Source: Gardnerella coleohominis (GTDB lineage: Bacteria; Actinomycetota; Actinomycetes; Actinomycetales; Bifidobacteriaceae). Taken from it: a stretch of DNA of 64,000 bases. Position numbers and translations under genes: made by a program. How positions within the stretch are numbered: position 1 is the first letter of the stretch; each line of letters starts with the position of its first letter. The DNA is taken from contig NZ_MNLH01000001.1 of NCBI RefSeq assembly GCF_002896555.1, forward strand, positions 62,001 through 126,000. Direction: 5' to 3'. The notes below the pieces were generated by a model. It ran no database searches, was not told where the DNA came from, and saw only the letters and a program-made list of their open reading frames with translations. Positions 1-64,000 of this stretch are shown here, piece after piece.

Positions 1-1336
1 GTCCGGTACGTCCGCCAAGAAGAATAATTACATCTCCTTCGCTAGGCGTTTCTCTGCGCACGTGATCCGCTGGGGTAGCAGCTACAACTGCTCCAACTTC
101 CATGCGCTTAGCAACGTATCCAGGGTGATAAAGTTCATGAACTTCGCCAGTTGCCAAACCAATTTGGTTTCCGTATGAAGAATAACCTGCAGCAGCGGAA
201 GTTACGATTTTGCGTTGTGGAAGCTTACCGTTTAAGGTTTCGCTAATAGGAGTGCGCGGATCTGCAGCGCCCGTGACTCGCATTGCTTGATAAACGTAAG
301 ATCTACCGGAAAGAGGATCTCGAATGCAGCCGCCAATGCAAGTTGCAGCTCCACCGAAAGGCTCAATTTCTGTAGGATGATTATGTGTTTCGTTTTTAAA
401 TAGGAACAGCCAATCCTCGTCGTGACCATTTACGTCTACTTTGACTTTTACTGTGCAAGCGTTAATTTCTTCAGATTCATCCAAATTTTTCAACTCGCCA
501 GTATGCTTCAAGTATTTTGCGCCAATAGTTGCCATGTCCATAAGGCAAATAGGCTTATTTTCGCGATTTAATTCTTTTCGCAAATCAAGATAACGGTTAA
601 ATGCTTCTTGAACAGTGCTATCGTCAATAGAAATATCGGTAAGCTCAGTGCCAAAAGTCGTGTGACGGCAATGATCAGACCAATACGTGTCAATAACTCG
701 AATCTCAGTAATAGTAGGATTTCGCTGTTCTTCTTGGAAATACTGCTGGCAGAATTTTGCATCTGCTAAATCCATTGCTAAACCGCGAGAATTAATGAAT
801 TCTTCTAAGCCTGAATCATCTAAATTGTTAAAGCCATTAAGCACTTCAACATCTGAAGGAATTATGCTTTCAGTTTTAAGAGTAGTAAGCGTATCAAGAG
901 ACGCTTCTCGTGCTTCTACAGGATTAATTACATAGTGTTTGATTGTTTCAATATCTTTTTCACTAAGATTTCCAGAAAGAGCGATTACTTTTGCGCTGCG
1001 AACTTGAGGGCGTTCGCCTTGACTAATAAGCTGAATGCATTCGCTAGCAGATTGTGCGCGTTGGTCAAATTGGCCAGGCAAAAATTCTATTGCAAATACG
1101 TGTTCAGACGTATTAATAGGAAGATAGTCATAAGTATTGTCAACAGGAGGTTCGCTTAATACTGTTTGAACTGCTGTTTGGAATAATTCTTGCGAAATAC
1201 CTTCAACGTCATACCTGTTAATTACGCGCACTGAAGTTAACGCGCTCATACCAAGAATTTCTTTAAGCTCGTGGAGAAGTTGTTGCGCTTCTACTGCAAA
1301 ACCGGATCGCTTTTCTACATACACGCGAAATACCAC
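1..1336 (-). CDS. purL: Phosphoribosylformylglycinamidine synthase PurL, N-terminal part (cut by window edge)
   Basis: PurL converts FGAR, ATP and glutamine to FGAM, step four of purine synthesis, in the cytosol. I translated the minus strand from a GTG at 1336, which has an AAGGCAGG ribosome site a few bases upstream. The product starts VVFRVYVEK and continues without a stop to the window edge. The family segments DTYWSDHCRH, NETHNHPTEIEPFGGA and GGCIRDPLSG are readable; these belong to the ATP/FGAR-binding half of large single-chain PurL. The C-terminal half, with the glutaminase if present, lies outside the window. The gene follows purC in the same direction, about 190 bases downstream, so the two are probably one purine unit. 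Identity is firm; the GTG start is likely. Confidence 0.93.
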   Translation of the reverse strand, partial: MVFRVYVEKRSGFAVEAQQLLHELKEILGMSALTSVRVINRYDVEGISQELFQTAVQTVLSEPPVDNTYDYLPINTSEHVFAIEFLPGQFDQRAQSASECIQLISQGERPQVRSAKVIALSGNLSEKDIETIKHYVINPVEAREASLDTLTTLKTESIIPSDVEVLNGFNNLDDSGLEEFINSRGLAMDLADAKFCQQYFQEEQRNPTITEIRVIDTYWSDHCRHTTFGTELTDISIDDSTVQEAFNRYLDLRKELNRENKPICLMDMATIGAKYLKHTGELKNLDESEEINACTVKVKVDVNGHDEDWLFLFKNETHNHPTEIEPFGGAATCIGGCIRDPLSGRSYVYQAMRVTGAADPRTPISETLNGKLPQRKIVTSAAAGYSSYGNQIGLATGEVHELYHPGYVAKRMEVGAVVAATPADHVRRETPSEGDVIILLGGRTG

Positions 1337-1522
1337 GGTGAACCTGCCTTGTATTTGTTTGCTGTATTCCTGTTGCTTCTATTTATATTTTAAGTTTTAT
1401 TGTTTTGTTGTTTTGTTGTTTTAAGTTTTTATTTTTAAGTTTTTTGTTTGTTTTTTAGTTTTTGTTCTTCTTAAGAACGCACATGGCTCGCACCCAGTTG
1501 AGGATGCGAGCCACAAAATTAT
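1337..1522. other. purC–purL spacer with T-rich tract
   Basis: This gap of about 190 bases has no gene. The plus strand from about 1370 to 1470 is strongly T-rich, made of TTTTGTTG- and TTTTTAAG-like runs (A-rich on the transcribed minus strand). Next to purC there is a hairpin, listed separately. Confidence 0.6.
1485..1512 (-). terminator. Stem-loop behind purC
   Basis: Arms GGCTCGCA (1485–1492) and TGCGAGCC (1505–1512) form a perfect 8-bp stem with a 12-base loop, ten bases past the purC stop. A second short palindrome, GTTCTT/AAGAAC, follows. No U-run follows on the minus strand, so this may be a processing or attenuating hairpin rather than a full terminator. Confidence 0.45.
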
Positions 1523-2311
1523 CTAGTGTTTTTCATACTCGTTTGGATTGATTTCAGAACAATCCAAACCTTCGCTTTGAGCAAGAGATTTCAGTCTGCT
1601 ATAGATTTCTTCGTAGGCTGGGATTATATCGCCTAAATCTCGTCTGAATAAGTCTTTATCTAAGTGGCTTACATGAGAAGAATCTGAGTCAGAGTTGCGC
1701 TTATCCCAAAGTCTGCAAGTATCTGGAGTAATTTCATCGGCAAGAAGAATATTTCCTTGCGCGTCTACGCCCTCTTCAATCTTGAAGTCAACAAGTTGAA
1801 CGTCAATCTTAGAGAAAACATCAAGCAATGCATCATTAACAGCATGAGCCTGGCGAGTAATTTCTGCCATCTCTTCATCTGTTGCTAATCCAAGAGCTAC
1901 AACGCCTTCAGGATTAATAAATGGATCGCCAAGTTCGTCGGATTTCACGCAGAATTCCAATAATGGCTTCTTCAAAGGAGTTCCTTCTTTAACGTTATAA
2001 CGCTTTGCGAAGGATCCAGCTGCAGTATTGCGCATTATGATTTCTAGTGGGAACATGCGCATACGCTTCACGAGTTGTTCTGTATCTGAAATACGTCCGA
2101 GGAAGTGACTTTTTACTCCACGAGCCTCGAGCAGATGGAATAGTAGGGAAGTAATCCTGTTATTCAAACTGCCTTTACCGGCGATTTGAGCCTTTTTCAG
2201 ACCGTTACCAGCAGTAGCCTGGTTCATATATTCAACCCAGAGCACATTGGTGTCATCGGTAGCATACAGTTTTTTGGCTTTGCCTTCATACAACTTGTCA
2301 AGTTTTTCCAT
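1523..2311 (-). CDS. purC: Phosphoribosylaminoimidazole-succinocarboxamide (SAICAR) synthase
   Basis: PurC joins CAIR and aspartate using ATP to make SAICAR, step seven of purine synthesis. The protein is 262 residues and opens [16 protein letters not shown], the family's first strand and nucleotide loop. Further on are [21 protein letters not shown] and LVDFKIEEG, the SAICAR synthetase signature region, then [13 protein letters not shown]. The frame is open 16 codons further up, but I chose the ATG at 2311 because it matches the family start and has AGAGAGGCGAG just upstream. The leader on the minus strand holds an inverted repeat, TGTAGGT (2364–2370) and ACCTACA (2411–2417). It lies between purT and purL, all in the same direction. 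Confidence 0.95.
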
Positions 2312-2505
2312 TGACTCGCCTCTCTTTGTGCATACATAGTTGTAGGCGCAAACCAACAATATTTGTAGGTTTACCTGACCGTAGCCAGCACGTTTAGACT
2401 AACAATTGTTACCTACATTTTTATTACGTAAACATTGAAAATTATTGAAAATCAGCGATTTGCAAATTTAAATATTCCTTTATTTCCAACGTCTTTAACA
2501 TATGT

Positions 2506-3864
2506 TTATTTTGTCTGTAGCAAAGATGCGATGCGTGTCGCATTTAAGCGTGCGCTATTTTCGTTTTTTCCAGTAGCTAATGCTACAGCCATTCTTCTTC
2601 GACCATGAACTTCAGGCTTGGCAAAGATTCGCAAACCTAAACGCATGTTTTCACTATTTTTTTCTTCGCCATCATGATTTTCTGAAGTCTTTTGATTTTC
2701 TGCGCTATCTTGATCCACTTGTGTTGTATCAAGAGCTTTAGGGATATTAGTAAATCCGATTGGCCCATTCCCATTTATAACAATTGCATGGCTGGCCGCA
2801 ACTTCATTATTTTTCAAAGAAAGCTCAGTATAGTTAGATGTAATTGGGACTCCCAAAATAGCCAATGCGTGCAATGCAAACTCGCTGTAATATTGCGAAA
2901 TCATAGTTACCATGCCGGTATCGTGTGGTCTAGGTGAAAGTTCGTTAAATAATAGTGAGCCATCTTTTAATACGAATAGCTCAACTCCATAAATGCCAAA
3001 ACCTGTTTCGCTAGCTTTTTGCGCAATATCAGTTAAACCTTCTACAGCGCGCTTTGCAATATCTTTCGCATTAGTGCGAATTGATTCAGTAATATTCGCA
3101 GGTTGCCAAGATTCTCTATAATCCCCGTCTTGCTGACGCTGAGCAATCGGCTCGCAAGTAGTAATTCCTGCGCAAGAGCTTATTGTGAGTACTGTAAGCT
3201 CATAATCAAGCGGAGCTAAAGCTTCAACAATAACGCGTGAACACTCATTTTCATGACCAGCTGCAGCACGCCTGCCATGCTGAGCTTCATTCCAAGCTGC
3301 AAGCAAATTTTCAGAACTGCGAACTATTGACTGACCGTGCCCAGAAGAGCTCATAATAGGCTTAACTACACAAGGATATCCAACTTTTTTAGCTCCATCC
3401 TCTAATTCTTCATATGATGAAGCAAAACGATACGGTGTAGTAGGTAGTCCTAAATCTTCGTGCGCAATCCTACGCAAGCGCTCGCGATCCATTGCAATCG
3501 CGGCAATATCTGAGCTAGGAACGACTTGAATATTCTTTTTAGCAGCATCTTTCAAAACTTTAGTAGCAATAGCTTCAACTTCTGGAATGATAATGTCAGG
3601 CTTTACATTTGAAATAAGTTCTTGCAATTCTTGCGGGTTCGACATATCTAGCACGTAATATTCGTGAGCTATTTGCATTGCTGGAGCGTTTTCGTAGCTA
3701 TCTGCAGCGCACACGCGTACGCCTAATCGCATAAGTTCAATCGCAATTTCCTTACCTAGTTCACCGGAGCCAAGAAGTAAGGCAGTAGTGTTGTTTTTTT
3801 GCGTGATTGAGCCAAAAATGCGGGTGTTTGAATTGCTTTGTTGCGCGTAATCGTAAGAACTCAT
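2506..3864 (-). CDS. purT: Formate-dependent phosphoribosylglycinamide formyltransferase PurT
   Basis: PurT makes FGAR from GAR, formate and ATP, replacing the folate-dependent PurN step. It is an ATP-grasp protein of 452 residues. The N-terminal fold has LLLGSGELGKE (about 29–39) and PEVEAIAT, followed by the ATP-grasp part with YPCVVKPIMSSSGHGQS, and metal ligands in YGVELFVLKDG and FNELSPRPHDTG. Families usually run near 390–400 residues. The excess is an acidic, Asn/Ser/Glu-rich insert at about 380–406 just before the conserved end RLGLRIFAKPEVHGRRRMAVALA. It heads the purT–purC–purL run. Formate is a normal product of bifidobacterial fermentation, so this route fits the metabolism (inference). 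Confidence 0.93.
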   Translation of the reverse strand: MSSYDYAQQSNSNTRIFGSITQKNNTTALLLGSGELGKEIAIELMRLGVRVCAADSYENAPAMQIAHEYYVLDMSNPQELQELISNVKPDIIIPEVEAIATKVLKDAAKKNIQVVPSSDIAAIAMDRERLRRIAHEDLGLPTTPYRFASSYEELEDGAKKVGYPCVVKPIMSSSGHGQSIVRSSENLLAAWNEAQHGRRAAAGHENECSRVIVEALAPLDYELTVLTISSCAGITTCEPIAQRQQDGDYRESWQPANITESIRTNAKDIAKRAVEGLTDIAQKASETGFGIYGVELFVLKDGSLLFNELSPRPHDTGMVTMISQYYSEFALHALAILGVPITSNYTELSLKNNEVAASHAIVINGNGPIGFTNIPKALDTTQVDQDSAENQKTSENHDGEEKNSENMRLGLRIFAKPEVHGRRRMAVALATGKNENSARLNATRIASLLQTK

Positions 3865-4008
3865 AAGCCTATTGTGTCATTGAGTATTGAATTTATGTGT
3901 TCTAATAGCGACGCGCCGAAAAGTAGTGGACTAGCGTGGAAATAAAAAATAGTGTATAGTATCCCTTTGTTGTGTGATTCGTTGTGTTTCATTATGTTTC
4001 ATGCACAT

Positions 4009-4085
4009 GGTGGCTATAGCTCAGTCGGTAGAGCATCTGATTGTGGTTCAGAAGGTCGCGCGTTCAAGCCGCGTTAGCCACCCCA
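4009..4085 (+). tRNA. tRNA-His (GTG anticodon)
   Basis: A cloverleaf with acceptor GTGGCTA (4010–4016) and TAGCCAC (4075–4081). The anticodon loop TTGTGGT sits in the stem CTGAT/ATCAG-like and gives anticodon GTG. G at 4009 faces discriminator C4082, the extra G-1 pair typical of tRNA-His. The 3' CCA is encoded (4083–4085). Confidence 0.96.
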
Positions 4086-4088
4086 CTT

Positions 4089-4117
4089 AAACGGCTGATA
4101 AATATCGGCCGTTTTTT
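4089..4117 (+). terminator. Terminator after tRNA-His
   Basis: Arms AAACGGC (4089–4095) and GCCGTTT (4108–4114) form a stem that runs into a T-rich tract. It starts three bases past the tRNA CCA end. Confidence 0.85.
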
Positions 4118-4229
4118 GTTTTTAGTTTTGTTTTTAGTTTTGTTTTATTTGTTTTTGGGAATTAACACTTATCTGAGTAAAATATAAAAGGTTGGTAATT
4201 TTCTAATTATCTGTTTTAAGGAGCAGCAT

Positions 4230-7091
4230 ATGGCGGGTAAAGAGTCATCAAATGAAATATGGTGGAAGAAAATGCTGCTTTTTATACCGCGATTTATCGG
4301 TAAAGTTGTGCGCTCTATTTTTGGTGTAGGTGAGTACGATGAAGCATATAGAAGAGATGGTTTGTGCTTCATAATGCTTGTATTCTCAGTGCTATTTTGT
4401 GCTTCTGAATGGTTTAGAGTAAAAGGCTGTATTGGAGTTTGGCTGCATATTATAGCCTCAAGCGTTTTAGGTATGATGAGCATCGTATTGCCTGTTTGGT
4501 TAGCTGTAATAGCTGTTAGGTTAATGAGAAACAGTGGTTCTGGATCTGGTAATCCGAGAGTTATAGGCGGATTCTTACTTGTGCTGTTATCCATTTGCTC
4601 TATTATCGATATTCTTTTAGTTCCAAATAAAGATGCTTTTAACATAGTTGATTTGCAAAAAGCTGGCGGATTAGTTGGATTTGCATTAGGTTCGCCTCTT
4701 TCGTTGGGATTATCTAAAACATTCGCATTAGTGATTTTTATACTTATATTTGTTTTCTCGTTATTGCTAATTTCAAGATTGCATGTAACGGATGTTTTTG
4801 GATTCTTTGCCTCTATCGTCAAGAATCATTCATTTAAGCTTGCAAAAAATTCTGAAAATAAATCTGAGAATAAATCTGAAAAAAGCTCTGAAAATAAGTT
4901 ATCGAATAAGTCTAATAAGTCTAATAATTCCAATACTTCCAGAGTGATTTCTAGTTCGTCTAATAGTGAACTTGATGAAGATTCAAATGAGCTGAATTCT
5001 GAAGAAAACGATGATTCTTTGGAATTTGCTGAAGGCGTGCCAAAGCATGATGGAAATGATGAGAAAAATGTTGAAAATCAATCTCCATTATTGAAGTGGA
5101 TTAATTCACTGTTTAAAAATAAGCGCAAAGATAATGGTAAAGAGCTGTTAGATAAATATGCTGGAGACGATGCTTTTGATTCTGCGTCTTCTGTTCATGG
5201 AAACGTTAATGAAGAATCTGCTGCTCCGATTAGAAGAGTAGCAAGTAGTAATTCTTCAGGTCGCTCTGTTTCTTCAGGGCATTCCGATTCTCATGATTCT
5301 ACTGATTCATCTGACTTATCTAGTCCTTCTAGCGCAAATCATTTCAATACAATGAGTATTGATGAGTTTCCTAAAGCTCCTATGAGTTCTATGGGAAATG
5401 CTGGAAATATGGGAAATATTGGCGGAACAACTTCTATGCCGCTTTCAGCATCAGAAGATCCTTGGGGTGCTATTCCAGAAGAAAAAATGGAAGGTTATAG
5501 AAAATCTCAAGAAGGCGATTTAGAAAATAGCGATTCGAAAATCTTAAAAGATTCAAGCGTTGGTGATTCTGCCTCTTCAACAGATCCTGAAAATAAGCCT
5601 TATCGTCTTCCGGATATGAATTTGCTAGCTCACGGTAAGCCTCATGTTGCAAGAACTCAAGCTAATGACAATGTTATTCGCGCGCTAACTTCCACTTTTG
5701 AGCAATTTGACGTAGATGCTCACGTTATTGGATTCCTTAGAGGCCCATCTGTTACACAGTACGAGGTTGAGCTTGGTCCTGGAGTTAAGGTTGAAAAAGT
5801 CACGAATTTGCAAAAAAATATTGCATACGCTGTAGCTAGTACGGATGTGCGTATTTTGTCTCCAATTCCAGGAAAGTCTGCTATTGGTATTGAAATTCCA
5901 AACGTCGACCGCGAAATTGTGCATTTGGGAGATGTTCTGCGCTCGCAAAAAGCTATGAATGATCCTAATCCTATGCTTACAGGCGTTGGAAAAGATGTTG
6001 AGGGTCATTTCGTAACGGCAGCTCTCGATAAAATGCCGCATTTGCTTGTTGCTGGTGCTACTGGATCTGGTAAGTCGAGTTTTATTAACTCAATGCTTAC
6101 TTCGATTATTATGAGGGCAACTCCTGAGCAAGTTCGCATGATTATGGTCGATCCTAAGCGCGTTGAGCTTTCTGCCTACGCTGGCATTCCGCATCTGCTT
6201 ACGCCGATTATTACGGATCCTAAGAAGGCTGCTCAGGCTCTTGAGTGGGTTGTTAAAGAAATGGACGCTCGTTACGACGACTTGCAATTCTTCGGTTTCC
6301 GCCATGTTAAAGATTTCAATAAGGCTGTTCGTGAAGGAAAAGTTCATGCTCCGGCTGGTTCTAATCGAAAAGTTGCTCCATATCCGTATTTGCTTGTGGT
6401 TGTAGACGAGATGGCTGATTTGATGATGGTTGCTAAGAACGATGTTGAAAGTTCTATTCAGCGTATTACTCAGCTTGCTCGAGCTGCAGGCGTGCATTTG
6501 GTTCTTGCTACTCAGCGTCCGTCTGTTGACGTTGTAACAGGCTTAATTAAGGCAAATATTCCTTCTCGTTTGGCTTTTGCTACTTCATCTGCTACTGATT
6601 CAAGGGTTATTCTCGATACTGTTGGCGCAGAAACCTTGATTGGTCAAGGAGACGCTTTGTTCCTTCCAATGGGTGCTGCTAAGCCTCAGCGTGTGCAAGG
6701 TTCGTGGGTGAGTGAATCTGAAATTCGTAAAGCTGTGGAATATGTTCGCACGCAGCGCAAGCCAAAGTATCGTGAAGATATTGAGCAAATGGCTCAAAAA
6801 GCGGATGCTCAAGCTCAAAACAAGCTTAAAACTAGCGATATTGGCGACGATATGGACGAATTGCTCCAGGCTGCTGAGCTTGTTGTTGGTTCGCAGTTCG
6901 GTTCCACTTCAATGCTTCAGCGAAAGTTGCGTGTTGGATTCGCAAAAGCAGGTCGATTGATGGATTTGCTTGAATCTCGAGGCGTCGTTGGTCCTTCTGA
7001 AGGTTCTAAAGCTCGCGAAGTTTTGGTTCAGCCGGAAGATTTGCCAAAAGTTTTGGCATTTATACGCGGAGAATCTGAATCTATAAGTTAG
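4230..7091 (+). CDS. ftsK: DNA translocase FtsK
   Basis: FtsK is the septum-anchored, ATP-driven DNA pump that clears chromosome termini at division and directs XerCD dimer resolution. The protein is 953 residues. Four membrane segments lie in the first 190 residues, followed by a Ser/Asn/Glu-rich linker to about 460. The motor follows, with Walker A GATGSGKS at 609–616, VDPKRVEL and Walker [13 protein letters not shown]. The C-terminal gamma winged helix, which reads KOPS-like DNA, holds [22 protein letters not shown]. Start: ATG preceded by AAGGAGCAGCAT. The linker is full of short AATAAGTCT-like codon repeats and may vary in length. It stands alone, between tRNA-His and pgsA. Confidence 0.95.
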
Positions 7092-7181
7092 CGCTATTTG
7101 CAGCTACCTGTAGCTACCTGTATCTATTTGTAGCGATTTAGTATCTGTAGTTATTTACTGTTTAAGTTTAGTTTAAGTTTA

Positions 7182-7233
7182 TTTGCTGCAGATATTTATT
7201 TGCTATAGATATTTATTTGCTATAGATATTTAT
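7182..7233. repeat. 17-bp tandem repeat, three copies, ftsK–pgsA gap
   Basis: The unit TTTGCTATAGATATTTA is repeated with 17-base spacing (TTTGC at 7182, 7199 and 7216); the first copy differs as GCTGCAG. It lies in the 240-base gap after ftsK, about 100 bases before the pgsA start. No terminator hairpin is evident in the gap. Confidence 0.75.
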
Positions 7234-7332
7234 GCGGTCATTGCTAGAATTAAGTTTTAGGTTCAATACAGAGTGTTAACAAGTTTTTGCTTTTGCTATG
7301 GCATATTCCGTAGCATTCATGGAGGTAGGTAA

Positions 7333-8112
7333 ATGAGAAAAAGCAATAAAATGTCTTTGCTGCATGGCTGGAATTATGCACCGAATATAGTTACGTATGC
7401 TCGTATTCTTCTTGCTATTGTTTTTATATTCTTATATGTGATATCTGGATCTTATGGTTTCAATTCTTTAGCTTCGCGTTGGGGTGCTTTTATTCTTTTC
7501 GTTGTTGCTGCTTCAAGTGATAAATTAGATGGTTGGATGGCTCGCAAATACAATCAGGTTACTGAATTAGGTAAGTTGCTTGATCCTATTGCTGATAAGC
7601 TTCTAATGCTTGGTGCGTTAATTATTGCTGCAATGTTTTCTGAAATTTTGTGGATTGTTACAGTCTTATTTGTAATACGAGAAATTGGAATAACTTTATT
7701 GCGCTTTATTGTTATCGCTAAAGGCGGTAAAGTTATTGCCGCTTCTTCTCTTGGCAAGTACAAAACTGTTGCGCAATCAATCGGAATTTCTATGGTTGTT
7801 TTCCCTGTTTCTCCTCTTGCTGTAACTACGGATTATACTTTACCGTCTTGGGTGCTAGTTTACTATTTCATTGCGTATAGCTTACTTTGGGCTGCCTTAG
7901 TTCTTGCTTTGTATTCTGGTTACGGATATTGCAAGGCAGCTTTCGCTACGTTGCGCACTATTAGAAAAGGTTATGGAACAGTAAGTAATTCCGAAGTTGC
8001 TGATACTCCAACTTCTGCTGGTGGTGTTCCTGATTCTGAGGGTTCTACTGATACGGTGAATAATGGTGCTGTTAATAATAATGCTTTTAATGAAGGTGTT
8101 AATAATCGTTAG
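7333..8112 (+). CDS. pgsA: CDP-diacylglycerol–glycerol-3-phosphate 3-phosphatidyltransferase
   Basis: PgsA makes phosphatidylglycerol phosphate from CDP-diacylglycerol in the membrane. The CDP-alcohol phosphotransferase motif D-x2-DG-x2-AR-x8-G-x3-D-x3-D is complete, with D63, D66, G67, A70, R71, G80, D84 and D88. Several hydrophobic segments surround it. The last 45 residues, rich in Ser/Thr/Asn/Gly, are an extra tail not needed by the family. Start ATG follows GGAGGTAGGTAA. Its place directly before cinA and recA is the common actinobacterial order. Confidence 0.92.
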   Translation: MRKSNKMSLLHGWNYAPNIVTYARILLAIVFIFLYVISGSYGFNSLASRWGAFILFVVAASSDKLDGWMARKYNQVTELGKLLDPIADKLLMLGALIIAAMFSEILWIVTVLFVIREIGITLLRFIVIAKGGKVIAASSLGKYKTVAQSIGISMVVFPVSPLAVTTDYTLPSWVLVYYFIAYSLLWAALVLALYSGYGYCKAAFATLRTIRKGYGTVSNSEVADTPTSAGGVPDSEGSTDTVNNGAVNNNAFNEGVNNR

Positions 8113-8175
8113 AAATTAGCGTTAGTGATAAGCAGTATAGCAGTATATTCTTTAGTTTTATGATTAAAGGCGAAT

Positions 8176-8928
8176 GTGAAAATGAAGACAATTTTAGATG
8201 ATGCTTCTAGTGTTCTTGATTGTTGTCTAGAAAATCATTGGCATATTGCTTCTGCTGAATCACTAACTGGCGGCTTGCTTGCAGATTCTTTTGTTAGCGT
8301 GCCTGGAGCTTCGCGAGTATTCCTTGGTTCTGCTGTGACATATGATATTCACGCTAAAGCTAAAGTTCTTGGTGTTGACGTTGAATTATTAAAGTCGCGT
8401 GGTGCTGTAGATGCTCGCGTTGCTCGTTTGATGGCTCTTGGTGCTGCGCGATTATATAGCGGCTCAGAGTGGGATTATGTTTATAAGGGATATGTTAAAG
8501 ATTTAAGAAATCCCGATTTTCCTGTAATTGGATTATCTACTACAGGAGTTGCTGGCCCTGGGCCTGATGGCGATAAGCCTGCAGGATTGGCGTATGTAGG
8601 TATTTTCTTGCCGCAAGTAGTAGAGGAATATATTGAAAGTTCGCTTAATTCTTCTATTTATGATTTGCTTTGTTTGAATGTTGACGAAAATATAAATTCA
8701 TGTGCTGATTCTGACTCTTGCTCTTCAGAAAAACCAATATTTAATCGAGATTGTTTAGAAGATTATTTTGATATAACTGTAGATAAATCAGTTTATGGAA
8801 CTCTTATATCAAGCGAATTGCATAATAGCGGAAATCGCGAAGAAGTTCGTAACAGTGTAGTTGCAAAGTTGCTGAAATTATTGCATTTATTGCTATGTGA
8901 AGGTTGTGGGAACATTGAAAGAGCGTGA
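8176..8928 (+). CDS. CinA C-terminal-type nicotinamide-nucleotide amidohydrolase (PncC-like)
   Basis: The family deamidates nicotinamide mononucleotide to nicotinate mononucleotide and is linked to recA in many bacteria. The 250-residue protein has SAESLTGG (26–33), GASRVFLGSAVTYD, GAVDARVARLMALGA and GVAGPGPDGDKPAG, which line the active site. Only the amidohydrolase domain is present, not the N-terminal molybdopterin-binding-like half of long CinA. Residues about 150–220 are a poorly conserved, Asp/Ser/Cys-rich insert. I chose GTG at 8176 because AAAGG is correctly spaced; the ATG two codons later is further away. Its end overlaps the next gene. Confidence 0.85.
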   Translation: MKMKTILDDASSVLDCCLENHWHIASAESLTGGLLADSFVSVPGASRVFLGSAVTYDIHAKAKVLGVDVELLKSRGAVDARVARLMALGAARLYSGSEWDYVYKGYVKDLRNPDFPVIGLSTTGVAGPGPDGDKPAGLAYVGIFLPQVVEEYIESSLNSSIYDLLCLNVDENINSCADSDSCSSEKPIFNRDCLEDYFDITVDKSVYGTLISSELHNSGNREEVRNSVVAKLLKLLHLLLCEGCGNIERA

Positions 8929-9154
8929 ATTTTGGCAACTTCTCGAAGAGGTTTTTGGAAGAGAATTCGGACGAAGTATTGCTAGAGATCAAGGTTTGCA
9001 AAAGCTTGATGGCATGAATGTGATTCAGGCTTTGGATGCTGGTATTGAACCTAGAATTGTTTGGAATGTTTTATGTGATCATATGAGTATTCCGGATGAT
9101 AAAAGGTGGGGTAAGGATCATAATGCTCCGCCTATGCCGGCTAAACAATTTTGA
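8897..9154 (+). CDS. DUF3046 family protein
   Basis: A small protein of unknown function that regularly sits just before recA in actinobacteria. EREFWQLLEEVFGREFGRSI near the start, the central QALDAGIEPRIVWNVLCD and PDDKRWG are family features. It has no membrane segment or catalytic signature. The listed ATG overlaps the end of the cinA-like gene by 32 bases. The family usually begins directly with M-x-x-REFW, so the TTG at 8915 may be the true start. The pair is translationally overlapped and probably co-transcribed. Confidence 0.82.
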   Translation: MKVVGTLKEREFWQLLEEVFGREFGRSIARDQGLQKLDGMNVIQALDAGIEPRIVWNVLCDHMSIPDDKRWGKDHNAPPMPAKQF

Positions 9155-9242
9155 TTTATATGCTTGTATCTCTTGGTTTTGTAGTTCTTAGTCTTGTATC
9201 TATTGGTCTTGCATCTCTTAATTTTCAACACAACACGCTAAA

Positions 9243-9258
9243 TCGAACAAATGTTCGT
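9243..9258 (+). promoter_or_regulatory. LexA (SOS) box of recA
   Basis: TCGAACAAATGTTCGT matches the actinobacterial/Gram-positive SOS palindrome, TCGAAC-N4-GTTCGA, at all but the last base. It lies 216 bases before the recA start and overlaps the expected -35 region of the promoter at 9268. Confidence 0.88.
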
Positions 9259-9267
9259 AAAATGATA

Positions 9268-9273
9268 TATAAT
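9268..9273 (+). promoter_or_regulatory. Probable -10 of the recA promoter
   Basis: A perfect TATAAT lies ten bases after the LexA box. The -35 position would fall inside the box (CGAACA, 9245–9250, 17-base spacer), so LexA binding would block the promoter. Confidence 0.65.
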
Positions 9274-9473
9274 AATCTATGTCGGGCTGGTTGCAGCGTG
9301 GAAGGCTATGTAAATGTCGTACTACGTTAGCTTAGCGTTTATGTGAATTGCATTTCGCTATGCAAATGTAGTGTACTGAACTTCTGACCACATTGCTCTT
9401 AAACGCTTGCACAGACGCAATGTGCAGGTTAATCTCGTCGATACGGACTGCACGTGTGAAAGGAGTAGCAAAC

Positions 9474-10721
9474 ATGGTGCAACAAGCAAAAACTAAAAGT
9501 TCTGCCGGTAGATTGATCGATGCTGATCGCACTGATCCTCGTCGTCAGGCGGCATTGGAAACTGCTTTAGCAAATGTAGAAAAGCAGTATGGTAAAGGTT
9601 CTGCTATGCGATTGGGCGATAGGCCAATGCAAGATGTGGAAGTTATTCCTACAGGATCTCTGGCGCTAGACATGGCATTAGGCATTGGTGGTGTGCCGCG
9701 CGGTCGTGTTGTTGAGGTTTATGGACCTGAATCTTCAGGTAAAACTACTTTGGCATTGCATATTGTGGCTAATGCTCAAAAAAATGGTGGCGTAGCAGCT
9801 TTTATTGATGCTGAACACGCTTTGGATCCTGTATATGCGCGTAAGTTGGGCGTTGATACAGATTCGCTTATTGTTTCTCAGCCAGATAATGGTGAACAAG
9901 CTTTGGAAATCGCCGATATGCTTATTCGCTCTGGAGCTTTAGATGTTATTGTAATTGATTCTGTTGCAGCATTGGTTCCTAAAGCTGAAATTGAAGGAGA
10001 CATGGGGGATAGTCATGTTGGTTTGCAAGCTCGTTTAATGAGCCAAGCTTTGCGCAAGATGACTGGAGCTTTAGCTCAAGCGGGAACTACTGCGATTTTT
10101 ATCAATCAGCTTCGTGAAAAAATTGGTGTTTTCTTTGGCAATCCAGAAACTACTACTGGTGGTAAAGCTTTGAAGTTCTACGCTTCTGTGCGTATGGATA
10201 TTCGCAGAGTTACGACTATTAAGAATGGCGAAGAAGCTGTTGGAAATCGTACTAAGGTTAAGATTGTAAAGAATAAGATGGCTCCTCCTTTCAAATCTGC
10301 TGAATTCGATGTGCTTTACGGTGAAGGCATTTCGACAGAAGGATCTGTTATTGATATGGCTGTGCAATGCGGTGTTATTAAGAAATCTGGATCATGGTTC
10401 ACTTATGAAGGAGATCAGTTAGGTCAGGGTAGAGAGAACGTACGTAAATTCTTGAAAGACAATCCTGCTATTACTGAAGAAATAAGTGATAAAGTTAAGG
10501 CTGCATTTGGCCTTATGCGTCCAGAAGATCAATTTGCAGAAAATGAAGACAATGATTCAGTTGATAATACTGATAAGTCTGAATCACTTGCTTCTGAGGC
10601 TGAAAAGTCTTCTAAAGCTTCTTCTAAGTCTTCTAAGTCTTCTAAGACTTCGAATTCTGAATCTTCAGAAGAATCAGATTCGTTTTTAGAAGCAGGTGAA
10701 GAAGATAGTTTTGAAGAATAA
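9474..10721 (+). CDS. recA: Recombinase RecA
   Basis: RecA forms filaments on single-stranded DNA, performs strand exchange and triggers LexA self-cleavage. The 415-residue protein has [11 protein letters not shown], Walker [10 protein letters not shown] at 84–92, DAEHALDP, the Walker B strand [12 protein letters not shown], and the L1/L2 DNA loops with [21 protein letters not shown]. The last 60 residues are a Ser/Glu/Lys-rich tail, longer than the usual acidic tail, with repeated SSK codons. The frame is open 27 codons upstream, but ATG 9474 has AAAGGAG eight bases before it and fits the family. It is under a LexA box and is followed 63 bases later by recX. Confidence 0.97.
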
Positions 10722-10784
10722 TCTATCCTTTAACAGTGTATGTATGAATAGGCGATTGTATAAGGCGATATTGGTAGCGTAAAA

Positions 10785-11348
10785 ATGATTAGTGTTGAAA
10801 ATTTTCTTCGCAGTCATAAACCTGTTAATTCTTCTGAAGATAATAAGAAGTCTATAAAACAGGTTGATGCTAGTAAAGCTGATGATTTTGATAATTGTAA
10901 GGAAGCTGCTTTGCGCATATTAGATTATGCTGCAAGATCCTCTTATGATTTAAAAAATAGACTGCTAGCAAAAGGCTATGAAGAAAATACTGTTGATACA
11001 GTAGTAAATCGCTTAGAAGAATTACATTTAGTTGATGACGAGCGATATATACAAAGTTTCATACAGTCATGCGCATCTAGAATGTTAGGTGAGCGCGCTA
11101 CCAGAGTTGAGTTACAAAGAAAAGGTATTCCTATAAGTGCTTCGTCGCAATTATTACAAGAAGCTAGAGAAAATGGAGTTTTTGAAGAAGCTGCTTGGGA
11201 ATTAGGCAGGAAGGTTGCTTCAAGAACAAGGAATCTTGACGAGTGCGTGCGAAAAAGACGATTCTTTTCAGCTGGAGCTAGAAAAGGACATGATTTAAGC
11301 GTAATCAAAGAAATATACGAAGAGCTTTTTGCAAACGATGAAGAATAA
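10785..11348 (+). CDS. recX: Regulatory protein RecX
   Basis: RecX binds RecA and limits filament growth. The 187-residue protein has the three-helix repeats typical of the family: ALRILDYAARSSYDLKNRLLAKGY, RLEELHLVDDERYIQSFI and RMLGERATRVELQRKGI. The first 40 residues are a poorly conserved polar extension. Its position directly after recA, in the same direction, agrees with co-expression in the SOS response. Confidence 0.92.
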   Translation: MISVENFLRSHKPVNSSEDNKKSIKQVDASKADDFDNCKEAALRILDYAARSSYDLKNRLLAKGYEENTVDTVVNRLEELHLVDDERYIQSFIQSCASRMLGERATRVELQRKGIPISASSQLLQEARENGVFEEAAWELGRKVASRTRNLDECVRKRRFFSAGARKGHDLSVIKEIYEELFANDEE

Positions 11349-11395
11349 CAGATAGGCTAATTGTAGATAGTTTAATTGTAGATAGTTTAATCGTA

Positions 11396-11426
11396 GAGAG
11401 GCTAATTTTTATAGAATCAGCCTCTC
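11396..11426. terminator. Terminator between recX and thrC (both directions)
   Basis: Arms GAGAGGCT (11396–11403) and AGCCTCTC (11419–11426) form a perfect 8-bp stem between convergent genes. TTATCTT follows on the plus strand. Just before it are three imperfect copies of a GTAGATAGTTTAATT-type 15-base repeat. Confidence 0.7.
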
Positions 11427-11464
11427 TTATCTTAAAATGTTTATTTCATTTGAAGCTTAACTTG

Positions 11465-12997
11465 TTATTTAGCAAAATTGTGTGCTTGTTTTTGAACATA
11501 GCTAGGCATTTCAGCTATATCAATAACATCGTTAAACCTTGGAGTTTGATTTTCAAGATCTCTAAGCATTCTCGGAGCTTTAGTTCCTGTAGCTTCACTA
11601 AGCGCATCCATGCATTTGAAATCATCCATATCTTGCACATGCTCAATATTCAAAGCTTCAGCAACAACGCGAGGGAATTTATACGGACTTGCAGTGCTTA
11701 GCAATACTCTAGGTGTGCTTTCGTCATGTGGAATATTTTGCATAACGAAGAATCCGCAAGCAGTATGTGGATCAATCACATACTTGTACTTATTCCAGCA
11801 GTCATAAATAGCTTCGCGAATTTGATCTTCATTTGCCCAACCGCAACCAAACAGTGAGCGAATCTTTGCAAGCACATTTTCTGGGATCTCAAAAGCTCCC
11901 CACTGTTGTAAGTCATTCATAAGCATTTGTATTAAACGCGTGTCTTTATCGCACATGTAATAAAGCATTCGTTCCAAATTAGAAGAGACCAAAATATCCA
12001 TAGAAGGAGCAACAGTGTGATGGAATGCGCGTTGACGGTTGTAAGTTCCGCTTACCAAAAAATCAAAAAGCACATTGTTACTATTGCTAGCAACAATAAG
12101 ATGCTTCACTGGAAGACCAAGCATTTTCGCATAATATCCTGCAAGAATATCGCCAAAATTGCCTGTAGGGACGCAAAATTCTATTTCGTCTCCAAGTTTT
12201 ATAACTTCGCGTTCAACAAGCTGCTTGTATGCTGCAAAATAGTAAACAACTTGAGGCACAAGACGGCCAACGTTAATTGAATTAGCTGAAGACAATACTA
12301 TATTCGCATCTTCTTCAATATTTTTGTTGAGCTCAGCATTCGTGAAAATCTGTTTAACGCCTGTTTGAGCATCGTCAAAATTGCCGCGAACTGCGCAAAC
12401 TTTCACATTTTTGCCCGCCTGTGTAGTCATTTGCAATTCTTGAACGCGGCTAACTTTTCCTTCTGGATAAAAAGTAATCATAGAAGTGCCTGGAACATCA
12501 GCAAAACCAGCCAAAGCAGCTTTACCAGTATCTCCAGAAGTTGCAGTTAGAATCATAACGTTTTTTTCAATATCAGATTCGTTCTCATTTTGAGTTTTAG
12601 TGCGAGACATTAATTGTGGCAACATTTGCAAAGCAACGTCCTTAAACGCGCAAGTAGGGCCATGGAAAAGTTCCATCACAAAATCGCGAGTGTTTCCAAG
12701 CTGCTGAAGTGGGGTAATAGCGCTATCATCATCAGCCCACTGATTACCGTATGCAAGTTTAATGCAAGAAGAAAGCTCTTCTGAAGTATAATCTGGCAGT
12801 AACAGTTGCAAAATATCTTGCGCAATTTCTTGATACGATTTTCCTTGCAATTTAGAAATATCGTAACGCTCGCTACCAAGGCTATCAGCTACAAATAATC
12901 CGCCATCTTCAGCGATTCCCTTACGTATTGCTTCTTTTGATGTGTATGTTGGCTTAAGCGAACGAGTGCTATGGAAAATAGCTGTATCTGATGCCAT
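11465..12997 (-). CDS. thrC: Threonine synthase
   Basis: ThrC converts O-phosphohomoserine to threonine with PLP. The 510-residue protein is of the longer bacterial/yeast class. EDGGLFVADSL lies near the N-terminus, the PLP lysine is K119 in FHGPTCAFKD, and the phosphate-binding loop is TATSGDTGKAAL. Later GNFGDILAGYYAKMLGLP and DPHTACG are family features. Start ATG 12997 follows ACGGAGTCATT. It is divergent from proA and convergent with recX, so it is its own unit. Confidence 0.95.
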   Translation of the reverse strand: MASDTAIFHSTRSLKPTYTSKEAIRKGIAEDGGLFVADSLGSERYDISKLQGKSYQEIAQDILQLLLPDYTSEELSSCIKLAYGNQWADDDSAITPLQQLGNTRDFVMELFHGPTCAFKDVALQMLPQLMSRTKTQNENESDIEKNVMILTATSGDTGKAALAGFADVPGTSMITFYPEGKVSRVQELQMTTQAGKNVKVCAVRGNFDDAQTGVKQIFTNAELNKNIEEDANIVLSSANSINVGRLVPQVVYYFAAYKQLVEREVIKLGDEIEFCVPTGNFGDILAGYYAKMLGLPVKHLIVASNSNNVLFDFLVSGTYNRQRAFHHTVAPSMDILVSSNLERMLYYMCDKDTRLIQMLMNDLQQWGAFEIPENVLAKIRSLFGCGWANEDQIREAIYDCWNKYKYVIDPHTACGFFVMQNIPHDESTPRVLLSTASPYKFPRVVAEALNIEHVQDMDDFKCMDALSEATGTKAPRMLRDLENQTPRFNDVIDIAEMPSYVQKQAHNFAK

Positions 12998-13197
12998 AAT
13001 GACTCCGTAACCGTCTATTTATAGAGAATATTTTTTATTTACATAGATTATTTATGTAAATTATTTACACAACTTATATCAAATTATGGTACCTGAAGCG
13101 CTGGGCGAATGGGCGTGTGCTAATCTCATATGTATAAATACTTTTGTTTTACTATTAATTAATTGATGATTAGGCAAATAATCTACAGGGGGAAACG

Positions 13198-14475
13198 TTG
13201 TCTGTTGATGATTTAGTGAATAATCGTGCGGATTGTGCACGAAAAGCGTGGCGTAATTTTTCTAATGCAGATACTCGCGCAAAAAATGCTCTTCTCGAAA
13301 AAATGGCAGACGCGTTAGAATCTTCAGCTTCAAATATTGCTGCAGCTAATAAAAAAGATCTTGAAGAAGCTGAAGCTAAGGGAATGGATGCTGGAAAGCT
13401 TGATAGGCTTAAATTTGATGAAGAGCGAATCAAAGCTTCTGCTAAAAGCGTGCGAAAAATCGCGCAATTGCAGGATCCTGTAGGTCAAGTAGTTCGCGGG
13501 TACACTCTTCCTAACGGAATTAAACTTTCGCAAATTCGAGTTCCAATGGGCGTTATGGGAATGATTTACGAAGCTCGTCCAAACGTAACTATTGACGTAG
13601 CTGCTTTGTGTATTAAATCTGGAAATGCTGCGATTTTGCGTGGCGGAAGCGCGGCTCTTCATACGAATCAGGCGAGTATCGAAGTTATACAGTCAGTTCT
13701 TAAAAATTCTAACTTTAGTGCTGATTTGATTCAGTCTGTTGACGATTTAGGACGAGACGGAGCTACGTCAATGATGCATGCTCACGGTCACATTGATGTG
13801 CTTGTGCCTAGAGGTAGTGCAAATCTTATTGCAGCAGTTGTTCAAGAATCTACGGTTCCCGTTATTGAAACTGGAGCTGGAAACGTACATATTTACGTAG
13901 ACAAAAGTGCTGATATTAAAAAAGCTATACCGATTATTATTAATGCAAAAACGCAGCGAGTAGGCGTGTGTAATGCTGCTGAAAAATTATTAGTACATAG
14001 AGATGTTGCCCAAGAATTTTTGCCACAAATTGCTGCTGCTTTAGCTGAACATAATGTAATTCTGCACGCAGATGAGGAATCTTACAATATTTTGCAATCC
14101 GCTAATATTCAAGAATTGCAGCTTGAGCATGCCACTGAGGAAGATTGGAAGCGAGAATATTTGTCGCTAAATATGGGTGTGAAAGTTGTAGACGATTATG
14201 CTGATGCAGCTTCTCATATAGCGAAATATTCTACGGGTCATACTGAAACCATTATTGCTGAAGATTATTCAACTATTCAAAGTTTTATTGCAAGTGTTGA
14301 TTCAGCTGTAGTTATGGTAAATGCTTCAACGCGTTTTACGGATGGCGGCGAGTTTGGTTTTGGTGCAGAACTTGGTATTTCTACGCAAAAATTACATGCA
14401 AGAGGCCCTATGGGTTTGCTTGAAATGACAACAACCAAGTGGATTGGCTATGGCGATGGCCAAATAAGAGCATAA
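13198..14475 (+). CDS. proA: Gamma-glutamyl phosphate reductase
   Basis: ProA reduces gamma-glutamyl phosphate with NADPH to the semialdehyde, the second step of proline synthesis. The 425-residue protein has [32 protein letters not shown] (cofactor region) and the catalytic Cys258 in [14 protein letters not shown]. It ends with the [21 protein letters not shown] stretch. The start is TTG at 13198, right after a strong AGGGGGAA site. proB is not in the window; proC is 30 kb away. It leads into the unknown gene and nadD. Confidence 0.95.
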
Positions 14476-14485
14476 AGGGCATAAA

Positions 14486-15034
14486 GTGAGGTATTGTAAG
14501 AATATGGTAAATATGGATGAGAAAAGTTCTTGTTTAACTCCTTTAGAAGCTCTTGACGTTGCGGCCGAGCGCTTATCTATTGTTAGATATGTCTTCCTTG
14601 TGCAAATAGAAGACGGCATACCGACTGCATCGCAGAGATCTTCGCTAGAATATGCCGATGCTGTTCTTATGGGATGGCCTGAAGGAAGCGATGATGATGT
14701 TGTTATGCCTCCAGACGATTCTCAAATGCAAGAAGTTTACACTGCAATGCGTTCCATGGAAGATGATATTGCTTCGTTCAGTGATTTCGAGCGTGCAGGC
14801 GATGTTGATAGAATGACAGACACTTTGGTTAATGTGACGAATAGCGTTGCAAAAATTCGAGGTGTATTTCAGCCTAGTTTCCCACTTCCTACTTTTAGTG
14901 AAATAGAACGAGTCGTAACAGACGAGTGGAATGAAGAAATGGGCAATATTGATCCTAATAGTGCTAATGCCGCTTCAGAATTTATTGATGAGAGCAGATT
15001 AGAAGAAAAGGAAGACAAGTCGCATGAATCATGA
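14486..15034 (+). CDS. Conserved hypothetical protein between proA and nadD
   Basis: I do not recognise a functional family. The 182-residue protein is acidic, mostly helical by appearance, with no membrane segment, signal peptide or known catalytic motif. Readable conserved-looking parts are [40 protein letters not shown] and [21 protein letters not shown]. It starts at GTG 14486 after AAAGGG, or at ATG 14504. It begins ten bases after proA and overlaps nadD by 11 bases, so it is almost certainly translated as part of the proA–nadD run. I recall a similarly placed short ORF in bifidobacteria, without a function. Confidence 0.78.
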
Positions 15035-15929
15035 TTGCGCTGCGGATTTGAATTCTTCGAGTGCTTTAAAAAGTAATTCCAATAGTACAAACAGTTGCGC
15101 CAATAGCATTAATATTGCCAATCGCGAAGATTCTCGACGCATGTCAGATTTATTTCAGGGTGATTTAAATAAAACAATAGCTGCTCCACCTACAGTTGCT
15201 ACGGCTCATTCTAAGCGTCGTTCTACAAGAGGAAATTTGCACGAGCATCAGCGTATTGGGATTATGGGTGGCACGTTTGATCCTATACACAATGGCCACT
15301 TGGTTGCAGCTTCGGAAGTTGCTTGGGTTTATGATTTGGATGAAGTTATTTTCGTTCCTACTGGTAGGCCTGTTTTTAAGCTAGATAAAAAAGTTACGAA
15401 TGCTGAAGATCGTTATCTGATGACTGTTATTGCTACAGCTTCTAATCCAAAGTTCACTGTTTCAAGAGTTGATATCGATAGACCTGGAGTTACTTATACT
15501 ATTGATACTTTGCGAGATATAAGCGCTCAGCATCCTGATGCAGAACTTTTCTTTATTACTGGAGCTGACGCTATTGCTGAAATTATGCAATGGAAAGACG
15601 CTCGCGAAATGTGGAATTTAGCTAGATTCGTGGCTGTTACTCGTCCAGGGTATTCTAGGCCAGAAAAATTAGCCTCATCTAATTATCCTTTAGTTCCTCG
15701 TGCAGCTCGAATGGATGATTCTGGCAAGTTAATGAATATTAATGATTCTAACGATATAAGCGATAGAGATTTAAATCATCTTCCAGTAGATATTTTAGAA
15801 ATACCTGCATTGGCTATATCTTCAACAGATGTTCGAAGGCGTGCTGAAAATTCTGAGCCAGTTTGGTACTTGGTACCAGATGGAGTAGTGCAATATATCG
15901 TAAAGCACGGTTTATACGTAAAAGAGTAG
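15024..15929 (+). CDS. nadD: Nicotinate-nucleotide adenylyltransferase
   Basis: NadD joins ATP and nicotinate mononucleotide to make deamido-NAD. The nucleotidyltransferase motif [11 protein letters not shown] is at 82–92, and the second motif [10 protein letters not shown] is near the end. [17 protein letters not shown] is also typical. About 75 residues precede the catalytic domain, Ser/Asn-rich and of no obvious fold; short NadD proteins lack them. The ATG lies inside the end of the previous gene. An internal start nearer the domain (for example ATG at 15141) cannot be excluded. Confidence 0.93.
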
Positions 15930-16010
15930 AAGAATATTGGCCTGTCGTCTTAGTCTTTGTGAATGGTTAGTATTGAGTAAGTTCAACTCAGCGAACTAGC
16001 GTTTGGAGAT

Positions 16011-17033
16011 ATGGTGAGCATCATCCTTGAAGGAAAGCCAGATAAAAACCTTGTTCTTGTTACCGGCCGTGCCCATCCGAAACTTGCTCGTGATGTGGCA
16101 TCTCAGCTTGGTATCGAAGTGTTGGAAACTACGGCATACGATTTCGCTAATGGTGAAATGTATGTTCGTTATACGCAATCTGTGCGTGGTACTGATGTAT
16201 TTGTTTTACAAAGCCATTGTGATCCTGTTAATAAATCCATTATGGAACAGTTGATTATGATTGACGCTTTGAAGCGAGCTTCTGCTCGTTCTATCACAGC
16301 TGTATGCCCATTGCTCGGGTATTCTCGTCAAGATAAAAAACATCGCGGTAGAGAGCCTATTTCTTGCCGTTTGATGTTTGATTTATTGAAAACAGCTGGC
16401 GCAGATCGAATTATGAGTGTTGATTTGCATGCTGCTCAATCTCAAGGTTTCTTTGATGGACCTGTTGATCATTTGATTGCAATGCCAGTTTTGGTTGATT
16501 ACGTACGTGATCGTTTCCGTGATGAACTAGATAATGTTACTGTAGTTTCTCCAGATGCAGGTCGTATTCGCGTTGCTGAGCAGTGGGCTCAGCGTTTGGG
16601 CGGTGGTCCTTTGGCTTTCGTCCACAAAACTCGCGATATTACTTGCCCGAATAAAGCTGTTGCTAATCGTGTAGTTGGAGACGTTTATGGACGCGATTGC
16701 GTAATGGTCGACGACTTAATCGATACTGCAGGAACTATTTCCGGTGCTTGCAATGTATTGAAAGAAGCTGGAGCTAAGTCTGTTACAGTAGTTGCAACTC
16801 ACGGCGTGCTTTCTGGTCCTGCTGTTGAACGCTTGAAGTCTTGCGGCGCTCGCGAAGTGGTTTTGACTGATACTGTGCCAATTCCAGAAGAAAAGCGTTG
16901 GGATGGTTTGACTGTTCTTTCAATTGCTCCACTTCTTGCAAGTGCTATTAAAGCAGTGTTTGAAGATGGATCAGTTGCTAAGCTGTTCGACACTTATCCT
17001 GAACATCACGGACAAGGATTCTTATTTGCTTAA
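16011..17033 (+). CDS. prs: Ribose-phosphate pyrophosphokinase (PRPP synthase)
   Basis: Prs makes PRPP from ribose 5-phosphate and ATP, feeding purine, pyrimidine, NAD, His and Trp synthesis. The 340-residue protein has YDFANGEMYVRY, PLLGYSRQDKKHRGREPIS (ATP and substrate loops), the SVDLHAAQSQGFFDGPVDHL segment and the PRPP loop VMVDDLIDTAGT at 231–242. The start ATG has GGAGAT immediately before it. It lies 80 bases after nadD, and a GAGT...ACTC palindrome falls in the gap. Confidence 0.96.
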   Translation: MVSIILEGKPDKNLVLVTGRAHPKLARDVASQLGIEVLETTAYDFANGEMYVRYTQSVRGTDVFVLQSHCDPVNKSIMEQLIMIDALKRASARSITAVCPLLGYSRQDKKHRGREPISCRLMFDLLKTAGADRIMSVDLHAAQSQGFFDGPVDHLIAMPVLVDYVRDRFRDELDNVTVVSPDAGRIRVAEQWAQRLGGGPLAFVHKTRDITCPNKAVANRVVGDVYGRDCVMVDDLIDTAGTISGACNVLKEAGAKSVTVVATHGVLSGPAVERLKSCGAREVVLTDTVPIPEEKRWDGLTVLSIAPLLASAIKAVFEDGSVAKLFDTYPEHHGQGFLFA

Positions 17034-17124
17034 GTATTGATTTCGTTTGGTTTGCTTTGCGGCACGCCAATTTGACGTTTTTCGATATTATGGCATAATA
17101 GATACTCGGCGGTTTTTCCGCTGT

Positions 17125-17195
17125 TCCCTCATGGTGTAATGGCAGCACACGGGTCTTTGGAACCCTTTGTCTTGGTTCGAATCCAGGTGAGGGAG
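17125..17195 (+). tRNA. tRNA-Gln (TTG anticodon)
   Basis: Acceptor arms TCCCTCA (17125–17131) and TGAGGGA (17188–17194), discriminator G17195. The anticodon stem GGGT/ACCC holds loop CTTTGGA, giving TTG. The T arm holds GGTTCGAATCC. The 3' CCA is not encoded, unlike the tRNA-His and tRNA-Leu in this window. Confidence 0.95.
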
Positions 17196-17205
17196 CTTGC
17201 TTGAA

Positions 17206-17240
17206 GCGCTACTCGTTTAGTCGGGTGGCGTTTTTTGTTT
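17206..17240 (+). terminator. Terminator after tRNA-Gln
   Basis: GCGCTACTCG and CGGGTGGCGT pair over 10 bp with some G·T pairs around a TTTAGT loop, directly followed by a T-run. It starts 11 bases after the tRNA. Confidence 0.8.
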
Positions 17241-17312
17241 TACACGACTATGAGAAGTAATAGAATTAAATACGCGATATTTATTCTGTAATTAAATGTA
17301 AGGAGCATACAC

Positions 17313-18722
17313 GTGGAAGAGCATGAAGTAGCCGCGGCAATTATTTTGGCAGCAGGTGATGGGACACGTATGCGTTCAACTACTCCAAAAGTGTTGCATC
17401 CTTTTGCTGGTAAAACTTTCCTAAATAGAGTAATAGACGCTGTTGCAGGTGTAAAACCAGAAGAGCTTGCTGTAGTAGTGCATGCTCAAGCTGATCGCGT
17501 ATCTTCTGCTGCGCTTAGTTATAACAAAGAAGTACGAATTGTAAATCAAGACGATAAACCTGGAACAGGGCGAGCAGTTCAGTGTGCAATGAGAGATTTG
17601 AACGCGTCTTGTCAAGAAAAAAATGGCACTAATCTTACTGGTGCTGTTTTAATAGCAGCAAGCGATATGCCTCTTCTAGATACTGAAACTTTGCAATCTT
17701 TAATTGACTTCCATAAAAATCATGGGAATGTTGCAACTGTTTTAACAGCGGTTTTAAAAGATGCTACTGGCTATGGCCGTATTGTGCGAGAAGCAAATGG
17801 TGATGTGCTTCGAATCGTAGAGCACAAGGACGCTAACGCAAATGAATTAGCTATACATGAAGTTAATACTTCTGTTTATGTGTTTGATGCTGAAGTTCTT
17901 TCAGATGCAATAGCTAACTTGAATTCTAAGAATGCTCAACAAGAGTTTTATTTGACTGATGCGCTTGAGCATGCACATACTCTTGGTCGTGTTGGTGCTA
18001 TGGCTGCGCCGGATCCTTTGAGTGTTGAAGGCGTAAATACGCGTGTGCAATTAGCAGAGTTGGCAAAAGCTCATAATAAACGCGTTTGTGAAAAGTGGAT
18101 GCTTGAAGGCGTGACTATTCTTGACCCTGAAACAACGTGGATTGAAGATGGTGTTGTTCTTTCTCAAGATGTTACAGTTCTTCCAGGTTGCTTCCTTCAG
18201 GGATGCACTAAGGTTGCAAGCGGTGCTGTAGTTGGTCCTTATACAACTCTTATTGATGCTCAGGTAGATGAAGATGCAGTTGTTGAGCGTTCTCGCGTGC
18301 AGGAATCGCATATTTGCAGAGCTGCCAATATTGGTCCGTGGACTTATTTGCGACCAGGAAATGTTCTTGGCGAGGAAAGTAAGGCTGGAGCGTTTGTGGA
18401 GATGAAGAAAGCTCATATTGGGAATGGCACTAAGGTTCCGCATTTAAGCTATATGGGCGATGCTGATTTAGGTGAGCATACGAATATTGGCGGTGGTACT
18501 ATTACTGCAAACTATGATGGCGTACATAAGAATCATACGACTATTGGCTCTAATGCTCACGTTGGTGCAGGAAATCTGTTTGTAGCACCGGTTACTGTTG
18601 GAGATGGAGTTACAACTGGTGCAGGCTCTGTTGTGCGTCACGATGTTCCAGCGGATTCGATGGTGTATTCGGAAAATACTCAGCATGTTGTTGAGGGCTG
18701 GAAGCCAGCTTGGGAGCGATAG
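17313..18722 (+). CDS. glmU: Bifunctional UDP-N-acetylglucosamine pyrophosphorylase / glucosamine-1-phosphate N-acetyltransferase
   Basis: GlmU acetylates glucosamine-1-phosphate and couples it to UTP, making UDP-GlcNAc for the cell wall. The 469-residue protein has the uridyltransferase start AAIILAAGDGTRM, GTGRAVQCA and YGRIVREANGDV. From about residue 260 it forms the left-handed helix of hexapeptide repeats. That part includes LRPGNVLGEESKAGAFVEMKKA and GGGTITANYDG, the acetyltransferase site. GTG start with AAGGAGCATACAC before it. rsfS follows 14 bases after the stop. Confidence 0.96.
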   Translation: MEEHEVAAAIILAAGDGTRMRSTTPKVLHPFAGKTFLNRVIDAVAGVKPEELAVVVHAQADRVSSAALSYNKEVRIVNQDDKPGTGRAVQCAMRDLNASCQEKNGTNLTGAVLIAASDMPLLDTETLQSLIDFHKNHGNVATVLTAVLKDATGYGRIVREANGDVLRIVEHKDANANELAIHEVNTSVYVFDAEVLSDAIANLNSKNAQQEFYLTDALEHAHTLGRVGAMAAPDPLSVEGVNTRVQLAELAKAHNKRVCEKWMLEGVTILDPETTWIEDGVVLSQDVTVLPGCFLQGCTKVASGAVVGPYTTLIDAQVDEDAVVERSRVQESHICRAANIGPWTYLRPGNVLGEESKAGAFVEMKKAHIGNGTKVPHLSYMGDADLGEHTNIGGGTITANYDGVHKNHTTIGSNAHVGAGNLFVAPVTVGDGVTTGAGSVVRHDVPADSMVYSENTQHVVEGWKPAWER

Positions 18723-18736
18723 TTAAGGAGAAACAT

Positions 18737-19195
18737 ATGGCAGCTTTAGAAAGCTCTGTTAACGCGATTAGGATTGCTGCTGCTGCAGCAGATAGGTTAA
18801 AAGCTACCAATCAACAAGCTTTTGATGTTAGTAATTTGCTTGGTATTACTGATGCCATGCTTGTGGTTTCTGCGTCGAATGAACGTCAAGTATTAGCTGT
18901 TGCTGAAGAAATAGAAAAGGATTTGTACTTAAAAGACAACAAGCGCAAGGCTTTGTCTCGCGAAGGTTTGGAATTAGCGCAGTGGATTTTGCTTGATTTT
19001 GGTGATTTTGTTGTGCATGTTATGCACGAAGAAGCGCGCGCATTTTATCGTTTGGAACGCTTGTGGAATGATTGCCCGTCTATAGATTTGCAACTTCCAG
19101 AGCATGCTAGCGAGACTGAAGATTCTAGTGAGACTGAAGATTCTAGTGAGACTGAAGATTCTAGTAAAGCTGAAGATTCTAGTAAAGCTGAATAA
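18737..19195 (+). CDS. rsfS: Ribosomal silencing factor RsfS
   Basis: RsfS binds ribosomal protein L14 and keeps the subunits apart in starvation. The 152-residue protein has the family core at about 1–115: DVSNLLGITDAMLVVSASNERQV, GLELAQWILLDFGDFVVHVM and FYRLERLW. ATG 18737 follows AAGGAG; the nine codons upstream are open but lack support. The tail is a run of a six-residue unit, ETEDSS or KAEDSS, encoded by an 18-bp tandem repeat (listed separately). Confidence 0.93.
   Translation: MAALESSVNAIRIAAAAADRLKATNQQAFDVSNLLGITDAMLVVSASNERQVLAVAEEIEKDLYLKDNKRKALSREGLELAQWILLDFGDFVVHVMHEEARAFYRLERLWNDCPSIDLQLPEHASETEDSSETEDSSETEDSSKAEDSSKAE
19112..19192 (+). repeat. 18-bp tandem repeat at the end of rsfS
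   Basis: The unit GAGACTGAAGATTCTAGT occurs three times exactly (19112, 19130, 19148). A changed copy begins AAAGCTGAA at 19166 and a half copy follows at 19184, right before the stop. All copies keep frame, so copy loss or gain would only change the length of the acidic tail. Confidence 0.92.
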
Positions 19196-19219
19196 TAAGA
19201 AGAAAGTACGGTACAAACC

Positions 19220-20038
19220 ATGGTTGATTTCGTAGAAAATGTTTCGAGTAACGTAAATAATTCCATTAATAGTGCGCATGAAGGAATTGCTCGATCTGTT
19301 ATGCTTATTCGCCATGGTCAAACGCCTTATAATGCGCAATTTCGTCTTCAAGGCATGATTGATATTGCTTTGGATGATTCAGGAATAGATCAAGTTACTC
19401 GATCTGGTAAAGCTTTGCGCGTTCTTTTTGGAGCTTCCGATTTAGAAGATCCAAAGAATCCTAACAGTGAAGAACATGTGCGTATTACGCCAGAAGAAGC
19501 AGATAATAGTTTTGTTGCGATTGTTTCTCCGCTTATTCGTGCTCAGCAAACTGCGCATGCTTTTGCAGATAAGATTGGTCTTAACGTTCATGTTGAAAAT
19601 GGCGTGCGCGAACGTTTCTTTGGCGAGTGGGAAGGTCTTAATCGCCAGCAGATTAGTGAAAAGTGGCCTGAAGATTTTAAGTCATGGGTTGATGGCAAAG
19701 GTGGGGAGCTCAATCACGGTGCAGAGACTAAGCAAGAAGTAGGTGAGCGTGCAGCTGCCGCTATTGAGGATTGGACGCGTAAAACTGGATCGGACCGTGA
19801 TTTGCTGGTATTCTCTCATGGATCTTGTCTTTCACAAACTGTTCATAAGCTACTTGGATTAGATAAAGTAGATCCTTCTTATAAGACGATTGGCGGAATG
19901 GGAAACGGACGTTGGGCGCGCTTAATTCCAAGTCTTAACGTGGATGGTTCAATCCATTGGCGTTTGGATGCTTACGATCAAGGTCCTGCAGCCGACCCTA
20001 CAAGCCAGCGTCTTATTCGCATTTGGGGTACTGCGTGA
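19220..20038 (+). CDS. Histidine phosphatase (phosphoglycerate mutase-like) family protein
   Basis: The branch-2 phosphatase signature LIRHGQTPYN places the phospho-histidine at His32. Matching residues follow in VENGVRERFFGEWEG and VFSHGSCLSQTVHKLLGL. The protein is 272 residues, longer than a minimal member, with inserts around 70–95. The exact substrate cannot be read from sequence; cofactor-dependent phosphoglycerate mutase proper is less likely than a phosphatase. It follows rsfS by 24 bases, a position I recall for such genes in actinobacteria. The ribosome site is weak (AGAAGAAAG). Confidence 0.85.
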   Translation: MVDFVENVSSNVNNSINSAHEGIARSVMLIRHGQTPYNAQFRLQGMIDIALDDSGIDQVTRSGKALRVLFGASDLEDPKNPNSEEHVRITPEEADNSFVAIVSPLIRAQQTAHAFADKIGLNVHVENGVRERFFGEWEGLNRQQISEKWPEDFKSWVDGKGGELNHGAETKQEVGERAAAAIEDWTRKTGSDRDLLVFSHGSCLSQTVHKLLGLDKVDPSYKTIGGMGNGRWARLIPSLNVDGSIHWRLDAYDQGPAADPTSQRLIRIWGTA

Positions 20039-20136
20039 ATCTTATTTTTTCCGCTTAATCCTCGAAAGCTACCGTTTAGCGATTTTGTGAAGACAGACTA
20101 TTTACAGTGCCGTATAGTCAAAATTACAAAACAAAA

Positions 20137-20171
20137 AGCTAGCAAACGCTAGTAATAGCTAGCAAACGCTA
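20137..20171 (+). promoter_or_regulatory. 20-bp-phased direct repeats before the LytTR gene
   Basis: AGCTAGCAAACGCTA occurs at 20137–20151 and again at 20157–20171, exactly 20 bases apart, ending 27 bases before the LytTR start. A looser relative, AGCTACCGTTTAGCG, lies near 20067. Paired direct repeats about two helical turns apart are the usual layout of LytTR binding sites, so this may be the protein's own operator (inference). Confidence 0.6.
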
Positions 20172-20198
20172 ACGGTAGCATTACGGAAAGGAGGCTTT

Positions 20199-20720
20199 AT
20201 GAAAGTAACGATTGCTATTGTTCCGCCAGAAGAGGAGCAGTCCGCGCAGTTGTCAATTCACAATATTGACGATGATATTAAGCGTCTTATATCTCAGTTG
20301 CAAAGCGTTGATTCTAAAAATGCAGAAGCAAGCAATGCTGAAAATAATGCTGAGATTGCTGAAAATAATACTGTGAATGCGGCAAATAGCAACAATAATT
20401 CATTCATATATGGTTATATTAACGATTCGATTATTGTTATGCACGAGCCAGATGTGATTATGATTTGCGTGGAAAATTCGCGCGTAATCATTCACAGTGA
20501 TAAAGGCGAGTGCGTGTCTTACAAGCGCTTAATGGATTTCGACAATCCGCAATTCGCGTCGTTTGTGCGCATATCTAAATCCGCAATCGTGAACTTGAAT
20601 CGCATTGTTCGAGTCGATCCAGGATTCGGCGGAAGTATGAGCGTAAAAATGGACGACGGAAGCGTTGAGTGGATTAGTCGTAGATGCTTAGCTGGGTTCA
20701 AAAAGCGCTTAGGAATGTAA
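20199..20720 (+). CDS. LytTR-domain DNA-binding regulator
   Basis: The 173-residue protein has an N-terminal part of about 75 residues with an Asn/Ala/Glu-rich stretch, then a LytTR domain. FVRISKSAIVNLNRIVRVDP and VEWISRRCLAGFKKRLG are its conserved end. There is no receiver domain, so it is the stand-alone type that pairs with a DUF3021 membrane protein, as found next to it. Such pairs control stress or competence traits in Gram-positives; the membrane partner acts as inhibitor in described cases. Ribosome site AAAGGAGG is strong. Confidence 0.88.
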   Translation: MKVTIAIVPPEEEQSAQLSIHNIDDDIKRLISQLQSVDSKNAEASNAENNAEIAENNTVNAANSNNNSFIYGYINDSIIVMHEPDVIMICVENSRVIIHSDKGECVSYKRLMDFDNPQFASFVRISKSAIVNLNRIVRVDPGFGGSMSVKMDDGSVEWISRRCLAGFKKRLGM

Positions 20721-20809
20721 TTTTAAGCGTAGTTAAATATAAAACTATCAAAATTTTAATACTAATTATTTATTACTAGATTTTAATACTTAAAAAGGAA
20801 GCGATTATT

Positions 20810-21259
20810 ATGGAAAAGCAAGTTGCAACTTTAGGTAAAACAATGGTAAAAAACATTGTTAATGGCATTGGCATAGGATGCACTATTTTTACAGTAATGT
20901 CTTTTATTTCAAGCCTGTTAGCGCATAGCGCGGTTGGAAACAGAATCGCATCTTATGCTGTAGCAGCGTTTGTTATAGGCATAGGCTATGGAGTGTTCGC
21001 TATTTTTTGGTCGAATGAACGTATGTCAAATCTTGCAAAGTTTGTTTTTGCGCTAGTTCCACCAATTGCTATTCAATTTATTGTGTCTGTGATTGTTGGA
21101 TGGATTTCATTCAAAGATGAGCCAGCGGTTATTTGCGGATGGATTGCATTCACTGTTATTTTCCCGATTGCAATTGCTGGAATAATCTATTACTTCGAGA
21201 AGAAGAAAGCGGAAGAAATGAACTCTAGATTGCGCGAATTGCGTAAAGAAAGCAAGTAA
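20810..21259 (+). CDS. DUF3021 family membrane protein
   Basis: A 149-residue protein with four hydrophobic segments (about 16–38, 44–63, 73–97 and 103–126) and a charged C-terminal tail, EKKKAEEMNSRLRELRKE. This is the usual DUF3021 form. It follows the LytTR gene by 89 bases in the same direction, the standard pairing, and probably restrains that regulator. AAGGAAG precedes the ATG. A strong terminator follows, so the pair forms a closed unit. Confidence 0.85.
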   Translation: MEKQVATLGKTMVKNIVNGIGIGCTIFTVMSFISSLLAHSAVGNRIASYAVAAFVIGIGYGVFAIFWSNERMSNLAKFVFALVPPIAIQFIVSVIVGWISFKDEPAVICGWIAFTVIFPIAIAGIIYYFEKKKAEEMNSRLRELRKESK

Positions 21260-21303
21260 ATTAGTGACAACTAAATAATTAAATAAATAATTAAATAAAA
21301 ATT

Positions 21304-21343
21304 GAGTGGTGTTCATCTTCGCCGTTGAGGACGAACGCCACTC
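21304..21343 (+). terminator. Terminator after the LytTR/DUF3021 pair
   Basis: Arms GAGTGGTGTTC (21304–21314) and GAACGCCACTC (21333–21343) pair over 11 bp with one G·T, followed by GATATTTTAT. It sits between convergent genes and may serve both. Confidence 0.8.
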
Positions 21344-21426
21344 GATATTTTATGACGCCTACTATAAACGTACTAATTCGGCGTTTTGCTTCAAACTATG
21401 GATTAATCTGAATTAATCCTTTGCGA

Positions 21427-21831
21427 TTAATCTTTTGCAATAGTTTTGCCGGCAGTAGCTCCGGAAGTCAAATCCTGAATCTCAGTGATTTCCATAACTG
21501 GAACTGCAGCTGGCTTCTTCGTGCCTTTTTCTTCAGCTATGCGAACCTGCTCTTCGTAAATTGCGTCATCAGTGTGAAGAGTTACGGTTCCGCGGAAGCG
21601 ATAGCCCTTCTTTTCTGCCAAATTAGCAACTGCTACAACCAGCTGGCTGCCGTCTTGCAAGTTCTTATAATGCTGGCCTGCAGTGCGCTCGTGATAGGCA
21701 AGGTGATTGTCGTCGAGCACGAACATAGACATTTTTGGTCCAAGATCAAGCTCGCCATCCTTGCTTACTGTTGCAATCCAAGCCAAATTATTAGCAATAA
21801 ATTCTTTCATATCAGCTGTAAGTGATGCCAT
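21427..21831 (-). CDS. Pyridoxamine 5'-phosphate oxidase-fold (PPOX) family protein
   Basis: A 134-residue split-barrel protein, the fold of flavin- or F420-binding PPOX proteins. MKEFIANNLAWIATVSKDGELDLGPKMSMF and LVVAVANLAEKKGYRFRGTVTLHTD are the readable family parts. The substrate is unknown; many members act on flavins, haem or xenobiotics, or only bind cofactor. AAAGGAAA precedes the ATG. It stands alone on the minus strand. Confidence 0.82.
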   Translation of the reverse strand: MASLTADMKEFIANNLAWIATVSKDGELDLGPKMSMFVLDDNHLAYHERTAGQHYKNLQDGSQLVVAVANLAEKKGYRFRGTVTLHTDDAIYEEQVRIAEEKGTKKPAAVPVMEITEIQDLTSGATAGKTIAKD

Positions 21832-22273
21832 AATATTTCCTTTCTTTATAATCTTTATTTTGTTGAGATTTTATAACTCCTTTAATTAATTCTATAAGTT
21901 TTTTTTGACATAGTTAGTAGTTTTATTGCTCGAGTTGAATTAAATTAATTGCATTATATAAGCGATTTAACATCATTTTTTGGCTTTTTATCGTTGTTTT
22001 TAAATAATTATTACAAGATTTGGTTAATGAATTTAGAGAGAAATTTATTAATCGATGTGATATTAATCACTGATTCTGAAATATATAAACTTTGAAGGCG
22101 CAAATATACTGTTAACAATATATAAATCTCGGAAATTTTACTAAATAATAGTATTGCACTGTACTTTTCTTGTTTTTGTATCTATCCTTTTAAATTTATA
22201 AGGCTTTACCGTCTTATAAAAGAAAATTTTAATGCACGTTTGTGTTACTGCTGTAAGTAGGGAGGGGAGTGAC
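21832..22273. other. AT-rich gap with no gene
   Basis: About 440 bases between divergent genes, very AT-rich. I see no ORF of note, RNA gene or clear palindrome. Promoters for both neighbours must lie here, but I cannot place them with confidence. Confidence 0.5.
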
Positions 22274-23224
22274 ATGTTTTTGCAAAACAACTTAACGAAG
22301 TCATTATCTGTAAAGTCAAAACGCCTTGGCGTTCATTCGGCTCAAATCATGTTACTAACTTGTGCTGCAATTTGGGGCGGCAGCTATGTTTCATCGAAAT
22401 ATGCGCTTAGGGTGTTCCCGCCTCAGTGGCTTATGGGATTGCGCATGGTTGGAGCGTGCGTAATTATGGGTATTATTTTCTTTAAGACGATTCGTAAGAA
22501 TTTTACTAAAAAACTTATTGTACCTTCGATTCTGACGGGTATTACATATTACGCTACTCTTGTATTGCAAACTGAGGGTTTGCGTTGGATTGATCCAGGT
22601 AGAAGCGCTTTTCTTACAGCTGCGTATTGCGTGATTGCGCCATTTTCAGCATGGCTTATTATTAAGAGAAAGCCTACTTTGTTGGGATTATTAGCTGCAG
22701 TTACTTGCGTGGCAGGTGTTGGATTTGTTGCTTTGAAGCCTGGAATGCTTGTTCTTACGCTTTCTCATGGAGATACTTTGACTCTGATTTGTGCTGCAGT
22801 GTTTGCTTTTAATTTGACATTCTTGGCATATTATTCTCGCAAGTATAATCCAATTACATTAACTTTTGGTCAGTTTGTAGTTTCTGGCGTACTGTTCTTA
22901 TCTGGAGCTGCAATAAGTGAACCATTGCCTAATTTCAGTTCAGATAATAATTGGTCCACTTTTGCAAATATGTTCTATCTTATTGTGGTTGTAACTGTAG
23001 TTGCGCAAATCATGCAAAATTATAGTTTGATTTACCTTTCTACAGCCAATGCTTCTGTAATTATGTGCACTGAAAGCTTGTTTACTCTTCTATTCTCCAG
23101 TGTTCTTTATAGTGAGCGCGTAACATATATGGCTCTTATTGGATTCACTTTAATCTTTGGTGCTATTTTGTTGGCAAGTCTTGGAGAGCATATAGCGCAT
23201 AAAAAACAGTGCTTGCAAAAATAA
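22274..23224 (+). CDS. EamA/DMT-family transporter
   Basis: A 316-residue membrane protein with ten hydrophobic segments in two five-helix halves, the drug/metabolite transporter layout. CAAIWGGSYVSSKYALRVFPP near the start and ANASVIMCTESLFTLLFSSVLYSERVTYMALIGFTLIFGAILLA near the end match the EamA repeat. Substrate unknown; members export amino acids or other metabolites. I chose ATG 22274 because GGGAGGGGAG lies just before it; the frame is open 14 codons further up. Confidence 0.88.
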   Translation: MFLQNNLTKSLSVKSKRLGVHSAQIMLLTCAAIWGGSYVSSKYALRVFPPQWLMGLRMVGACVIMGIIFFKTIRKNFTKKLIVPSILTGITYYATLVLQTEGLRWIDPGRSAFLTAAYCVIAPFSAWLIIKRKPTLLGLLAAVTCVAGVGFVALKPGMLVLTLSHGDTLTLICAAVFAFNLTFLAYYSRKYNPITLTFGQFVVSGVLFLSGAAISEPLPNFSSDNNWSTFANMFYLIVVVTVVAQIMQNYSLIYLSTANASVIMCTESLFTLLFSSVLYSERVTYMALIGFTLIFGAILLASLGEHIAHKKQCLQK

Positions 23225-23227
23225 AAA

Positions 23228-23261
23228 GTTTCAGCGGATATGGTGACATATGCGCTGAGAC
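23228..23261 (+). terminator. Stem-loop after the EamA gene
   Basis: TCAGCGgATAT pairs with ATATgCGCTGA around GGTGAC, three bases after the stop. No T-run follows. The same stem sequence is reused in the tRNA-Leu terminator 50 bases on. Confidence 0.55.
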
Positions 23262-23273
23262 ATGTGATGGAAA

Positions 23274-23316
23274 ATAAAAAAATCTCAGCGGATATAATCC
23301 ATATTCGCTGAGATTT
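23274..23316 (-). terminator. Terminator after tRNA-Leu
   Basis: On the minus strand AATCTCAGCG...CGCTGAGATT pairs over about 10 bp plus an inner ATAT part, and runs into seven or more T residues. It begins four bases past the tRNA 3' end. Confidence 0.85.
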
Positions 23317-23319
23317 ACA

Positions 23320-23409
23320 TGGTGTCCGGAGCGGGACTTGAACCCGCACGCCTGTACAAATAGGCACTAGCACCTCAAGCTAGCGCGTCTACCATTCCGC
23401 CACCCGGAC
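23320..23409 (-). tRNA. tRNA-Leu (GAG anticodon)
   Basis: A 90-base class II tRNA on the minus strand. Acceptor GTCCGGG pairs with the CCGGAC end; anticodon stem CTAGC/GCTAG holds loop TTGAGGT with anticodon GAG. A long variable arm, TGCCTATTTGTACAGGCG, and a T arm with GGTTCAAGTCC follow. CCA is encoded. Confidence 0.96.
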
Positions 23410-23476
23410 GTTGTTTTTAGGCAACAGATAGAACTATAACACCTTTTCCAAATCTTTGCTTCGGCGTGTTGCAAAT

Positions 23477-25558
23477 TTATTTAATATTTAATGAAATAAA
23501 TTTATCTACAGCTTTATTTGGTTGAAAATCAATTATATTAACTGGCTTGTTATATAGATTGTTTTGATTGTCAATAAACGAATGCTGAGGAAGATTAGAA
23601 TCGTCGTGATTAGGGTAGTCGAGGCGAGTAAATGATCCTCTTGATTCGTGTCTGTTCATAGAAGCGAAAAGTATTGCTTTAGAAAGAGTAAGCATATTAT
23701 TTAATTCGCATATTGCTGTTATTTCTTGGTTGAATACAAGAGAATTATTATGAGATTTCAATAATGAAGCTTTTTTGCTAATCTTTTCGATTTTTTCCAA
23801 GGCTTTTAGAATCGAGGATTTATCACATCTAACTGCAATAGCGCTTTCCATTATCTCGCCTAATTCTCCAAACAATGTATAAGCGTTATCTTCATTGATG
23901 GTTTGTGCTGTTTGGTTAGTCTGTGCTATTGGGTTCGTTTGTGCGTTGCTTATTAGCATATTAATTACGTTTGCACGATTTTGAGCAGCATTTTTAAGAA
24001 TCGAACTGTCGAATTGTTTGGATTCATCAGCTTTAGATGTATCAGATTCTGATTCTAAAGTATTAGTTTCGTATGTATTAGATTCTAAAGTATCAGATTC
24101 GTATTTATCAGCTTCGTGTGCATCAAATTCTAAGGCATTTGTCTCTGATGTATTTTCTTTTGCAATTTTTGCAATCGAATCTGCTATAGCTATTCCAGCT
24201 CTTGTACCAAAAAGACATGCGTCTAGTAGGGAATTGCCTCCAAGCCTATTTGCTCCATGTACTCCAACGCATGAGCATTCTCCTGCAGCGTATAAACCAT
24301 TTATTATATTTTTATTATTCCCGTCCCATTTATAAACTTCTCCGTTTAATGTAATAGGTATTCCGCCCATAGTGTAGTGAGCAGTAGGTCGTATTGGCAC
24401 GAAATCGTTAGAAGGATCGCAATGTCCATATTTTTCAATCGTTTCAAGAACTTGCGGCAATGCGCTTTTCATGCGATTTTTATCTATATTGGTCATATCA
24501 AGCCATACGCAGTCCTTTGACTTGTTTTCGCTATATAAATCTTCTACGCCTCTGCCAGCATCAATTTCCGCAATAATAGCTCTACTCACTACGTCTCGTG
24601 GGGCTAAGTCTGAATGAATGGGATCATATTTTTTCATAAATGCTTCGCCTGAAGAATTTCGTAATATTCCTCCTTCGGCTCTTGCAGCTTCAGACAGTAA
24701 TATTCCAGTGTGAGATAATCCCGTTGGGTGGAATTGTATAAATTCGCAATCTTCTAGTTGTAATCCTGCTTTTAAGGCTAAAGCCATTCCGTCGCCTGTT
24801 AAATCCCACGAATTTGATGTTGTTTTAAAAAGTCTTCCAGCTCCGCCGGTTGCGATAAGTAAGTTTTTAGTCGATATAGCAAGAATCTTCCCGTTTGATT
24901 CGTCGTATGCTACAAGTCCTTCAATTTTATTGAGTTCATGGTTGATTGCGATATCTGTTACATAGCAGTCTTCATAAAAAGTAATACCTTTTGATACGCA
25001 TTGTTGCCATAAACTATATAAAATTTGATGCCCGATTCTATCCGCAGCGTATGCCGCTCTACGAATCGGTTGTTGGCCGAATTCAGCTGTATGTCCTCCA
25101 AAACGTCTTTGTGCTATATGCCCGTCATTGGTTCTCGAAAAAGCAACGCCATCGTGTTCAAGCTGTATTACGGTTTTTGACGCTTCTTTTGCTAGTATCT
25201 TTGCCGCGTCTTGGTCGCTAAGCCAGTCTCCTCCGTGAACAGTGTCGTAATAATGCCATTGCCAATGATCTTGTTCGTTATTGCTTAAGCTTGCTGCTAT
25301 TCCGCCTTCTGCTGAGCCAGTGTGCGATCTTAATGCTTGTAATTTAGATATAACAAGTATGGATGGTTTTTTACCAGATTGTGACAATTTTTCGTATGCA
25401 TTTGATCTTACAAGTCCTAGAGCTGCTGAAAGACCCGCTCCGCCTGCTCCGATAATAACCGCATCATAGTTTGATGAAACTATTTTTATATTATTATTAT
25501 TGCTATTGGCTTGCGATTGTTTGTTACTTGTACTCTGTTCATCGGGATGTAAATGCAT
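23477..25558 (-). CDS. Succinate dehydrogenase/fumarate reductase-type flavoprotein (orphan)
   Basis: The family interconverts fumarate and succinate using FAD. The 693-residue protein has the FAD fold start GAGGAG (38–43). [11 protein letters not shown] has His79 where SDH/FRD proteins bind FAD covalently. [33 protein letters not shown], the HYTMGGIPI substrate/FAD region and [13 protein letters not shown] follow. Residues about 475–525 are an Asp/Glu/Ser/Thr insert with ESDT/ESNT repeats. No iron–sulfur or membrane-anchor subunit gene is adjacent. L-aspartate oxidase is a close relative, but the covalent-type His and lack of nad genes speak against it. It may serve as a soluble fumarate reductase (inference). 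Confidence 0.84.
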
Positions 25559-25641
25559 ACTTTTATTTTCTCACAATCTTTCATTAGATACAGCAAAATA
25601 TTATTTGCTTAGGCATATTTTTGTCTTTTCGTGAGTTGATA

Positions 25642-27534
25642 TTATTTCTTTACTATTAAAAGACTTTCATTATTCCTTTTAATAACTCCGTTTATTTCTA
25701 ATAATGTGATTATTCCTGAAAATTCAGCTATAGATGGGATATTTATAGAAGACACGGATGCTGTGCCGGCTGTGTTATTTGTGTTAGCCGTGTTATTTGT
25801 GTTAGCTGTGTTATTCGTGTTAGCCGTGTTATTTGTGCTGGATGTGTTAGTTGTGTTAGATGTGTTATCTGAAATATTCTTTGTTTTGCATAATCTTGAA
25901 TCCTTTTTTATTATTTCAACGGTTGCGTTGTAAACTGCATCCATAGTAGTTGTTATGCGCTGTTTTCTACATATTGCAATACCTTTTAATATGTATTTTT
26001 GCAATAAATTATAAGAGGATGAGTCTGCGCTATTTTCATAATTTGATTCTGAATTTTCTGATAACTTGTTTGAATCTAATGTGTTTCTATTTAATTCCTC
26101 GTCTGCTTTCTTGTCTTGGACATCAGTTTGTTTTGGCATCGCGTGCTTGGTTGGATATATAGATTCAATGTCTGAAAATGAGCAAATCATAATAGCTTTT
26201 CCATCATGAATTAGCTCGTTGCATCCAGTGTTATGAGGACTTGTGATATCTCCAGGTACTGCATACAATTCACGATTTAAATTAGATGCCCATAATGCAG
26301 TGTTAAGCGCTCCAGATCTGATTCGAGCTTGAGCGACTATTACTTTTGAAGATAAAGCTGCAATAATACGATTTCTTATCAAAAATCGTCTTGCTATAGG
26401 AGTTGTATTTGGGCATAATTCGCTAATGCAAGCGCCACCATTATTAATTATTTGCTTAAACAGGGTTTCGTTTGAGTGAGGTCCTTTATTGTTAAGACCT
26501 CCTGCGAATACTGCAACAGTGCAACCTGAAGTAGTGTTGTTTGATTCGGTAACACTTCGAGCGTCTAATGAACCCCAATGTGCTGCAGCATCAATTCCCA
26601 TAGCTCCACCAGAAATCACTGTATGTCCTTTTAAGGAGCTGTCATAAGCTATTCTTCCGGCTATTTCGCGACCGTAGTCGTCGCATCCTCTTGATCCAAC
26701 AATAGCTATAGGTTTTTTGCATTGAATTAATGCTTCAGGATTTCCGAGTCCCCATAAGCATAAAGGTGGTGCCCATTGTCCGTGTAATGCTAAATCTTGA
26801 AGCTGATTTGGCCAGTATTTGCTGTTCGGTGCAATAATCCATTGGGAGCCTCCAACAGTAAACCATGAAATTAATTTCTGTACATCCCATGAAGGCAAAT
26901 GACTTAATCTCATGCACCAGCGTATAACTGAACGGTGTAATGTAATTAGCGATTTAGAATTATTCGCATTAGCGTACCCCCAGGATATAAGCCCTTGATG
27001 GAAGTATTGTTCTAAAATCTTTAGATGAGGATTGCCTTCTATCGATTTAATAAGACGATATTCTGCTGTTTGCTTTTTGTAATAATCATCGTCTTTAATA
27101 ATTTCAGATTCGTTTTCTTTTGTGCTCAATTCATTTTCATAGTGATTCGTATTTTCAACGTACGTATTTTCAACATCCGTTTCAACGCTTGTATTTTCAA
27201 CGTCTGTATTTTTCTCGTCTAATAGTAATTCCAATTGCATGTTTTCGTTTTTGCCAATGGCATTGTACTTTTCGCATAAAATCACTGTAAGCATACGTAA
27301 TTTTTGCACTATTGAAGAAGCGTTTGGCGCTCCAAGAATAAGCGTGTACATGATTGCGTCGGCACCATCTAAGCAGAATGTCAATATTGCTCTTGATAGT
27401 GTCTCTGCATCAAGAATAAAAAGGCTATTATCGTTTTGATTGTTAGTTTGATTTTTTACTTTAATATTTATATTTTCCATATCTTCCACATTTTCCACAT
27501 TTCTAATGTTTTCTGCATTTATCGAATTTCCCAA
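25642..27534 (-). CDS. dprA: DNA-processing protein DprA (Smf)
   Basis: DprA loads RecA on incoming single strands during transformation. The Rossmann-like core is clear from about residue 240 to 460: YWPNQLQDLALHG, IAIVGSRGCDDYGREIAGRIA, VISGGAMGIDAAAHWG, TVAVFAGGLN, PIARRFLIRNRIIAALS, SGALNTALWAS and YAVPGDITSPHNTGCNELI. At 630 residues it is far longer than the usual 290–400. The N-terminus has a repeat-rich stretch (VENT units) and the C-terminus an Asn/Thr repeat before a short conserved end. The start is TTG 27534, preceded by GAGAA inside the comM stop region; a later ATG is possible. It lies 13 bases after comM. Confidence 0.9.
   Translation of the reverse strand: MGNSINAENIRNVENVEDMENINIKVKNQTNNQNDNSLFILDAETLSRAILTFCLDGADAIMYTLILGAPNASSIVQKLRMLTVILCEKYNAIGKNENMQLELLLDEKNTDVENTSVETDVENTYVENTNHYENELSTKENESEIIKDDDYYKKQTAEYRLIKSIEGNPHLKILEQYFHQGLISWGYANANNSKSLITLHRSVIRWCMRLSHLPSWDVQKLISWFTVGGSQWIIAPNSKYWPNQLQDLALHGQWAPPLCLWGLGNPEALIQCKKPIAIVGSRGCDDYGREIAGRIAYDSSLKGHTVISGGAMGIDAAAHWGSLDARSVTESNNTTSGCTVAVFAGGLNNKGPHSNETLFKQIINNGGACISELCPNTTPIARRFLIRNRIIAALSSKVIVAQARIRSGALNTALWASNLNRELYAVPGDITSPHNTGCNELIHDGKAIMICSFSDIESIYPTKHAMPKQTDVQDKKADEELNRNTLDSNKLSENSESNYENSADSSSYNLLQKYILKGIAICRKQRITTTMDAVYNATVEIIKKDSRLCKTKNISDNTSNTTNTSSTNNTANTNNTANTNNTANTNNTAGTASVSSINIPSIAEFSGIITLLEINGVIKRNNESLLIVKK
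25772..25870 (-). repeat. 18-bp tandem repeat inside dprA
   Basis: On the plus strand the unit GTGTTATTTGTGTTAGCC starts at 25772, 25790, 25808, 25826 and 25844, with growing divergence, and a half copy at 25862. On the coding strand it gives alternating Asn/Thr with Ala (ANTNNT type). Frame is kept. Confidence 0.9.
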
Positions 27535-27547
27535 ATTTACACATTTC

Positions 27548-29437
27548 TCATATTCTTGTTCTTAAACTAATTGCTTGAGCCATATCTGTTATGTCTGGTG
27601 AAGTGTGTCCTGCAATATCCGCAAGAGTCCATGCGAGTCTTAAAGCTCTATCTGCACCTCGTAAACTTAACTGATGCCTTTCAAGCGCATTGTTCACAAG
27701 TATTAGAGCTTGTTTAGAAGTGTATTTGCGTAACCACGTACCAGAAGCTTGAGCATTGCAATTCCAACCTTGAGCTGCAAATCTTTTTTGAGCTATATGT
27801 CTAGCTATTGTAACGTTCCTGCGCATAATAGCGCTTGTCAATACATGCTCACCATGGTAGTTAGAACTGTTACTACTTTGATTCGTATTATTGTAGTTCG
27901 GCCATTTTTCTGCATTACTTTCATTATTATTTTGACTATTATTAATTGATTTTGATTCTTTTACTACTCGGTTTTGTGCATTAGTTGATTTATTCAAATT
28001 AGATTCACTTTGAGGAATTAGTATTCGTTCAACTGGTGGCACATCCATTTGAATATCAATACGATCCAGGATTGGTCCTGAAAGTCTTGAAAAATAGCGT
28101 ATTCTATCTTTTTCTTTACATGTACAGCGCTCGCCGTTGCCATATGCGTATCCACAAGGACACGGGTTTGCTGCAATTATAAGTTGGAATTTTGCAGGAT
28201 AAAAAGTAGTTCCTTTAGATCTAGATACTGCTATAAACCCAGATTCCAAAGGTTCTCTCAATGTTTGTAGAACACGAGGCGAAAATTCTGGTGCTTCATC
28301 CATAAAAAGAACTCCACAGTGAGCGCGAGTGATAATACCAGGTTTTGCAATTCCTGTTCCTCCGCCTATAAGTGACGCAGATGAAGCAGTATGATGAGGT
28401 GCTTCAAAAGGTGGTATATCGCTAATTCCGTAATAGGGTAGCGTGCCACATAAAGAGCGTATAGAAGCAACTTCTAATTGTTCTTGCTCATTAAGAGGAC
28501 ACATAATTCCAGGCATACGTGAAGCTAGCATAGTTTTTCCAGACCCTGGTGGGCCAATCATCATAACATGGTGCCCTCCTGCTGCTGCCACTTGTAAAGC
28601 CCATTTTGTGTGTTCTTGTCCAAGAACTTCAGACATATCTCCAATAGAATGTTGCGTATCTGCTTCTAAAACAGATTTTTGCGCTAAAGATTTTTCTATA
28701 TTGCTTTGATTATTTTCGCTACTATTCTCATGACTATTTTCTTTATCTTCTCTGTTTTCTCTGTTTTCTACGCCGCTTTCGTAATTGCTATTGTTGCTTT
28801 CTGAATTATTAGAGTTTTCAGCATTGCGCTCGTTAACGTGTATATGTTCATATGACGTATTGCTATTGGCTTGTAATGCTCGTTCTCTGTTGTATTCTGC
28901 ATATTTTCTATCTTTAGAATCGAGTTCTCCATGAAGTTCGTCAACTAAATCAAGTATGTGTTTTATTCCAATTGCATTAATTTCGCTTATTAGATGAGCT
29001 TCATTAAGGTTTCCTTCAGGAATAATCATCCTTTTTATTCCAAGTTCTTTTGCAAATAGTGATATAGGAAGTAAGCCGTTAATTGGAAGAATTGTTCCAT
29101 CTAAGTTGAGCTCTCCTAGAATAATCGTGTTATCTAAAGATTGCAATGGAATTATTCCTCTTGCGCTTAAAATGCTTGCTGCAATTGCTAAATCATATGA
29201 AGATCCACTTTTAGGCATAGATGCAGGTGAAAGATTCACAGTTATTCGCGATTCTGGCCATTCGCAATGTAAAGATTGGTAAGCGGATTTTACGCGTTCT
29301 CTAGCTTCGCTTAAAGATGTATCTGGCAATCCAATAATAGAAAAAGCTGGAAGCCCTTGAGATATAAAGGATTGTATTTGTATGGTAAATGCTTTTAGTC
29401 CTATCAGACCTACAGATAATGCGTTTCCAATAGTCAT
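27548..29437 (-). CDS. comM: Mg-chelatase-like AAA+ protein ComM/YifB
   Basis: ComM is a hexameric helicase that moves branches during transformation. The 629-residue protein has the N-terminal Lon-like domain (SFISQGLPAFSIIGLPD, VNLSPASMPKSGSSYDL), Walker A GPPGSGKT at 295–302, GVLFMDEAPEF and a chelatase-like C-terminal part with RTLREPLESG and IIAANPCPCGY. Residues about 185–260 are a polar Asn/Glu/Ser insert, and another lies near 470–520; the family lacks both. The ATG overlaps the yraN stop as TAATG, with AAGGAG just before. Confidence 0.92.
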   Translation of the reverse strand: MTIGNALSVGLIGLKAFTIQIQSFISQGLPAFSIIGLPDTSLSEARERVKSAYQSLHCEWPESRITVNLSPASMPKSGSSYDLAIAASILSARGIIPLQSLDNTIILGELNLDGTILPINGLLPISLFAKELGIKRMIIPEGNLNEAHLISEINAIGIKHILDLVDELHGELDSKDRKYAEYNRERALQANSNTSYEHIHVNERNAENSNNSESNNSNYESGVENRENREDKENSHENSSENNQSNIEKSLAQKSVLEADTQHSIGDMSEVLGQEHTKWALQVAAAGGHHVMMIGPPGSGKTMLASRMPGIMCPLNEQEQLEVASIRSLCGTLPYYGISDIPPFEAPHHTASSASLIGGGTGIAKPGIITRAHCGVLFMDEAPEFSPRVLQTLREPLESGFIAVSRSKGTTFYPAKFQLIIAANPCPCGYAYGNGERCTCKEKDRIRYFSRLSGPILDRIDIQMDVPPVERILIPQSESNLNKSTNAQNRVVKESKSINNSQNNNESNAEKWPNYNNTNQSSNSSNYHGEHVLTSAIMRRNVTIARHIAQKRFAAQGWNCNAQASGTWLRKYTSKQALILVNNALERHQLSLRGADRALRLAWTLADIAGHTSPDITDMAQAISLRTRI

Positions 29438-29973
29438 TAGAATGCTCCTTGGATGTGTTTAAATTGTATGTTTTCTTCGTTGCTAAACTGTGTATCGCTA
29501 TTCGTGTTTTTAGAAGGAATGGCTTTAGAAGGAATAGTTATAGATATTGCGTCAAATCTCGTTGAACAATGTCTAACTTGCGATCCGTTTTCTTGCAGCC
29601 ATTTCATTGCAGTTTTTCGCGTTTTTAAGCGCTTTTTATAAGTGATTGCTTCTAAAGGTATTCCGCAACGTGTGCTTCTTCTGGTTTTTACTTCAATGAA
29701 AACTAGTATTTTGTCAGGAGTTAACATAACAATGTCTAATTCGCCAAAACGAGAATGCCAATTTCGATTTAATAAAATCCATCCTTTTTGTATAAGTTTG
29801 AATGACGCGTATGTTTCGCCTAAGGCTCCGATTGCCTTACTATCTTTTTCTTCGCATAGCGCTTCAGCGAGATTAGATATCTTGCTTCTAATAAGTTCCT
29901 CGCTGTATTCATATTTCGTGTTTTCTAACGCGTAATCTGAATATGGTTCATAAGTGTAATGTGTTTCTTTCAT
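29437..29973 (-). CDS. YraN/UPF0102 family nuclease-like protein
   Basis: The family has an endonuclease-like (Holliday-junction resolvase) fold and a conserved place before comM and dprA; its role is unsettled. The 178-residue protein shows GALGETYASFKLIQKGWILLNRNW, the GELD motif at 77–80 and FIEVKTRR at 92–99, the expected metal-binding set. The first 45 residues are an extra polar extension. It heads the yraN–comM–dprA run, with a one-base overlap to comM. Confidence 0.88.
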   Translation of the reverse strand: MKETHYTYEPYSDYALENTKYEYSEELIRSKISNLAEALCEEKDSKAIGALGETYASFKLIQKGWILLNRNWHSRFGELDIVMLTPDKILVFIEVKTRRSTRCGIPLEAITYKKRLKTRKTAMKWLQENGSQVRHCSTRFDAISITIPSKAIPSKNTNSDTQFSNEENIQFKHIQGAF

Positions 29974-30317
29974 GATGCTATTTCATCAATGAAAGTTGGT
30001 GAAAGCTAGTTTTTTTAAGCTATGTGGTCAGAAGTTCTTTATGGGAGTGTCGGGCTTAAAATCAAGATTATTTTTAAAAATTTTTATGCAATTTTTGCGA
30101 GTATTGCATCTGTAAATAATGCGTTATAGCTAATCGTGATAACTGATAATTTGTTTTTATAACGTTTATTGTTTTAATCTCAATATTGTTGATATTTCGT
30201 GAAAGTTAAGTAATGGCTTAACGAATTGAAGTATGAATTTTGATTATGAATTTTGAATTATTATTTCAGATTTCATATTTCAGCTTTTGTATTTCAGATT
30301 TTATGAAGGGGAAAATT
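29974..30317. other. Divergent gap between yraN and metY
   Basis: About 340 AT-rich bases with no gene. The part next to metY (30225–30310) holds loose repeats of TATGAATTTTGA and ATTTCAGATTT. I looked for an S-box riboswitch before metY and saw none. Promoters for both directions should lie here. Confidence 0.5.
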
Positions 30318-31643
30318 ATGGCTATTAACGCTGAAAATATTGATGGTGCATATCATTTTGAAACATTGCAATTGCATGTTGGTCAAGAGCAGGCGGATCC
30401 TGCAACTGATTCTCGTGCAGTTCCTATTTATCAAACAACAAGCTACGTATTCCATGATTTTGATCATGCTGCAGCTCGTTTTGATTTGCGTGATGCTGGA
30501 AACATTTATGGTCGTTTAACGAATTCTACTCAAGATGTTTTTGAGCGTAGAATTGCGGCTCTTGAAGGTGGTACTGCTGCTTTGGCTGTTGCTTCTGGTG
30601 CAGCTGCCGTAGATTATGCTATTCGTAACATCACTCAGCAGGGCGATCACATCGTGTCTTCAAAGAATGTGTATGGTGGAACTTATAACCTTCTTCGTCA
30701 CACTCTTCCTCGAGATGGTGTAACAACTACTTTTGTCGATCCTAAGAATCCTCAAAACTTCGAGGATGCAATTCAGCCAAATACAAAGCTTGTATACTTT
30801 GAAACTTTTGGTAATCCTAACGCAGATTTGCCTGATTTTGAGGCTATCTCAGAGATTGCACACCGCCACAACATTCCTGTTTTTGTTGATAATACTTTCG
30901 CAACTCCATATCTTTTCCGTCCGCTTGAGCATGGTGCAGATATTGTAGTCGAATCTGCTACGAAGTTTATTGGCGGTCATGGTACAACTCTTGGTGGCAT
31001 TATTGTTGAAGGCGGCAATTTTGATTGGGCTAAAGTTCCTGGAAAATTCCCAACTCTTACTGAAGCTGACCCTAGCTATCACGGTTTAAACTTCTATGAA
31101 GCTCTTGGCTCTGTAGCTTTTGTGACGCGTATTCGTGCGATTATTTTGCGCGATACCGGCGCTTGCATTAGCCCATTTGCAGCATTCTTGCTTTTGCAAG
31201 GCACGGAAACCTTGAGCTTGCGTGTTGAGCGTCACGTTGAGAATGCGTTGAAAGTTGTTCAATATTTGCAAACTGTGCCAGAAGTTGAATCTGTAAGTCA
31301 TCCTTCTATTGAAGGGCGTTCTGACCACGAGCTTTATAAGCGTTACTTCCCGAATGGTGGAGGCTCTATTTTCACGTTTGATATTAAAGGTGGAAGGGAT
31401 GCTGCTCGCGTATTTATTGATAATTTGAAGCTTTTCTCACTGCTTGCAAATGTTGCTGACGTGAAGTCGTTGGTTATTCATCCTGCATCTACCACTCATT
31501 CTCAGGAAACTCATGAAGAGTTGGAGGATCAGGGTATTCATGAAGGCACTATTCGTTTGTCTATTGGAACTGAACATATTGACGATATTCTTGCTGATTT
31601 GCAGCGAGGATTTGACGCGGTTCGTAAAGCAGGTCTTGCTTAA
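30318..31643 (+). CDS. O-acetylhomoserine sulfhydrylase (MetY-type)
   Basis: A PLP enzyme of the Cys/Met metabolism family that makes homocysteine from O-acetylhomoserine and sulfide. The 441-residue protein opens FETLQLHVGQEQADPATDSR, typical of MetY. YGRLTNSTQDVFERRIAALEGG, the cofactor region, and the PLP lysine K216 in ESATKFIGGHGTT follow. At 441 residues it has the MetY length rather than the ~380 of MetB. Cystathionine gamma-synthase is therefore less likely. I chose ATG 30318 because GAAGGGG lies before it; 26 open codons upstream lack homology. Confidence 0.92.
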   Translation: MAINAENIDGAYHFETLQLHVGQEQADPATDSRAVPIYQTTSYVFHDFDHAAARFDLRDAGNIYGRLTNSTQDVFERRIAALEGGTAALAVASGAAAVDYAIRNITQQGDHIVSSKNVYGGTYNLLRHTLPRDGVTTTFVDPKNPQNFEDAIQPNTKLVYFETFGNPNADLPDFEAISEIAHRHNIPVFVDNTFATPYLFRPLEHGADIVVESATKFIGGHGTTLGGIIVEGGNFDWAKVPGKFPTLTEADPSYHGLNFYEALGSVAFVTRIRAIILRDTGACISPFAAFLLLQGTETLSLRVERHVENALKVVQYLQTVPEVESVSHPSIEGRSDHELYKRYFPNGGGSIFTFDIKGGRDAARVFIDNLKLFSLLANVADVKSLVIHPASTTHSQETHEELEDQGIHEGTIRLSIGTEHIDDILADLQRGFDAVRKAGLA

Positions 31644-31723
31644 AAGAAAAGAGAAAACAAAGCGAAGGTGAAATCAAAAGTTATTAATTAAAAAATATTC
31701 CTGAAGATCCATTACCATTTAAT

Positions 31724-31762
31724 TCGGAGCACATATTGTATTTGTATGCGCTCCGATTTTTT
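31724..31762 (+). terminator. Terminator after metY
   Basis: TCGGAGC (31724–31730) and GCTCCGA (31750–31756) form a stem extended by a partial CATA/TATG match, directly followed by six T residues. Confidence 0.88.
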
Positions 31763-31925
31763 GTATATATTCTGTGAATTTATAAGTCATCCTTAAGAAT
31801 GAGCTATTAATTTTTTTGTGAGAATTTCCGCCTTTAGTACGATGTTCAGCAATGATTTTTATCGTAAATTTGATATTAGCAATAGGTTAACTATGCATTT
31901 TGAACACTTTATTAAAGGAGTTAAC

Positions 31926-32831
31926 GTGAACGACAAATATGAACAAAATCTATACGAAAATGATCCGTATGGTTATGCAATTGATAAAAATGACACTCGC
32001 TTTAATTCACAGAATCTTAATTTGAATAATTATGGTAATTCCAATTTGATTGGCGAGACAGCGGTTGCAGCTTTGCATGTTGTTAAAAATTTTGGAAAAG
32101 GAACTGGTATTGTTCACGCTTTGCGAGACGTTAGCGTTAGCTTTGAGCGCGGTAAGTTCACTGCTATTATGGGTCCATCTGGTTCAGGTAAATCAACTTT
32201 AATGCATGTTTTAGCTGGTCTTGACAGCGTTAATTCTGGAAAAGTTTTGGTTGATGGCTTAGATATTACAACCATGAATGACAAGCAGCTTACTCTTATG
32301 CGCCGCGAGATGGTTGGTTTTATTTTCCAAAGTTTTAATCTTCTTCCAATGTTTAGCGCTGAGCAAAATATTCTTATGCCTCTTACTTTGGCAGGCAAAA
32401 AGCCAGATAAGCAATGGTTTGACACCCTGGTTAATACTCTTGGATTGCAAAATCGTTTAAAGCATAGGCCAGCTGAGCTTTCCGGTGGTCAGCGTCAAAG
32501 GGTTGCAATTGCTCGCGCTTTGATTTCTAAGCCTTCAGTAGTTTTTGCAGACGAGCCTACCGGTAATCTCGATTCTGCTTCCAGCTCAGAAGTTTTGCAC
32601 TTCTTGAAAAAGTCTGTAACTGAGCTTGGCCAAACTGTGATTATGGTTACTCACGACGCTGTTGCAGCATCTTATGCGGATCGAGCAATCGTGTTTGCAG
32701 ATGGTCAAATCGTTGAAGATGTTCAGAATCCTACTGCAGAAGGCATGAGCAAGATGCTTATGGATCGAAGTGAAGCATTACCTATTAATAATGGTAATTC
32801 TCAGTTTGTTCAGCCTGCTCAATTGCAATAA
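31926..32831 (+). CDS. ABC transporter ATP-binding protein (MacB/LolD type)
   Basis: The nucleotide-binding half of a MacB-like transporter. Walker A GPSGSGKST is at 83–91, the Q-loop in FIFQSFNLLP, the signature LSGGQRQRVAIARAL, and Walker B VVFADEPTGNLDS with the following H in MVTHD. The first 45 residues are polar and not part of the fold. I chose GTG 31926, which has AAAGGAG before it, over the 36-codon longer open frame. It pairs with the FtsX permease gene 17 bases downstream. Such pairs export peptides or lipoproteins, or sense antibiotics; the cargo here is unknown. Confidence 0.92.
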   Translation: MNDKYEQNLYENDPYGYAIDKNDTRFNSQNLNLNNYGNSNLIGETAVAALHVVKNFGKGTGIVHALRDVSVSFERGKFTAIMGPSGSGKSTLMHVLAGLDSVNSGKVLVDGLDITTMNDKQLTLMRREMVGFIFQSFNLLPMFSAEQNILMPLTLAGKKPDKQWFDTLVNTLGLQNRLKHRPAELSGGQRQRVAIARALISKPSVVFADEPTGNLDSASSSEVLHFLKKSVTELGQTVIMVTHDAVAASYADRAIVFADGQIVEDVQNPTAEGMSKMLMDRSEALPINNGNSQFVQPAQLQ

Positions 32832-32848
32832 AAGGTGGTGAAATTAGA

Positions 32849-35542
32849 ATGTGGAAAATCGCACTAAAACTTATGCGTAAAAGCGTACGCATGCTAATAG
32901 CTTCTGGAATTGCAATTCTTATAGGCAGCATGTTTATGAGCAGTACTTTGCTTTTTGTAAATAGTGTTGACGACTTGATGGTTCGCAGCGCAACGGAAGA
33001 ATTCACTAGCGCAAATTATGCAATCTCATTTAAAAATCCTAACAGTTCTCCGAGTAGTGAAATCCATTATAAAAACCTTCATTTAGATAAAATATCGAAG
33101 ATGCCTGGTGTTAATGGCATTCGTAGTAACGATGCTACCGCGCTTGTAAGAGTAGAAAAAGGCGATAAATCAGTTACGAGTATTGCTTGGTCTACTGGCT
33201 TGTATGGAAATCTTCCTGTGTATAAATCAACAGAAGGTAGGGATCCGCAAAAAATAGGCGAAATTACGCTTATTAAAAGTATTGCTAAATCCATACATGC
33301 AAATATTGGCGATACTATAACTTTGGTTAAAGTAGATGACACTGGCGGAGATAAAGAAAAATCATACGATGTTCGTGTGGTTGGTCTTGTAGGCGATGGA
33401 GAACATTCTCAAATACCAATTTCAAATCGCGGCACGTATCTTGGTGGCGTAACGAATGGTTTTTGTGCAAAACTCAACAATCTTAAGAATTTTGACGATC
33501 AAGTTGTGCAAAGCAAAGTATATATGAGTATTGATGAATCTAAAATAAACGATTTATCTCCTAAGATTAACGCTTTGCTTCCAGATCAATTCTCTCTTAT
33601 GTCTAGGCACGAAGTTGGTGTAAAAGCTGTTCGAAATGCATCCAACGGCACTAATTTCGTGGTTATGTTCCTGTTGTCATTTGGTATTCTAGCGTTGCTG
33701 GTTTCTTCGCTTGTTATAGCAAATACATTCCAAGTATTAGTTGCACAACGTAGACGAACTCTTGCACTTTTGCGCGTAATTGGCGCACAGTCGCACCAGC
33801 TTTATGCTGCAGTTTTGCTTGAAGCTGCAATACTTGGAGTTATTTCTGCAGGTATTGGTGTGCTTTGCGCAATCGGATTTATGGGCGCAATTAGTAACGT
33901 GAATCTTAATTCTGGCGTATTATCTAAGATTCCTCTGATTGTTTCGCTTCCAGCGGTTGTGTGGCCAATAGTAATCGGCATGATAGTAACAGTTCTTTCA
34001 TCTATGGGTGCTGCTCGATCTGCTACAAAAGTAACGCCTATGGAAGCGTTACGACCAATGGATTTGATTAAAGATAAGCGAGCTAGTATTGTTCGAGCAG
34101 TTTTTGGCGTTCTGTTTATTGTTGTAGGTATTTTAGCTACGGCTTTAAGTGCCACTTCTTTGGCAAGCATGCTTGCTCGGCAGTCGCCTAATGCTGGTTC
34201 TGACTCTTGGATGACTTTGCTTGGAGCAATGTTTGGCTGTGCACTTATATTCATTGGTATTGTTATGACAGCCATATTCTGGATGCCGCTAGCTATGAAG
34301 GCAACTGGAGCAATTATGGCACTTTGTGGGCCAGCATCTAAAGTTGCTAACGCAAATGTTCAGCGAAATCCTAGAAGAGTTGCAGCAACTGGAACTGCTT
34401 TGCTTATTGGCGTAACGCTTGTTTCAACAGTGGTAACGGGCGCAACTTGTGGTAAAGCAACTCTTAAAGGTTTTGTTGATGATAGATACAGTGTTGACAT
34501 TATTGTTCAAGGCAAGAATGTTGATGAGTCTCTAGCTGCCGATATTTCAAAGATTAGTGGAATAAAGCATACTGAGTTGCTTCCTGCAGTTCCTATGACT
34601 TTTAAGAATGCTAAGGGCAAAACTGAGTACGCTATGGTAGCTGGAGTTGATAATGTAGATCAACTTCGAAATGTAATGCATACTGATCTTGATGGCGTTG
34701 AAATAAAGAAAGATTCTGTGCTTTTGCCTAAGTTTAATAGTGAGGGTGGAGAGCCTTTTGAACTTAAAAAAGGAAACCTTAATCTACAAGCTTACGTAGA
34801 AAAGTACAGTTCTGGTGAAACAGACAGTGATAATATTACGCCATTCACTGGTATGAATACTGACTCGAGTAATAACGATAAGAGCATTACCGTAAAGCAA
34901 GTTCAGTTTAAGAAGTATCGAAATGTTGGTGTGTATTCAAATAATACCGCTTTTGTAAGCAAATCCTACTTCAATAACTATCTTAAGCCTACAACGCATA
35001 TGCTGCTTATTTCGGTAGATTCTAGCAAAGCTAATCTTATAGATATTGTTAAAAACATTCAAAAAACTACATCTAATTATGCTGAGGTTATGGCTACTGG
35101 AAGTATATTCCAGCGAGCGCAGTGGGATAGTGCTATCAATACGATTATGATGGTGTTCGTTGGATTAATAGCTGTAGCTGTTGTGATTGCTTTAATAGGT
35201 GTTGCAAACACATTAAGCTTGTCTGTTATTGAGCGAACCAAAGAATCTGCAACTTTGCGCGCAATAGGCATGACAAGAGGACAGGTTAGAAGATCTCTTG
35301 CGTTGGAAGCAACGTTGATTTCTTTGACGAGCACTGTTTCTGGCTTGATTGTTGGAACAATGTTTGGTTGGATTGGATCCTACATGGTATTTAGCACAAT
35401 TGGCAAAGTTCCGTTTGTAGTTGATTGGACTATTTACGCGGTTCTTGCTCTAATCGCTTTGCTTGCAGCGCTTCTTTCTAGTGTGCTTCCAGCTCGTAGA
35501 GCAGTGAAGTCTTCTCCAGTGGCTGCGCTCGCGGAAGAATAG
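32849..35542 (+). CDS. FtsX/MacB-like ABC transporter permease
   Basis: An 897-residue permease that partners the ATPase just upstream. One membrane segment lies near residue 20, followed by a large extracellular part (45–260). Then come the first FtsX domain (three segments, 270–395), two more segments (about 410–490), a second extracellular part (510–760) and the second FtsX domain with ALRAIGMTRGQVRRSLALEA to the end. LLRVIGAQSHQLYAAVLLEAA is the matching motif of the first domain. This ten-helix form differs from four-helix MacB and resembles the actinobacterial type. No histidine kinase is adjacent. GGTGGTG is the ribosome site. Confidence 0.9.
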   Translation: MWKIALKLMRKSVRMLIASGIAILIGSMFMSSTLLFVNSVDDLMVRSATEEFTSANYAISFKNPNSSPSSEIHYKNLHLDKISKMPGVNGIRSNDATALVRVEKGDKSVTSIAWSTGLYGNLPVYKSTEGRDPQKIGEITLIKSIAKSIHANIGDTITLVKVDDTGGDKEKSYDVRVVGLVGDGEHSQIPISNRGTYLGGVTNGFCAKLNNLKNFDDQVVQSKVYMSIDESKINDLSPKINALLPDQFSLMSRHEVGVKAVRNASNGTNFVVMFLLSFGILALLVSSLVIANTFQVLVAQRRRTLALLRVIGAQSHQLYAAVLLEAAILGVISAGIGVLCAIGFMGAISNVNLNSGVLSKIPLIVSLPAVVWPIVIGMIVTVLSSMGAARSATKVTPMEALRPMDLIKDKRASIVRAVFGVLFIVVGILATALSATSLASMLARQSPNAGSDSWMTLLGAMFGCALIFIGIVMTAIFWMPLAMKATGAIMALCGPASKVANANVQRNPRRVAATGTALLIGVTLVSTVVTGATCGKATLKGFVDDRYSVDIIVQGKNVDESLAADISKISGIKHTELLPAVPMTFKNAKGKTEYAMVAGVDNVDQLRNVMHTDLDGVEIKKDSVLLPKFNSEGGEPFELKKGNLNLQAYVEKYSSGETDSDNITPFTGMNTDSSNNDKSITVKQVQFKKYRNVGVYSNNTAFVSKSYFNNYLKPTTHMLLISVDSSKANLIDIVKNIQKTTSNYAEVMATGSIFQRAQWDSAINTIMMVFVGLIAVAVVIALIGVANTLSLSVIERTKESATLRAIGMTRGQVRRSLALEATLISLTSTVSGLIVGTMFGWIGSYMVFSTIGKVPFVVDWTIYAVLALIALLAALLSSVLPARRAVKSSPVAALAEE

Positions 35543-36040
35543 TATTCGCTTTATGATTGCATATCTTACATATATGAATTTAAGATAAATTGTATATATG
35601 CATGAACAAGGTGAATAATGTATACAATAATTAAATAAAATATATAGTATATCGACTATAAAAAGATTAAGTTATTTTCGATAATTTATAAAGATTTTTA
35701 GTAGTCGAAAGTATATAAATAATGCTGGCATGATTAATTTTATGTCAGCATTATTTTTTTCTGTTGGGTTTGCGACACGCAGGGTTTTAAAAAGTATAAG
35801 TTAACAAAAAGTAAATCTTATTTACGAATAACATTCTATATTATGCATAAATATTCTCTTTTTTATAAGTATTTATAGCATATTTACAAATATGTTATGT
35901 TTAATATGCATAATAAGTTAATTAATCGGAAATATTCCGTATCTTTTATCTTGTATTTGTATTTATTCCTTTGTTATGCTCAAGAATGACTGCTGACATA
36001 AGTTAGACATGAAGGCCGCTACGAGCAAGGAGTAGAAAAT
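35543..36040. other. AT-rich gap before the surface-protein gene
   Basis: About 500 bases without a gene. It contains the terminator at 35718 and, near 35951–35980, a possible weak promoter: TTGTAT and TATGCT with an 18-base spacer. The rest is AT-rich with TATATA-like runs. Confidence 0.5.
35718..35762 (+). terminator. Terminator behind the ABC permease gene
   Basis: AATAATGCTGGCAT (35718–35731) pairs with ATGTCAGCATTATT (35742–35755) over 14 bp, one G·T, followed by a long T-run. It lies 175 bases past the stop. Confidence 0.9.
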
Positions 36041-38047
36041 ATGGTAACGGTCAATAAAAAATCTGCCGCAGCAATTGCAGGAATCTTATTGTTAATGCAA
36101 AGCCCAATGCCAGCGTGGGCGCAAGATGCTGTTGAGAATGTACAAGATCCACAAGCTCCAGCAGAGGCGACTGTTAAAGCGTCTACTGAGGAAGCAATTG
36201 AAAAAGCTGAAGAGCAAGTTCAGCAATTAGAAGATCAAATTGAAGCGTATAAGAAAAAAGTTACAGAATTTGACGATCTTTTAAATAAAATCTCTGATGC
36301 TGAAAAAACATTTGAAAACGTTGAAAATGATAAAGCGAAAGAACTTTCAGAAGCTGAGAATGCATTAAAAATGGATTCCGAAGCTGCAAAAGCAAAGGTT
36401 GCAGAATTTGAAAAATCCAAAAAAGAAAAAGAGAGCGATCTTACCGGATTAAAAGAAGCATACGAACTTTTAAAAAAGCAATATGATAATGCAAAATTAG
36501 CTCTTGATGGTTTGCAAAATGACGAAGAAGAAAAAAGTGAAACAAAAGAAAGAGCTGCAGCTAACATAAAACAATATGAATCGCAGATTTCAAATCTTCA
36601 CAAAGAAGTAGATTCTCTTAAGGAATCTATTGCAAGTGATTCTGCTCAAGTTAAAGAGTATGATACAAAAATCGGTGAATTAGAATCTGCGTTAGAAAAA
36701 GCTGATCCAGACGATGCCGGTAATATTTATTCTCTAGCGGAGCAGTTTAGAAAAGTCTCTAATGATCAAACTTCACTTAGCAAAAAAGTTGAAGGAAATA
36801 AGAAATCTGTTGCTGCTAAAGAAGAAACTCTGAAACAATTAGATACTCTTTTCAAAACAGCAAAGCAAGAATTTGAAAAAGCAGATGAAGAACTTAAAAA
36901 GATTAAAGATCAAATTGATGAGTCTAAGAAAGATGTAGCCAATAAGCTTGAAGCTTCTAATAGTAAAGATTCTGAAGTAAAGAAAGCAGAGTCTGAAATA
37001 AAGCTTCTTAATAATATTATTGAGAACTATAAGTTAGTTGGCAAAGATAATGAGCTAAGCCAAAAAATTAACTCCTTAAAAAATGGTGTTGAGGGTGCTA
37101 AAGCAGCTAAGAAAAATCAGATTCATGAGAGAACTGAGAAAAGTGATTTAAAGATGAAAGCTGAAGATTCTTTAAAGGAAGCAGAAAAGAATCTTGAGGC
37201 AGCTAGAATTAAAGTTACTACTCTCAAAGCTCAATTGGAACAGGAAAAAGCTCAAAAGAATCAGCAAAATAGCAGCAGTTCTGCTGGCAATAATGATGGT
37301 GCAAAAGAATCCCAAAAGCAAGCTGCTCCTAGTGTTCCAGCACCTTCTGAGTCTAAAAAAGCTAACGAATCTCAAGATCATGCTAATCAAATTCCTGCAC
37401 CTCCAGTAGCATCCGCTCCGAAAGTAGCTGCTCCAGTTCCTGCAGTACCTGAAGCTAAGATCCCAGCTCCGTCTGTTAAAGCTCCAGCTATGCCACCTGC
37501 TTCTGTTGTTCCATCAGTATCTGTTGCTCCTGCAGACCCAGTAGTGCCAGCAGTTCAAGTTGAAGATAATTCAGCTCCTGCTGTTCCTGTAGCACCTTCG
37601 GCTCCTTCAGTGTCTTCAGTACCTGCAGCAAATCCTACTGTTGCAAATACTCAGAAGGCAGTAACTCCAGTTGCTGAAGCAGCTAAAAAGGTTTCTTCTG
37701 CAGCCGCATCTCAGGCTCCGGCCGTTGCTAATGCTGCTGCTCAGACTACAGCTGCTGCGGCTCAGTCGAACAATACTTCGCAAGCAGATAAGTCAACTGA
37801 ATCACAGGTTTCAGAAGAAAACTCGAAGAAGCCTGAAGATAATAACAGTGAAACTGAGGAAGTTGAAGAAAAAACTCCTGTTGAAAGCAAGAAGCCACAA
37901 GCTCAAGCTAGTGCTACAAGTGAAAACAAATCTTCAGGAAATGTACTTGGGAAGGTGGTTATTGGCGTCGTCGGAACGCTAGCAGTTGTAGGAACTGCTG
38001 CAGTAGGCGTTACTGTTATGCGTCATCGTCGCCTTCCTAAGGCTTAA
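36041..38047 (+). CDS. Putative surface-anchored coiled-coil protein with Pro/Ala/Val-rich stalk
   Basis: I do not recognise a named family. The 668-residue protein has a signal peptide with likely cleavage after AWA (residue 27). A long charged coiled coil spans about 50–410 (Lys/Glu/Leu heptads). A Pro/Ala/Val/Ser stalk spans about 425–580, then a polar stretch. A final hydrophobic segment (about 638–660) ends in RHRRLPKA. This looks like a Gram-positive wall or membrane protein, comparable in layout to M-like proteins, but no LPxTG precedes the last segment, so it is probably membrane-held. AAGGAG precedes the ATG. It is a single-gene unit; a role in adhesion or wall spanning is inference. 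Confidence 0.85.
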   Translation: MVTVNKKSAAAIAGILLLMQSPMPAWAQDAVENVQDPQAPAEATVKASTEEAIEKAEEQVQQLEDQIEAYKKKVTEFDDLLNKISDAEKTFENVENDKAKELSEAENALKMDSEAAKAKVAEFEKSKKEKESDLTGLKEAYELLKKQYDNAKLALDGLQNDEEEKSETKERAAANIKQYESQISNLHKEVDSLKESIASDSAQVKEYDTKIGELESALEKADPDDAGNIYSLAEQFRKVSNDQTSLSKKVEGNKKSVAAKEETLKQLDTLFKTAKQEFEKADEELKKIKDQIDESKKDVANKLEASNSKDSEVKKAESEIKLLNNIIENYKLVGKDNELSQKINSLKNGVEGAKAAKKNQIHERTEKSDLKMKAEDSLKEAEKNLEAARIKVTTLKAQLEQEKAQKNQQNSSSSAGNNDGAKESQKQAAPSVPAPSESKKANESQDHANQIPAPPVASAPKVAAPVPAVPEAKIPAPSVKAPAMPPASVVPSVSVAPADPVVPAVQVEDNSAPAVPVAPSAPSVSSVPAANPTVANTQKAVTPVAEAAKKVSSAAASQAPAVANAAAQTTAAAAQSNNTSQADKSTESQVSEENSKKPEDNNSETEEVEEKTPVESKKPQAQASATSENKSSGNVLGKVVIGVVGTLAVVGTAAVGVTVMRHRRLPKA

Positions 38048-38057
38048 AAGCTATCTG

Positions 38058-38105
38058 GCGAATCGACCGAGCTTAAAGCTGGATAGTGACTGCGCTTTAA
38101 GATCC
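38058..38105. repeat. Intergenic palindromic repeat, copy 1
   Basis: Starts GCGAATCGACCGAGCTTAAAG and carries the inverted pair CTTAAAG/CTTTAAG. A second copy lies at 38271–38314. It begins 11 bases past the surface-protein stop. Confidence 0.8.
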
Positions 38106-38119
38106 ATTCTATTGGGGCT

Positions 38120-38183
38120 GAGCTGTCGGAGTTTCTCTCATCGCAAGATTTTTACATTGCTCTAAGAGAAACTCCGACAGCTC
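38120..38183. repeat. Long inverted repeat (19-bp perfect arms)
   Basis: GAGCTGTCGGAGTTTCTCT (38120–38138) is repeated in perfect inverse at 38165–38183 with a 26-base loop. It is about 75 bases after the surface-protein gene and may terminate it; a TTTAGTCTTTTAA tract follows somewhat later. The length of the perfect stem is unusual for a simple terminator. Confidence 0.9.
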
Positions 38184-38258
38184 TTGGCATGTTTAGTCTT
38201 TTAATCTTCGGTTAATCACCGAGATTTTTCAATTTTTCTTCTTCGCTCAATGAATCAC

Positions 38259-38321
38259 CATCGAAGGGCTGCGAATCGACCGAGCTTAAAGCAGCATAGT
38301 GCGCTTTAAGCTCCTTCGATG
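38259..38321. repeat. Intergenic palindromic repeat, copy 2, with outer arms
   Basis: Outer arms CATCGAAGG (38259–38267) and CCTTCGATG (38313–38321) enclose a second copy of the GCGAATCGACC element. Its inner arms, GAGCTTAAAGC (38282–38292) and GCTTTAAGCTC (38303–38313), are perfect over 11 bp. Confidence 0.85.
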
Positions 38322-38327
38322 AGTGAG

Positions 38328-38366
38328 CTGGCACAGAGAGGAAGTCCAGTGGACTTCCTCGCCAGC
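38328..38366. repeat. Nested hairpin
   Basis: GCTGGC and GCCAGC enclose the near-perfect palindrome AGGAAGTCC A/T centre GGACTTCCT (38338–38358). It follows palindromic copy 2 directly, so the gap is almost wholly fold-back sequence. Confidence 0.8.
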
Positions 38367-38431
38367 GAAGTGTTGAGCTGTTACTGCGTGCGCGATGGAA
38401 AGTGGTACTAAAGATCTCTTTCGCTCTGTGC

Positions 38432-38477
38432 GAAAAATCTCAAATCTCTGCCTACTTGGTAGCAATGCATGTCTGGT
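38432..38477. repeat. CTCAAATC intergenic repeat, copy A
   Basis: Reads GCGAAAAATCTCAAATC, then TCTGCCTACTTGGTAGCAA. The same block recurs, with changes, at about 48030 and 48234. Confidence 0.7.
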
Positions 38478-38492
38478 AAATAGCGTATATGC

Positions 38493-39215
38493 TTACGGCT
38501 GAAGTAAGCCATTTTCGTAAGCAAAGACTACAGCTTGCACACGGTCGCGAGCGTCAATTTTAGATAAAATATGTGCAACATGTGTTTTCACTGTAGGCAA
38601 GCTAATAAATAGTTTGTTAGCGATTTCTTGATTTGAAAGTCCGTGAGCAATTTCAATTAGTACTTCGCGTTCACGATCAGTAAGCTCGCTAATATGCGTG
38701 TTTGAAATATTTACACTTCGATAGTCTTGTTTGTTGTTATTGGATTGAAAATCTGAATTTAAAGAGTTGTGATTTTGCTGAATCATATTCTCAATCAAAC
38801 GCTTTGTTGCCGTAGGAGCGATAATCGCGTTTCCTTGATACACAGTTCGTATGGAATTAAGCAAAGTTTCTGGCTCTGTATCTTTTAGTAGGAATCCTGA
38901 AGCTCCAGCGTGGATAGCAGCCATAACGTATTCGTCAAGATCAAATGTTGTCAAAATTATGATACGTGTGTTTGCGCGTGAGTTATTGTGAATTATCTGT
39001 TTAGTTGCCGCTAATCCATCCATTCTTGGCATACGCACATCCATTAGAATGATGTCAGGATTTTCTTTGGAAGCTATATCGACTATTTCGTATCCATCAG
39101 AAGCTTGGGATACAACATGCATGTCTCTTTGTGAATTTATAACCATTGCGAAGCCTGCTCTAACAAGCTCTTGGTCATCTGCAATAGCTACTCGAATAAC
39201 ACTGCCATCGTTCAT
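38493..39215 (-). CDS. NarL/LuxR-type response regulator
   Basis: The 240-residue regulator has a receiver domain with acidic residues D13/D14 and phospho-acceptor D59 in LMDVRMPRMDG, and Lys in GFLLKDTEP. A LuxR-type helix-turn-helix follows (about 170–235), LTDREREVLIEIAHGLSNQEIANKLFISLPTVKTHV. A polar linker of 30 residues, Asn/Ser-rich, separates them. It lies 27 bases after the kinase gene in the same direction and is its probable partner. Targets unknown. Confidence 0.93.
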   Translation of the reverse strand: MNDGSVIRVAIADDQELVRAGFAMVINSQRDMHVVSQASDGYEIVDIASKENPDIILMDVRMPRMDGLAATKQIIHNNSRANTRIIILTTFDLDEYVMAAIHAGASGFLLKDTEPETLLNSIRTVYQGNAIIAPTATKRLIENMIQQNHNSLNSDFQSNNNKQDYRSVNISNTHISELTDREREVLIEIAHGLSNQEIANKLFISLPTVKTHVAHILSKIDARDRVQAVVFAYENGLLQP

Positions 39216-39242
39216 AATTCAATACTATCAGTGTGTGAAGTT

Positions 39243-41810
39243 TTACGTGAATTGTTGTGTTGAATTATTCTGTCGAATTTGATTATCTAATGACTCTGCT
39301 GGTCTTAAAGCAAGATTTGCATTTTTGTTTTTTGCAGACTTATTAGAGACTGATTCAGTTTCTCGCAAAATTCCAAGTAAGTGACGCATGTATCTTAAGG
39401 CTGATCTTCCTTCTTCGCCAATGTGCTTGAATGCTTCAGCAATAGATTCTGTTTGCTCAATAGTAAGAGATGAGTTATCTGAGATCGTATTTTTATCGCT
39501 GCTGTTTGAGTAATCAACTTTTGCTGGGTCAACTTTATTAGCGTTTTCAGATTGGTATCCGTTTAACATGCTAATTCCAGTGTCTGCAGCATTTATAACT
39601 CTTCGCAAAGTAGCAGAAACTTCTTGCTGAATATTAGAGCTGAGTCGTTGTCGCTCGGCATTTGCTGCAAGTACTTCTAGTTGTTTTTGCTCTTGCTCTA
39701 ATTCTTCTCTGCGCGCTTTTAGAATCAGCAAATTATTGTCATCATTTCTGCGGTAATAAGCAAACGCAATAACTGTAAAGCAAATTATTGCAACTATGAA
39801 ACCAAAAACTAATCCTACGGACGCCATTTGCATAATGTCATAAAAATTGGTTGTAACAATATTTGATGTAAAGAATTGTATTGGAGTTGCATTTTGTGGA
39901 ATATCTCTTGTAGCAATACCAATTTTTAATGCAAAAATAGCAGATTCTGCAAGCACTACTGCGCTAACCCATTGCCATGTGTGCTTTTTGCCGTAGAGTA
40001 CAGCAGCGTAAATAATGTTTGGTATGAAAAAATTAGCGAATAAAATATTAGGCAAGAATATTAGCTGTATTGCAGAAAATACTGCTGCAACAATTGCACA
40101 CGTAGTCGGAGCTTTTCTACGAAACATAAATGGAATCATAGTAGTAAGCGTAAGTATTCTATAAAGTATTTGAAATGAAAGCGAGCTTGAATATTGCGAA
40201 GTAATTCCAGTTCCAACAGTAAAATCGTAAGTTGGTGTAAAAAGCATCATAACAACCCAAGGTGATGCATAAATAGTGTCTCCAATAAGCCAATGTTGTT
40301 CAAACCATTGTGATACTTTTTCAATCCTATTTTGTGAATTATTTGCTTCTGGCAAAACTTTTGATGAGGTTTTATCGCTTGTATTTTCTGCCTTTTCTTG
40401 CACTGATAATGGATTATTAACTTTTATGTTCTTATAAGTAGCGTTAGTAATATTATTTAATGCAAAAGCAGTAGTGTTTGATTGGTCTGTGCTGTAAGAA
40501 TATGGAATAAAAGCAGCAATACTAAATGTTCCATCGTTTTGTATTCCATAATCAAGTGTTCCATGAAGATTTTCAATGCGCTCTTTCATGCCAATTAAGC
40601 CATAACCGTTTTTATGCTGCGCATTGCTATTTTGCGTTTGGTTAGCTTCGATTTTGTGTATTTCATTTGTAATTTTTAGTTTTAAACCTTGGGTGTTCCA
40701 TTCTTCATGAATGTTTACTTTAACGCATTCGCCTGCGTGCTTTCGAATATTAGTAAGTGATTCCTGAACAACGCGGTATGCTACAGTTTGCGCATCTTTG
40801 TTGAGTTTATTAGAAGAATTTATGCCATCAACAGTATGCCAAAAAATATTATTTGGTGAAGCAATTCGCGCTTGCTCAATAAGTGATGGCACGTGATTCA
40901 AATTTGTGTCGTTAGAAGGTGCATCAGTTAAAGCTTCTAGCAGCCGACGCATGTCGTGAACGGCGCGTTCGGCTTCGTTTTTAATAATATGCATTGTCTT
41001 TTTAGCGAGCGAAATATCTTTGGTTGCTGCATAACGACCACCATCTGCTTGCACAATAATAATAGAAAGCGTGTGGGCAACAATATCGTGCATATCTCTA
41101 GCAATTCTTGCGCGCTCTGCAGTAATAGCAATATTTTGAGCTTTCTTTCGGTACGCGCGAATAGCATTATTGTGATCTTGTAAAAGTTGAATAGTATGCA
41201 CGTGAGTGCGCTGCCAGTAGCCGATAATAACCGTAATAGTAGTAATAATAATCGCAAAAATTATTGAAGGAATTGCAAAATCAAGTATATTTGAAACGCA
41301 ATTTTTTATGTTACTACTATTTATATTTCGTAAGCTACAAGCATAACTAGCTTTTGAATGATTGATGCCATATATTGGTCCCATTACAATATTCCACGAT
41401 ATTACTACGCAAGATAATACTGTTGTTACGTAAGCTGCAATAACAAAAGCTTTTGAATGCTCTGGATTTCCGCGCGCAATAGAATTAACAAGTAGTACGA
41501 AACCAAAGAAATCAGCAAAAAGTTGAATAGGGCCAAATATTATTTGTACAATGCAAATAACAATAAAAATAGTAGCCGCTTGTTCAGGCCATAGTTTTCG
41601 TACTGAAAGTAGTAATGCAACAACAATATTTATAAGATAGGCTGTAATTAGCGAACTTTGCGTCAAGAATCCGTCAACATTGCTTATAATATATCGATTG
41701 GTTGAAAGTATAAAAAGAATAAGTGTAATAATACCCAATAATATGTCGTTTAATGTGAGCTCTTTTCGTAAGCGCTGTATAACACATTGAAACATATTAG
41801 GTACTTTCAT
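39243..41810 (-). CDS. DesK/NarX-like sensor histidine kinase with a second, degenerate sensor-kinase block
   Basis: Residues about 20–200 hold several membrane segments. A HisKA_3 dimerisation helix with His241 follows in AERARIARDMHDIVAHTLS, then a catalytic domain with VVQESLTNIRKHA (N box) and NGYGLIGMKERIE (G box) to about 435. A polar linker leads to a second set of membrane segments (about 515–685) and a second helix pair starting AERQRLSSNIQQEVSATLR. This aligns with the first pair, but Gln728 stands where His241 is, and no ATP-binding domain follows. Total about 855 residues. ATG 41810 is used; TTG 41846 is possible, and neither has a clear ribosome site. It is followed by the response regulator gene. 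Confidence 0.88.
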   Translation of the reverse strand: MKVPNMFQCVIQRLRKELTLNDILLGIITLILFILSTNRYIISNVDGFLTQSSLITAYLINIVVALLLSVRKLWPEQAATIFIVICIVQIIFGPIQLFADFFGFVLLVNSIARGNPEHSKAFVIAAYVTTVLSCVVISWNIVMGPIYGINHSKASYACSLRNINSSNIKNCVSNILDFAIPSIIFAIIITTITVIIGYWQRTHVHTIQLLQDHNNAIRAYRKKAQNIAITAERARIARDMHDIVAHTLSIIIVQADGGRYAATKDISLAKKTMHIIKNEAERAVHDMRRLLEALTDAPSNDTNLNHVPSLIEQARIASPNNIFWHTVDGINSSNKLNKDAQTVAYRVVQESLTNIRKHAGECVKVNIHEEWNTQGLKLKITNEIHKIEANQTQNSNAQHKNGYGLIGMKERIENLHGTLDYGIQNDGTFSIAAFIPYSYSTDQSNTTAFALNNITNATYKNIKVNNPLSVQEKAENTSDKTSSKVLPEANNSQNRIEKVSQWFEQHWLIGDTIYASPWVVMMLFTPTYDFTVGTGITSQYSSSLSFQILYRILTLTTMIPFMFRRKAPTTCAIVAAVFSAIQLIFLPNILFANFFIPNIIYAAVLYGKKHTWQWVSAVVLAESAIFALKIGIATRDIPQNATPIQFFTSNIVTTNFYDIMQMASVGLVFGFIVAIICFTVIAFAYYRRNDDNNLLILKARREELEQEQKQLEVLAANAERQRLSSNIQQEVSATLRRVINAADTGISMLNGYQSENANKVDPAKVDYSNSSDKNTISDNSSLTIEQTESIAEAFKHIGEEGRSALRYMRHLLGILRETESVSNKSAKNKNANLALRPAESLDNQIRQNNSTQQFT

Positions 41811-42035
41811 AATTACAAGGCTAGCGCATAGTGCTTTATCGTACAATCAAACTCTAGTATGATTTGTGAAACTTATTTTAACTTATTTAGAAACATAATT
41901 TAATTTATTTAGAAACATGATTTGTGAAACATAATTTAGTATAAAAGCTATATAGTCGATTCTCTACTATACTTTTGTTATTGATGGTTTTGCTAAAAAT
42001 TTTTCATGCAAAGTAGCTTAGAAAGGCAAATAGTC

Positions 42036-43418
42036 ATGACATTATTAACACACTATTATGTACCAGGGTTGTATGTAGAAGAACGTGCTATTGATGTGCC
42101 TCTTGATTGGAATGGGAATACGCCGGGAGATTGCGTTAAAGGGGAGACTATACGTTTATTCTGTAGAGTTGTTACTTCTCCTGAACATGCTCATGATGAT
42201 TTGCCATTATTAGTATTTTTGCAAGGTGGTCCTGGAGGGCAGTGCCCGCGTCCACTTTCACCTTCTAGTGATGGTTGGATTGCTGAGGCTATTAAACATT
42301 TTCGCGTAGTTTTACCGGATCAACGAGGTGTAGGTCGTTCTTCTAGAGTTGATGCTTCAACTATTAAGCGAATGGAAGCTGATGGCGTGAATGTAGAGCA
42401 TCAAGCTTGGTATTTGAAGCGTTTCTTAGCTGATTCTATTATTAGAGATTTTGAACATCTGCGACTTACTGAATTCGATGCCAAGCCATGGGTTTCATTA
42501 GGTCAAAGCTATGGTGGATTCTTGACTCTTACTTATTTGTCGCTTTTCCCTCAAGGTTTAATCGCTAGCTTCACAACTGGCGGTATTCCTCATGTTCCAG
42601 CTAATGCTCGTGAAGTTTATGAGCATACTTTTCCTCGAATGGCTCGTAAAACTGAGCAATTCTATGAGAGATACCCACAAGATGTATCTCGTGCTGCTGC
42701 TATTGCAGATCGTATTGCGCAGGGAGATGTTGTTTTGCCTAATGGCGAAAAACTTACTGTTGAAAGATTCCAAACATTGGGATCCTCTTTTGGCATGAAA
42801 CCAAGCTTTGAGCGTGTTCATTGGCTACTGGATTCAGCTTTTTCTGATGGCGATGGTTCTCTTAAAGCGTTTAAGCACAGCGGCGGAGCATTAGCTGGGT
42901 CTTTAAGCGATGAGTTCTTGTATTCAGTTATGGATAGCACTTCTTCAAGCCCACTTTATTGGCCTTTGCAAGAGTTTATTTATGCTGATGGTGAGTTAGA
43001 AAATCCTATTTGTTGGGCTGCTCAACAAGTGCGCGAGTCAATGCCTGAGTTTTCTTGTTCCGCTCGTCCACTTCTTTTCACAGGAGAAGCAGTATTTCCT
43101 TGGATGTTTGATCAAGAAAATGCGTTAAAGCCGTTTAAGCCTGCTGTTGAAGCTATGATGAATGACACAGAATTTGGCAAGATTTACGATGAGGAACAAT
43201 TAGCTGATAATGAAGTTCCTTTGCAATCAGCTGTTTACTTCGACGACATGTATGTTGATTCTGGTTTGCAATTAGATACATTATCTCGCATAGCTAATTC
43301 GCATTATTGGACTACAAACGAGTTCGAACACGACGGTTTGCATGGAGACGTGGTATTTGCTCATCTTTTCAATGAATCTTTGAATCGCGGTGATTTAGAG
43401 GGAATTTATAAGCGCTAA
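42036..43418 (+). CDS. Prolyl aminopeptidase (alpha/beta hydrolase, peptidase S33)
   Basis: Releases N-terminal proline from peptides in the cytosol. The 460-residue protein has the oxyanion motif LQGGPGGQCPRP (about 62–73), DQRGVGRSS, and the nucleophile Ser158 in GQSYGGF. A cap domain follows, and the catalytic His is probably in DGLHGD near the end. The length and QGGPG form match the longer Aeromonas-type enzymes rather than the ~310-residue type. ATG 42036 follows AAAGG; ten more codons upstream are open. It stands before proC, a proline-linked pairing that may be chance. Confidence 0.87.
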   Translation: MTLLTHYYVPGLYVEERAIDVPLDWNGNTPGDCVKGETIRLFCRVVTSPEHAHDDLPLLVFLQGGPGGQCPRPLSPSSDGWIAEAIKHFRVVLPDQRGVGRSSRVDASTIKRMEADGVNVEHQAWYLKRFLADSIIRDFEHLRLTEFDAKPWVSLGQSYGGFLTLTYLSLFPQGLIASFTTGGIPHVPANAREVYEHTFPRMARKTEQFYERYPQDVSRAAAIADRIAQGDVVLPNGEKLTVERFQTLGSSFGMKPSFERVHWLLDSAFSDGDGSLKAFKHSGGALAGSLSDEFLYSVMDSTSSSPLYWPLQEFIYADGELENPICWAAQQVRESMPEFSCSARPLLFTGEAVFPWMFDQENALKPFKPAVEAMMNDTEFGKIYDEEQLADNEVPLQSAVYFDDMYVDSGLQLDTLSRIANSHYWTTNEFEHDGLHGDVVFAHLFNESLNRGDLEGIYKR

Positions 43419-43500
43419 AGCAAATGCGATTCTTATAAGTTTTGCGTTTTAGTGTTTAATAGAGCACTATTTGGTATGCTATACATCTATTTGTTTTTAA

Positions 43501-43540
43501 ATAGTGTTGTTTAGATAGTGTTGTTTAGATAGTGTTTTAT
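43501..43540 (+). repeat. 14-bp tandem repeat before proC
   Basis: ATAGTGTTGTTTAG occurs at 43501–43514 and 43515–43528, with a third partial copy from 43529. It lies 25–65 bases before the proC start, where its promoter or leader should be. Confidence 0.85.
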
Positions 43541-43565
43541 TTATATGCGCTAAAGGGGATTATGT

Positions 43566-44369
43566 ATGAGCGTTAAAACATTCGGTACTGTAGGATTCAT
43601 AGGTTATGGCAATATGGCGCAAGCAATTGCTAAAGGCGCTATGAATGCAGGAGTATTGCAAGGTGAAAATATTGTTGCGTGCGCGCATAATTTTGAAAAA
43701 CTAGAGCGTAATACTTCGCTAATTGGCGCTCGCGCTATGCATGCTGCTAAAGAAGTATGTGAAGCAAGCGATGCGATTATTGTTGCTGTAAAGCCGTATC
43801 AAGTTGTTGAAGTATTAGAACCTATTGCTGACTTTATTAAAGAACGTCGTCTTGCTGTTATTTCTGTGGCTGCAGGTTGGACGCTTGAACGCTATCAAAA
43901 GTTACTTGGCGAGGATGCTCATGTGCAGTGCATTATTCCTAATACTCCTATTGCAGTAGGTCAAGGCGTGACTTTAGCTGAAACTAATCATTCGCTTACA
44001 GATAGCCAACTTTCGATGTTTAATGCTTTGTTTGAGCCAATCTCTTTAGTAGAACGAGTGGACGCTGAGCATATGAATATTGCAATGTGCATTTCTAGCT
44101 GTGCTCCTGCTTTTACAGCAATGTATATGGAAGCGTTGGGGGATGCTGGTGTGAAATACGGTTTGCAACGTGATTGTGCTTATCGTTTGGCTGCAAAAAT
44201 GATTGAAGGAGTAGGCGCGTTATACATGGATTCTCGCACTCATCCAGGGATTATGAAGGATGCGGTGTGCTCTCCTGGAGGAACAACTATTCGAGGAGTT
44301 GCGCAGTTAGAATCTCGTGGATTTAGGGGAGATGTGATTTCTGCAGTTGATGCTATTGAAAATAAATAG
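43566..44369 (+). CDS. proC: Pyrroline-5-carboxylate reductase
   Basis: ProC makes proline from pyrroline-5-carboxylate with NAD(P)H, the last step of the pathway whose second enzyme, ProA, is encoded at 13 kb. The 267-residue protein has the Rossmann start VGFIGYGNMAQAIAKGAM, VAVKPYQV, SVAAGWTLE, and the C-terminal signature MKDAVCSPGGTTIRG. AAAGGGG lies nine bases before the ATG. The gene is monocistronic as far as can be seen. Confidence 0.95.
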   Translation: MSVKTFGTVGFIGYGNMAQAIAKGAMNAGVLQGENIVACAHNFEKLERNTSLIGARAMHAAKEVCEASDAIIVAVKPYQVVEVLEPIADFIKERRLAVISVAAGWTLERYQKLLGEDAHVQCIIPNTPIAVGQGVTLAETNHSLTDSQLSMFNALFEPISLVERVDAEHMNIAMCISSCAPAFTAMYMEALGDAGVKYGLQRDCAYRLAAKMIEGVGALYMDSRTHPGIMKDAVCSPGGTTIRGVAQLESRGFRGDVISAVDAIENK

Positions 44370-44385
44370 TAAATAAAATCAATTT

Positions 44386-44404
44386 GTGTCGGCTTTCCCG
44401 ACAC
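44386..44404 (+). terminator. Small perfect hairpin between proC and ychF
   Basis: GTGTCGG and CCGACAC form a 7-bp stem with a five-base loop, 17 bases past proC and just before the ychF ribosome site. There is no T-run, so it may be a weak terminator or part of the ychF leader. Confidence 0.45.
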
Positions 44405-44423
44405 TGGTCTAAACTAGGTGAAT

Positions 44424-45512
44424 ATGTCTTTAACTATTGGAATTGTTGGATTGCCAAATGTTGGCAAGTCCACTATGTTTAATGCTTTAACTCGAAACAA
44501 CGTTTTGGCGGAAAATTATCCGTTTGCAACTATTGAACCGAATACTGGTATTGTTCCACTTCCGGATCATCGTTTACCAGTTTTAGCTAAATTAGTTAAT
44601 ACTGAAAAAATTGTTCCTGCAACAGTTACTTTTGTTGATATTGCAGGCATTGTTAAAGGCGCTTCTGAGGGTGAAGGCTTAGGTAATAAGTTCCTTGCTA
44701 ATATTCGCGAAGCTGATGCTATTTGTGAAGTTGTGCGCGCGTTTAACGACGACGATATTGTGCATGTTAACGGCAAAGTAGATCCTGCTGACGATATTGA
44801 CACGATTAATACTGAGCTAATTCTCGCCGATATGCAAACTATTGACAATGCTCTTCCAAAGTTGGAAAAGGATTTGCGAGGCAAGAAAGTCACTCAAGAA
44901 TATGTTGATGCCGTGAACAAAGCTAAGGAAATTCTTGCTTCTGGAAAAACTATTGACCAAGCTCATAATGAAAAGCTGATCAATAAAAACGACGTCTACG
45001 ATTTGCATTTGCTCACTGCTAAGCCATTTATTTACGTATTCAATGTGGATGATTCGGAGTTAGCTGATGAAGATTTGAAGTCTAAACTTTCTGCTTCTGT
45101 AGCTCCTGCAAAAGCAATCTTCTTGAACGCTCAGTTTGAGTCAGAACTTACTGAACTTGATGAAGCTGATGCGCGCGAAATGCTTGAAGATGCTGGCTTG
45201 AAGGAATCTGGTTTGGATCAGCTTGCGCGCGTAGGATTTGATATTTTGGGTCTTCAAACTTATTTGACTGCTGGTGTTAAGGAAGTACACGCTTGGCAGA
45301 TTCATAAAGGTTGGACTGCTCCACAAGCTGCTGGCGTGATTCACACTGATTTTGAGCGTGGATTTATTAAGGCAGAAATCGTATCTTATGATGATTTTGT
45401 TGCAGCTGACGGTTCTATGGCAAAAATTAAGGAAGAAGGAAAGCTTCGTCTTGAAGGCCGTGATTACATTATGCAAGATGGAGATATCGTAGAGTTCAAG
45501 TTTAATGTTTGA
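44424..45512 (+). CDS. ychF: Ribosome-binding ATPase YchF
   Basis: YchF is an Obg-family P-loop protein that prefers ATP to GTP and binds ribosomes. The 362-residue protein opens [23 protein letters not shown] (G1), with [32 protein letters not shown] (G3) and, in place of the NKxD motif, FNVDDSE. The C-terminal TGS domain contains [15 protein letters not shown] chose ATG 44424, with AGGTG just before it, over the GTG two codons earlier. Confidence 0.95.
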
Positions 45513-45591
45513 TTCTATTTGATTTCTTCTTGTAGATATTTTTATTGTAGATATTTTTATTGAAGATATTTTTTGGAAATCTACAGAATAA

Positions 45592-45632
45592 GCGTTGCTT
45601 CATAGTTTGATTACTATTTAGCAACGTTTTTT
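45592..45632 (+). terminator. Terminator after ychF
   Basis: GCGTTGCT (45592–45599) and AGCAACG (45620–45626) pair over seven or eight bp, followed by six T residues. It is preceded by three imperfect copies of TTTTTATTGTAGATAT at 45520–45575. Confidence 0.82.
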
Positions 45633-45728
45633 ATATAATTAAGTAATCTACGTTCGTTTGAAGATTTACTTATTAGTTATTAATGCTAATGTAGTTTGTA
45701 TAGCATTTTTATTGTTAATGGAGATACG

Positions 45729-46673
45729 ATGCAAATGTTTCATACCGTGATAAGTGACATGAAGAATTTTGGTCATGTGCTTAAAAAAGGCTTTGATTTG
45801 TGGCTTCACGGGACTATGTGGCGTAGATTTGTCGGTCTTGTTGGTGCCATGGTTATGGTGCTTGTTTATTTAGGATTTGTTGATTACTCAATAAACAATG
45901 TAGTTAATATTAGCAATAAGATTGTTAAAGAGAAAAACGAAGAAAAGCATGCAGTTAAAAAGAGTCGTATAGCTCCAGTTCCTAATGTAAACAATAAGTC
46001 TAAAGATAAGAATAATGGGGATTCTAAGGGTAAGTCTGCTGACTCTAAGGGTAAGTCTAAAGATAAAGTCAATTCTAAGTCTAAGCTAAATGACAAGTCT
46101 AAGGGCAAAGCAAATTCTAAGAACGAAACTAAAAATAAGCCTAAAGGCAAAGTCAAAGATAATCCTAAAGGGAAAAGTAAAGTAAAGACAAAAGATAAGT
46201 ATAATAACGCTTTTGCTAGGAAAGATCCTGATTATGTCTGGAAGCACCCTACTGGTGGTCGTTATCCGGATATTACTCATTTAAATGTAGCGGATGTTCA
46301 CGTAAAAGTTGATACAAAAAAGCAACGTGTATATATTTATCACGGTAAAAAAGTGATTTATGAAATGATTGCTAGCACAGGTGTTAAAGGATCAGAAACT
46401 CCTAAAGGTGATTTTTTGATTGGTACTCGAACTGAACATTTTTATAATGCTTATGATGGTGGTGGAATGGGTGGCGACTATGCAGTTTCTTTCAAAGATG
46501 ATGTGTACTTATTCCATTCAGTGCCTACTAGAGAAAACTTTGGAGATTATATTGAAGAAGAAGGCCGTAAATTGGGGCATAAAGCTTCACATGGTTGCAT
46601 AAGGTTGAGTGTTCCCGATGCTAGGTGGTTCTTCGATAACATTAAGCCAGGTACGCATGTGAAAATTATTTAA
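45729..46673 (+). CDS. Membrane-anchored L,D-transpeptidase (YkuD domain)
   Basis: L,D-transpeptidases make 3-3 cross-links in peptidoglycan or attach wall proteins. The 314-residue protein has one membrane segment (about 33–50), a long Lys/Ser/Asp/Asn spacer (about 65–165) built of SKGKS/SKDK units, then the YkuD domain. HVKVDTKKQRVYIYHG starts it and the active site is HKASHGCIRLS with His288 and Cys290. The spacer is strongly basic and could lie along the anionic wall. ATG 45729 has GGAGAT before it. It stands alone between two terminators. Confidence 0.9.
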   Translation: MQMFHTVISDMKNFGHVLKKGFDLWLHGTMWRRFVGLVGAMVMVLVYLGFVDYSINNVVNISNKIVKEKNEEKHAVKKSRIAPVPNVNNKSKDKNNGDSKGKSADSKGKSKDKVNSKSKLNDKSKGKANSKNETKNKPKGKVKDNPKGKSKVKTKDKYNNAFARKDPDYVWKHPTGGRYPDITHLNVADVHVKVDTKKQRVYIYHGKKVIYEMIASTGVKGSETPKGDFLIGTRTEHFYNAYDGGGMGGDYAVSFKDDVYLFHSVPTRENFGDYIEEEGRKLGHKASHGCIRLSVPDARWFFDNIKPGTHVKII

Positions 46674-46756
46674 CTTAATTATTTAACTTAATTATTTAAC
46701 GTTTAATATTAGGTTAATTTAGAAAGATTTATTATTTGATAATCCTTTATGAAATA

Positions 46757-46792
46757 TAAAAAATAGGGGGTCTATAAAGGCTCCCTATTTTC
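46757..46792. terminator. Two-way terminator between ldt and the YeiH-like gene
   Basis: AAAAATAGGG and CCCTATTTT form the stem, with T-runs at the end on the minus strand and a shorter one on the plus strand. It separates convergent genes. Confidence 0.8.
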
Positions 46793-46828
46793 ATAAATCA
46801 GTATTTACTTAGTTATTTACTTAGTTAT

Positions 46829-47893
46829 TTATACAAAGAAGATTTTTGCAGCTGCACATGCAAGAATTACCAACACAATAGACGCTAAGAAACTTGCTGC
46901 GAAAGCTGCGCGACCCTTCTTGAAAATAACCTTGAAGTTAACGTTAATTCCAAGAGCGGCCATTGCCATGCCAAGGAAAACGTATCCTGCTGCTACAAGA
47001 GTTGTTGTGTGTGCTGTTATGAAAGGCACGTAAGTTCCAATAACAGATGCTGCAATAAAGCCAAGCATAAACCATGGGAAGCTAATCTTATGCTTTCCGC
47101 CATTTTCAACTTTGCTATGACGCGCATTCCACCAAATTGCAATAAAGATGGAAGCGGGAACAAGCATAAGAACTCTAGCAAGCTTCATAATTGTTGCAAC
47201 ATGGATATTATTGAATGCTCCACCAGCTGCAACAGCATGTGCGATTTCGTGAAGAGATGCTCCAGCTGTAATGCAAAGCTGCTGCGTGCTCATACCAAAG
47301 TGAGGAAGAATGAAGATTTCAGCAAGAGCGTAAATAGTGCCCATAATTGCAACTGTTGCAACGGCCATAACTTCGTTCTGCTCTTTCTCGTCTTCCTCTT
47401 CTGGAAGAACTGGCATTGATCCGGAAAGACCCATAACTGCTGCGGCTCCACAAATACTTGTGCCGCCTGCAGTTAGCATTGCAAGCTGAGGATTTACTTT
47501 CAGAAGTTTAGCAATGGTATAAGTTATGCAGACCATTACTGCAACTAACACAGCTGCAATAGGCAAGCACTTAATGCCCTCGGTAAACAAATCGTGCAAA
47601 TTCAGATTAAAGCCGAGAAGAATAATACCAAGACGAAGAAGCTTGTTTGCAATCAAACCAGCAGCGCTTTTAACGCCTGCTCGTCGTAAATCATTATTCT
47701 TTTTGTATGCGTGCAATGGCAGCTGCAGAGCCATGCCAACAAGCAACGCAATAATAAGAGCACCAAGTAATTTGAAACCTGGGTATTGTTTAAGCCAGCT
47801 GCCAATAAAGGAAGCTAGAAGTGTCAATACAGCGATAAGAGCCATATCGATGGTGCAGATTTTCTTTTTCCATGTATCAAAGAAATTAACCAT
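46829..47893 (-). CDS. YeiH/UPF0324 family membrane protein (putative sulfate exporter family)
   Basis: A 354-residue protein with about ten hydrophobic segments. LLRLGIILLGFNLNLHDL, GGTSICGAAAVMG, SLHEIAHAVAAGGAF and FLGMAMAALGINVNFK are family landmarks. The family name rests on weak evidence of sulfate or sulfite export; the real substrate is not settled. A charged cytosolic loop PEEEDEKEQNEV lies in the middle. It is its own unit on the minus strand, with a 540-base repeat-bearing gap upstream. Confidence 0.87.
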   Translation of the reverse strand: MVNFFDTWKKKICTIDMALIAVLTLLASFIGSWLKQYPGFKLLGALIIALLVGMALQLPLHAYKKNNDLRRAGVKSAAGLIANKLLRLGIILLGFNLNLHDLFTEGIKCLPIAAVLVAVMVCITYTIAKLLKVNPQLAMLTAGGTSICGAAAVMGLSGSMPVLPEEEDEKEQNEVMAVATVAIMGTIYALAEIFILPHFGMSTQQLCITAGASLHEIAHAVAAGGAFNNIHVATIMKLARVLMLVPASIFIAIWWNARHSKVENGGKHKISFPWFMLGFIAASVIGTYVPFITAHTTTLVAAGYVFLGMAMAALGINVNFKVIFKKGRAAFAASFLASIVLVILACAAAKIFFV

Positions 47894-48025
47894 TTAGCTC
47901 ATTATTCTCTCATAATCGGACAAAAGCGAACAAAAATTAAATATTTAGCTAATGATTATGCATTTTTGCTGGAATTATGCGCGACATGCTGAATGTAAAA
48001 ATCACATAATCGAACATAATAACTC

Positions 48026-48070
48026 AGAATCTCAAATCTCTGTCTTGTGAATAGCAAATCAAGTCGTCGC
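48026..48070. repeat. CTCAAATC intergenic repeat, copy B
   Basis: AGAATCTCAAATCTCTGTC, then TTGTGAATAGCAAATCAAGTCGTC. It flanks the tandem array on its left side, in the same direction as copies A and C. Confidence 0.7.
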
Positions 48071-48071
48071 G

Positions 48072-48223
48072 CTTAATTTTGTGGACTTAGAGGGTACATA
48101 AGTAAACAAAATCGGGGTAGGGTTCTTGGTTTTGTTTACTTAGAGTGCGTGTTGGTAAACAAAATCGGGGTAGGATTCTTGGTTTTGTTTACTTAGAGGG
48201 TACATAAGTAAACAAAATCGGGG
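48072..48223. repeat. Tandem array of a 53-bp unit with inverted arms
   Basis: GTAAACAAAATCGGGG starts at 48102, 48155 and 48208, exactly 53 bases apart. Each full unit has arms GTAAACAAAA and TTTTGTTTAC around a G-rich centre GGGGTAGG. The link TTAGAGGGTACATAA also makes a second palindrome across unit borders (TTTTGTTTACTTA with TAAGTAAACAAAA). A degenerate half unit stands at the left end. Nothing in it codes for protein. Confidence 0.92.
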
Positions 48224-48233
48224 AAATGCATGG

Positions 48234-48280
48234 GCGAAAAACTCAAATCGCTGCCTAATTGATAGAAAAGCAAGTTAGTC
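48234..48280. repeat. CTCAAATC intergenic repeat, copy C
   Basis: GCGAAAAACTCAAATCGCTG, then CCTAATTGATAGAAAAGCAAG. It closes the tandem array on the right, as a direct repeat of copy B. Confidence 0.7.
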
Positions 48281-48434
48281 CAAGCAACACTATGATTTTT
48301 AAGCTATATACGTTAGAATGAAGATTTGGCTACAAAGCTGTTGCGCAAAGGAATTTTTGGTTCTGTTTTAATTGCGCTCGGACTATTGGCTTTTAAAAGC
48401 AAAAAAGGGATGCTATTTAGAGCTAGGAGAGAAT

Positions 48435-49721
48435 ATGAGTTTATTTACTTGGAAGCTTCACGGTAATGGCAAAACGTTAAGGCCTGGTGAAGTTGTAGAG
48501 CCAGACGAACGTCTAACTTGGACTCGTACTGCTGGTATTGGTGCTCAGCATGTTATTGCAATGTTTGGCGCTACGTTCTTGGTGCCTATTCTTACAGGCT
48601 TTGATCCATCAACAACATTAATGTTCACTGCTATTTCTACGGCACTGTTCTTACTTATTAACGCAAATAAGCTTCCTAGTTATTTAGGAAGCTCTTTTGG
48701 TCTTATAGCACCTGTTATGGCTGTAACAACAGCTCATAAAGGTATTGCAGTTGCAAGCTTCGGCATTATGTGCACAGGTTTGCTTCTTGCTCTTATCGGT
48801 GTGCTTGTGCATTTTGCAGGAGCTAAGTGGATTGACATTATTATGCCGCCTGTTGTAAACGGTGCAATCGTTGCAATTATCGGTTTTAATTTGGGACCTG
48901 CAGTTTGGGCTAACTTCCAGAAAGCTCCAGATACAGCGCTTGTAACATTAGTTGCTGTAATGCTTATTGCTGTAGTTTTCCGCGGTCTTCTTGGTCGTTT
49001 GAATATTCTTTTAGGTGTTCTTGTTGGTTACGCATACGCGTGTTTCCATGGGCAAGTTGATTTCAAAAAGATTGAGGAAGCTTCTTGGATTGGTTTCCCT
49101 AAATTCCACACTCCACAAATTGATTTCTCTGTTCTGCTCATGTTCTTGCCAGTAGTGCTTGTTCTTATTGCAGAAAATGTCGGTCACGTAAAGTCTGTAT
49201 CTCAAATGACTGGTCGCGACTATGACTCTAAGATTGGAACCGCATTATTTGCAGATGGCTTTGGTACAGCTATTGCAGGTTTGTTTGGCGGTTGCGGTAC
49301 CACTACGTACGGTGAAAATATTGGCGTTATGGCTGCAACAAAGGTTTATTCCACTGCCGCTTATTGGTGTGCTGCAGCGTTTGCGTTCATCTTAAGCCTT
49401 TGCCCGAAGTTTGGTGCAATTGTGAACTCAATTCCAGCTGGTGTTCTTGGTGGCGTAACAACTTTGCTTTACGGCATGATTGGCATGATTGGCGTAAGAA
49501 TTTGGGTTGAAAACAAAGTGAACTTCGACAAGCCAGTGAATATTATGATTGCTGCAATCGTTATGATTATTGGCATTGCTAACTTCCAGTTTGCAGTTTC
49601 TGGTATTCAGTTCAACGGCATTGCAATTGGAACCGTTGTGGTGTTGGTTGTGTACCACTTACTGAAGGTTATTGGTAAGCTTACTGGCACGATTGCTAAA
49701 AACGATCCAGATATTGCTTAA
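48435..49721 (+). CDS. Uracil permease (UraA-type, NCS2 family)
   Basis: Imports uracil with protons across the membrane. The 428-residue protein has about 14 hydrophobic segments. QHVIAMFGATFLVPILTGFDPST near the start, then IAENVGHVKSVSQMTGRD and GGCGTTTYGENIGVMAATKVYS are the conserved substrate and helix-break regions, closer to uracil than xanthine carriers. ATG 48435 follows AGGAGAG; the longer open frame upstream (21 codons) is not supported. Confidence 0.92.
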   Translation: MSLFTWKLHGNGKTLRPGEVVEPDERLTWTRTAGIGAQHVIAMFGATFLVPILTGFDPSTTLMFTAISTALFLLINANKLPSYLGSSFGLIAPVMAVTTAHKGIAVASFGIMCTGLLLALIGVLVHFAGAKWIDIIMPPVVNGAIVAIIGFNLGPAVWANFQKAPDTALVTLVAVMLIAVVFRGLLGRLNILLGVLVGYAYACFHGQVDFKKIEEASWIGFPKFHTPQIDFSVLLMFLPVVLVLIAENVGHVKSVSQMTGRDYDSKIGTALFADGFGTAIAGLFGGCGTTTYGENIGVMAATKVYSTAAYWCAAAFAFILSLCPKFGAIVNSIPAGVLGGVTTLLYGMIGMIGVRIWVENKVNFDKPVNIMIAAIVMIIGIANFQFAVSGIQFNGIAIGTVVVLVVYHLLKVIGKLTGTIAKNDPDIA

Positions 49722-49758
49722 CAATACAGTTTGATTTTCTAACAAAATCTGATTTCTC

Positions 49759-49790
49759 TAGCGCGCCTGCATTAATTTGTGAGCGCGCTA
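49759..49790 (+). terminator. Stem-loop after the uracil permease gene
   Basis: TAGCGCGC and GCGCGCTA form a perfect 8-bp GC-rich stem, 38 bases past the stop, followed by AATTTGTTAT. Confidence 0.65.
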
Positions 49791-49904
49791 AATTTGTTAT
49801 AACGTGCCTACCTTGCTATATACTTATAAACCTTTGAGTTGTATTTTGTTAAATATTTGTATTAAAGATAAATATAAAGATAAAGATAAGGAAGTGTGCC
49901 ATAT

Positions 49905-50717
49905 ATGAAGTTGTTAAATTCTGTGTTTAAAAAACAGGATTCTTCTTCTAAAGAGCATTCACATAGAAAATCTGTGATTTTAAAGGCATTTGATACTGCC
50001 TTACCGTTTACTATACCAATTTGCGCTGGATACATGTTCCTTGGTATTTCTTACGGAATGTTAATGCATGCCAAAGGTTTTTCAATATGGTATCCAATTT
50101 GCATGAGCATATTAATCTACTCTGGCACAATGGAGTTTATTACACTCGACTTATTCTTTGGCGCTTTCGACCCATTTTCCGCGCTTGTTTTAGCGCTCGC
50201 TGTAAACGTGAGACATATTTTCTACGGAATTACAATGTTAAAGCCATATAAGGGAGCTGGAATAAAGAAGTTCTCTATGATTTTTGACATGACGGATGAA
50301 ACTTTCGCAATCAATTCGTCTGCAAAAATTCCTGAAAGCGTGAATCGCCAGTGGTTCATGTTCTTTGTTTCTATTCTCAACCATTGGTATTGGATAATTG
50401 GAGCAATAATAGGGTGGTTTGTTGGCAGTGTTTTGCCAATAAACATGAAGGGTATTGAGTTTGTTTTAACGGCCCTGTTTTTAGTGATTTTTATTGAACA
50501 ATGGCGTGCGCAAAAACATCATATTGTGCTTATTATTGGTATTGTTGTTGCTGTTGTGGCACTTGGCATACTTGGTCCAAAAATGTTTATGATTCCTTCT
50601 TTGGTTACATTTTTGATTATTTTTATAGTGTTTAGAAAATACTTTGAAAAGTTATATGTAAATTATGACAATAATTCATCTGAATCAAGCGAAGATTTAG
50701 AATCCAAGAAGGCGTGA
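49905..50717 (+). CDS. azlC: AzlC-type branched-chain amino acid exporter, large subunit
   Basis: AzlC and AzlD together export branched-chain amino acids or analogues. The 270-residue protein has LPFTIPICAGYMFLGISYGMLMHAKGF, IYSGTMEFITLDL, LALAVNVRHIFYGITM and FDMTDETFA, all AzlC landmarks, and seven or eight membrane segments. A 25-residue polar head and an acidic Ser-rich tail are extra. I chose ATG 49905, with AAGGAAG eleven bases before; the GTG at 49896 is too close to that site. azlD follows four bases later. Confidence 0.92.
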   Translation: MKLLNSVFKKQDSSSKEHSHRKSVILKAFDTALPFTIPICAGYMFLGISYGMLMHAKGFSIWYPICMSILIYSGTMEFITLDLFFGAFDPFSALVLALAVNVRHIFYGITMLKPYKGAGIKKFSMIFDMTDETFAINSSAKIPESVNRQWFMFFVSILNHWYWIIGAIIGWFVGSVLPINMKGIEFVLTALFLVIFIEQWRAQKHHIVLIIGIVVAVVALGILGPKMFMIPSLVTFLIIFIVFRKYFEKLYVNYDNNSSESSEDLESKKA

Positions 50718-50721
50718 TTTT

Positions 50722-51060
50722 ATGAGTATGAACCTATATCAAAGCATAGTTATTATTATTGTTGCAATTATTGGTACTGCATCAACTCGTTTCGCAGCGT
50801 TTTGGATATTTCCAGAATCCAAAAAGCCTCCTAAAATCGTCCAATACCTTGGAAGCCTTTTGCCATATGCTATGAGCGGTCTTTTGTTAGTGTATTCGCT
50901 TAAAACTACGCCGATTCTAACGGGATCGCATGGCTTGCCTGAATTAATTGCGTTAGTCGTAGTTGGAGTACTTCATTGCTGGCGTAAGAATATGCTGCTC
51001 TCAATTGCGGCTGGAACTATAGTATATATGTTTTTAGTTCAATGCGTGTTTTTGCATTAA
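50722..51060 (+). CDS. azlD: AzlD-type branched-chain amino acid exporter, small subunit
   Basis: A 112-residue protein with four hydrophobic segments. ATRFAAFWIF-like STRFAAFWIFPE and YLGSLLPYAMSGLLLVYSLK match AzlD, the necessary partner of AzlC. It begins four bases after azlC, so the two are made together. Confidence 0.9.
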   Translation: MSMNLYQSIVIIIVAIIGTASTRFAAFWIFPESKKPPKIVQYLGSLLPYAMSGLLLVYSLKTTPILTGSHGLPELIALVVVGVLHCWRKNMLLSIAAGTIVYMFLVQCVFLH

Positions 51061-51064
51061 ATGT

Positions 51065-54000
51065 TTGAATCAAAAGTATACTTGTTCTATGGATAAGATT
51101 ATTTTAGACATAATTATTCTGATTATGTGGACAGGTGTTGGCTCTATATTGGTGAGCAAATCTAAGGGGAAGAAAAAGAATCAGAATAATAAAAATGTTA
51201 AAAATAAAAACTTTAATTATAAGAACATTTTTAATAATCTTGTAAATGGTGACAGTGAAGTTAAAGATTTATTTAAAAGTTTTCTAAAGAATAAAGAAAA
51301 TGATATGAATTATGAAAATAACGATATGAACTACGAAAATAACGAAAGCAATGGAAGCTACGAAAATGATGGAGGCTACGAAAGTAGCAAGGAGAGCAAT
51401 ATGGAGAGCAATAAGTTTATGGTAACCGATTCCATTAAAGTAAATAAAATTATTGAAATATCTAAAAAGTGGCGTTGGATTCTTGCAATTTTAGTTGTAA
51501 TCCTATGTTTTGCTGGAGCTGCAATATTTGGTCTTGCAAACTTTATAACTGACTGCATGTGGTATTCTCAGCTTGGATTCGAGAGCGTAATTTGGATTCA
51601 GTTAGGCGCAAAAATCGGCGTTTGGGTGCTTTATGCAATATTAATGTCTGCTTTTGGATACTTGTCTGCAGCTTTGGCAATAAAAGCGCGTCCAAGCAAT
51701 GCGGATGGAACTTATATTCGAATTAAAGGCAATGTTATCGATTTAAAGCAGGGAATTAGTTCAAAGCTTGCTTTGCATGTTGCGGGAATTTTTTCATTGA
51801 TTGTAGGCGCAGTATTTGGATTTAAATTCTACAATCATTGGGCGCAAATTTTGTTAATGTTTAACGCTCAACCTTTTGGTATTAAAGATCCGCAATTTGG
51901 AATTGACAATGGGTTCTACGTATTTGTGCTTCCTGGATTAAGGTTATTTATAAGCGCATTTGTGCTTTTATTGGTAATATCTCTTGTTTTCTCTATTATT
52001 ACCCATGTTCTTATGGGAGCAATTCGTTTTAGTATGCCTATCGACGGTAAAGGCATATTCAGCATTACAAAACGAGCACGTAGACAAATTTCTGTATGGT
52101 TTATGCTTGTGATTTTGACGTGGGCACTTGAACAGATTTTAGACATGTTCGCTTTAGTAACTCTTGATGGCCCTAGAATTACAGGCGGTTCATACACTGA
52201 TATGAATGCTGGCGTTCCTGGAAGCATAGCAATGGCAGTGATCACGGTGTTAGTTGGGTCTGTTATTGCATTTTGGTTTATGAAATCTCATGCTTTATCT
52301 GTAGAAGCACCAATTTCAGTGCGTTTTAAAACCGCAATTAAGGCATGGAAAACACCAGTTATTGCTTTAACTTTTATTATTGTTTGCTCGGTTGTTATAT
52401 CTTTTGCTTGGCCAGCTCTTTTACAGCGATTTAAGGTTGCACCTAATGCGCAAGAGTTGGAAGCTACTTATATTCAGAGGAATATTGAGGCCACTAAATT
52501 TGCTTATGGTTTAAATAATGTAAAGAAAGAATCGTATAACGCTACTTCTGAAGGAAAATCTGGAGCTTTAGCAAAAGAAGCTGAATCTACTGCGCAAATT
52601 CGTCTTCTAGATCCTCAAGTTACTTCTCCAACTTTCCGTCAATTGCAGCAATCTAAGCAATACTATACTTTTGCAGATACGCTTTCAGTTGATAAATACG
52701 ATATTGACGGTGTAAGTCAAGATACGGTTATTGCTGCTCGCGAGCTTGATTTAGCTGGCAATGATAATCGAAACTGGGTTAATGATCATACTGTTTATAC
52801 GCATGGCTATGGAATTGTTGCAGCTTATGGAAATAAAGTGACGTCAGATGGCCAGCCTCAATTTATGGAGTATGGTATTCCTACTCAAGGAAAGCTTACT
52901 AAGTCACAGAATTATGAGCCACGTATTTACTTCTCGCCAAATGCTCCTGAATATTCTATTGTTGGATCTCCAAAAGGTACTGCTCCATGGGAATTTGATT
53001 ATCCAACTGGATCTCAAGGTGCTTTAACTACTTTCAAGGGTAATGGTGGTCCAAGCGTAGGTAACTTCTTCTCTAGGCTTTTACATGCAGTTAGATTTGA
53101 GTCAGATCAGATTCTTTTCTCTGACCGCGTAACGCCGGATTCGCAGATTTTGTACGATCGCGATCCTAAAACACGCGTATCCAAAGTTGCTCCTTACTTA
53201 ACTTTGGACGGTAGAGTTTATCCTGCTGTTGTTGATGGACGTGTTAAGTGGATTGTTGATGGATATACTACTTCCGCTTCTTACCCGTATTCTCAGATGA
53301 CTGATTTTGGTAAGATAACTCAAGATTCCACAACAACAACTTCTCATTCTATTAAGGGATTGACTAATCAACGAGCAAATTACATTCGCAATTCTGTAAA
53401 AGCTACAGTTGATGCTTATGATGGTTCTGTTGATTTGTATGTGTGGGATACAAAAGACCCTGTGATTAAAGCATGGCGTTCAATTTTCCCTGGTCACTAT
53501 CACGATATTTCTAAGATTTCTGGTGACTTGATGAAGCATTTGCGTTATCCAGAAAGCTTGTTTAAAGTTCAACGCTATTTGCTTGCAAAGTATCATGTGG
53601 ATACAGCAAGCCAATTCTTCTCTGGAGAAGATTTTTGGCAAACCCCTGTGGATCCTACTGAATCTCAGAAAGCACAAAAAGAAGATATTTTGCAACCTCC
53701 ATATTATTTGACTTTGCAAACTGGAGATGCAAAGAAACCAGTGTTTTCGCTTGTTTCTACTTATATTCCAGCTGGTAAAATCACGCGTGAAATATTGACT
53801 GGTTTCTTGTCTGTTGATTCTGATGCTGGGGATACTCCTGGAAAGATTGGTCCGAATTACGGTAAGCTTCGTTTGCAGGAATTGCCTAAAGTTTCTAATG
53901 TTCCAGGACCTGGTCAAGCTCAAAATAATTTCAACGCTAATGCGAATGTTTCTAAAGAGTTGAATTTGCTTGAATCTGGTTCAACGAAAGTTAAGCGTGG

Positions 54001-54508
54001 AAACTTGCTAACTTTGCCTCTTGGTGGAGGGCTTGTTTACGTAGAGCCTGTTTACGTGCAGTCAAGCGGATCTACAAGTTATCCTTTGTTAAAGAAGGTT
54101 TTGGTTGCGTTTGGAGATCAAGTTGGATTTGCGGATACATTAGATGAAGCTCTAGATCAAGTATTTGGAGGCGATTCTGGTGCTTTAGCTGGAGATGCTT
54201 CAAATAATTCTGCAGCTTCTAAGGATGCGAAGGATTCTAAGGATTCTAAGGATCATGCTTCTAAGGATGCGAAGGATTCTGCTTCTAAGGATTCTAAGGA
54301 TAACTCTAATAATTCAGAATCTAAGAATGCTGTGAAAAACAGTTCTATGAGTACCAAAGCTAAAGAGGCGCTTAAGCGTGCAGCTAAAGCTTTGAAGGAT
54401 TCTGATTCTGCTATGCGCTCAGGTAATTGGGAAGCTTATGGAAAAGCTCAAAAAGAGTTAAGCGACGCAATTAATGAGGCTATTCAAGAAGAATCTAAAG
54501 GTAAATAA
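51065..54508 (+). CDS. UPF0182 family membrane protein
   Basis: A large conserved actinobacterial membrane protein of unknown role. Up to 1147 residues: a poorly conserved head, then membrane segments with KKWRWILAILVVI, TDCMWYSQLGFESVIWIQLGAK and PFGIKDPQFGIDNGFYVFVLPGL. A big outer domain follows (about 460–1040), with NWVNDHTVYTHGYG and RIYFSPNAPEYSIVG. It ends in a Lys/Asp/Ser repeat tail (SKDAKD units) and a helical end. The start is unsure: TTG 51065 opens the frame, but the best ribosome site, AAGGAGAG, precedes ATG 51401. The head between them has MNYENN repeats. It directly follows azlD. Confidence 0.85.
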   Translation: MNQKYTCSMDKIILDIIILIMWTGVGSILVSKSKGKKKNQNNKNVKNKNFNYKNIFNNLVNGDSEVKDLFKSFLKNKENDMNYENNDMNYENNESNGSYENDGGYESSKESNMESNKFMVTDSIKVNKIIEISKKWRWILAILVVILCFAGAAIFGLANFITDCMWYSQLGFESVIWIQLGAKIGVWVLYAILMSAFGYLSAALAIKARPSNADGTYIRIKGNVIDLKQGISSKLALHVAGIFSLIVGAVFGFKFYNHWAQILLMFNAQPFGIKDPQFGIDNGFYVFVLPGLRLFISAFVLLLVISLVFSIITHVLMGAIRFSMPIDGKGIFSITKRARRQISVWFMLVILTWALEQILDMFALVTLDGPRITGGSYTDMNAGVPGSIAMAVITVLVGSVIAFWFMKSHALSVEAPISVRFKTAIKAWKTPVIALTFIIVCSVVISFAWPALLQRFKVAPNAQELEATYIQRNIEATKFAYGLNNVKKESYNATSEGKSGALAKEAESTAQIRLLDPQVTSPTFRQLQQSKQYYTFADTLSVDKYDIDGVSQDTVIAARELDLAGNDNRNWVNDHTVYTHGYGIVAAYGNKVTSDGQPQFMEYGIPTQGKLTKSQNYEPRIYFSPNAPEYSIVGSPKGTAPWEFDYPTGSQGALTTFKGNGGPSVGNFFSRLLHAVRFESDQILFSDRVTPDSQILYDRDPKTRVSKVAPYLTLDGRVYPAVVDGRVKWIVDGYTTSASYPYSQMTDFGKITQDSTTTTSHSIKGLTNQRANYIRNSVKATVDAYDGSVDLYVWDTKDPVIKAWRSIFPGHYHDISKISGDLMKHLRYPESLFKVQRYLLAKYHVDTASQFFSGEDFWQTPVDPTESQKAQKEDILQPPYYLTLQTGDAKKPVFSLVSTYIPAGKITREILTGFLSVDSDAGDTPGKIGPNYGKLRLQELPKVSNVPGPGQAQNNFNANANVSKELNLLESGSTKVKRGNLLTLPLGGGLVYVEPVYVQSSGSTSYPLLKKVLVAFGDQVGFADTLDEALDQVFGGDSGALAGDASNNSAASKDAKDSKDSKDHASKDAKDSASKDSKDNSNNSESKNAVKNSSMSTKAKEALKRAAKALKDSDSAMRSGNWEAYGKAQKELSDAINEAIQEESKGK

Positions 54509-54563
54509 AGCCAAATAAATGTGAATAAAACTAAATAAAATTAATAAATTCACACAACTAATG

Positions 54564-54608
54564 TTAATGCCGGTGCTTTTTAGTACCGGCATTAATTTTG
54601 TTTTTTTT
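54564..54608 (+). terminator. Terminator after the UPF0182 gene
   Basis: TTAATGCCGGT and ACCGGCATTAA form a perfect 11-bp stem with a ten-base loop, followed by TTTTG and then eight or more T residues. Confidence 0.92.
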
Positions 54609-54706
54609 TAATCGCTTAGTATCGCATTTAATAGTCGAGTTTTGGTATTAGATAATCGAGTTTTAGTATTTATATCAATTTAAGTATTAGTGGCTAAATT
54701 GTGCTA

Positions 54707-55498
54707 TCAAAGCTGATTATCAGGATCCTCATCATCTTCTACTGGTCCTAAAAGAACTCTTTCGGAAGTTTTAATAATTAGCATCAAAATAGAAGTAAGA
54801 ATTATTAATACAATAGTCGCGGAAAAAATAGGAGGAGTTCTAAACGAGTTATACGCAAATTGAAGCCAAATTCCTAAGCCGTTTCTAGCTCCAAGATATT
54901 CAGCAGTAGCAGCTGTTCCAAAAACATATGCTGCGCTAATTCGTATTCCGCCGAAAATTTGACGAGCTGCAACTCGTAATTTAACATGCCATAAAGTCCA
55001 AGTGTGAGTAGCTCCACAAGTTAAAGCAACATCTGTATAAAAACTTGGAACAGCGTCAAGTCCTCGTATAGTTTGTACAGCTATAGGGAACATGCTAAAA
55101 ATCATGACTATTACTATTTTTCCTGATATTTCAACGCCGAACCAAATCAAAAAAATTGGTGCGATTGAAATCAGTGGCATTGTTTGCGCAGCGCATAAAA
55201 GTGGGAATAACGCGTATTTTAAAAGTTTAACAACGTGGAATAGTACTCCTAAAAGTATTCCAACTATAATTGAAATCCCGAAACCAATAACAGCTTCTTG
55301 AGTAGTAGCTAATATCGCTGGCAACATGTATGGGAAAGATTCAAAAGTTTCTTGAATAACAGAAATCGGAGTTGGAATCAAATTCTCTGATATTTTAAAA
55401 TATTCGCACGCAAATTGCCATAAAAGTAGTAAAAACACTACTGCTATCGGTGTAGGCAGATATTTTAATAGCATGCTTTTTAAACGCGAGCGCGTCAT
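54707..55498 (-). CDS. ABC transporter permease, ThiX-like (pyrimidine precursor uptake)
   Basis: A 263-residue inner-membrane permease of the SsuC/TauC/ThiX class with six hydrophobic segments. The EAA loop region DVALTCGATHTWTLWHVKLRVAARQIFGGIRIS contacts the ATPase. An acidic end EDDEDPDNQL is unusual. It is divergent from the ThiY-like binding-protein gene, sharing a 335-base regulatory gap. No ATPase gene lies next to it; the one at 61.5 kb is the only candidate in the window. Thiamine-precursor transport is inferred from the neighbour. Confidence 0.83.
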   Translation of the reverse strand: MTRSRLKSMLLKYLPTPIAVVFLLLLWQFACEYFKISENLIPTPISVIQETFESFPYMLPAILATTQEAVIGFGISIIVGILLGVLFHVVKLLKYALFPLLCAAQTMPLISIAPIFLIWFGVEISGKIVIVMIFSMFPIAVQTIRGLDAVPSFYTDVALTCGATHTWTLWHVKLRVAARQIFGGIRISAAYVFGTAATAEYLGARNGLGIWLQFAYNSFRTPPIFSATIVLIILTSILMLIIKTSERVLLGPVEDDEDPDNQL

Positions 55499-55833
55499 AG
55501 AGATTGATTCCTTTCATTAAACTTGCGATTGCTGCCCCAATCGCATAAAAACAAAATCAGTTTAGTACACACATTCTATTAGTACCGCACAACCAGCTAT
55601 TAGTATCGCACAACCAGTAATGTTTAAAAATATTTATTTTGACAATTAATACGAATTTGTCTTTTGAATCGTGCATAATCTAAATGTTTCGTGAGTCAAT
55701 GTGTGGCAAACCGCGGTAGATTCTAATCTGCTCGGGGGCATTGAACGGCGCGGGCTAGGCCCTTGATACCGTTTTCTGCCGAGTCTGTGCTGCATTTCCC
55801 AGAAAATGGTAAGTAAAACAAAGTAGGGAACTC
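55499..55833. other. Divergent regulatory gap of the ThiX/ThiY-like genes
   Basis: No gene. A TTGACA lies at 55639–55644, but I see no matching -10. The half next to the ThiY-like gene is much more GC-rich than the rest and folds (listed separately). Confidence 0.55.
55708..55820 (+). promoter_or_regulatory. Structured GC-rich leader of the ThiY-like gene
   Basis: Nested arms can be read: CTCGG (55731–55735) with CCGAG (55779–55783); AACGG (55744–55748) with CCGTT (55769–55773); GGGC (55752–55755) with GCCC (55759–55762). Side hairpins are AGATT/AATCT (55718–55729) and CATTT/AAATG near 55793–55808. GTAGGGAA just before the start recalls the end of a thiamine riboswitch, but the other conserved parts of that class are missing. 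An unknown regulatory RNA is possible. Confidence 0.5.
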
Positions 55834-56883
55834 ATGAATATGCGTGTTTTAAAGCGTACTCTTGCGTTTATTCTTTCATTGTGCTGTGTTTTTTCTTTTG
55901 CAGCATGTGGATCTAGCAGTAATCAAAACTCGAGTCTTAGAAAAGTATCTTTTATGCTTTTCTGGGCTCCTGATACTAATCATATTGGTATTTATGTAGC
56001 AAAACATAAGGGTTGGTTTAAGGATGCTGGATTAGATGTAGATATTCTGGCTGTTGCTCAAACTGGATCCGAGCATGCGGTTGATAGTGGTGTTGCTGAT
56101 TTTGCGCTTAGTACATTAACTAATGTTGCTGATTTTTCCACTAAGGGAGCAAATCTTGAAGAGGTTATGCAAGTTCAGCAAAAGCCGAGTGCTATTTGGT
56201 GTTCGCTTGATAAAAACAACAAGATTCACTCTCCAAAAGATTTTGATGGTCGTACTTTTGCTACTTTCGGATCAGCTGAAGGTGATGCTGTAATTCGTAG
56301 AATGATTCAGCACGATGGAGGCAAAGGAAAATTCGATAAAGTTACTGTTGGTACTTCAACTTTCAGGACTCTTGAATCTGGTAAAGCTGATTTTGGTGGA
56401 TTCTACGGCACTTGGGAAGGCGTGCAGTCTGAAATGTTTGGTCCAAAGCTTCGTTGCTTTAAAGAGGGCGATTACGGTGTTCCAGGTCAGCCAGATACTA
56501 TTGGCATAATAACTAATAAGAAGACTGTGAATAAAGATCCTAAGCTTGTTCGTGCTTTTGTTAAAGCTGCAAAGCGTGGGTATGAATACGCTTATGAGCA
56601 TCCTGATGAAGCGTCAGATATTCTTGTAAAAGAAGCAAAAGAGGCAAATCTTGATCCAAAGTTCGTTAAACGCAGTATGAAAATGATTGTTGACGGCGAA
56701 TATTGGGGAAGCAAGGCCGATATTAAGAGCGGTAAATTCGTGTTTGGAACAACTGATGTTAAAGGCGCTCAAGATTACTTTGATTTCTTAAGTAGAGAAG
56801 GCGCTTATACCGATTCTAAAGGTAAAGTAACTAAGCAAGTACCTAATGCTAAAAAGCTTTCTACGGATGAATTTTTGAAATAG
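55834..56883 (+). CDS. ThiY-like substrate-binding lipoprotein (NMT1/THI5 family)
   Basis: Binds a pyrimidine precursor of thiamine outside the membrane and hands it to an ABC permease. The 349-residue protein has a lipoprotein signal with lipobox SFAAC (Cys25). The NMT1/THI5 hallmark WAPDTNHIGIYVAKHKGWFKDAG follows, then FATFGSAEGDAV and FYGTWEG, parts of the ligand cleft. It is divergent from the ThiX-like permease gene. Function is by family; other NMT1-like proteins bind unrelated ligands, but the PDTNH-x-G-x-Y form is typical of the pyrimidine binders. Confidence 0.86.
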   Translation: MNMRVLKRTLAFILSLCCVFSFAACGSSSNQNSSLRKVSFMLFWAPDTNHIGIYVAKHKGWFKDAGLDVDILAVAQTGSEHAVDSGVADFALSTLTNVADFSTKGANLEEVMQVQQKPSAIWCSLDKNNKIHSPKDFDGRTFATFGSAEGDAVIRRMIQHDGGKGKFDKVTVGTSTFRTLESGKADFGGFYGTWEGVQSEMFGPKLRCFKEGDYGVPGQPDTIGIITNKKTVNKDPKLVRAFVKAAKRGYEYAYEHPDEASDILVKEAKEANLDPKFVKRSMKMIVDGEYWGSKADIKSGKFVFGTTDVKGAQDYFDFLSREGAYTDSKGKVTKQVPNAKKLSTDEFLK

Positions 56884-56949
56884 TTTAAAATAATTAAAAC
56901 ATTATCTTACTATTGACTACCATCTTGCTAGAATAGGCAAAGGTATGCG

Positions 56950-57001
56950 AGGGCGTATCTGCAGAACGTCGATGTACGCGATGCATTGATGCGCCCTTCT
57001 T
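56950..57001 (+). terminator. Terminator after the ThiY-like gene
   Basis: AGGGCGTAT (56950–56958) and ATGCGCCCT (56989–56997) pair over nine bp with one G·T, around a partly paired loop, followed by a T-rich tract. Confidence 0.7.
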
Positions 57002-57074
57002 GTTTGGTGTTTTGTAGTTTTAGTTATGACTGTTATTTAGTTGTAACAGTGATTGTGAAGAAAACGGGGATAGT

Positions 57075-57674
57075 ATGGCATCAGATTTTTGGCTTATTGC
57101 GGGCTTAGGAAATCCTGGCGCAAAATATGAAGGAACTCGCCATAATATGGGGTTTATGGTGGCAGATGTTTTGGCGCAGCGCTGGTCGGTATCCCTTTCG
57201 GATAATAAAGGTCTAGCTAAGCTTGGCAAAGGTGTTATGAATTTAGATGGTAAAAATGCCAAGTTTTTCTTAGCTAAGCCATTGACTTTTATGAATGATT
57301 CTGGAGCAGCCGTATCCTCAATAAGTTCTTATTATCAGATTGAGCCAGATCATATTGTGATAATTCATGACGATATGGATTTAGATTTTGGGCGTATTAA
57401 AGTAAAAGCAGGAGGATCTGCCGGCGGACATAATGGTATTCGCTCAATCGATCGCTCTCTTGGAACTCCTCAATACGCGCGAGTCAGAATGGGTGTCGGT
57501 CATGCTCAGCGTGGTGCTCACGCTCATGATAATACTGTTAATTGGGTGTTGGGCGGATTTGCTGCAGCTCAAAAATCTGAGCTTCCTAACTTTTTAGCTG
57601 ATGGGGCTGATGCTGTAGAAAGTATTATTTTCCGCGGTCTTTCATTGACTCAGGAGCATTTCAATGGTCGATGA
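57075..57674 (+). CDS. pth: Peptidyl-tRNA hydrolase
   Basis: Frees tRNA from dropped-off peptidyl-tRNA. The 199-residue protein has LIAGLGNPGAKYEGTRHNMGF with catalytic His23, KPLTFMNDSG, IHDDMDLDFG and GGSAGGHNGIRSI, all expected. The end overlaps mfd by 11 bases, so the two are translated together. Start ATG 57075 is preceded by an A/G-rich GGGGATAGT stretch. Confidence 0.95.
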   Translation: MASDFWLIAGLGNPGAKYEGTRHNMGFMVADVLAQRWSVSLSDNKGLAKLGKGVMNLDGKNAKFFLAKPLTFMNDSGAAVSSISSYYQIEPDHIVIIHDDMDLDFGRIKVKAGGSAGGHNGIRSIDRSLGTPQYARVRMGVGHAQRGAHAHDNTVNWVLGGFAAAQKSELPNFLADGADAVESIIFRGLSLTQEHFNGR

Positions 57675-60600
57675 GGATGCGAATTCTGCGGCTTTAAATA
57701 AAAAATCTTCTATGAATACTAGTACGAGTATAAGTAAGAGTGCGAATACAAATACGCGTGTGAATACAAATACGAGCACAACTACTAATACGAGTAAGTT
57801 ACCTCAACTTTCTTATGCATTAAAAGAGTTATGTGATAAAGATAAAGTATTTTATTCGCTAGTTTCAGGCGATATTGACGATTGTTTAGATTTCAACAAT
57901 TATGACGATAGAAGTTTAGAAAGTGGAAGTTTAAAAAATAATCGTAGAGAAGATAATACTAGCGAAAAGATAAGTCGTGATTTGAATGGATCAGACTCGT
58001 CTTGTATTAATATTAAAGCTCCTTTAGGAATTAGAGCTGCTATAGCTTCAGCTGTATCTAAACGTAAGCCTGTTGTTTTTGTTGTTCCTTCTGGTCGTGA
58101 TGCTCAAGATACAGTTATGTCTATTAGAGCATGGTATGAAGGTAATCCTCATGACATTGAGCAACTAACAGCTTGGGAAACTTTACCGCATGAGCGTCTT
58201 TCTCCTAGAGCGGATACTGTTGCGAATAGAATGGCTGTTTTTCGCCGTTTATGCCATCCTGATGAAAAAGATCTAACGTTTGGTCCTATAAAAATATTAG
58301 TAGTTCCAGTTCGTTCACTTATACAGCCTGTTGTTTCTGGTTTAGGTGATGTTGAGCCTTTAGTGTTTAGATGTGGTCAAGAAATTGCAATGGAAGATGC
58401 AATTCGAAGACTAGTTGAACAAGCGTATTCGCGCGTGGAATTAGTTATGGAGCGCGGTGAATTTGCTGTTAGAGGCGGAATTATTGACATTTTTATACCT
58501 ACTATGAGTCATCCGATTCGTATCGAATTTTTTGGTGACGAAATAGATACGATTAAAGAATTCCATGCCTCTGATCAGCGTACTTATGGGGATAATATTA
58601 AAAGCGCGTGGGCTACTCCTTGTAGTGAATTATTATTCAGTGACGAAGTTCGATTGCGAGCTAAGAATCTTATAGGTTCAATTCCTAACGCTGAAGATAT
58701 GTTGGAATCCATTTCGAATTCTATACCTGTTGAGGGTATGGAGTCTTTAATGCCAGCTCTTGTAAAGCATATGGAACCAATATTTAATATGCTTCCTAAT
58801 GATGCGATTATCATGCTATCTGATCGAGAAAAATGTAGAAGAGCTGCAGAAGATTTAGCTCAGACTGCAAATGAGTTTTTAGCTGCTAGTTGGCATGTTG
58901 CAGCATCCGGTCATGGTGCTGGTGCTCCTATCAGTTTTGATCAAGCAAGTTTTCTTGATTTTGATGATTCTATTAACTCGTTGTCGTATGCAAATCACGA
59001 TGTGTGGAATCTTACGTCATTTGGTATGGATGTTGGCATTGGCGACGGTATTGGAGCAGGCATTGGTTCTGGTATTGGTGCAAGCATTGATAGAAGTTTA
59101 CGCAATAATATTGTTTTGCCTGTTGAAGCAGCACAAGAATTTCGCGGCGATGAGAATAAAATCTCTGGTGGTGTAGCTGGATTAATTGATTCTGGATACA
59201 AAGTTATTATTACTGCATCTGCTGCAGGTACTTTATCTCGTTTAGCTAGAGCTATTCACGAAACTGGTGTAGCTAGTTTTGAAAAAGTGACTTCTTGCTT
59301 ATCGGATGGCTTCATTGATAAAAGCGCTAAGATTGCTATTCTTACTGAGCGCGATTTAACAGGTCATAGTGCTCGTTCTGGTCAGTTAAAAACTCCTCAA
59401 CGTAGAAGAAAATCAATAGATTTAGTTGAATTAAAGCCTGGCGATTTTGTTGTTCACGAGCAACATGGCATAGGTCGTTTTATAGGTATGAAGCAGAGAA
59501 GCATCTCAACAGGTGATTCTAATGCAACAAGAGAGTATTTAGTTATTGAATATGCTCCAAGTAAGAGAAATGCTCCAGCAGATAAATTATTTATTCCAAC
59601 AGATCAGCTTGATTTAGTTAGTAAATATATTGGGGCAGAAATACCAAAGCTGAATAAGCTTGGCGGATCCGATTGGGCTCAAACTAAAGCTAAAGCTAAA
59701 AGTCATGTGCGCGATATTGCAGAAAATTTGATTAAATTATATTCTGCGCGTGCTTCTTCAAAAGGTTTTGCTTTTAGCAAAGATACTCCATGGCAAAAAG
59801 AGCTAGAGGATGCTTTTCCTTATCAAGAAACTCCTGATCAGTTAACTACTATTGATGAAGTTAAAGCAGATATGGAAAAGTCGATTCCTATGGATCGCTT
59901 GATTTGCGGCGATGTTGGTTTTGGTAAAACTGAAATCGCTTTGCGTGCGGCTTTCAAAGCTGTTCAAGATTCTAAGCAAGTAGTTGTTCTTGTTCCTACT
60001 ACACTTTTAGTTCAACAGCATTATGAAACTTTTACTTCTAGATTCGAAGGATTCCCTGTAAAAGTTGCTTCTATGAGTAGATTCCAAACAGCTAGTCAAA
60101 TTTCACAAACTATTGACGGTCTTGCTGACGGTAGTGTAGACGTTGTAATAGGTACTCATAAATTGCTGAATCCTAGTATTAAATTCAAAGATCTAGGTTT
60201 AGTTATTATTGATGAAGAGCAGCGTTTTGGCGTTGAACATAAGGAAACGTTAAAAGCTTTGCGCACGAATGTAGATGTTTTAAGTCTTTCTGCTACTCCA
60301 ATTCCTCGAACTTTAGAAATGGCAGTAACTGGTATTCGCGAAATGTCTACTTTAGCTACGCCTCCTGAAGATAGACTTCCTGTTTTAACGTATGTTGGAG
60401 CTTATGAAGAAAAGCAGGTTGCGGCTTGTATTAAGCGCGAATTATTGCGTGGGGGACAAGCGTTTTACGTGCATAATCGTGTAGAAGATATTGCTAGCGT
60501 TGCTGCAAAAATTCATGATCTTGTTCCTGAAGTAAGAGTTGGTGTTGCTCATGGAAAGATGGGCGAAAAGCAGCTTGATTCTGTGATACGTGATTTTTGG

Positions 60601-61461
60601 CATCGCGATATTGACGTGCTCGTGTGCACTACGATTATTGAAACAGGTCTTGATATTTCTAATGCAAATACGCTTATAGTTGACCATGCTGATCGTTTTG
60701 GTTTGAGTCAGCTTCACCAATTACGTGGACGAGTTGGCAGAGGACGTGAGCGAGCGTATGCTTACTTCCTTTATGATCCGTCTAAGCCTATGACTGAACA
60801 AGCTCATGATAGGTTAACAACTATTGCACAGCATACGGCTTTAGGTTCTGGTTTTGATGTTGCTATGAAAGACTTGGAGCTACGCGGAACTGGTAATTTA
60901 TTAGGTGATGCTCAAAGTGGGCATATTGAGGGAGTTGGCTTTGATCTTTATGTTCGCATGGTTTCAGAAGCTGTTGAAAAGTATAAAGAACCAGAACATG
61001 TTCAAGAAGTATCAACTTCTATTGATTTGCCAATAGAAGCTTCTATTCCTACTTCTTATATTGATAGCGATAAGTTGCGATTAGAAGCATATAGAAAGTT
61101 GTCTGCTGCTCGTAGTGATGAAGATTTGCAAGAAATTCGAGAAGAATTATCTGATCGTTATGGTGAGCCACCTAAAGCTTTCGAAGCTTTGTGTGATGTT
61201 GCTCGATTGAGATTTGCTGCTAGTAAATTGGGCATTACTCAAATAGCTTCGCAAGGTAAATCTGTGAGAGTTATAGGTATGAATCCTAAAGAATCGTTGT
61301 CGATGAGATTAAAGAGGATTTATAAGTCAGTACAGTATCGTCCACTTACGCATATGCTGATTATTCCTGCTCCATTTGAATCATCATTAGGATCTAGTTC
61401 TATGAATGAATCAGATATTCTTAAGTGGTCTAAACAATTACTTGAAGATTTAGCGTGGTGA
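57664..61461 (+). CDS. mfd: Transcription-repair coupling factor Mfd
   Basis: Mfd removes stalled RNA polymerase and recruits UvrA to damaged template strands. The 1265-residue protein has a UvrB-like N-terminal part (RPVVFVVPSGRDAQDT-like, RGGIIDIFIP), the polymerase-binding domain from about 593 (GDFVVHEQHGIGRFIGM), Walker A GDVGFGKTE near 749, DEEQRFG near 850, and the RecG-like TRG motif with RGRVGRGRERAYAYF. Two inserts are extra: a Ser/Asn/Thr repeat at about 5–45 and a Gly/Ile run (GIGDGIGAGIG) at about 454–475. It overlaps pth. Confidence 0.95.
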   Translation: MVDEDANSAALNKKSSMNTSTSISKSANTNTRVNTNTSTTTNTSKLPQLSYALKELCDKDKVFYSLVSGDIDDCLDFNNYDDRSLESGSLKNNRREDNTSEKISRDLNGSDSSCINIKAPLGIRAAIASAVSKRKPVVFVVPSGRDAQDTVMSIRAWYEGNPHDIEQLTAWETLPHERLSPRADTVANRMAVFRRLCHPDEKDLTFGPIKILVVPVRSLIQPVVSGLGDVEPLVFRCGQEIAMEDAIRRLVEQAYSRVELVMERGEFAVRGGIIDIFIPTMSHPIRIEFFGDEIDTIKEFHASDQRTYGDNIKSAWATPCSELLFSDEVRLRAKNLIGSIPNAEDMLESISNSIPVEGMESLMPALVKHMEPIFNMLPNDAIIMLSDREKCRRAAEDLAQTANEFLAASWHVAASGHGAGAPISFDQASFLDFDDSINSLSYANHDVWNLTSFGMDVGIGDGIGAGIGSGIGASIDRSLRNNIVLPVEAAQEFRGDENKISGGVAGLIDSGYKVIITASAAGTLSRLARAIHETGVASFEKVTSCLSDGFIDKSAKIAILTERDLTGHSARSGQLKTPQRRRKSIDLVELKPGDFVVHEQHGIGRFIGMKQRSISTGDSNATREYLVIEYAPSKRNAPADKLFIPTDQLDLVSKYIGAEIPKLNKLGGSDWAQTKAKAKSHVRDIAENLIKLYSARASSKGFAFSKDTPWQKELEDAFPYQETPDQLTTIDEVKADMEKSIPMDRLICGDVGFGKTEIALRAAFKAVQDSKQVVVLVPTTLLVQQHYETFTSRFEGFPVKVASMSRFQTASQISQTIDGLADGSVDVVIGTHKLLNPSIKFKDLGLVIIDEEQRFGVEHKETLKALRTNVDVLSLSATPIPRTLEMAVTGIREMSTLATPPEDRLPVLTYVGAYEEKQVAACIKRELLRGGQAFYVHNRVEDIASVAAKIHDLVPEVRVGVAHGKMGEKQLDSVIRDFWHRDIDVLVCTTIIETGLDISNANTLIVDHADRFGLSQLHQLRGRVGRGRERAYAYFLYDPSKPMTEQAHDRLTTIAQHTALGSGFDVAMKDLELRGTGNLLGDAQSGHIEGVGFDLYVRMVSEAVEKYKEPEHVQEVSTSIDLPIEASIPTSYIDSDKLRLEAYRKLSAARSDEDLQEIREELSDRYGEPPKAFEALCDVARLRFAASKLGITQIASQGKSVRVIGMNPKESLSMRLKRIYKSVQYRPLTHMLIIPAPFESSLGSSSMNESDILKWSKQLLEDLAW

Positions 61462-61512
61462 TTTGTAATATCTGATTTGTAATATCTGTTGCAATATAAG
61501 TATTAAAAATAT

Positions 61513-62250
61513 TTATTGCAATGCCATGCGCAGTTCGTCTTCTATTTCAACGTGATTATTTGGACGCTTTTGTGCATCAAGTTGGCTTCGATTAATATTC
61601 CAGTTTTTCTCAATGATTCCGTCTTTGATCATAAGAATTCTGTCAGAAAGTCTTACTGCTTCAGAAATATCGTGCGTGACCATTATTGTGGTCCAGCCAT
61701 GTTTTTGCCTTAGATTATCAAGCAAATCTTGCATGTCTAAACGAGTTAAAGCGTCTAATGCTCCGAAAGGCTCGTCTAAAAGTAGTAATTCAGGATTATG
61801 AACTAAAGCTCTAGCTAATGAGACTCGTTGTGCTTGACCGCCTGAAAGTTCAGATGGCCATTTTGACCCGCAATTATTAAGTTGCATATCGTTAAGAGCT
61901 TTTTCTGCAATAGATTTTAGTTCTGATTTGTTTCCCTGCATGCCGAAAACTACGTTCTTACTTACCTTTAGCCATGGTATTAATCTCGCGTCTTGGAAAC
62001 CTATTGCTTGATGTTGCGTGACATTTATTGTTCCAGAATCAGGTTTGATTAATCCTGAAATAACTTTAAGAAGAGTGGTTTTTCCACATCCTGAGCGTCC
62101 GATTAGAGATACAAATTCACCTTTTTTAATATTTAGATTTATATCTTGCAATATTTTAGAGTTATTTTTAAAAGTCACGCCAATATGTTCTAGAGTAACG
62201 CAGTAAGAGTTATCTTTAGTCTCATAGTTTTCTTCTATTTGAGTGTTCAT
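61513..62250 (-). CDS. ABC transporter ATP-binding protein, SsuB-like
   Basis: A 245-residue ATPase of the nitrate/sulfonate/taurine class. Walker A is GRSGCGKTT, the Q-loop AIGFQDARLIPW, the signature LSGGQAQRVSLARAL, Walker B LLLLDEPFGALD, and the switch His in MVTHDISEAVRLSDRI. It is the last gene of a run with the binding protein and permease upstream. It may also drive the ThiX-like permease at 54.7 kb, which has no ATPase beside it (inference). It converges on mfd with 51 bases between the stops. Confidence 0.9.
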   Translation of the reverse strand: MNTQIEENYETKDNSYCVTLEHIGVTFKNNSKILQDINLNIKKGEFVSLIGRSGCGKTTLLKVISGLIKPDSGTINVTQHQAIGFQDARLIPWLKVSKNVVFGMQGNKSELKSIAEKALNDMQLNNCGSKWPSELSGGQAQRVSLARALVHNPELLLLDEPFGALDALTRLDMQDLLDNLRQKHGWTTIMVTHDISEAVRLSDRILMIKDGIIEKNWNINRSQLDAQKRPNNHVEIEDELRMALQ

Positions 62251-62398
62251 ATTTACTCCTACTGCGTTGCTCTAAATCATGTTTATATAATATTTATATA
62301 ACTTTGTTTTAATTTTGATTAATCAGTTATATATTATTTTATTTTTATATTTAATTTTTGTTTTTACTGATATGTGTTTTATAGATATATGGATTAAT

Positions 62399-63394
62399 TT
62401 ACTTCGAGCAATCCATTACGGAATCTTTCAAATTCGTTGGAGCTTGCTTAATTAAACCATATTTCACGTATTCTTTAGCTTGAGTTTCCATCATTTCCAA
62501 ACCTTTTTCATCGATTGGGCGAATAGTTGGATTGTCAAACTTTTCAATCTGCTTAATAATAGTTTCGCTTGCTCCGAGCTGCTTGTAAGCGTTTCCAATA
62601 ACATTGTTTTCTTTATGAGACTTTTCTGCTTCGCGAACAAGAGCCTTGTACATCTTCTTAACAAGATCCGGATGCTTTTGGGCAAAGCTCTTGGAAACAA
62701 TGTGAATAGTGACGTTCATATTGCCGTACTTTTTAGCATTTACAAGCAATTTTGCGCCTGGAGTTGTCATTGCTGCAGCAAGATTCTGATCGAATGAGGA
62801 AATTGCGTCAATCTGTCCAGAAGTAAATGCTGCCTGGAAGTTCTTAGGGCTCATCTCAACTTTGTTAACCTTAGAAACGTCTAAGCCGCTTTTATCGAAT
62901 GCGCGGTGAAGCATGTAATCGCCAGTGTCACCGTTGTGAATAATAGCAACTTTCTTGCCATACAAGTCTTTTAGTGTTTTCACGCCGCTTTTTGCGGATG
63001 CAACGATTCCTTGAGAATCACCATTGTAATATTCGAGTGCAAAAGCAACCCATGGCTGTCCTTCAGCAATCAAATCAATGAAGCGTCCAGTTCCAGTGGT
63101 TGTAGCATCTGCATTTCCGCTCATCACAGCAGTAAGACCATCAACTGGAGTGTAAGGACCAGTGTAAACTACTTTAGATTTGCCAAATTCATCTTGAAGG
63201 AATTTCTCATTTTTCAAAGTAGTTAAATAATTTGCTGTAGAAAGATAAGCAACTCTCATAGTTCCAGCGTCTTTTGAAGAAGCGGTTGATGATTTTTGTG
63301 AGCTTCCGCAAGCTGCAAGAGATACAGTTGCACAAGCAGCGCAGATTAATGCAATAATGCTCTTTTTAGAAAATCGCATTTTTAAATTAGCCAT
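62399..63394 (-). CDS. ABC transporter substrate-binding lipoprotein, SsuA/TauA-like
   Basis: A 331-residue extracellular binding protein with a lipoprotein signal and lipobox VSLAAC (Cys29). GLTAVMSGNADATTTGTGRFIDLIAEGQPW and LKDLYGKKVAIIHNGDTGDYMLHRAFDKSGL are periplasmic-binding type-2 features of the sulfonate/taurine group. The ligand cannot be read from sequence. It lies between the permease and ATPase genes, all on the minus strand; AAAGGAGC precedes the ATG. Confidence 0.88.
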   Translation of the reverse strand: MANLKMRFSKKSIIALICAACATVSLAACGSSQKSSTASSKDAGTMRVAYLSTANYLTTLKNEKFLQDEFGKSKVVYTGPYTPVDGLTAVMSGNADATTTGTGRFIDLIAEGQPWVAFALEYYNGDSQGIVASAKSGVKTLKDLYGKKVAIIHNGDTGDYMLHRAFDKSGLDVSKVNKVEMSPKNFQAAFTSGQIDAISSFDQNLAAAMTTPGAKLLVNAKKYGNMNVTIHIVSKSFAQKHPDLVKKMYKALVREAEKSHKENNVIGNAYKQLGASETIIKQIEKFDNPTIRPIDEKGLEMMETQAKEYVKYGLIKQAPTNLKDSVMDCSK

Positions 63395-63547
63395 GATATA
63401 TAGCTCCTTTTGTTTGGTTGTTATTGTTTGTTGTTTGTTTGGTTGTTATTATTTGGTTGTTGATTCTAAATATTGACTAATTCTTAAAAAGCAATTTAAT
63501 GCATTTTAAAAAGTAGTTAATTTTAGAAAAATGTTGATATTACTAGA

Positions 63548-64000
63548 TTATTTGCGTGATTTTCTATCTAATCTGCGTTCAGGTATAAGAAGATACTCTA
63601 ATATATTTGCAGTAAGCTCAGATCCAAGACCTGCAATTGCGTACATAATAACGCATGCCATCATTTGATCTGGCCTAAAGAATTCTTGTGCTCTTGAAAG
63701 AATGTATCCAATTCCAATAGAAGAATTAACTGTTTCGCAAGTCACTAATGCAACCCATGCTACAGATATTGCAAATCGCAAACCTGTCATAAAACTTGGA
63801 AGTGTGCCGCGAAGCAAAATAGATATAAAAATAGTAGATTTTTTAACGTGATAAACCTGCGCTAATTCAAGAAGTTTTGGATCAATATTACGCACTCCAT
63901 CGCGAATATTAACGTACATAGGTCCAAAAACACCAACGGCTATAAGCGCTATTTTCATCGTTTCATCTATTCCGAGGAAAATTATTAATATTGGAGCTAA
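63548..64000 (-). CDS. ABC transporter permease, SsuC-like (N-terminus cut by window edge)
   Basis: The frame is open to the window edge (LAPILIIFLGIDETMKIAL...), so the true start lies beyond it. The visible 150 residues hold the EAA region ELAQVYHVKKSTIFISILLRGTLPSFMTGLRFAIS, which docks to the ATPase, and three hydrophobic segments, ending in a basic tail RRLDRKSRK. It is the first visible gene of the permease–binding protein–ATPase run. Confidence 0.88.
   Translation of the reverse strand, partial: LAPILIIFLGIDETMKIALIAVGVFGPMYVNIRDGVRNIDPKLLELAQVYHVKKSTIFISILLRGTLPSFMTGLRFAISVAWVALVTCETVNSSIGIGYILSRAQEFFRPDQMMACVIMYAIAGLGSELTANILEYLLIPERRLDRKSRK

Follow-up and report, generated by a model that had tools for sequence, protein, structure and literature searches.

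Between a YeiH-like gene and the divergent uracil permease gene of Gardnerella coleohominis lies a short non-coding array of palindromes, and the question is whether it serves one of these two genes or belongs to something larger. It was first pointed out in a reading made from the sequence alone, which described a 53-bp tandem unit framed by direct repeats and proposed a multi-site operator for either neighbour, a small non-autonomous mobile element or a structured RNA. The locus is contained in a stretch of 64,000 nucleotides (the window, to which the coordinates below refer), taken from a draft genome (G000) whose 47 contigs add up to 1,667,947 bases. Its features are as follows.

46829-47893, minus strand: left neighbour gene, YeiH-like (the name given by the sequence-only reading); the PF03601 (Cons_hypoth698) match is presumed to be its own.
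48028-48063, plus strand: left, diverged copy of the B block, containing CTCAAATC at 48031 (by eye).
48063-48075, plus strand: left junction motif GTCGTCGCGCTTA, common to the left ends of several other arrays (by eye).
48077-48086, minus strand: arm TTTTGTGGAC, of the GTCCAC type, at the array edge.
48087-48101: outer loop 1, 15 nt.
48102-48111, plus strand: arm GTAAACAAAA.
48112-48129: inner loop 1, 18 nt, TCGGGGTAGGGTTCTTGG.
48130-48139, minus strand: arm TTTTGTTTAC.
48140-48154: outer loop 2, 15 nt.
48155-48164, plus strand: arm GTAAACAAAA.
48165-48182: inner loop 2, 18 nt, TCGGGGTAGGATTCTTGG.
48183-48192, minus strand: arm TTTTGTTTAC.
48193-48207: outer loop 3, 15 nt, TTAGAGGGTACATAA; the kind of loop that holds an IS3-family element in other arrays.
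48208-48217, plus strand: arm GTAAACAAAA; the inner loop after it is truncated (TCGGGG).
48232-48274, plus strand: right copy of the B block, GGGCGAAAAACTCAAATCGCTGCCTAATTGATAGAAAAGCAAG, with CTCAAATC at 48242; one of 29 copies (G000:C1:110245-110271).
48275-48290, plus strand: likely fragment of another mosaic module, compare CTAGACCAAGCAACACCC beside another array (by eye).
48435-49721, plus strand: right neighbour gene, uracil/xanthine permease family; the PF00860 match is presumed to be its own.

The array core (48077-48217) consists of six arms that alternate in orientation, with loops of 15, 18, 15, 18 and 15 nt between them. The arms are GTAAACAAAA or its reverse complement, the leftmost being a GTGGAC variant at 48077, which extends the core beyond the three starts originally noticed. 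These starts, defined by GTAAACAAAATCGGGG, do lie 53 bases apart, at 48102, 48155 and 48208; even with 3 mismatches allowed, the window has no further match, and the shuffle control gave a mean of 0.51 matches, with at least three in only 1 of 100 shuffles. Tandem Repeats Finder reports the region 48077-48223 with period 53, 2.8 copies and a score of 224, the highest of 49 rows. Two other tandem repeats of the window, at 25769-25868 and 54217-54301, are of 9/18 and 9/24 bp, the latter lying within the 3' portion of a large ORF (51065-54508) that contains Ser/Lys/Asp-rich repeats.

Both palindromes described in the sequence-only reading are present, the inner one as arm-18 nt-arm and the outer one as arm-15 nt-arm. 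The direct-repeat frame was also found, as CTCAAATC on the same strand at 48031 and 48242; the whole window contains this sequence four times on the plus and twice on the minus strand, the framing pair included. The 53-bp unit holds as a period, but not as a simple direct repeat, since the repeated element is a half-unit of 26.5 bp in alternating orientation. That the window copy is neither coding nor a CRISPR is agreed, identical repeats with unique spacers being absent. As for the permease gene, whose product is 97% identical to the Gardnerella swidsinskii permease, the ORF list begins at TTG 48372, and relatives align from the ATG at 48435.

The array is not confined to this place, as it would be if it were the local duplication allowed for at the outset: BLAST against its own genome returned 70 matches (overlapping ones and both strands counted). 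From 40 clusters, 39 arrays were retained for analysis; one (C1:425554) was dropped as a single fuzzy pair with a 14-nt gap, some array ends were trimmed by hand, and an additional outer palindrome (C20:21761, L188) lies outside the 39. Genome-wide, the inner palindrome, searched as GTMMACAAA-N20-TTTGTKKAC, occurs 74 times and the perfect outer palindrome, GTKKACTTA-N9-TAAGTMMAC, 42 times, with no matches for the reversed-pattern control. The stretches fetched contain 208 exact arms; the 74 inner palindromes may be set against a benchmark of more than 100 copies per genome for REP/BIME sequences. The counts by exact pattern are lower bounds, because diverged copies escape such a search.

The search was extended to 112 genomes of the GTDB genus, which covers both Bifidobacterium and Gardnerella. 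Six of them have the inner pattern (74 in G000, 16 in G009, 15 in G046 and one each in G044, G132 and G133) and the other 106 lack it, several genomes of 1.5-1.7 Mb among these; the five positive genomes other than G000 are small and were taken as Gardnerella. The outer pattern was found in five (G000 42, G046 7, G022 2, G009 1, G133 1); of the two G022 matches (L159 and L163), the latter has no array around it. Among 396 genomes sampled from the order, a set which does not include the other positive genomes, the inner pattern was confined to G000 (0 of the 395 others), and BLAST of the G000 array found nothing in five of eight relatives. The geometry recurs, with different loops and arms, in five further genomes. 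The array is real and one member of a dispersed family rather than a local feature, and this family is seen only in one corner of the genus. Among the matches listed for open-licence papers on Gardnerella and Bifidobacterium repeats, titles and abstract openings do not describe it. A phage or plasmid origin was rejected, neither collection giving a blastn match; seven viral contigs contain the exact 16-mer once each, without an array recognisable by eye, and were taken as chance.

The geometry of the family is unusually regular. Arms (GTMMACAAA) alternate in orientation and are separated by loops of 18 and 15 nt. Among G000 gaps not selected on distance, the outer gap is 15 nt in 73 of 74 cases and the inner gap, measured as 20 nt between exact 9-mer arms, is kept in 74 of 75. 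At loci not chosen on the outer gap, this is 15 nt in 18/18 cases for G046 and 10/11 for G009; the inner gap is 20 nt in 15/15 and 16/16, values which are not independent, because most of these loci were found with that gap. Looser arms add five inner gaps (12, 12, 13, 14 and 17) and one outer gap (19) that depart from the rule. Loop sequences vary at the same time: outer loops show a mean pairwise difference of 0.436 (46 distinct out of 78) and inner loops of 0.220 (39 distinct out of 80), and a very different inner loop in G046, such as GCGCGCATACTTTCTCGT, has the same length.

Conservation extends beyond the 9-mer used in the search. In three species, C is found at +11 in 84-96% and G at +14 in 96-98% of the arms. 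The bases before the arm are TAA in most G000 arms (89, 79 and 77%), AA in 98% of those of G046, and neither in G009. Arms were also predicted only from neighbours 53 bp apart. The 109 G000 arms obtained in this way comprise 87 GTAAACAAA, 10 GTCCACAAA, 7 GTACACAAA and 5 others, positions 3-4 being always A or C and never G or T; in G046 (n=23) these positions are CC or AC, and in G009 (n=17) there are 8 GTAAACAAA and 1 GTCCACAAA, the rest being changed, with G at position 3 in three of them. The elementary unit is shown to be a half-site, GTMMACAAA-nnCnnG, repeated in alternating orientation at near-constant spacing, with 53 bp per pair of half-sites.

Four pairs of loci carry flanks common to arrays of two species. 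In one pair both flanks match (91% and 83%) and an array is present in both genomes, with GTCCAC/GTGGAC arms (CC/CC) in G046 and GTAAAC/GTTTAC arms (AA/AA) in G009. A second pair, between G009 and G000, is likewise matched on either side (68% and 78%) and differs in the number of units; the remaining two have one matching flank only. On the simplest reading of these alignments, some arrays would predate the species split and both inverted arms would have changed together; independent arrival of arrays at the same spot is an alternative that could also account for them. Since some arrays share flanks across species, the family appears to be partly old and static.

A function in the host chromosome could also be built on these features. 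The arrays would then be multi-site platforms for a nucleoid or chromosome-organising protein, maintained by host selection, their spread being secondary. The near-constant spacing, the conservation of the half-site and the flanks common to two species at four locus pairs are consistent with this, and 53 bp would correspond to about five helical turns. Against it, the number of inner palindromes falls from 74 to 1 among the six positive genomes and is zero in the 106 others of the genus, and no such protein was identified in this analysis. We regard this explanation as unlikely.

At the RNA level, an array could terminate or attenuate the transcript in which it lies, or offer a site to RNase. 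The window array does fold well: compared with dinucleotide shuffles, its z-score is -9.19 as RNA and -6.15 as DNA, and none of 200 shuffles was as stable in either case. However, a DNA palindrome gives the same fold, and the arms that would pair in a hairpin do not covary within G000, where matching pairs number 57 of 81 for inner palindromes (54.5 expected) and 45 of 78 for outer ones (44.3 expected). This lack of covariation favours arms that are recognised in double-stranded DNA over an RNA stem. Further, Rfam gave no match above the gathering score (three microRNA models were below threshold, the best with an E value of 0.0033, and were taken as chance hairpin matches), no terminator-like site was found in 47850-48500, and 7 of the 39 arrays lie between divergent ORFs. 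The structured RNA proposed from the sequence retains its stable hairpins, but arm changes in the genome are uncompensated, and we consider this role improbable.

Several arrays outside the window contain an inserted element with a two-ORF transposase of the IS3 family (NF033516, 286.6 bits with a cut-off of 160; PF00665). The element ends in TGTACCCCTTTTTCTGGAC, which occurs 11 times genome-wide without mismatch and a twelfth time with 2 mismatches. All 11 exact ends are located within 15-nt outer loops, 10 after 9 nt of the loop and one after 10 nt, counting the terminal repeat from TGATA; the twelfth end lies outside the arrays. From five left and five right ends, five insertions with duplications of 3-4 bp can be reconstructed, each of which restores a 15-nt loop; the duplications were deduced from this pairing, in which two pairs are interchangeable. 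The eleventh exact end is a remnant. The ends of the IS3-family element are shown to lie midway along the 15-nt loop.

A related transposase, 86% identical, is present in G132, in an IS that is not in a 53-bp array and, by eye, is inside another imperfect palindrome. This IS (L174, G132:C20) lies between two copies of CAGTACGGTTTCTG, and the palindrome resembles by eye one found beside a G000 array (GACACTGGCGCAGTACG...CGTTCTGCACCAGTGTC). Beyond G132, none of the other 110 genomes yielded a transposase match at E 1e-60, so that the IS is unlikely to have spread the arrays of G009 and G046. The assembled copy on contig C40 (L130 6350-7840, corresponding to G000:C40:9359-10837) has mismatched flanking duplications; judging from the pairing of its ends with other contig ends, it may join halves of two copies, as an assembly chimera. 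Arrays C30:263 and C40:9148 have identical units and could represent a single array split in two.

Units of the same array resemble each other more than units of different arrays (mean similarity 0.799 against 0.754, the largest value in 500 label shuffles being 0.785), and for 16.9 of 58 units the nearest neighbour is in the same array, where 1.8 would be expected. Local duplication therefore contributes units, since those of one array are more alike than under shuffled labels. As the sole source, local tandem expansion was rejected, most nearest neighbours being in other arrays.

The flanks of the arrays are themselves repeats, with several kinds of module on the left and on the right of the 39 arrays (by eye). 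The B block, marked by CTCAAATC, is present in 29 copies in G000 when up to 3 mismatches are allowed, the left copy in the window not being among them, and is absent from the 111 other genomes of the genus. Two or more arms lie within 300 bases of 12 of the 29 copies; the remaining 17, with fewer than two, adjoin other repeated modules (B copies are L202-L230). No target-site duplication was found around an array. At the window locus, comparison by eye with L050, a related locus which has the YeiH-side flank in common with the window up to the array, suggests replacement rather than clean insertion, and no clean empty site, against which the terminal inverted repeats and target-site duplication of a MITE could be read, was seen there.

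A purely neutral origin would explain the arrays by tandem and dispersed duplication through recombination; no protein would be involved, and the IS would simply prefer palindromes. Such an account fits the greater likeness of units within arrays, and the position of the G132 element in a palindrome of another kind. It is hard to reconcile with the near-absence of length change beside a loop divergence of 22-44%, which would be difficult to obtain by neutrality, and with the retention of G at +14 and C at +11 and the restriction of arm positions 3-4 to A or C in G000 and G046. We give it little credence.

With regard to genomic setting, 35 of the 39 arrays overlap no ORF of at least 90 aa, and the other four overlap ORFs of 95-127 aa called by a simple ORF finder. 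Neighbouring genes are in tandem in 22 cases, convergent in 10 and divergent in 7, which resembles, without formal test, the intergenic gaps of the window in general (19, 6 and 7, respectively). The 63 flanking ORFs, from which those above 700 aa had been left out, gave 60 proteins for scanning after removal of three IS ORFs; these matched 58 Pfam families, none of them in more than two proteins (E 1e-8). PF03601 matched one of the 60, in a table that does not carry protein identity, and was taken as the YeiH-like gene; PF00860 also matched one of the 60, and its assignment to the permease is assumed.

An operator serving the uracil permease or its YeiH-like neighbour, suggested by the position between these two divergent genes, can practically be dismissed, because arrays are dispersed over 39 analysed places beside unrelated genes and none precedes the permease at eight related loci (up to 719 bases displayed, one locus being partly N-masked). 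No promoter excess was found. A local side effect of the array on the permease is possible. Six of the eight related loci (L047, L048 and L050-L053, with L053 partly masked) have a conserved, hairpin-rich permease leader, GGCATATGGGTCGGTGG...CCATCCCAGCGCTC...TTTTTT, which by eye looks attenuator-like; a variant form is present in L049 and L117, and in the window it is replaced or diverged. Rfam searches on L047, L050, L117 and L001 gave no match.

Among known systems, the closest comparison is with REP/BIME sequences, which are described as mostly extragenic palindromes with regular spacing, alternating orientation, mosaic organisation and species-specific copy number (PMC2817692). The Gardnerella arrays, being dispersed, mostly extragenic and made of alternating palindromes, agree with the family so described. 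They differ in that the arms begin with GTMMAC and, by inspection, no constant GTAG or GTGG precedes them, and in being a chain of non-palindromic half-sites which make two alternating palindromes. REPs driven by a RAYT were rejected: the Y1/RAYT transposase profile PF01797 had no match in G000 or in 13 further genome handles (probably about 10 distinct genomes), whereas the profile matched in 5 of 14 control genomes. Without a RAYT and, by inspection, without the GT(A/G)G head, the arrays were not filed as REP.

The IS insertions have a parallel in IS1397, ISKpn1 and ISPsy8, elements of the IS3 family that insert into REPs (PMC1525189). The Gardnerella element shares with those described there the two-ORF IS3-family transposase and insertion in an extragenic palindrome (PMC1525189). 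It differs in entering another family of palindromes, in an actinobacterium and at the middle of a 15-nt loop, and in having a G132 relative outside such arrays. BOX elements of Streptococcus pneumoniae, described as composite interspersed repeats in which a core unit in variable tandem number lies between modules (PMC3049150), are similar, by description only, in their composite organisation and variable tandem core. By contrast, the 39 arrays have by eye flanks of several module kinds, not the fixed boxA and boxC ends of a tandem boxB core, and their palindromes alternate at constant spacing. The MIRU repeats of Mycobacterium tuberculosis, also an actinobacterium, occupy about 40 intergenic loci with units that are about 50 bp long; they are direct repeats, not known to form the double palindrome of the Gardnerella arrays.

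Taken together, the arrays look like a BIME-like family of interspersed palindromes rather than a switch for one gene. We give a probability of roughly 60% to the reading in which the window array is a Gardnerella member of such a non-autonomous family, kept in register by a putative DNA-binding protein and used as a landing site by an IS. It draws on the dispersal and narrow range of the family, its fixed geometry beside variable loops, the bases conserved outside the 9-mer, the neighbour-predicted arms of G000, the site with CC and AA arms in two species, and the IS ends; the changed arms of G009, the departing gaps obtained with looser arms, the greater likeness of units within arrays, the four arrays that overlap ORFs and the G132 IS outside any such array count against it. 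In this scheme the arms would be read as double-stranded DNA by a trans-acting protein, either a transposase or another DNA-binding protein, which would bind pairs of half-sites on defined helical faces. The protein, or molecular drive acting through it, would hold the arms and their spacing in register while allowing different species to have different arm dinucleotides (AA, AC or CC). Copies would spread as non-autonomous elements or through recombination with their mosaic neighbours. The mobile element of the sequence-only reading finds agreement in the dispersal, the species-dependent copy number and the mosaic structure, but lacks a target-site duplication and a driver, no protein binding or moving the array having been found in this analysis. 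For the window copy itself, the best reading is an array which happens to lie beside the uracil permease leader and is not its operator.

A more specific version, which we put forward tentatively and would not yet favour, is a REP-like system without RAYT. A putative trans-acting protein would read GTMMACAAAnnCnnG in fixed head-to-head and tail-to-tail pairs, and as its specificity drifted between species, the arms of dispersed arrays would be pulled along together, from GTCCAC to GTAAAC or back. An independent IS3 element would use the same palindromes as safe landing sites.

At the level of the draft assembly, IS copies could explain several of the contig breaks, and copy number together with insertion state might conceivably be used for strain typing. 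If the proposed reading is true, the family would be a counterpart of BIMEs in an actinobacterium, one that does without a RAYT, is unusually rigid in its geometry and receives an IS, and its species-specific arm types at dispersed sites would offer a testable case of coevolution between repeat and protein in a genus of the human vagina.
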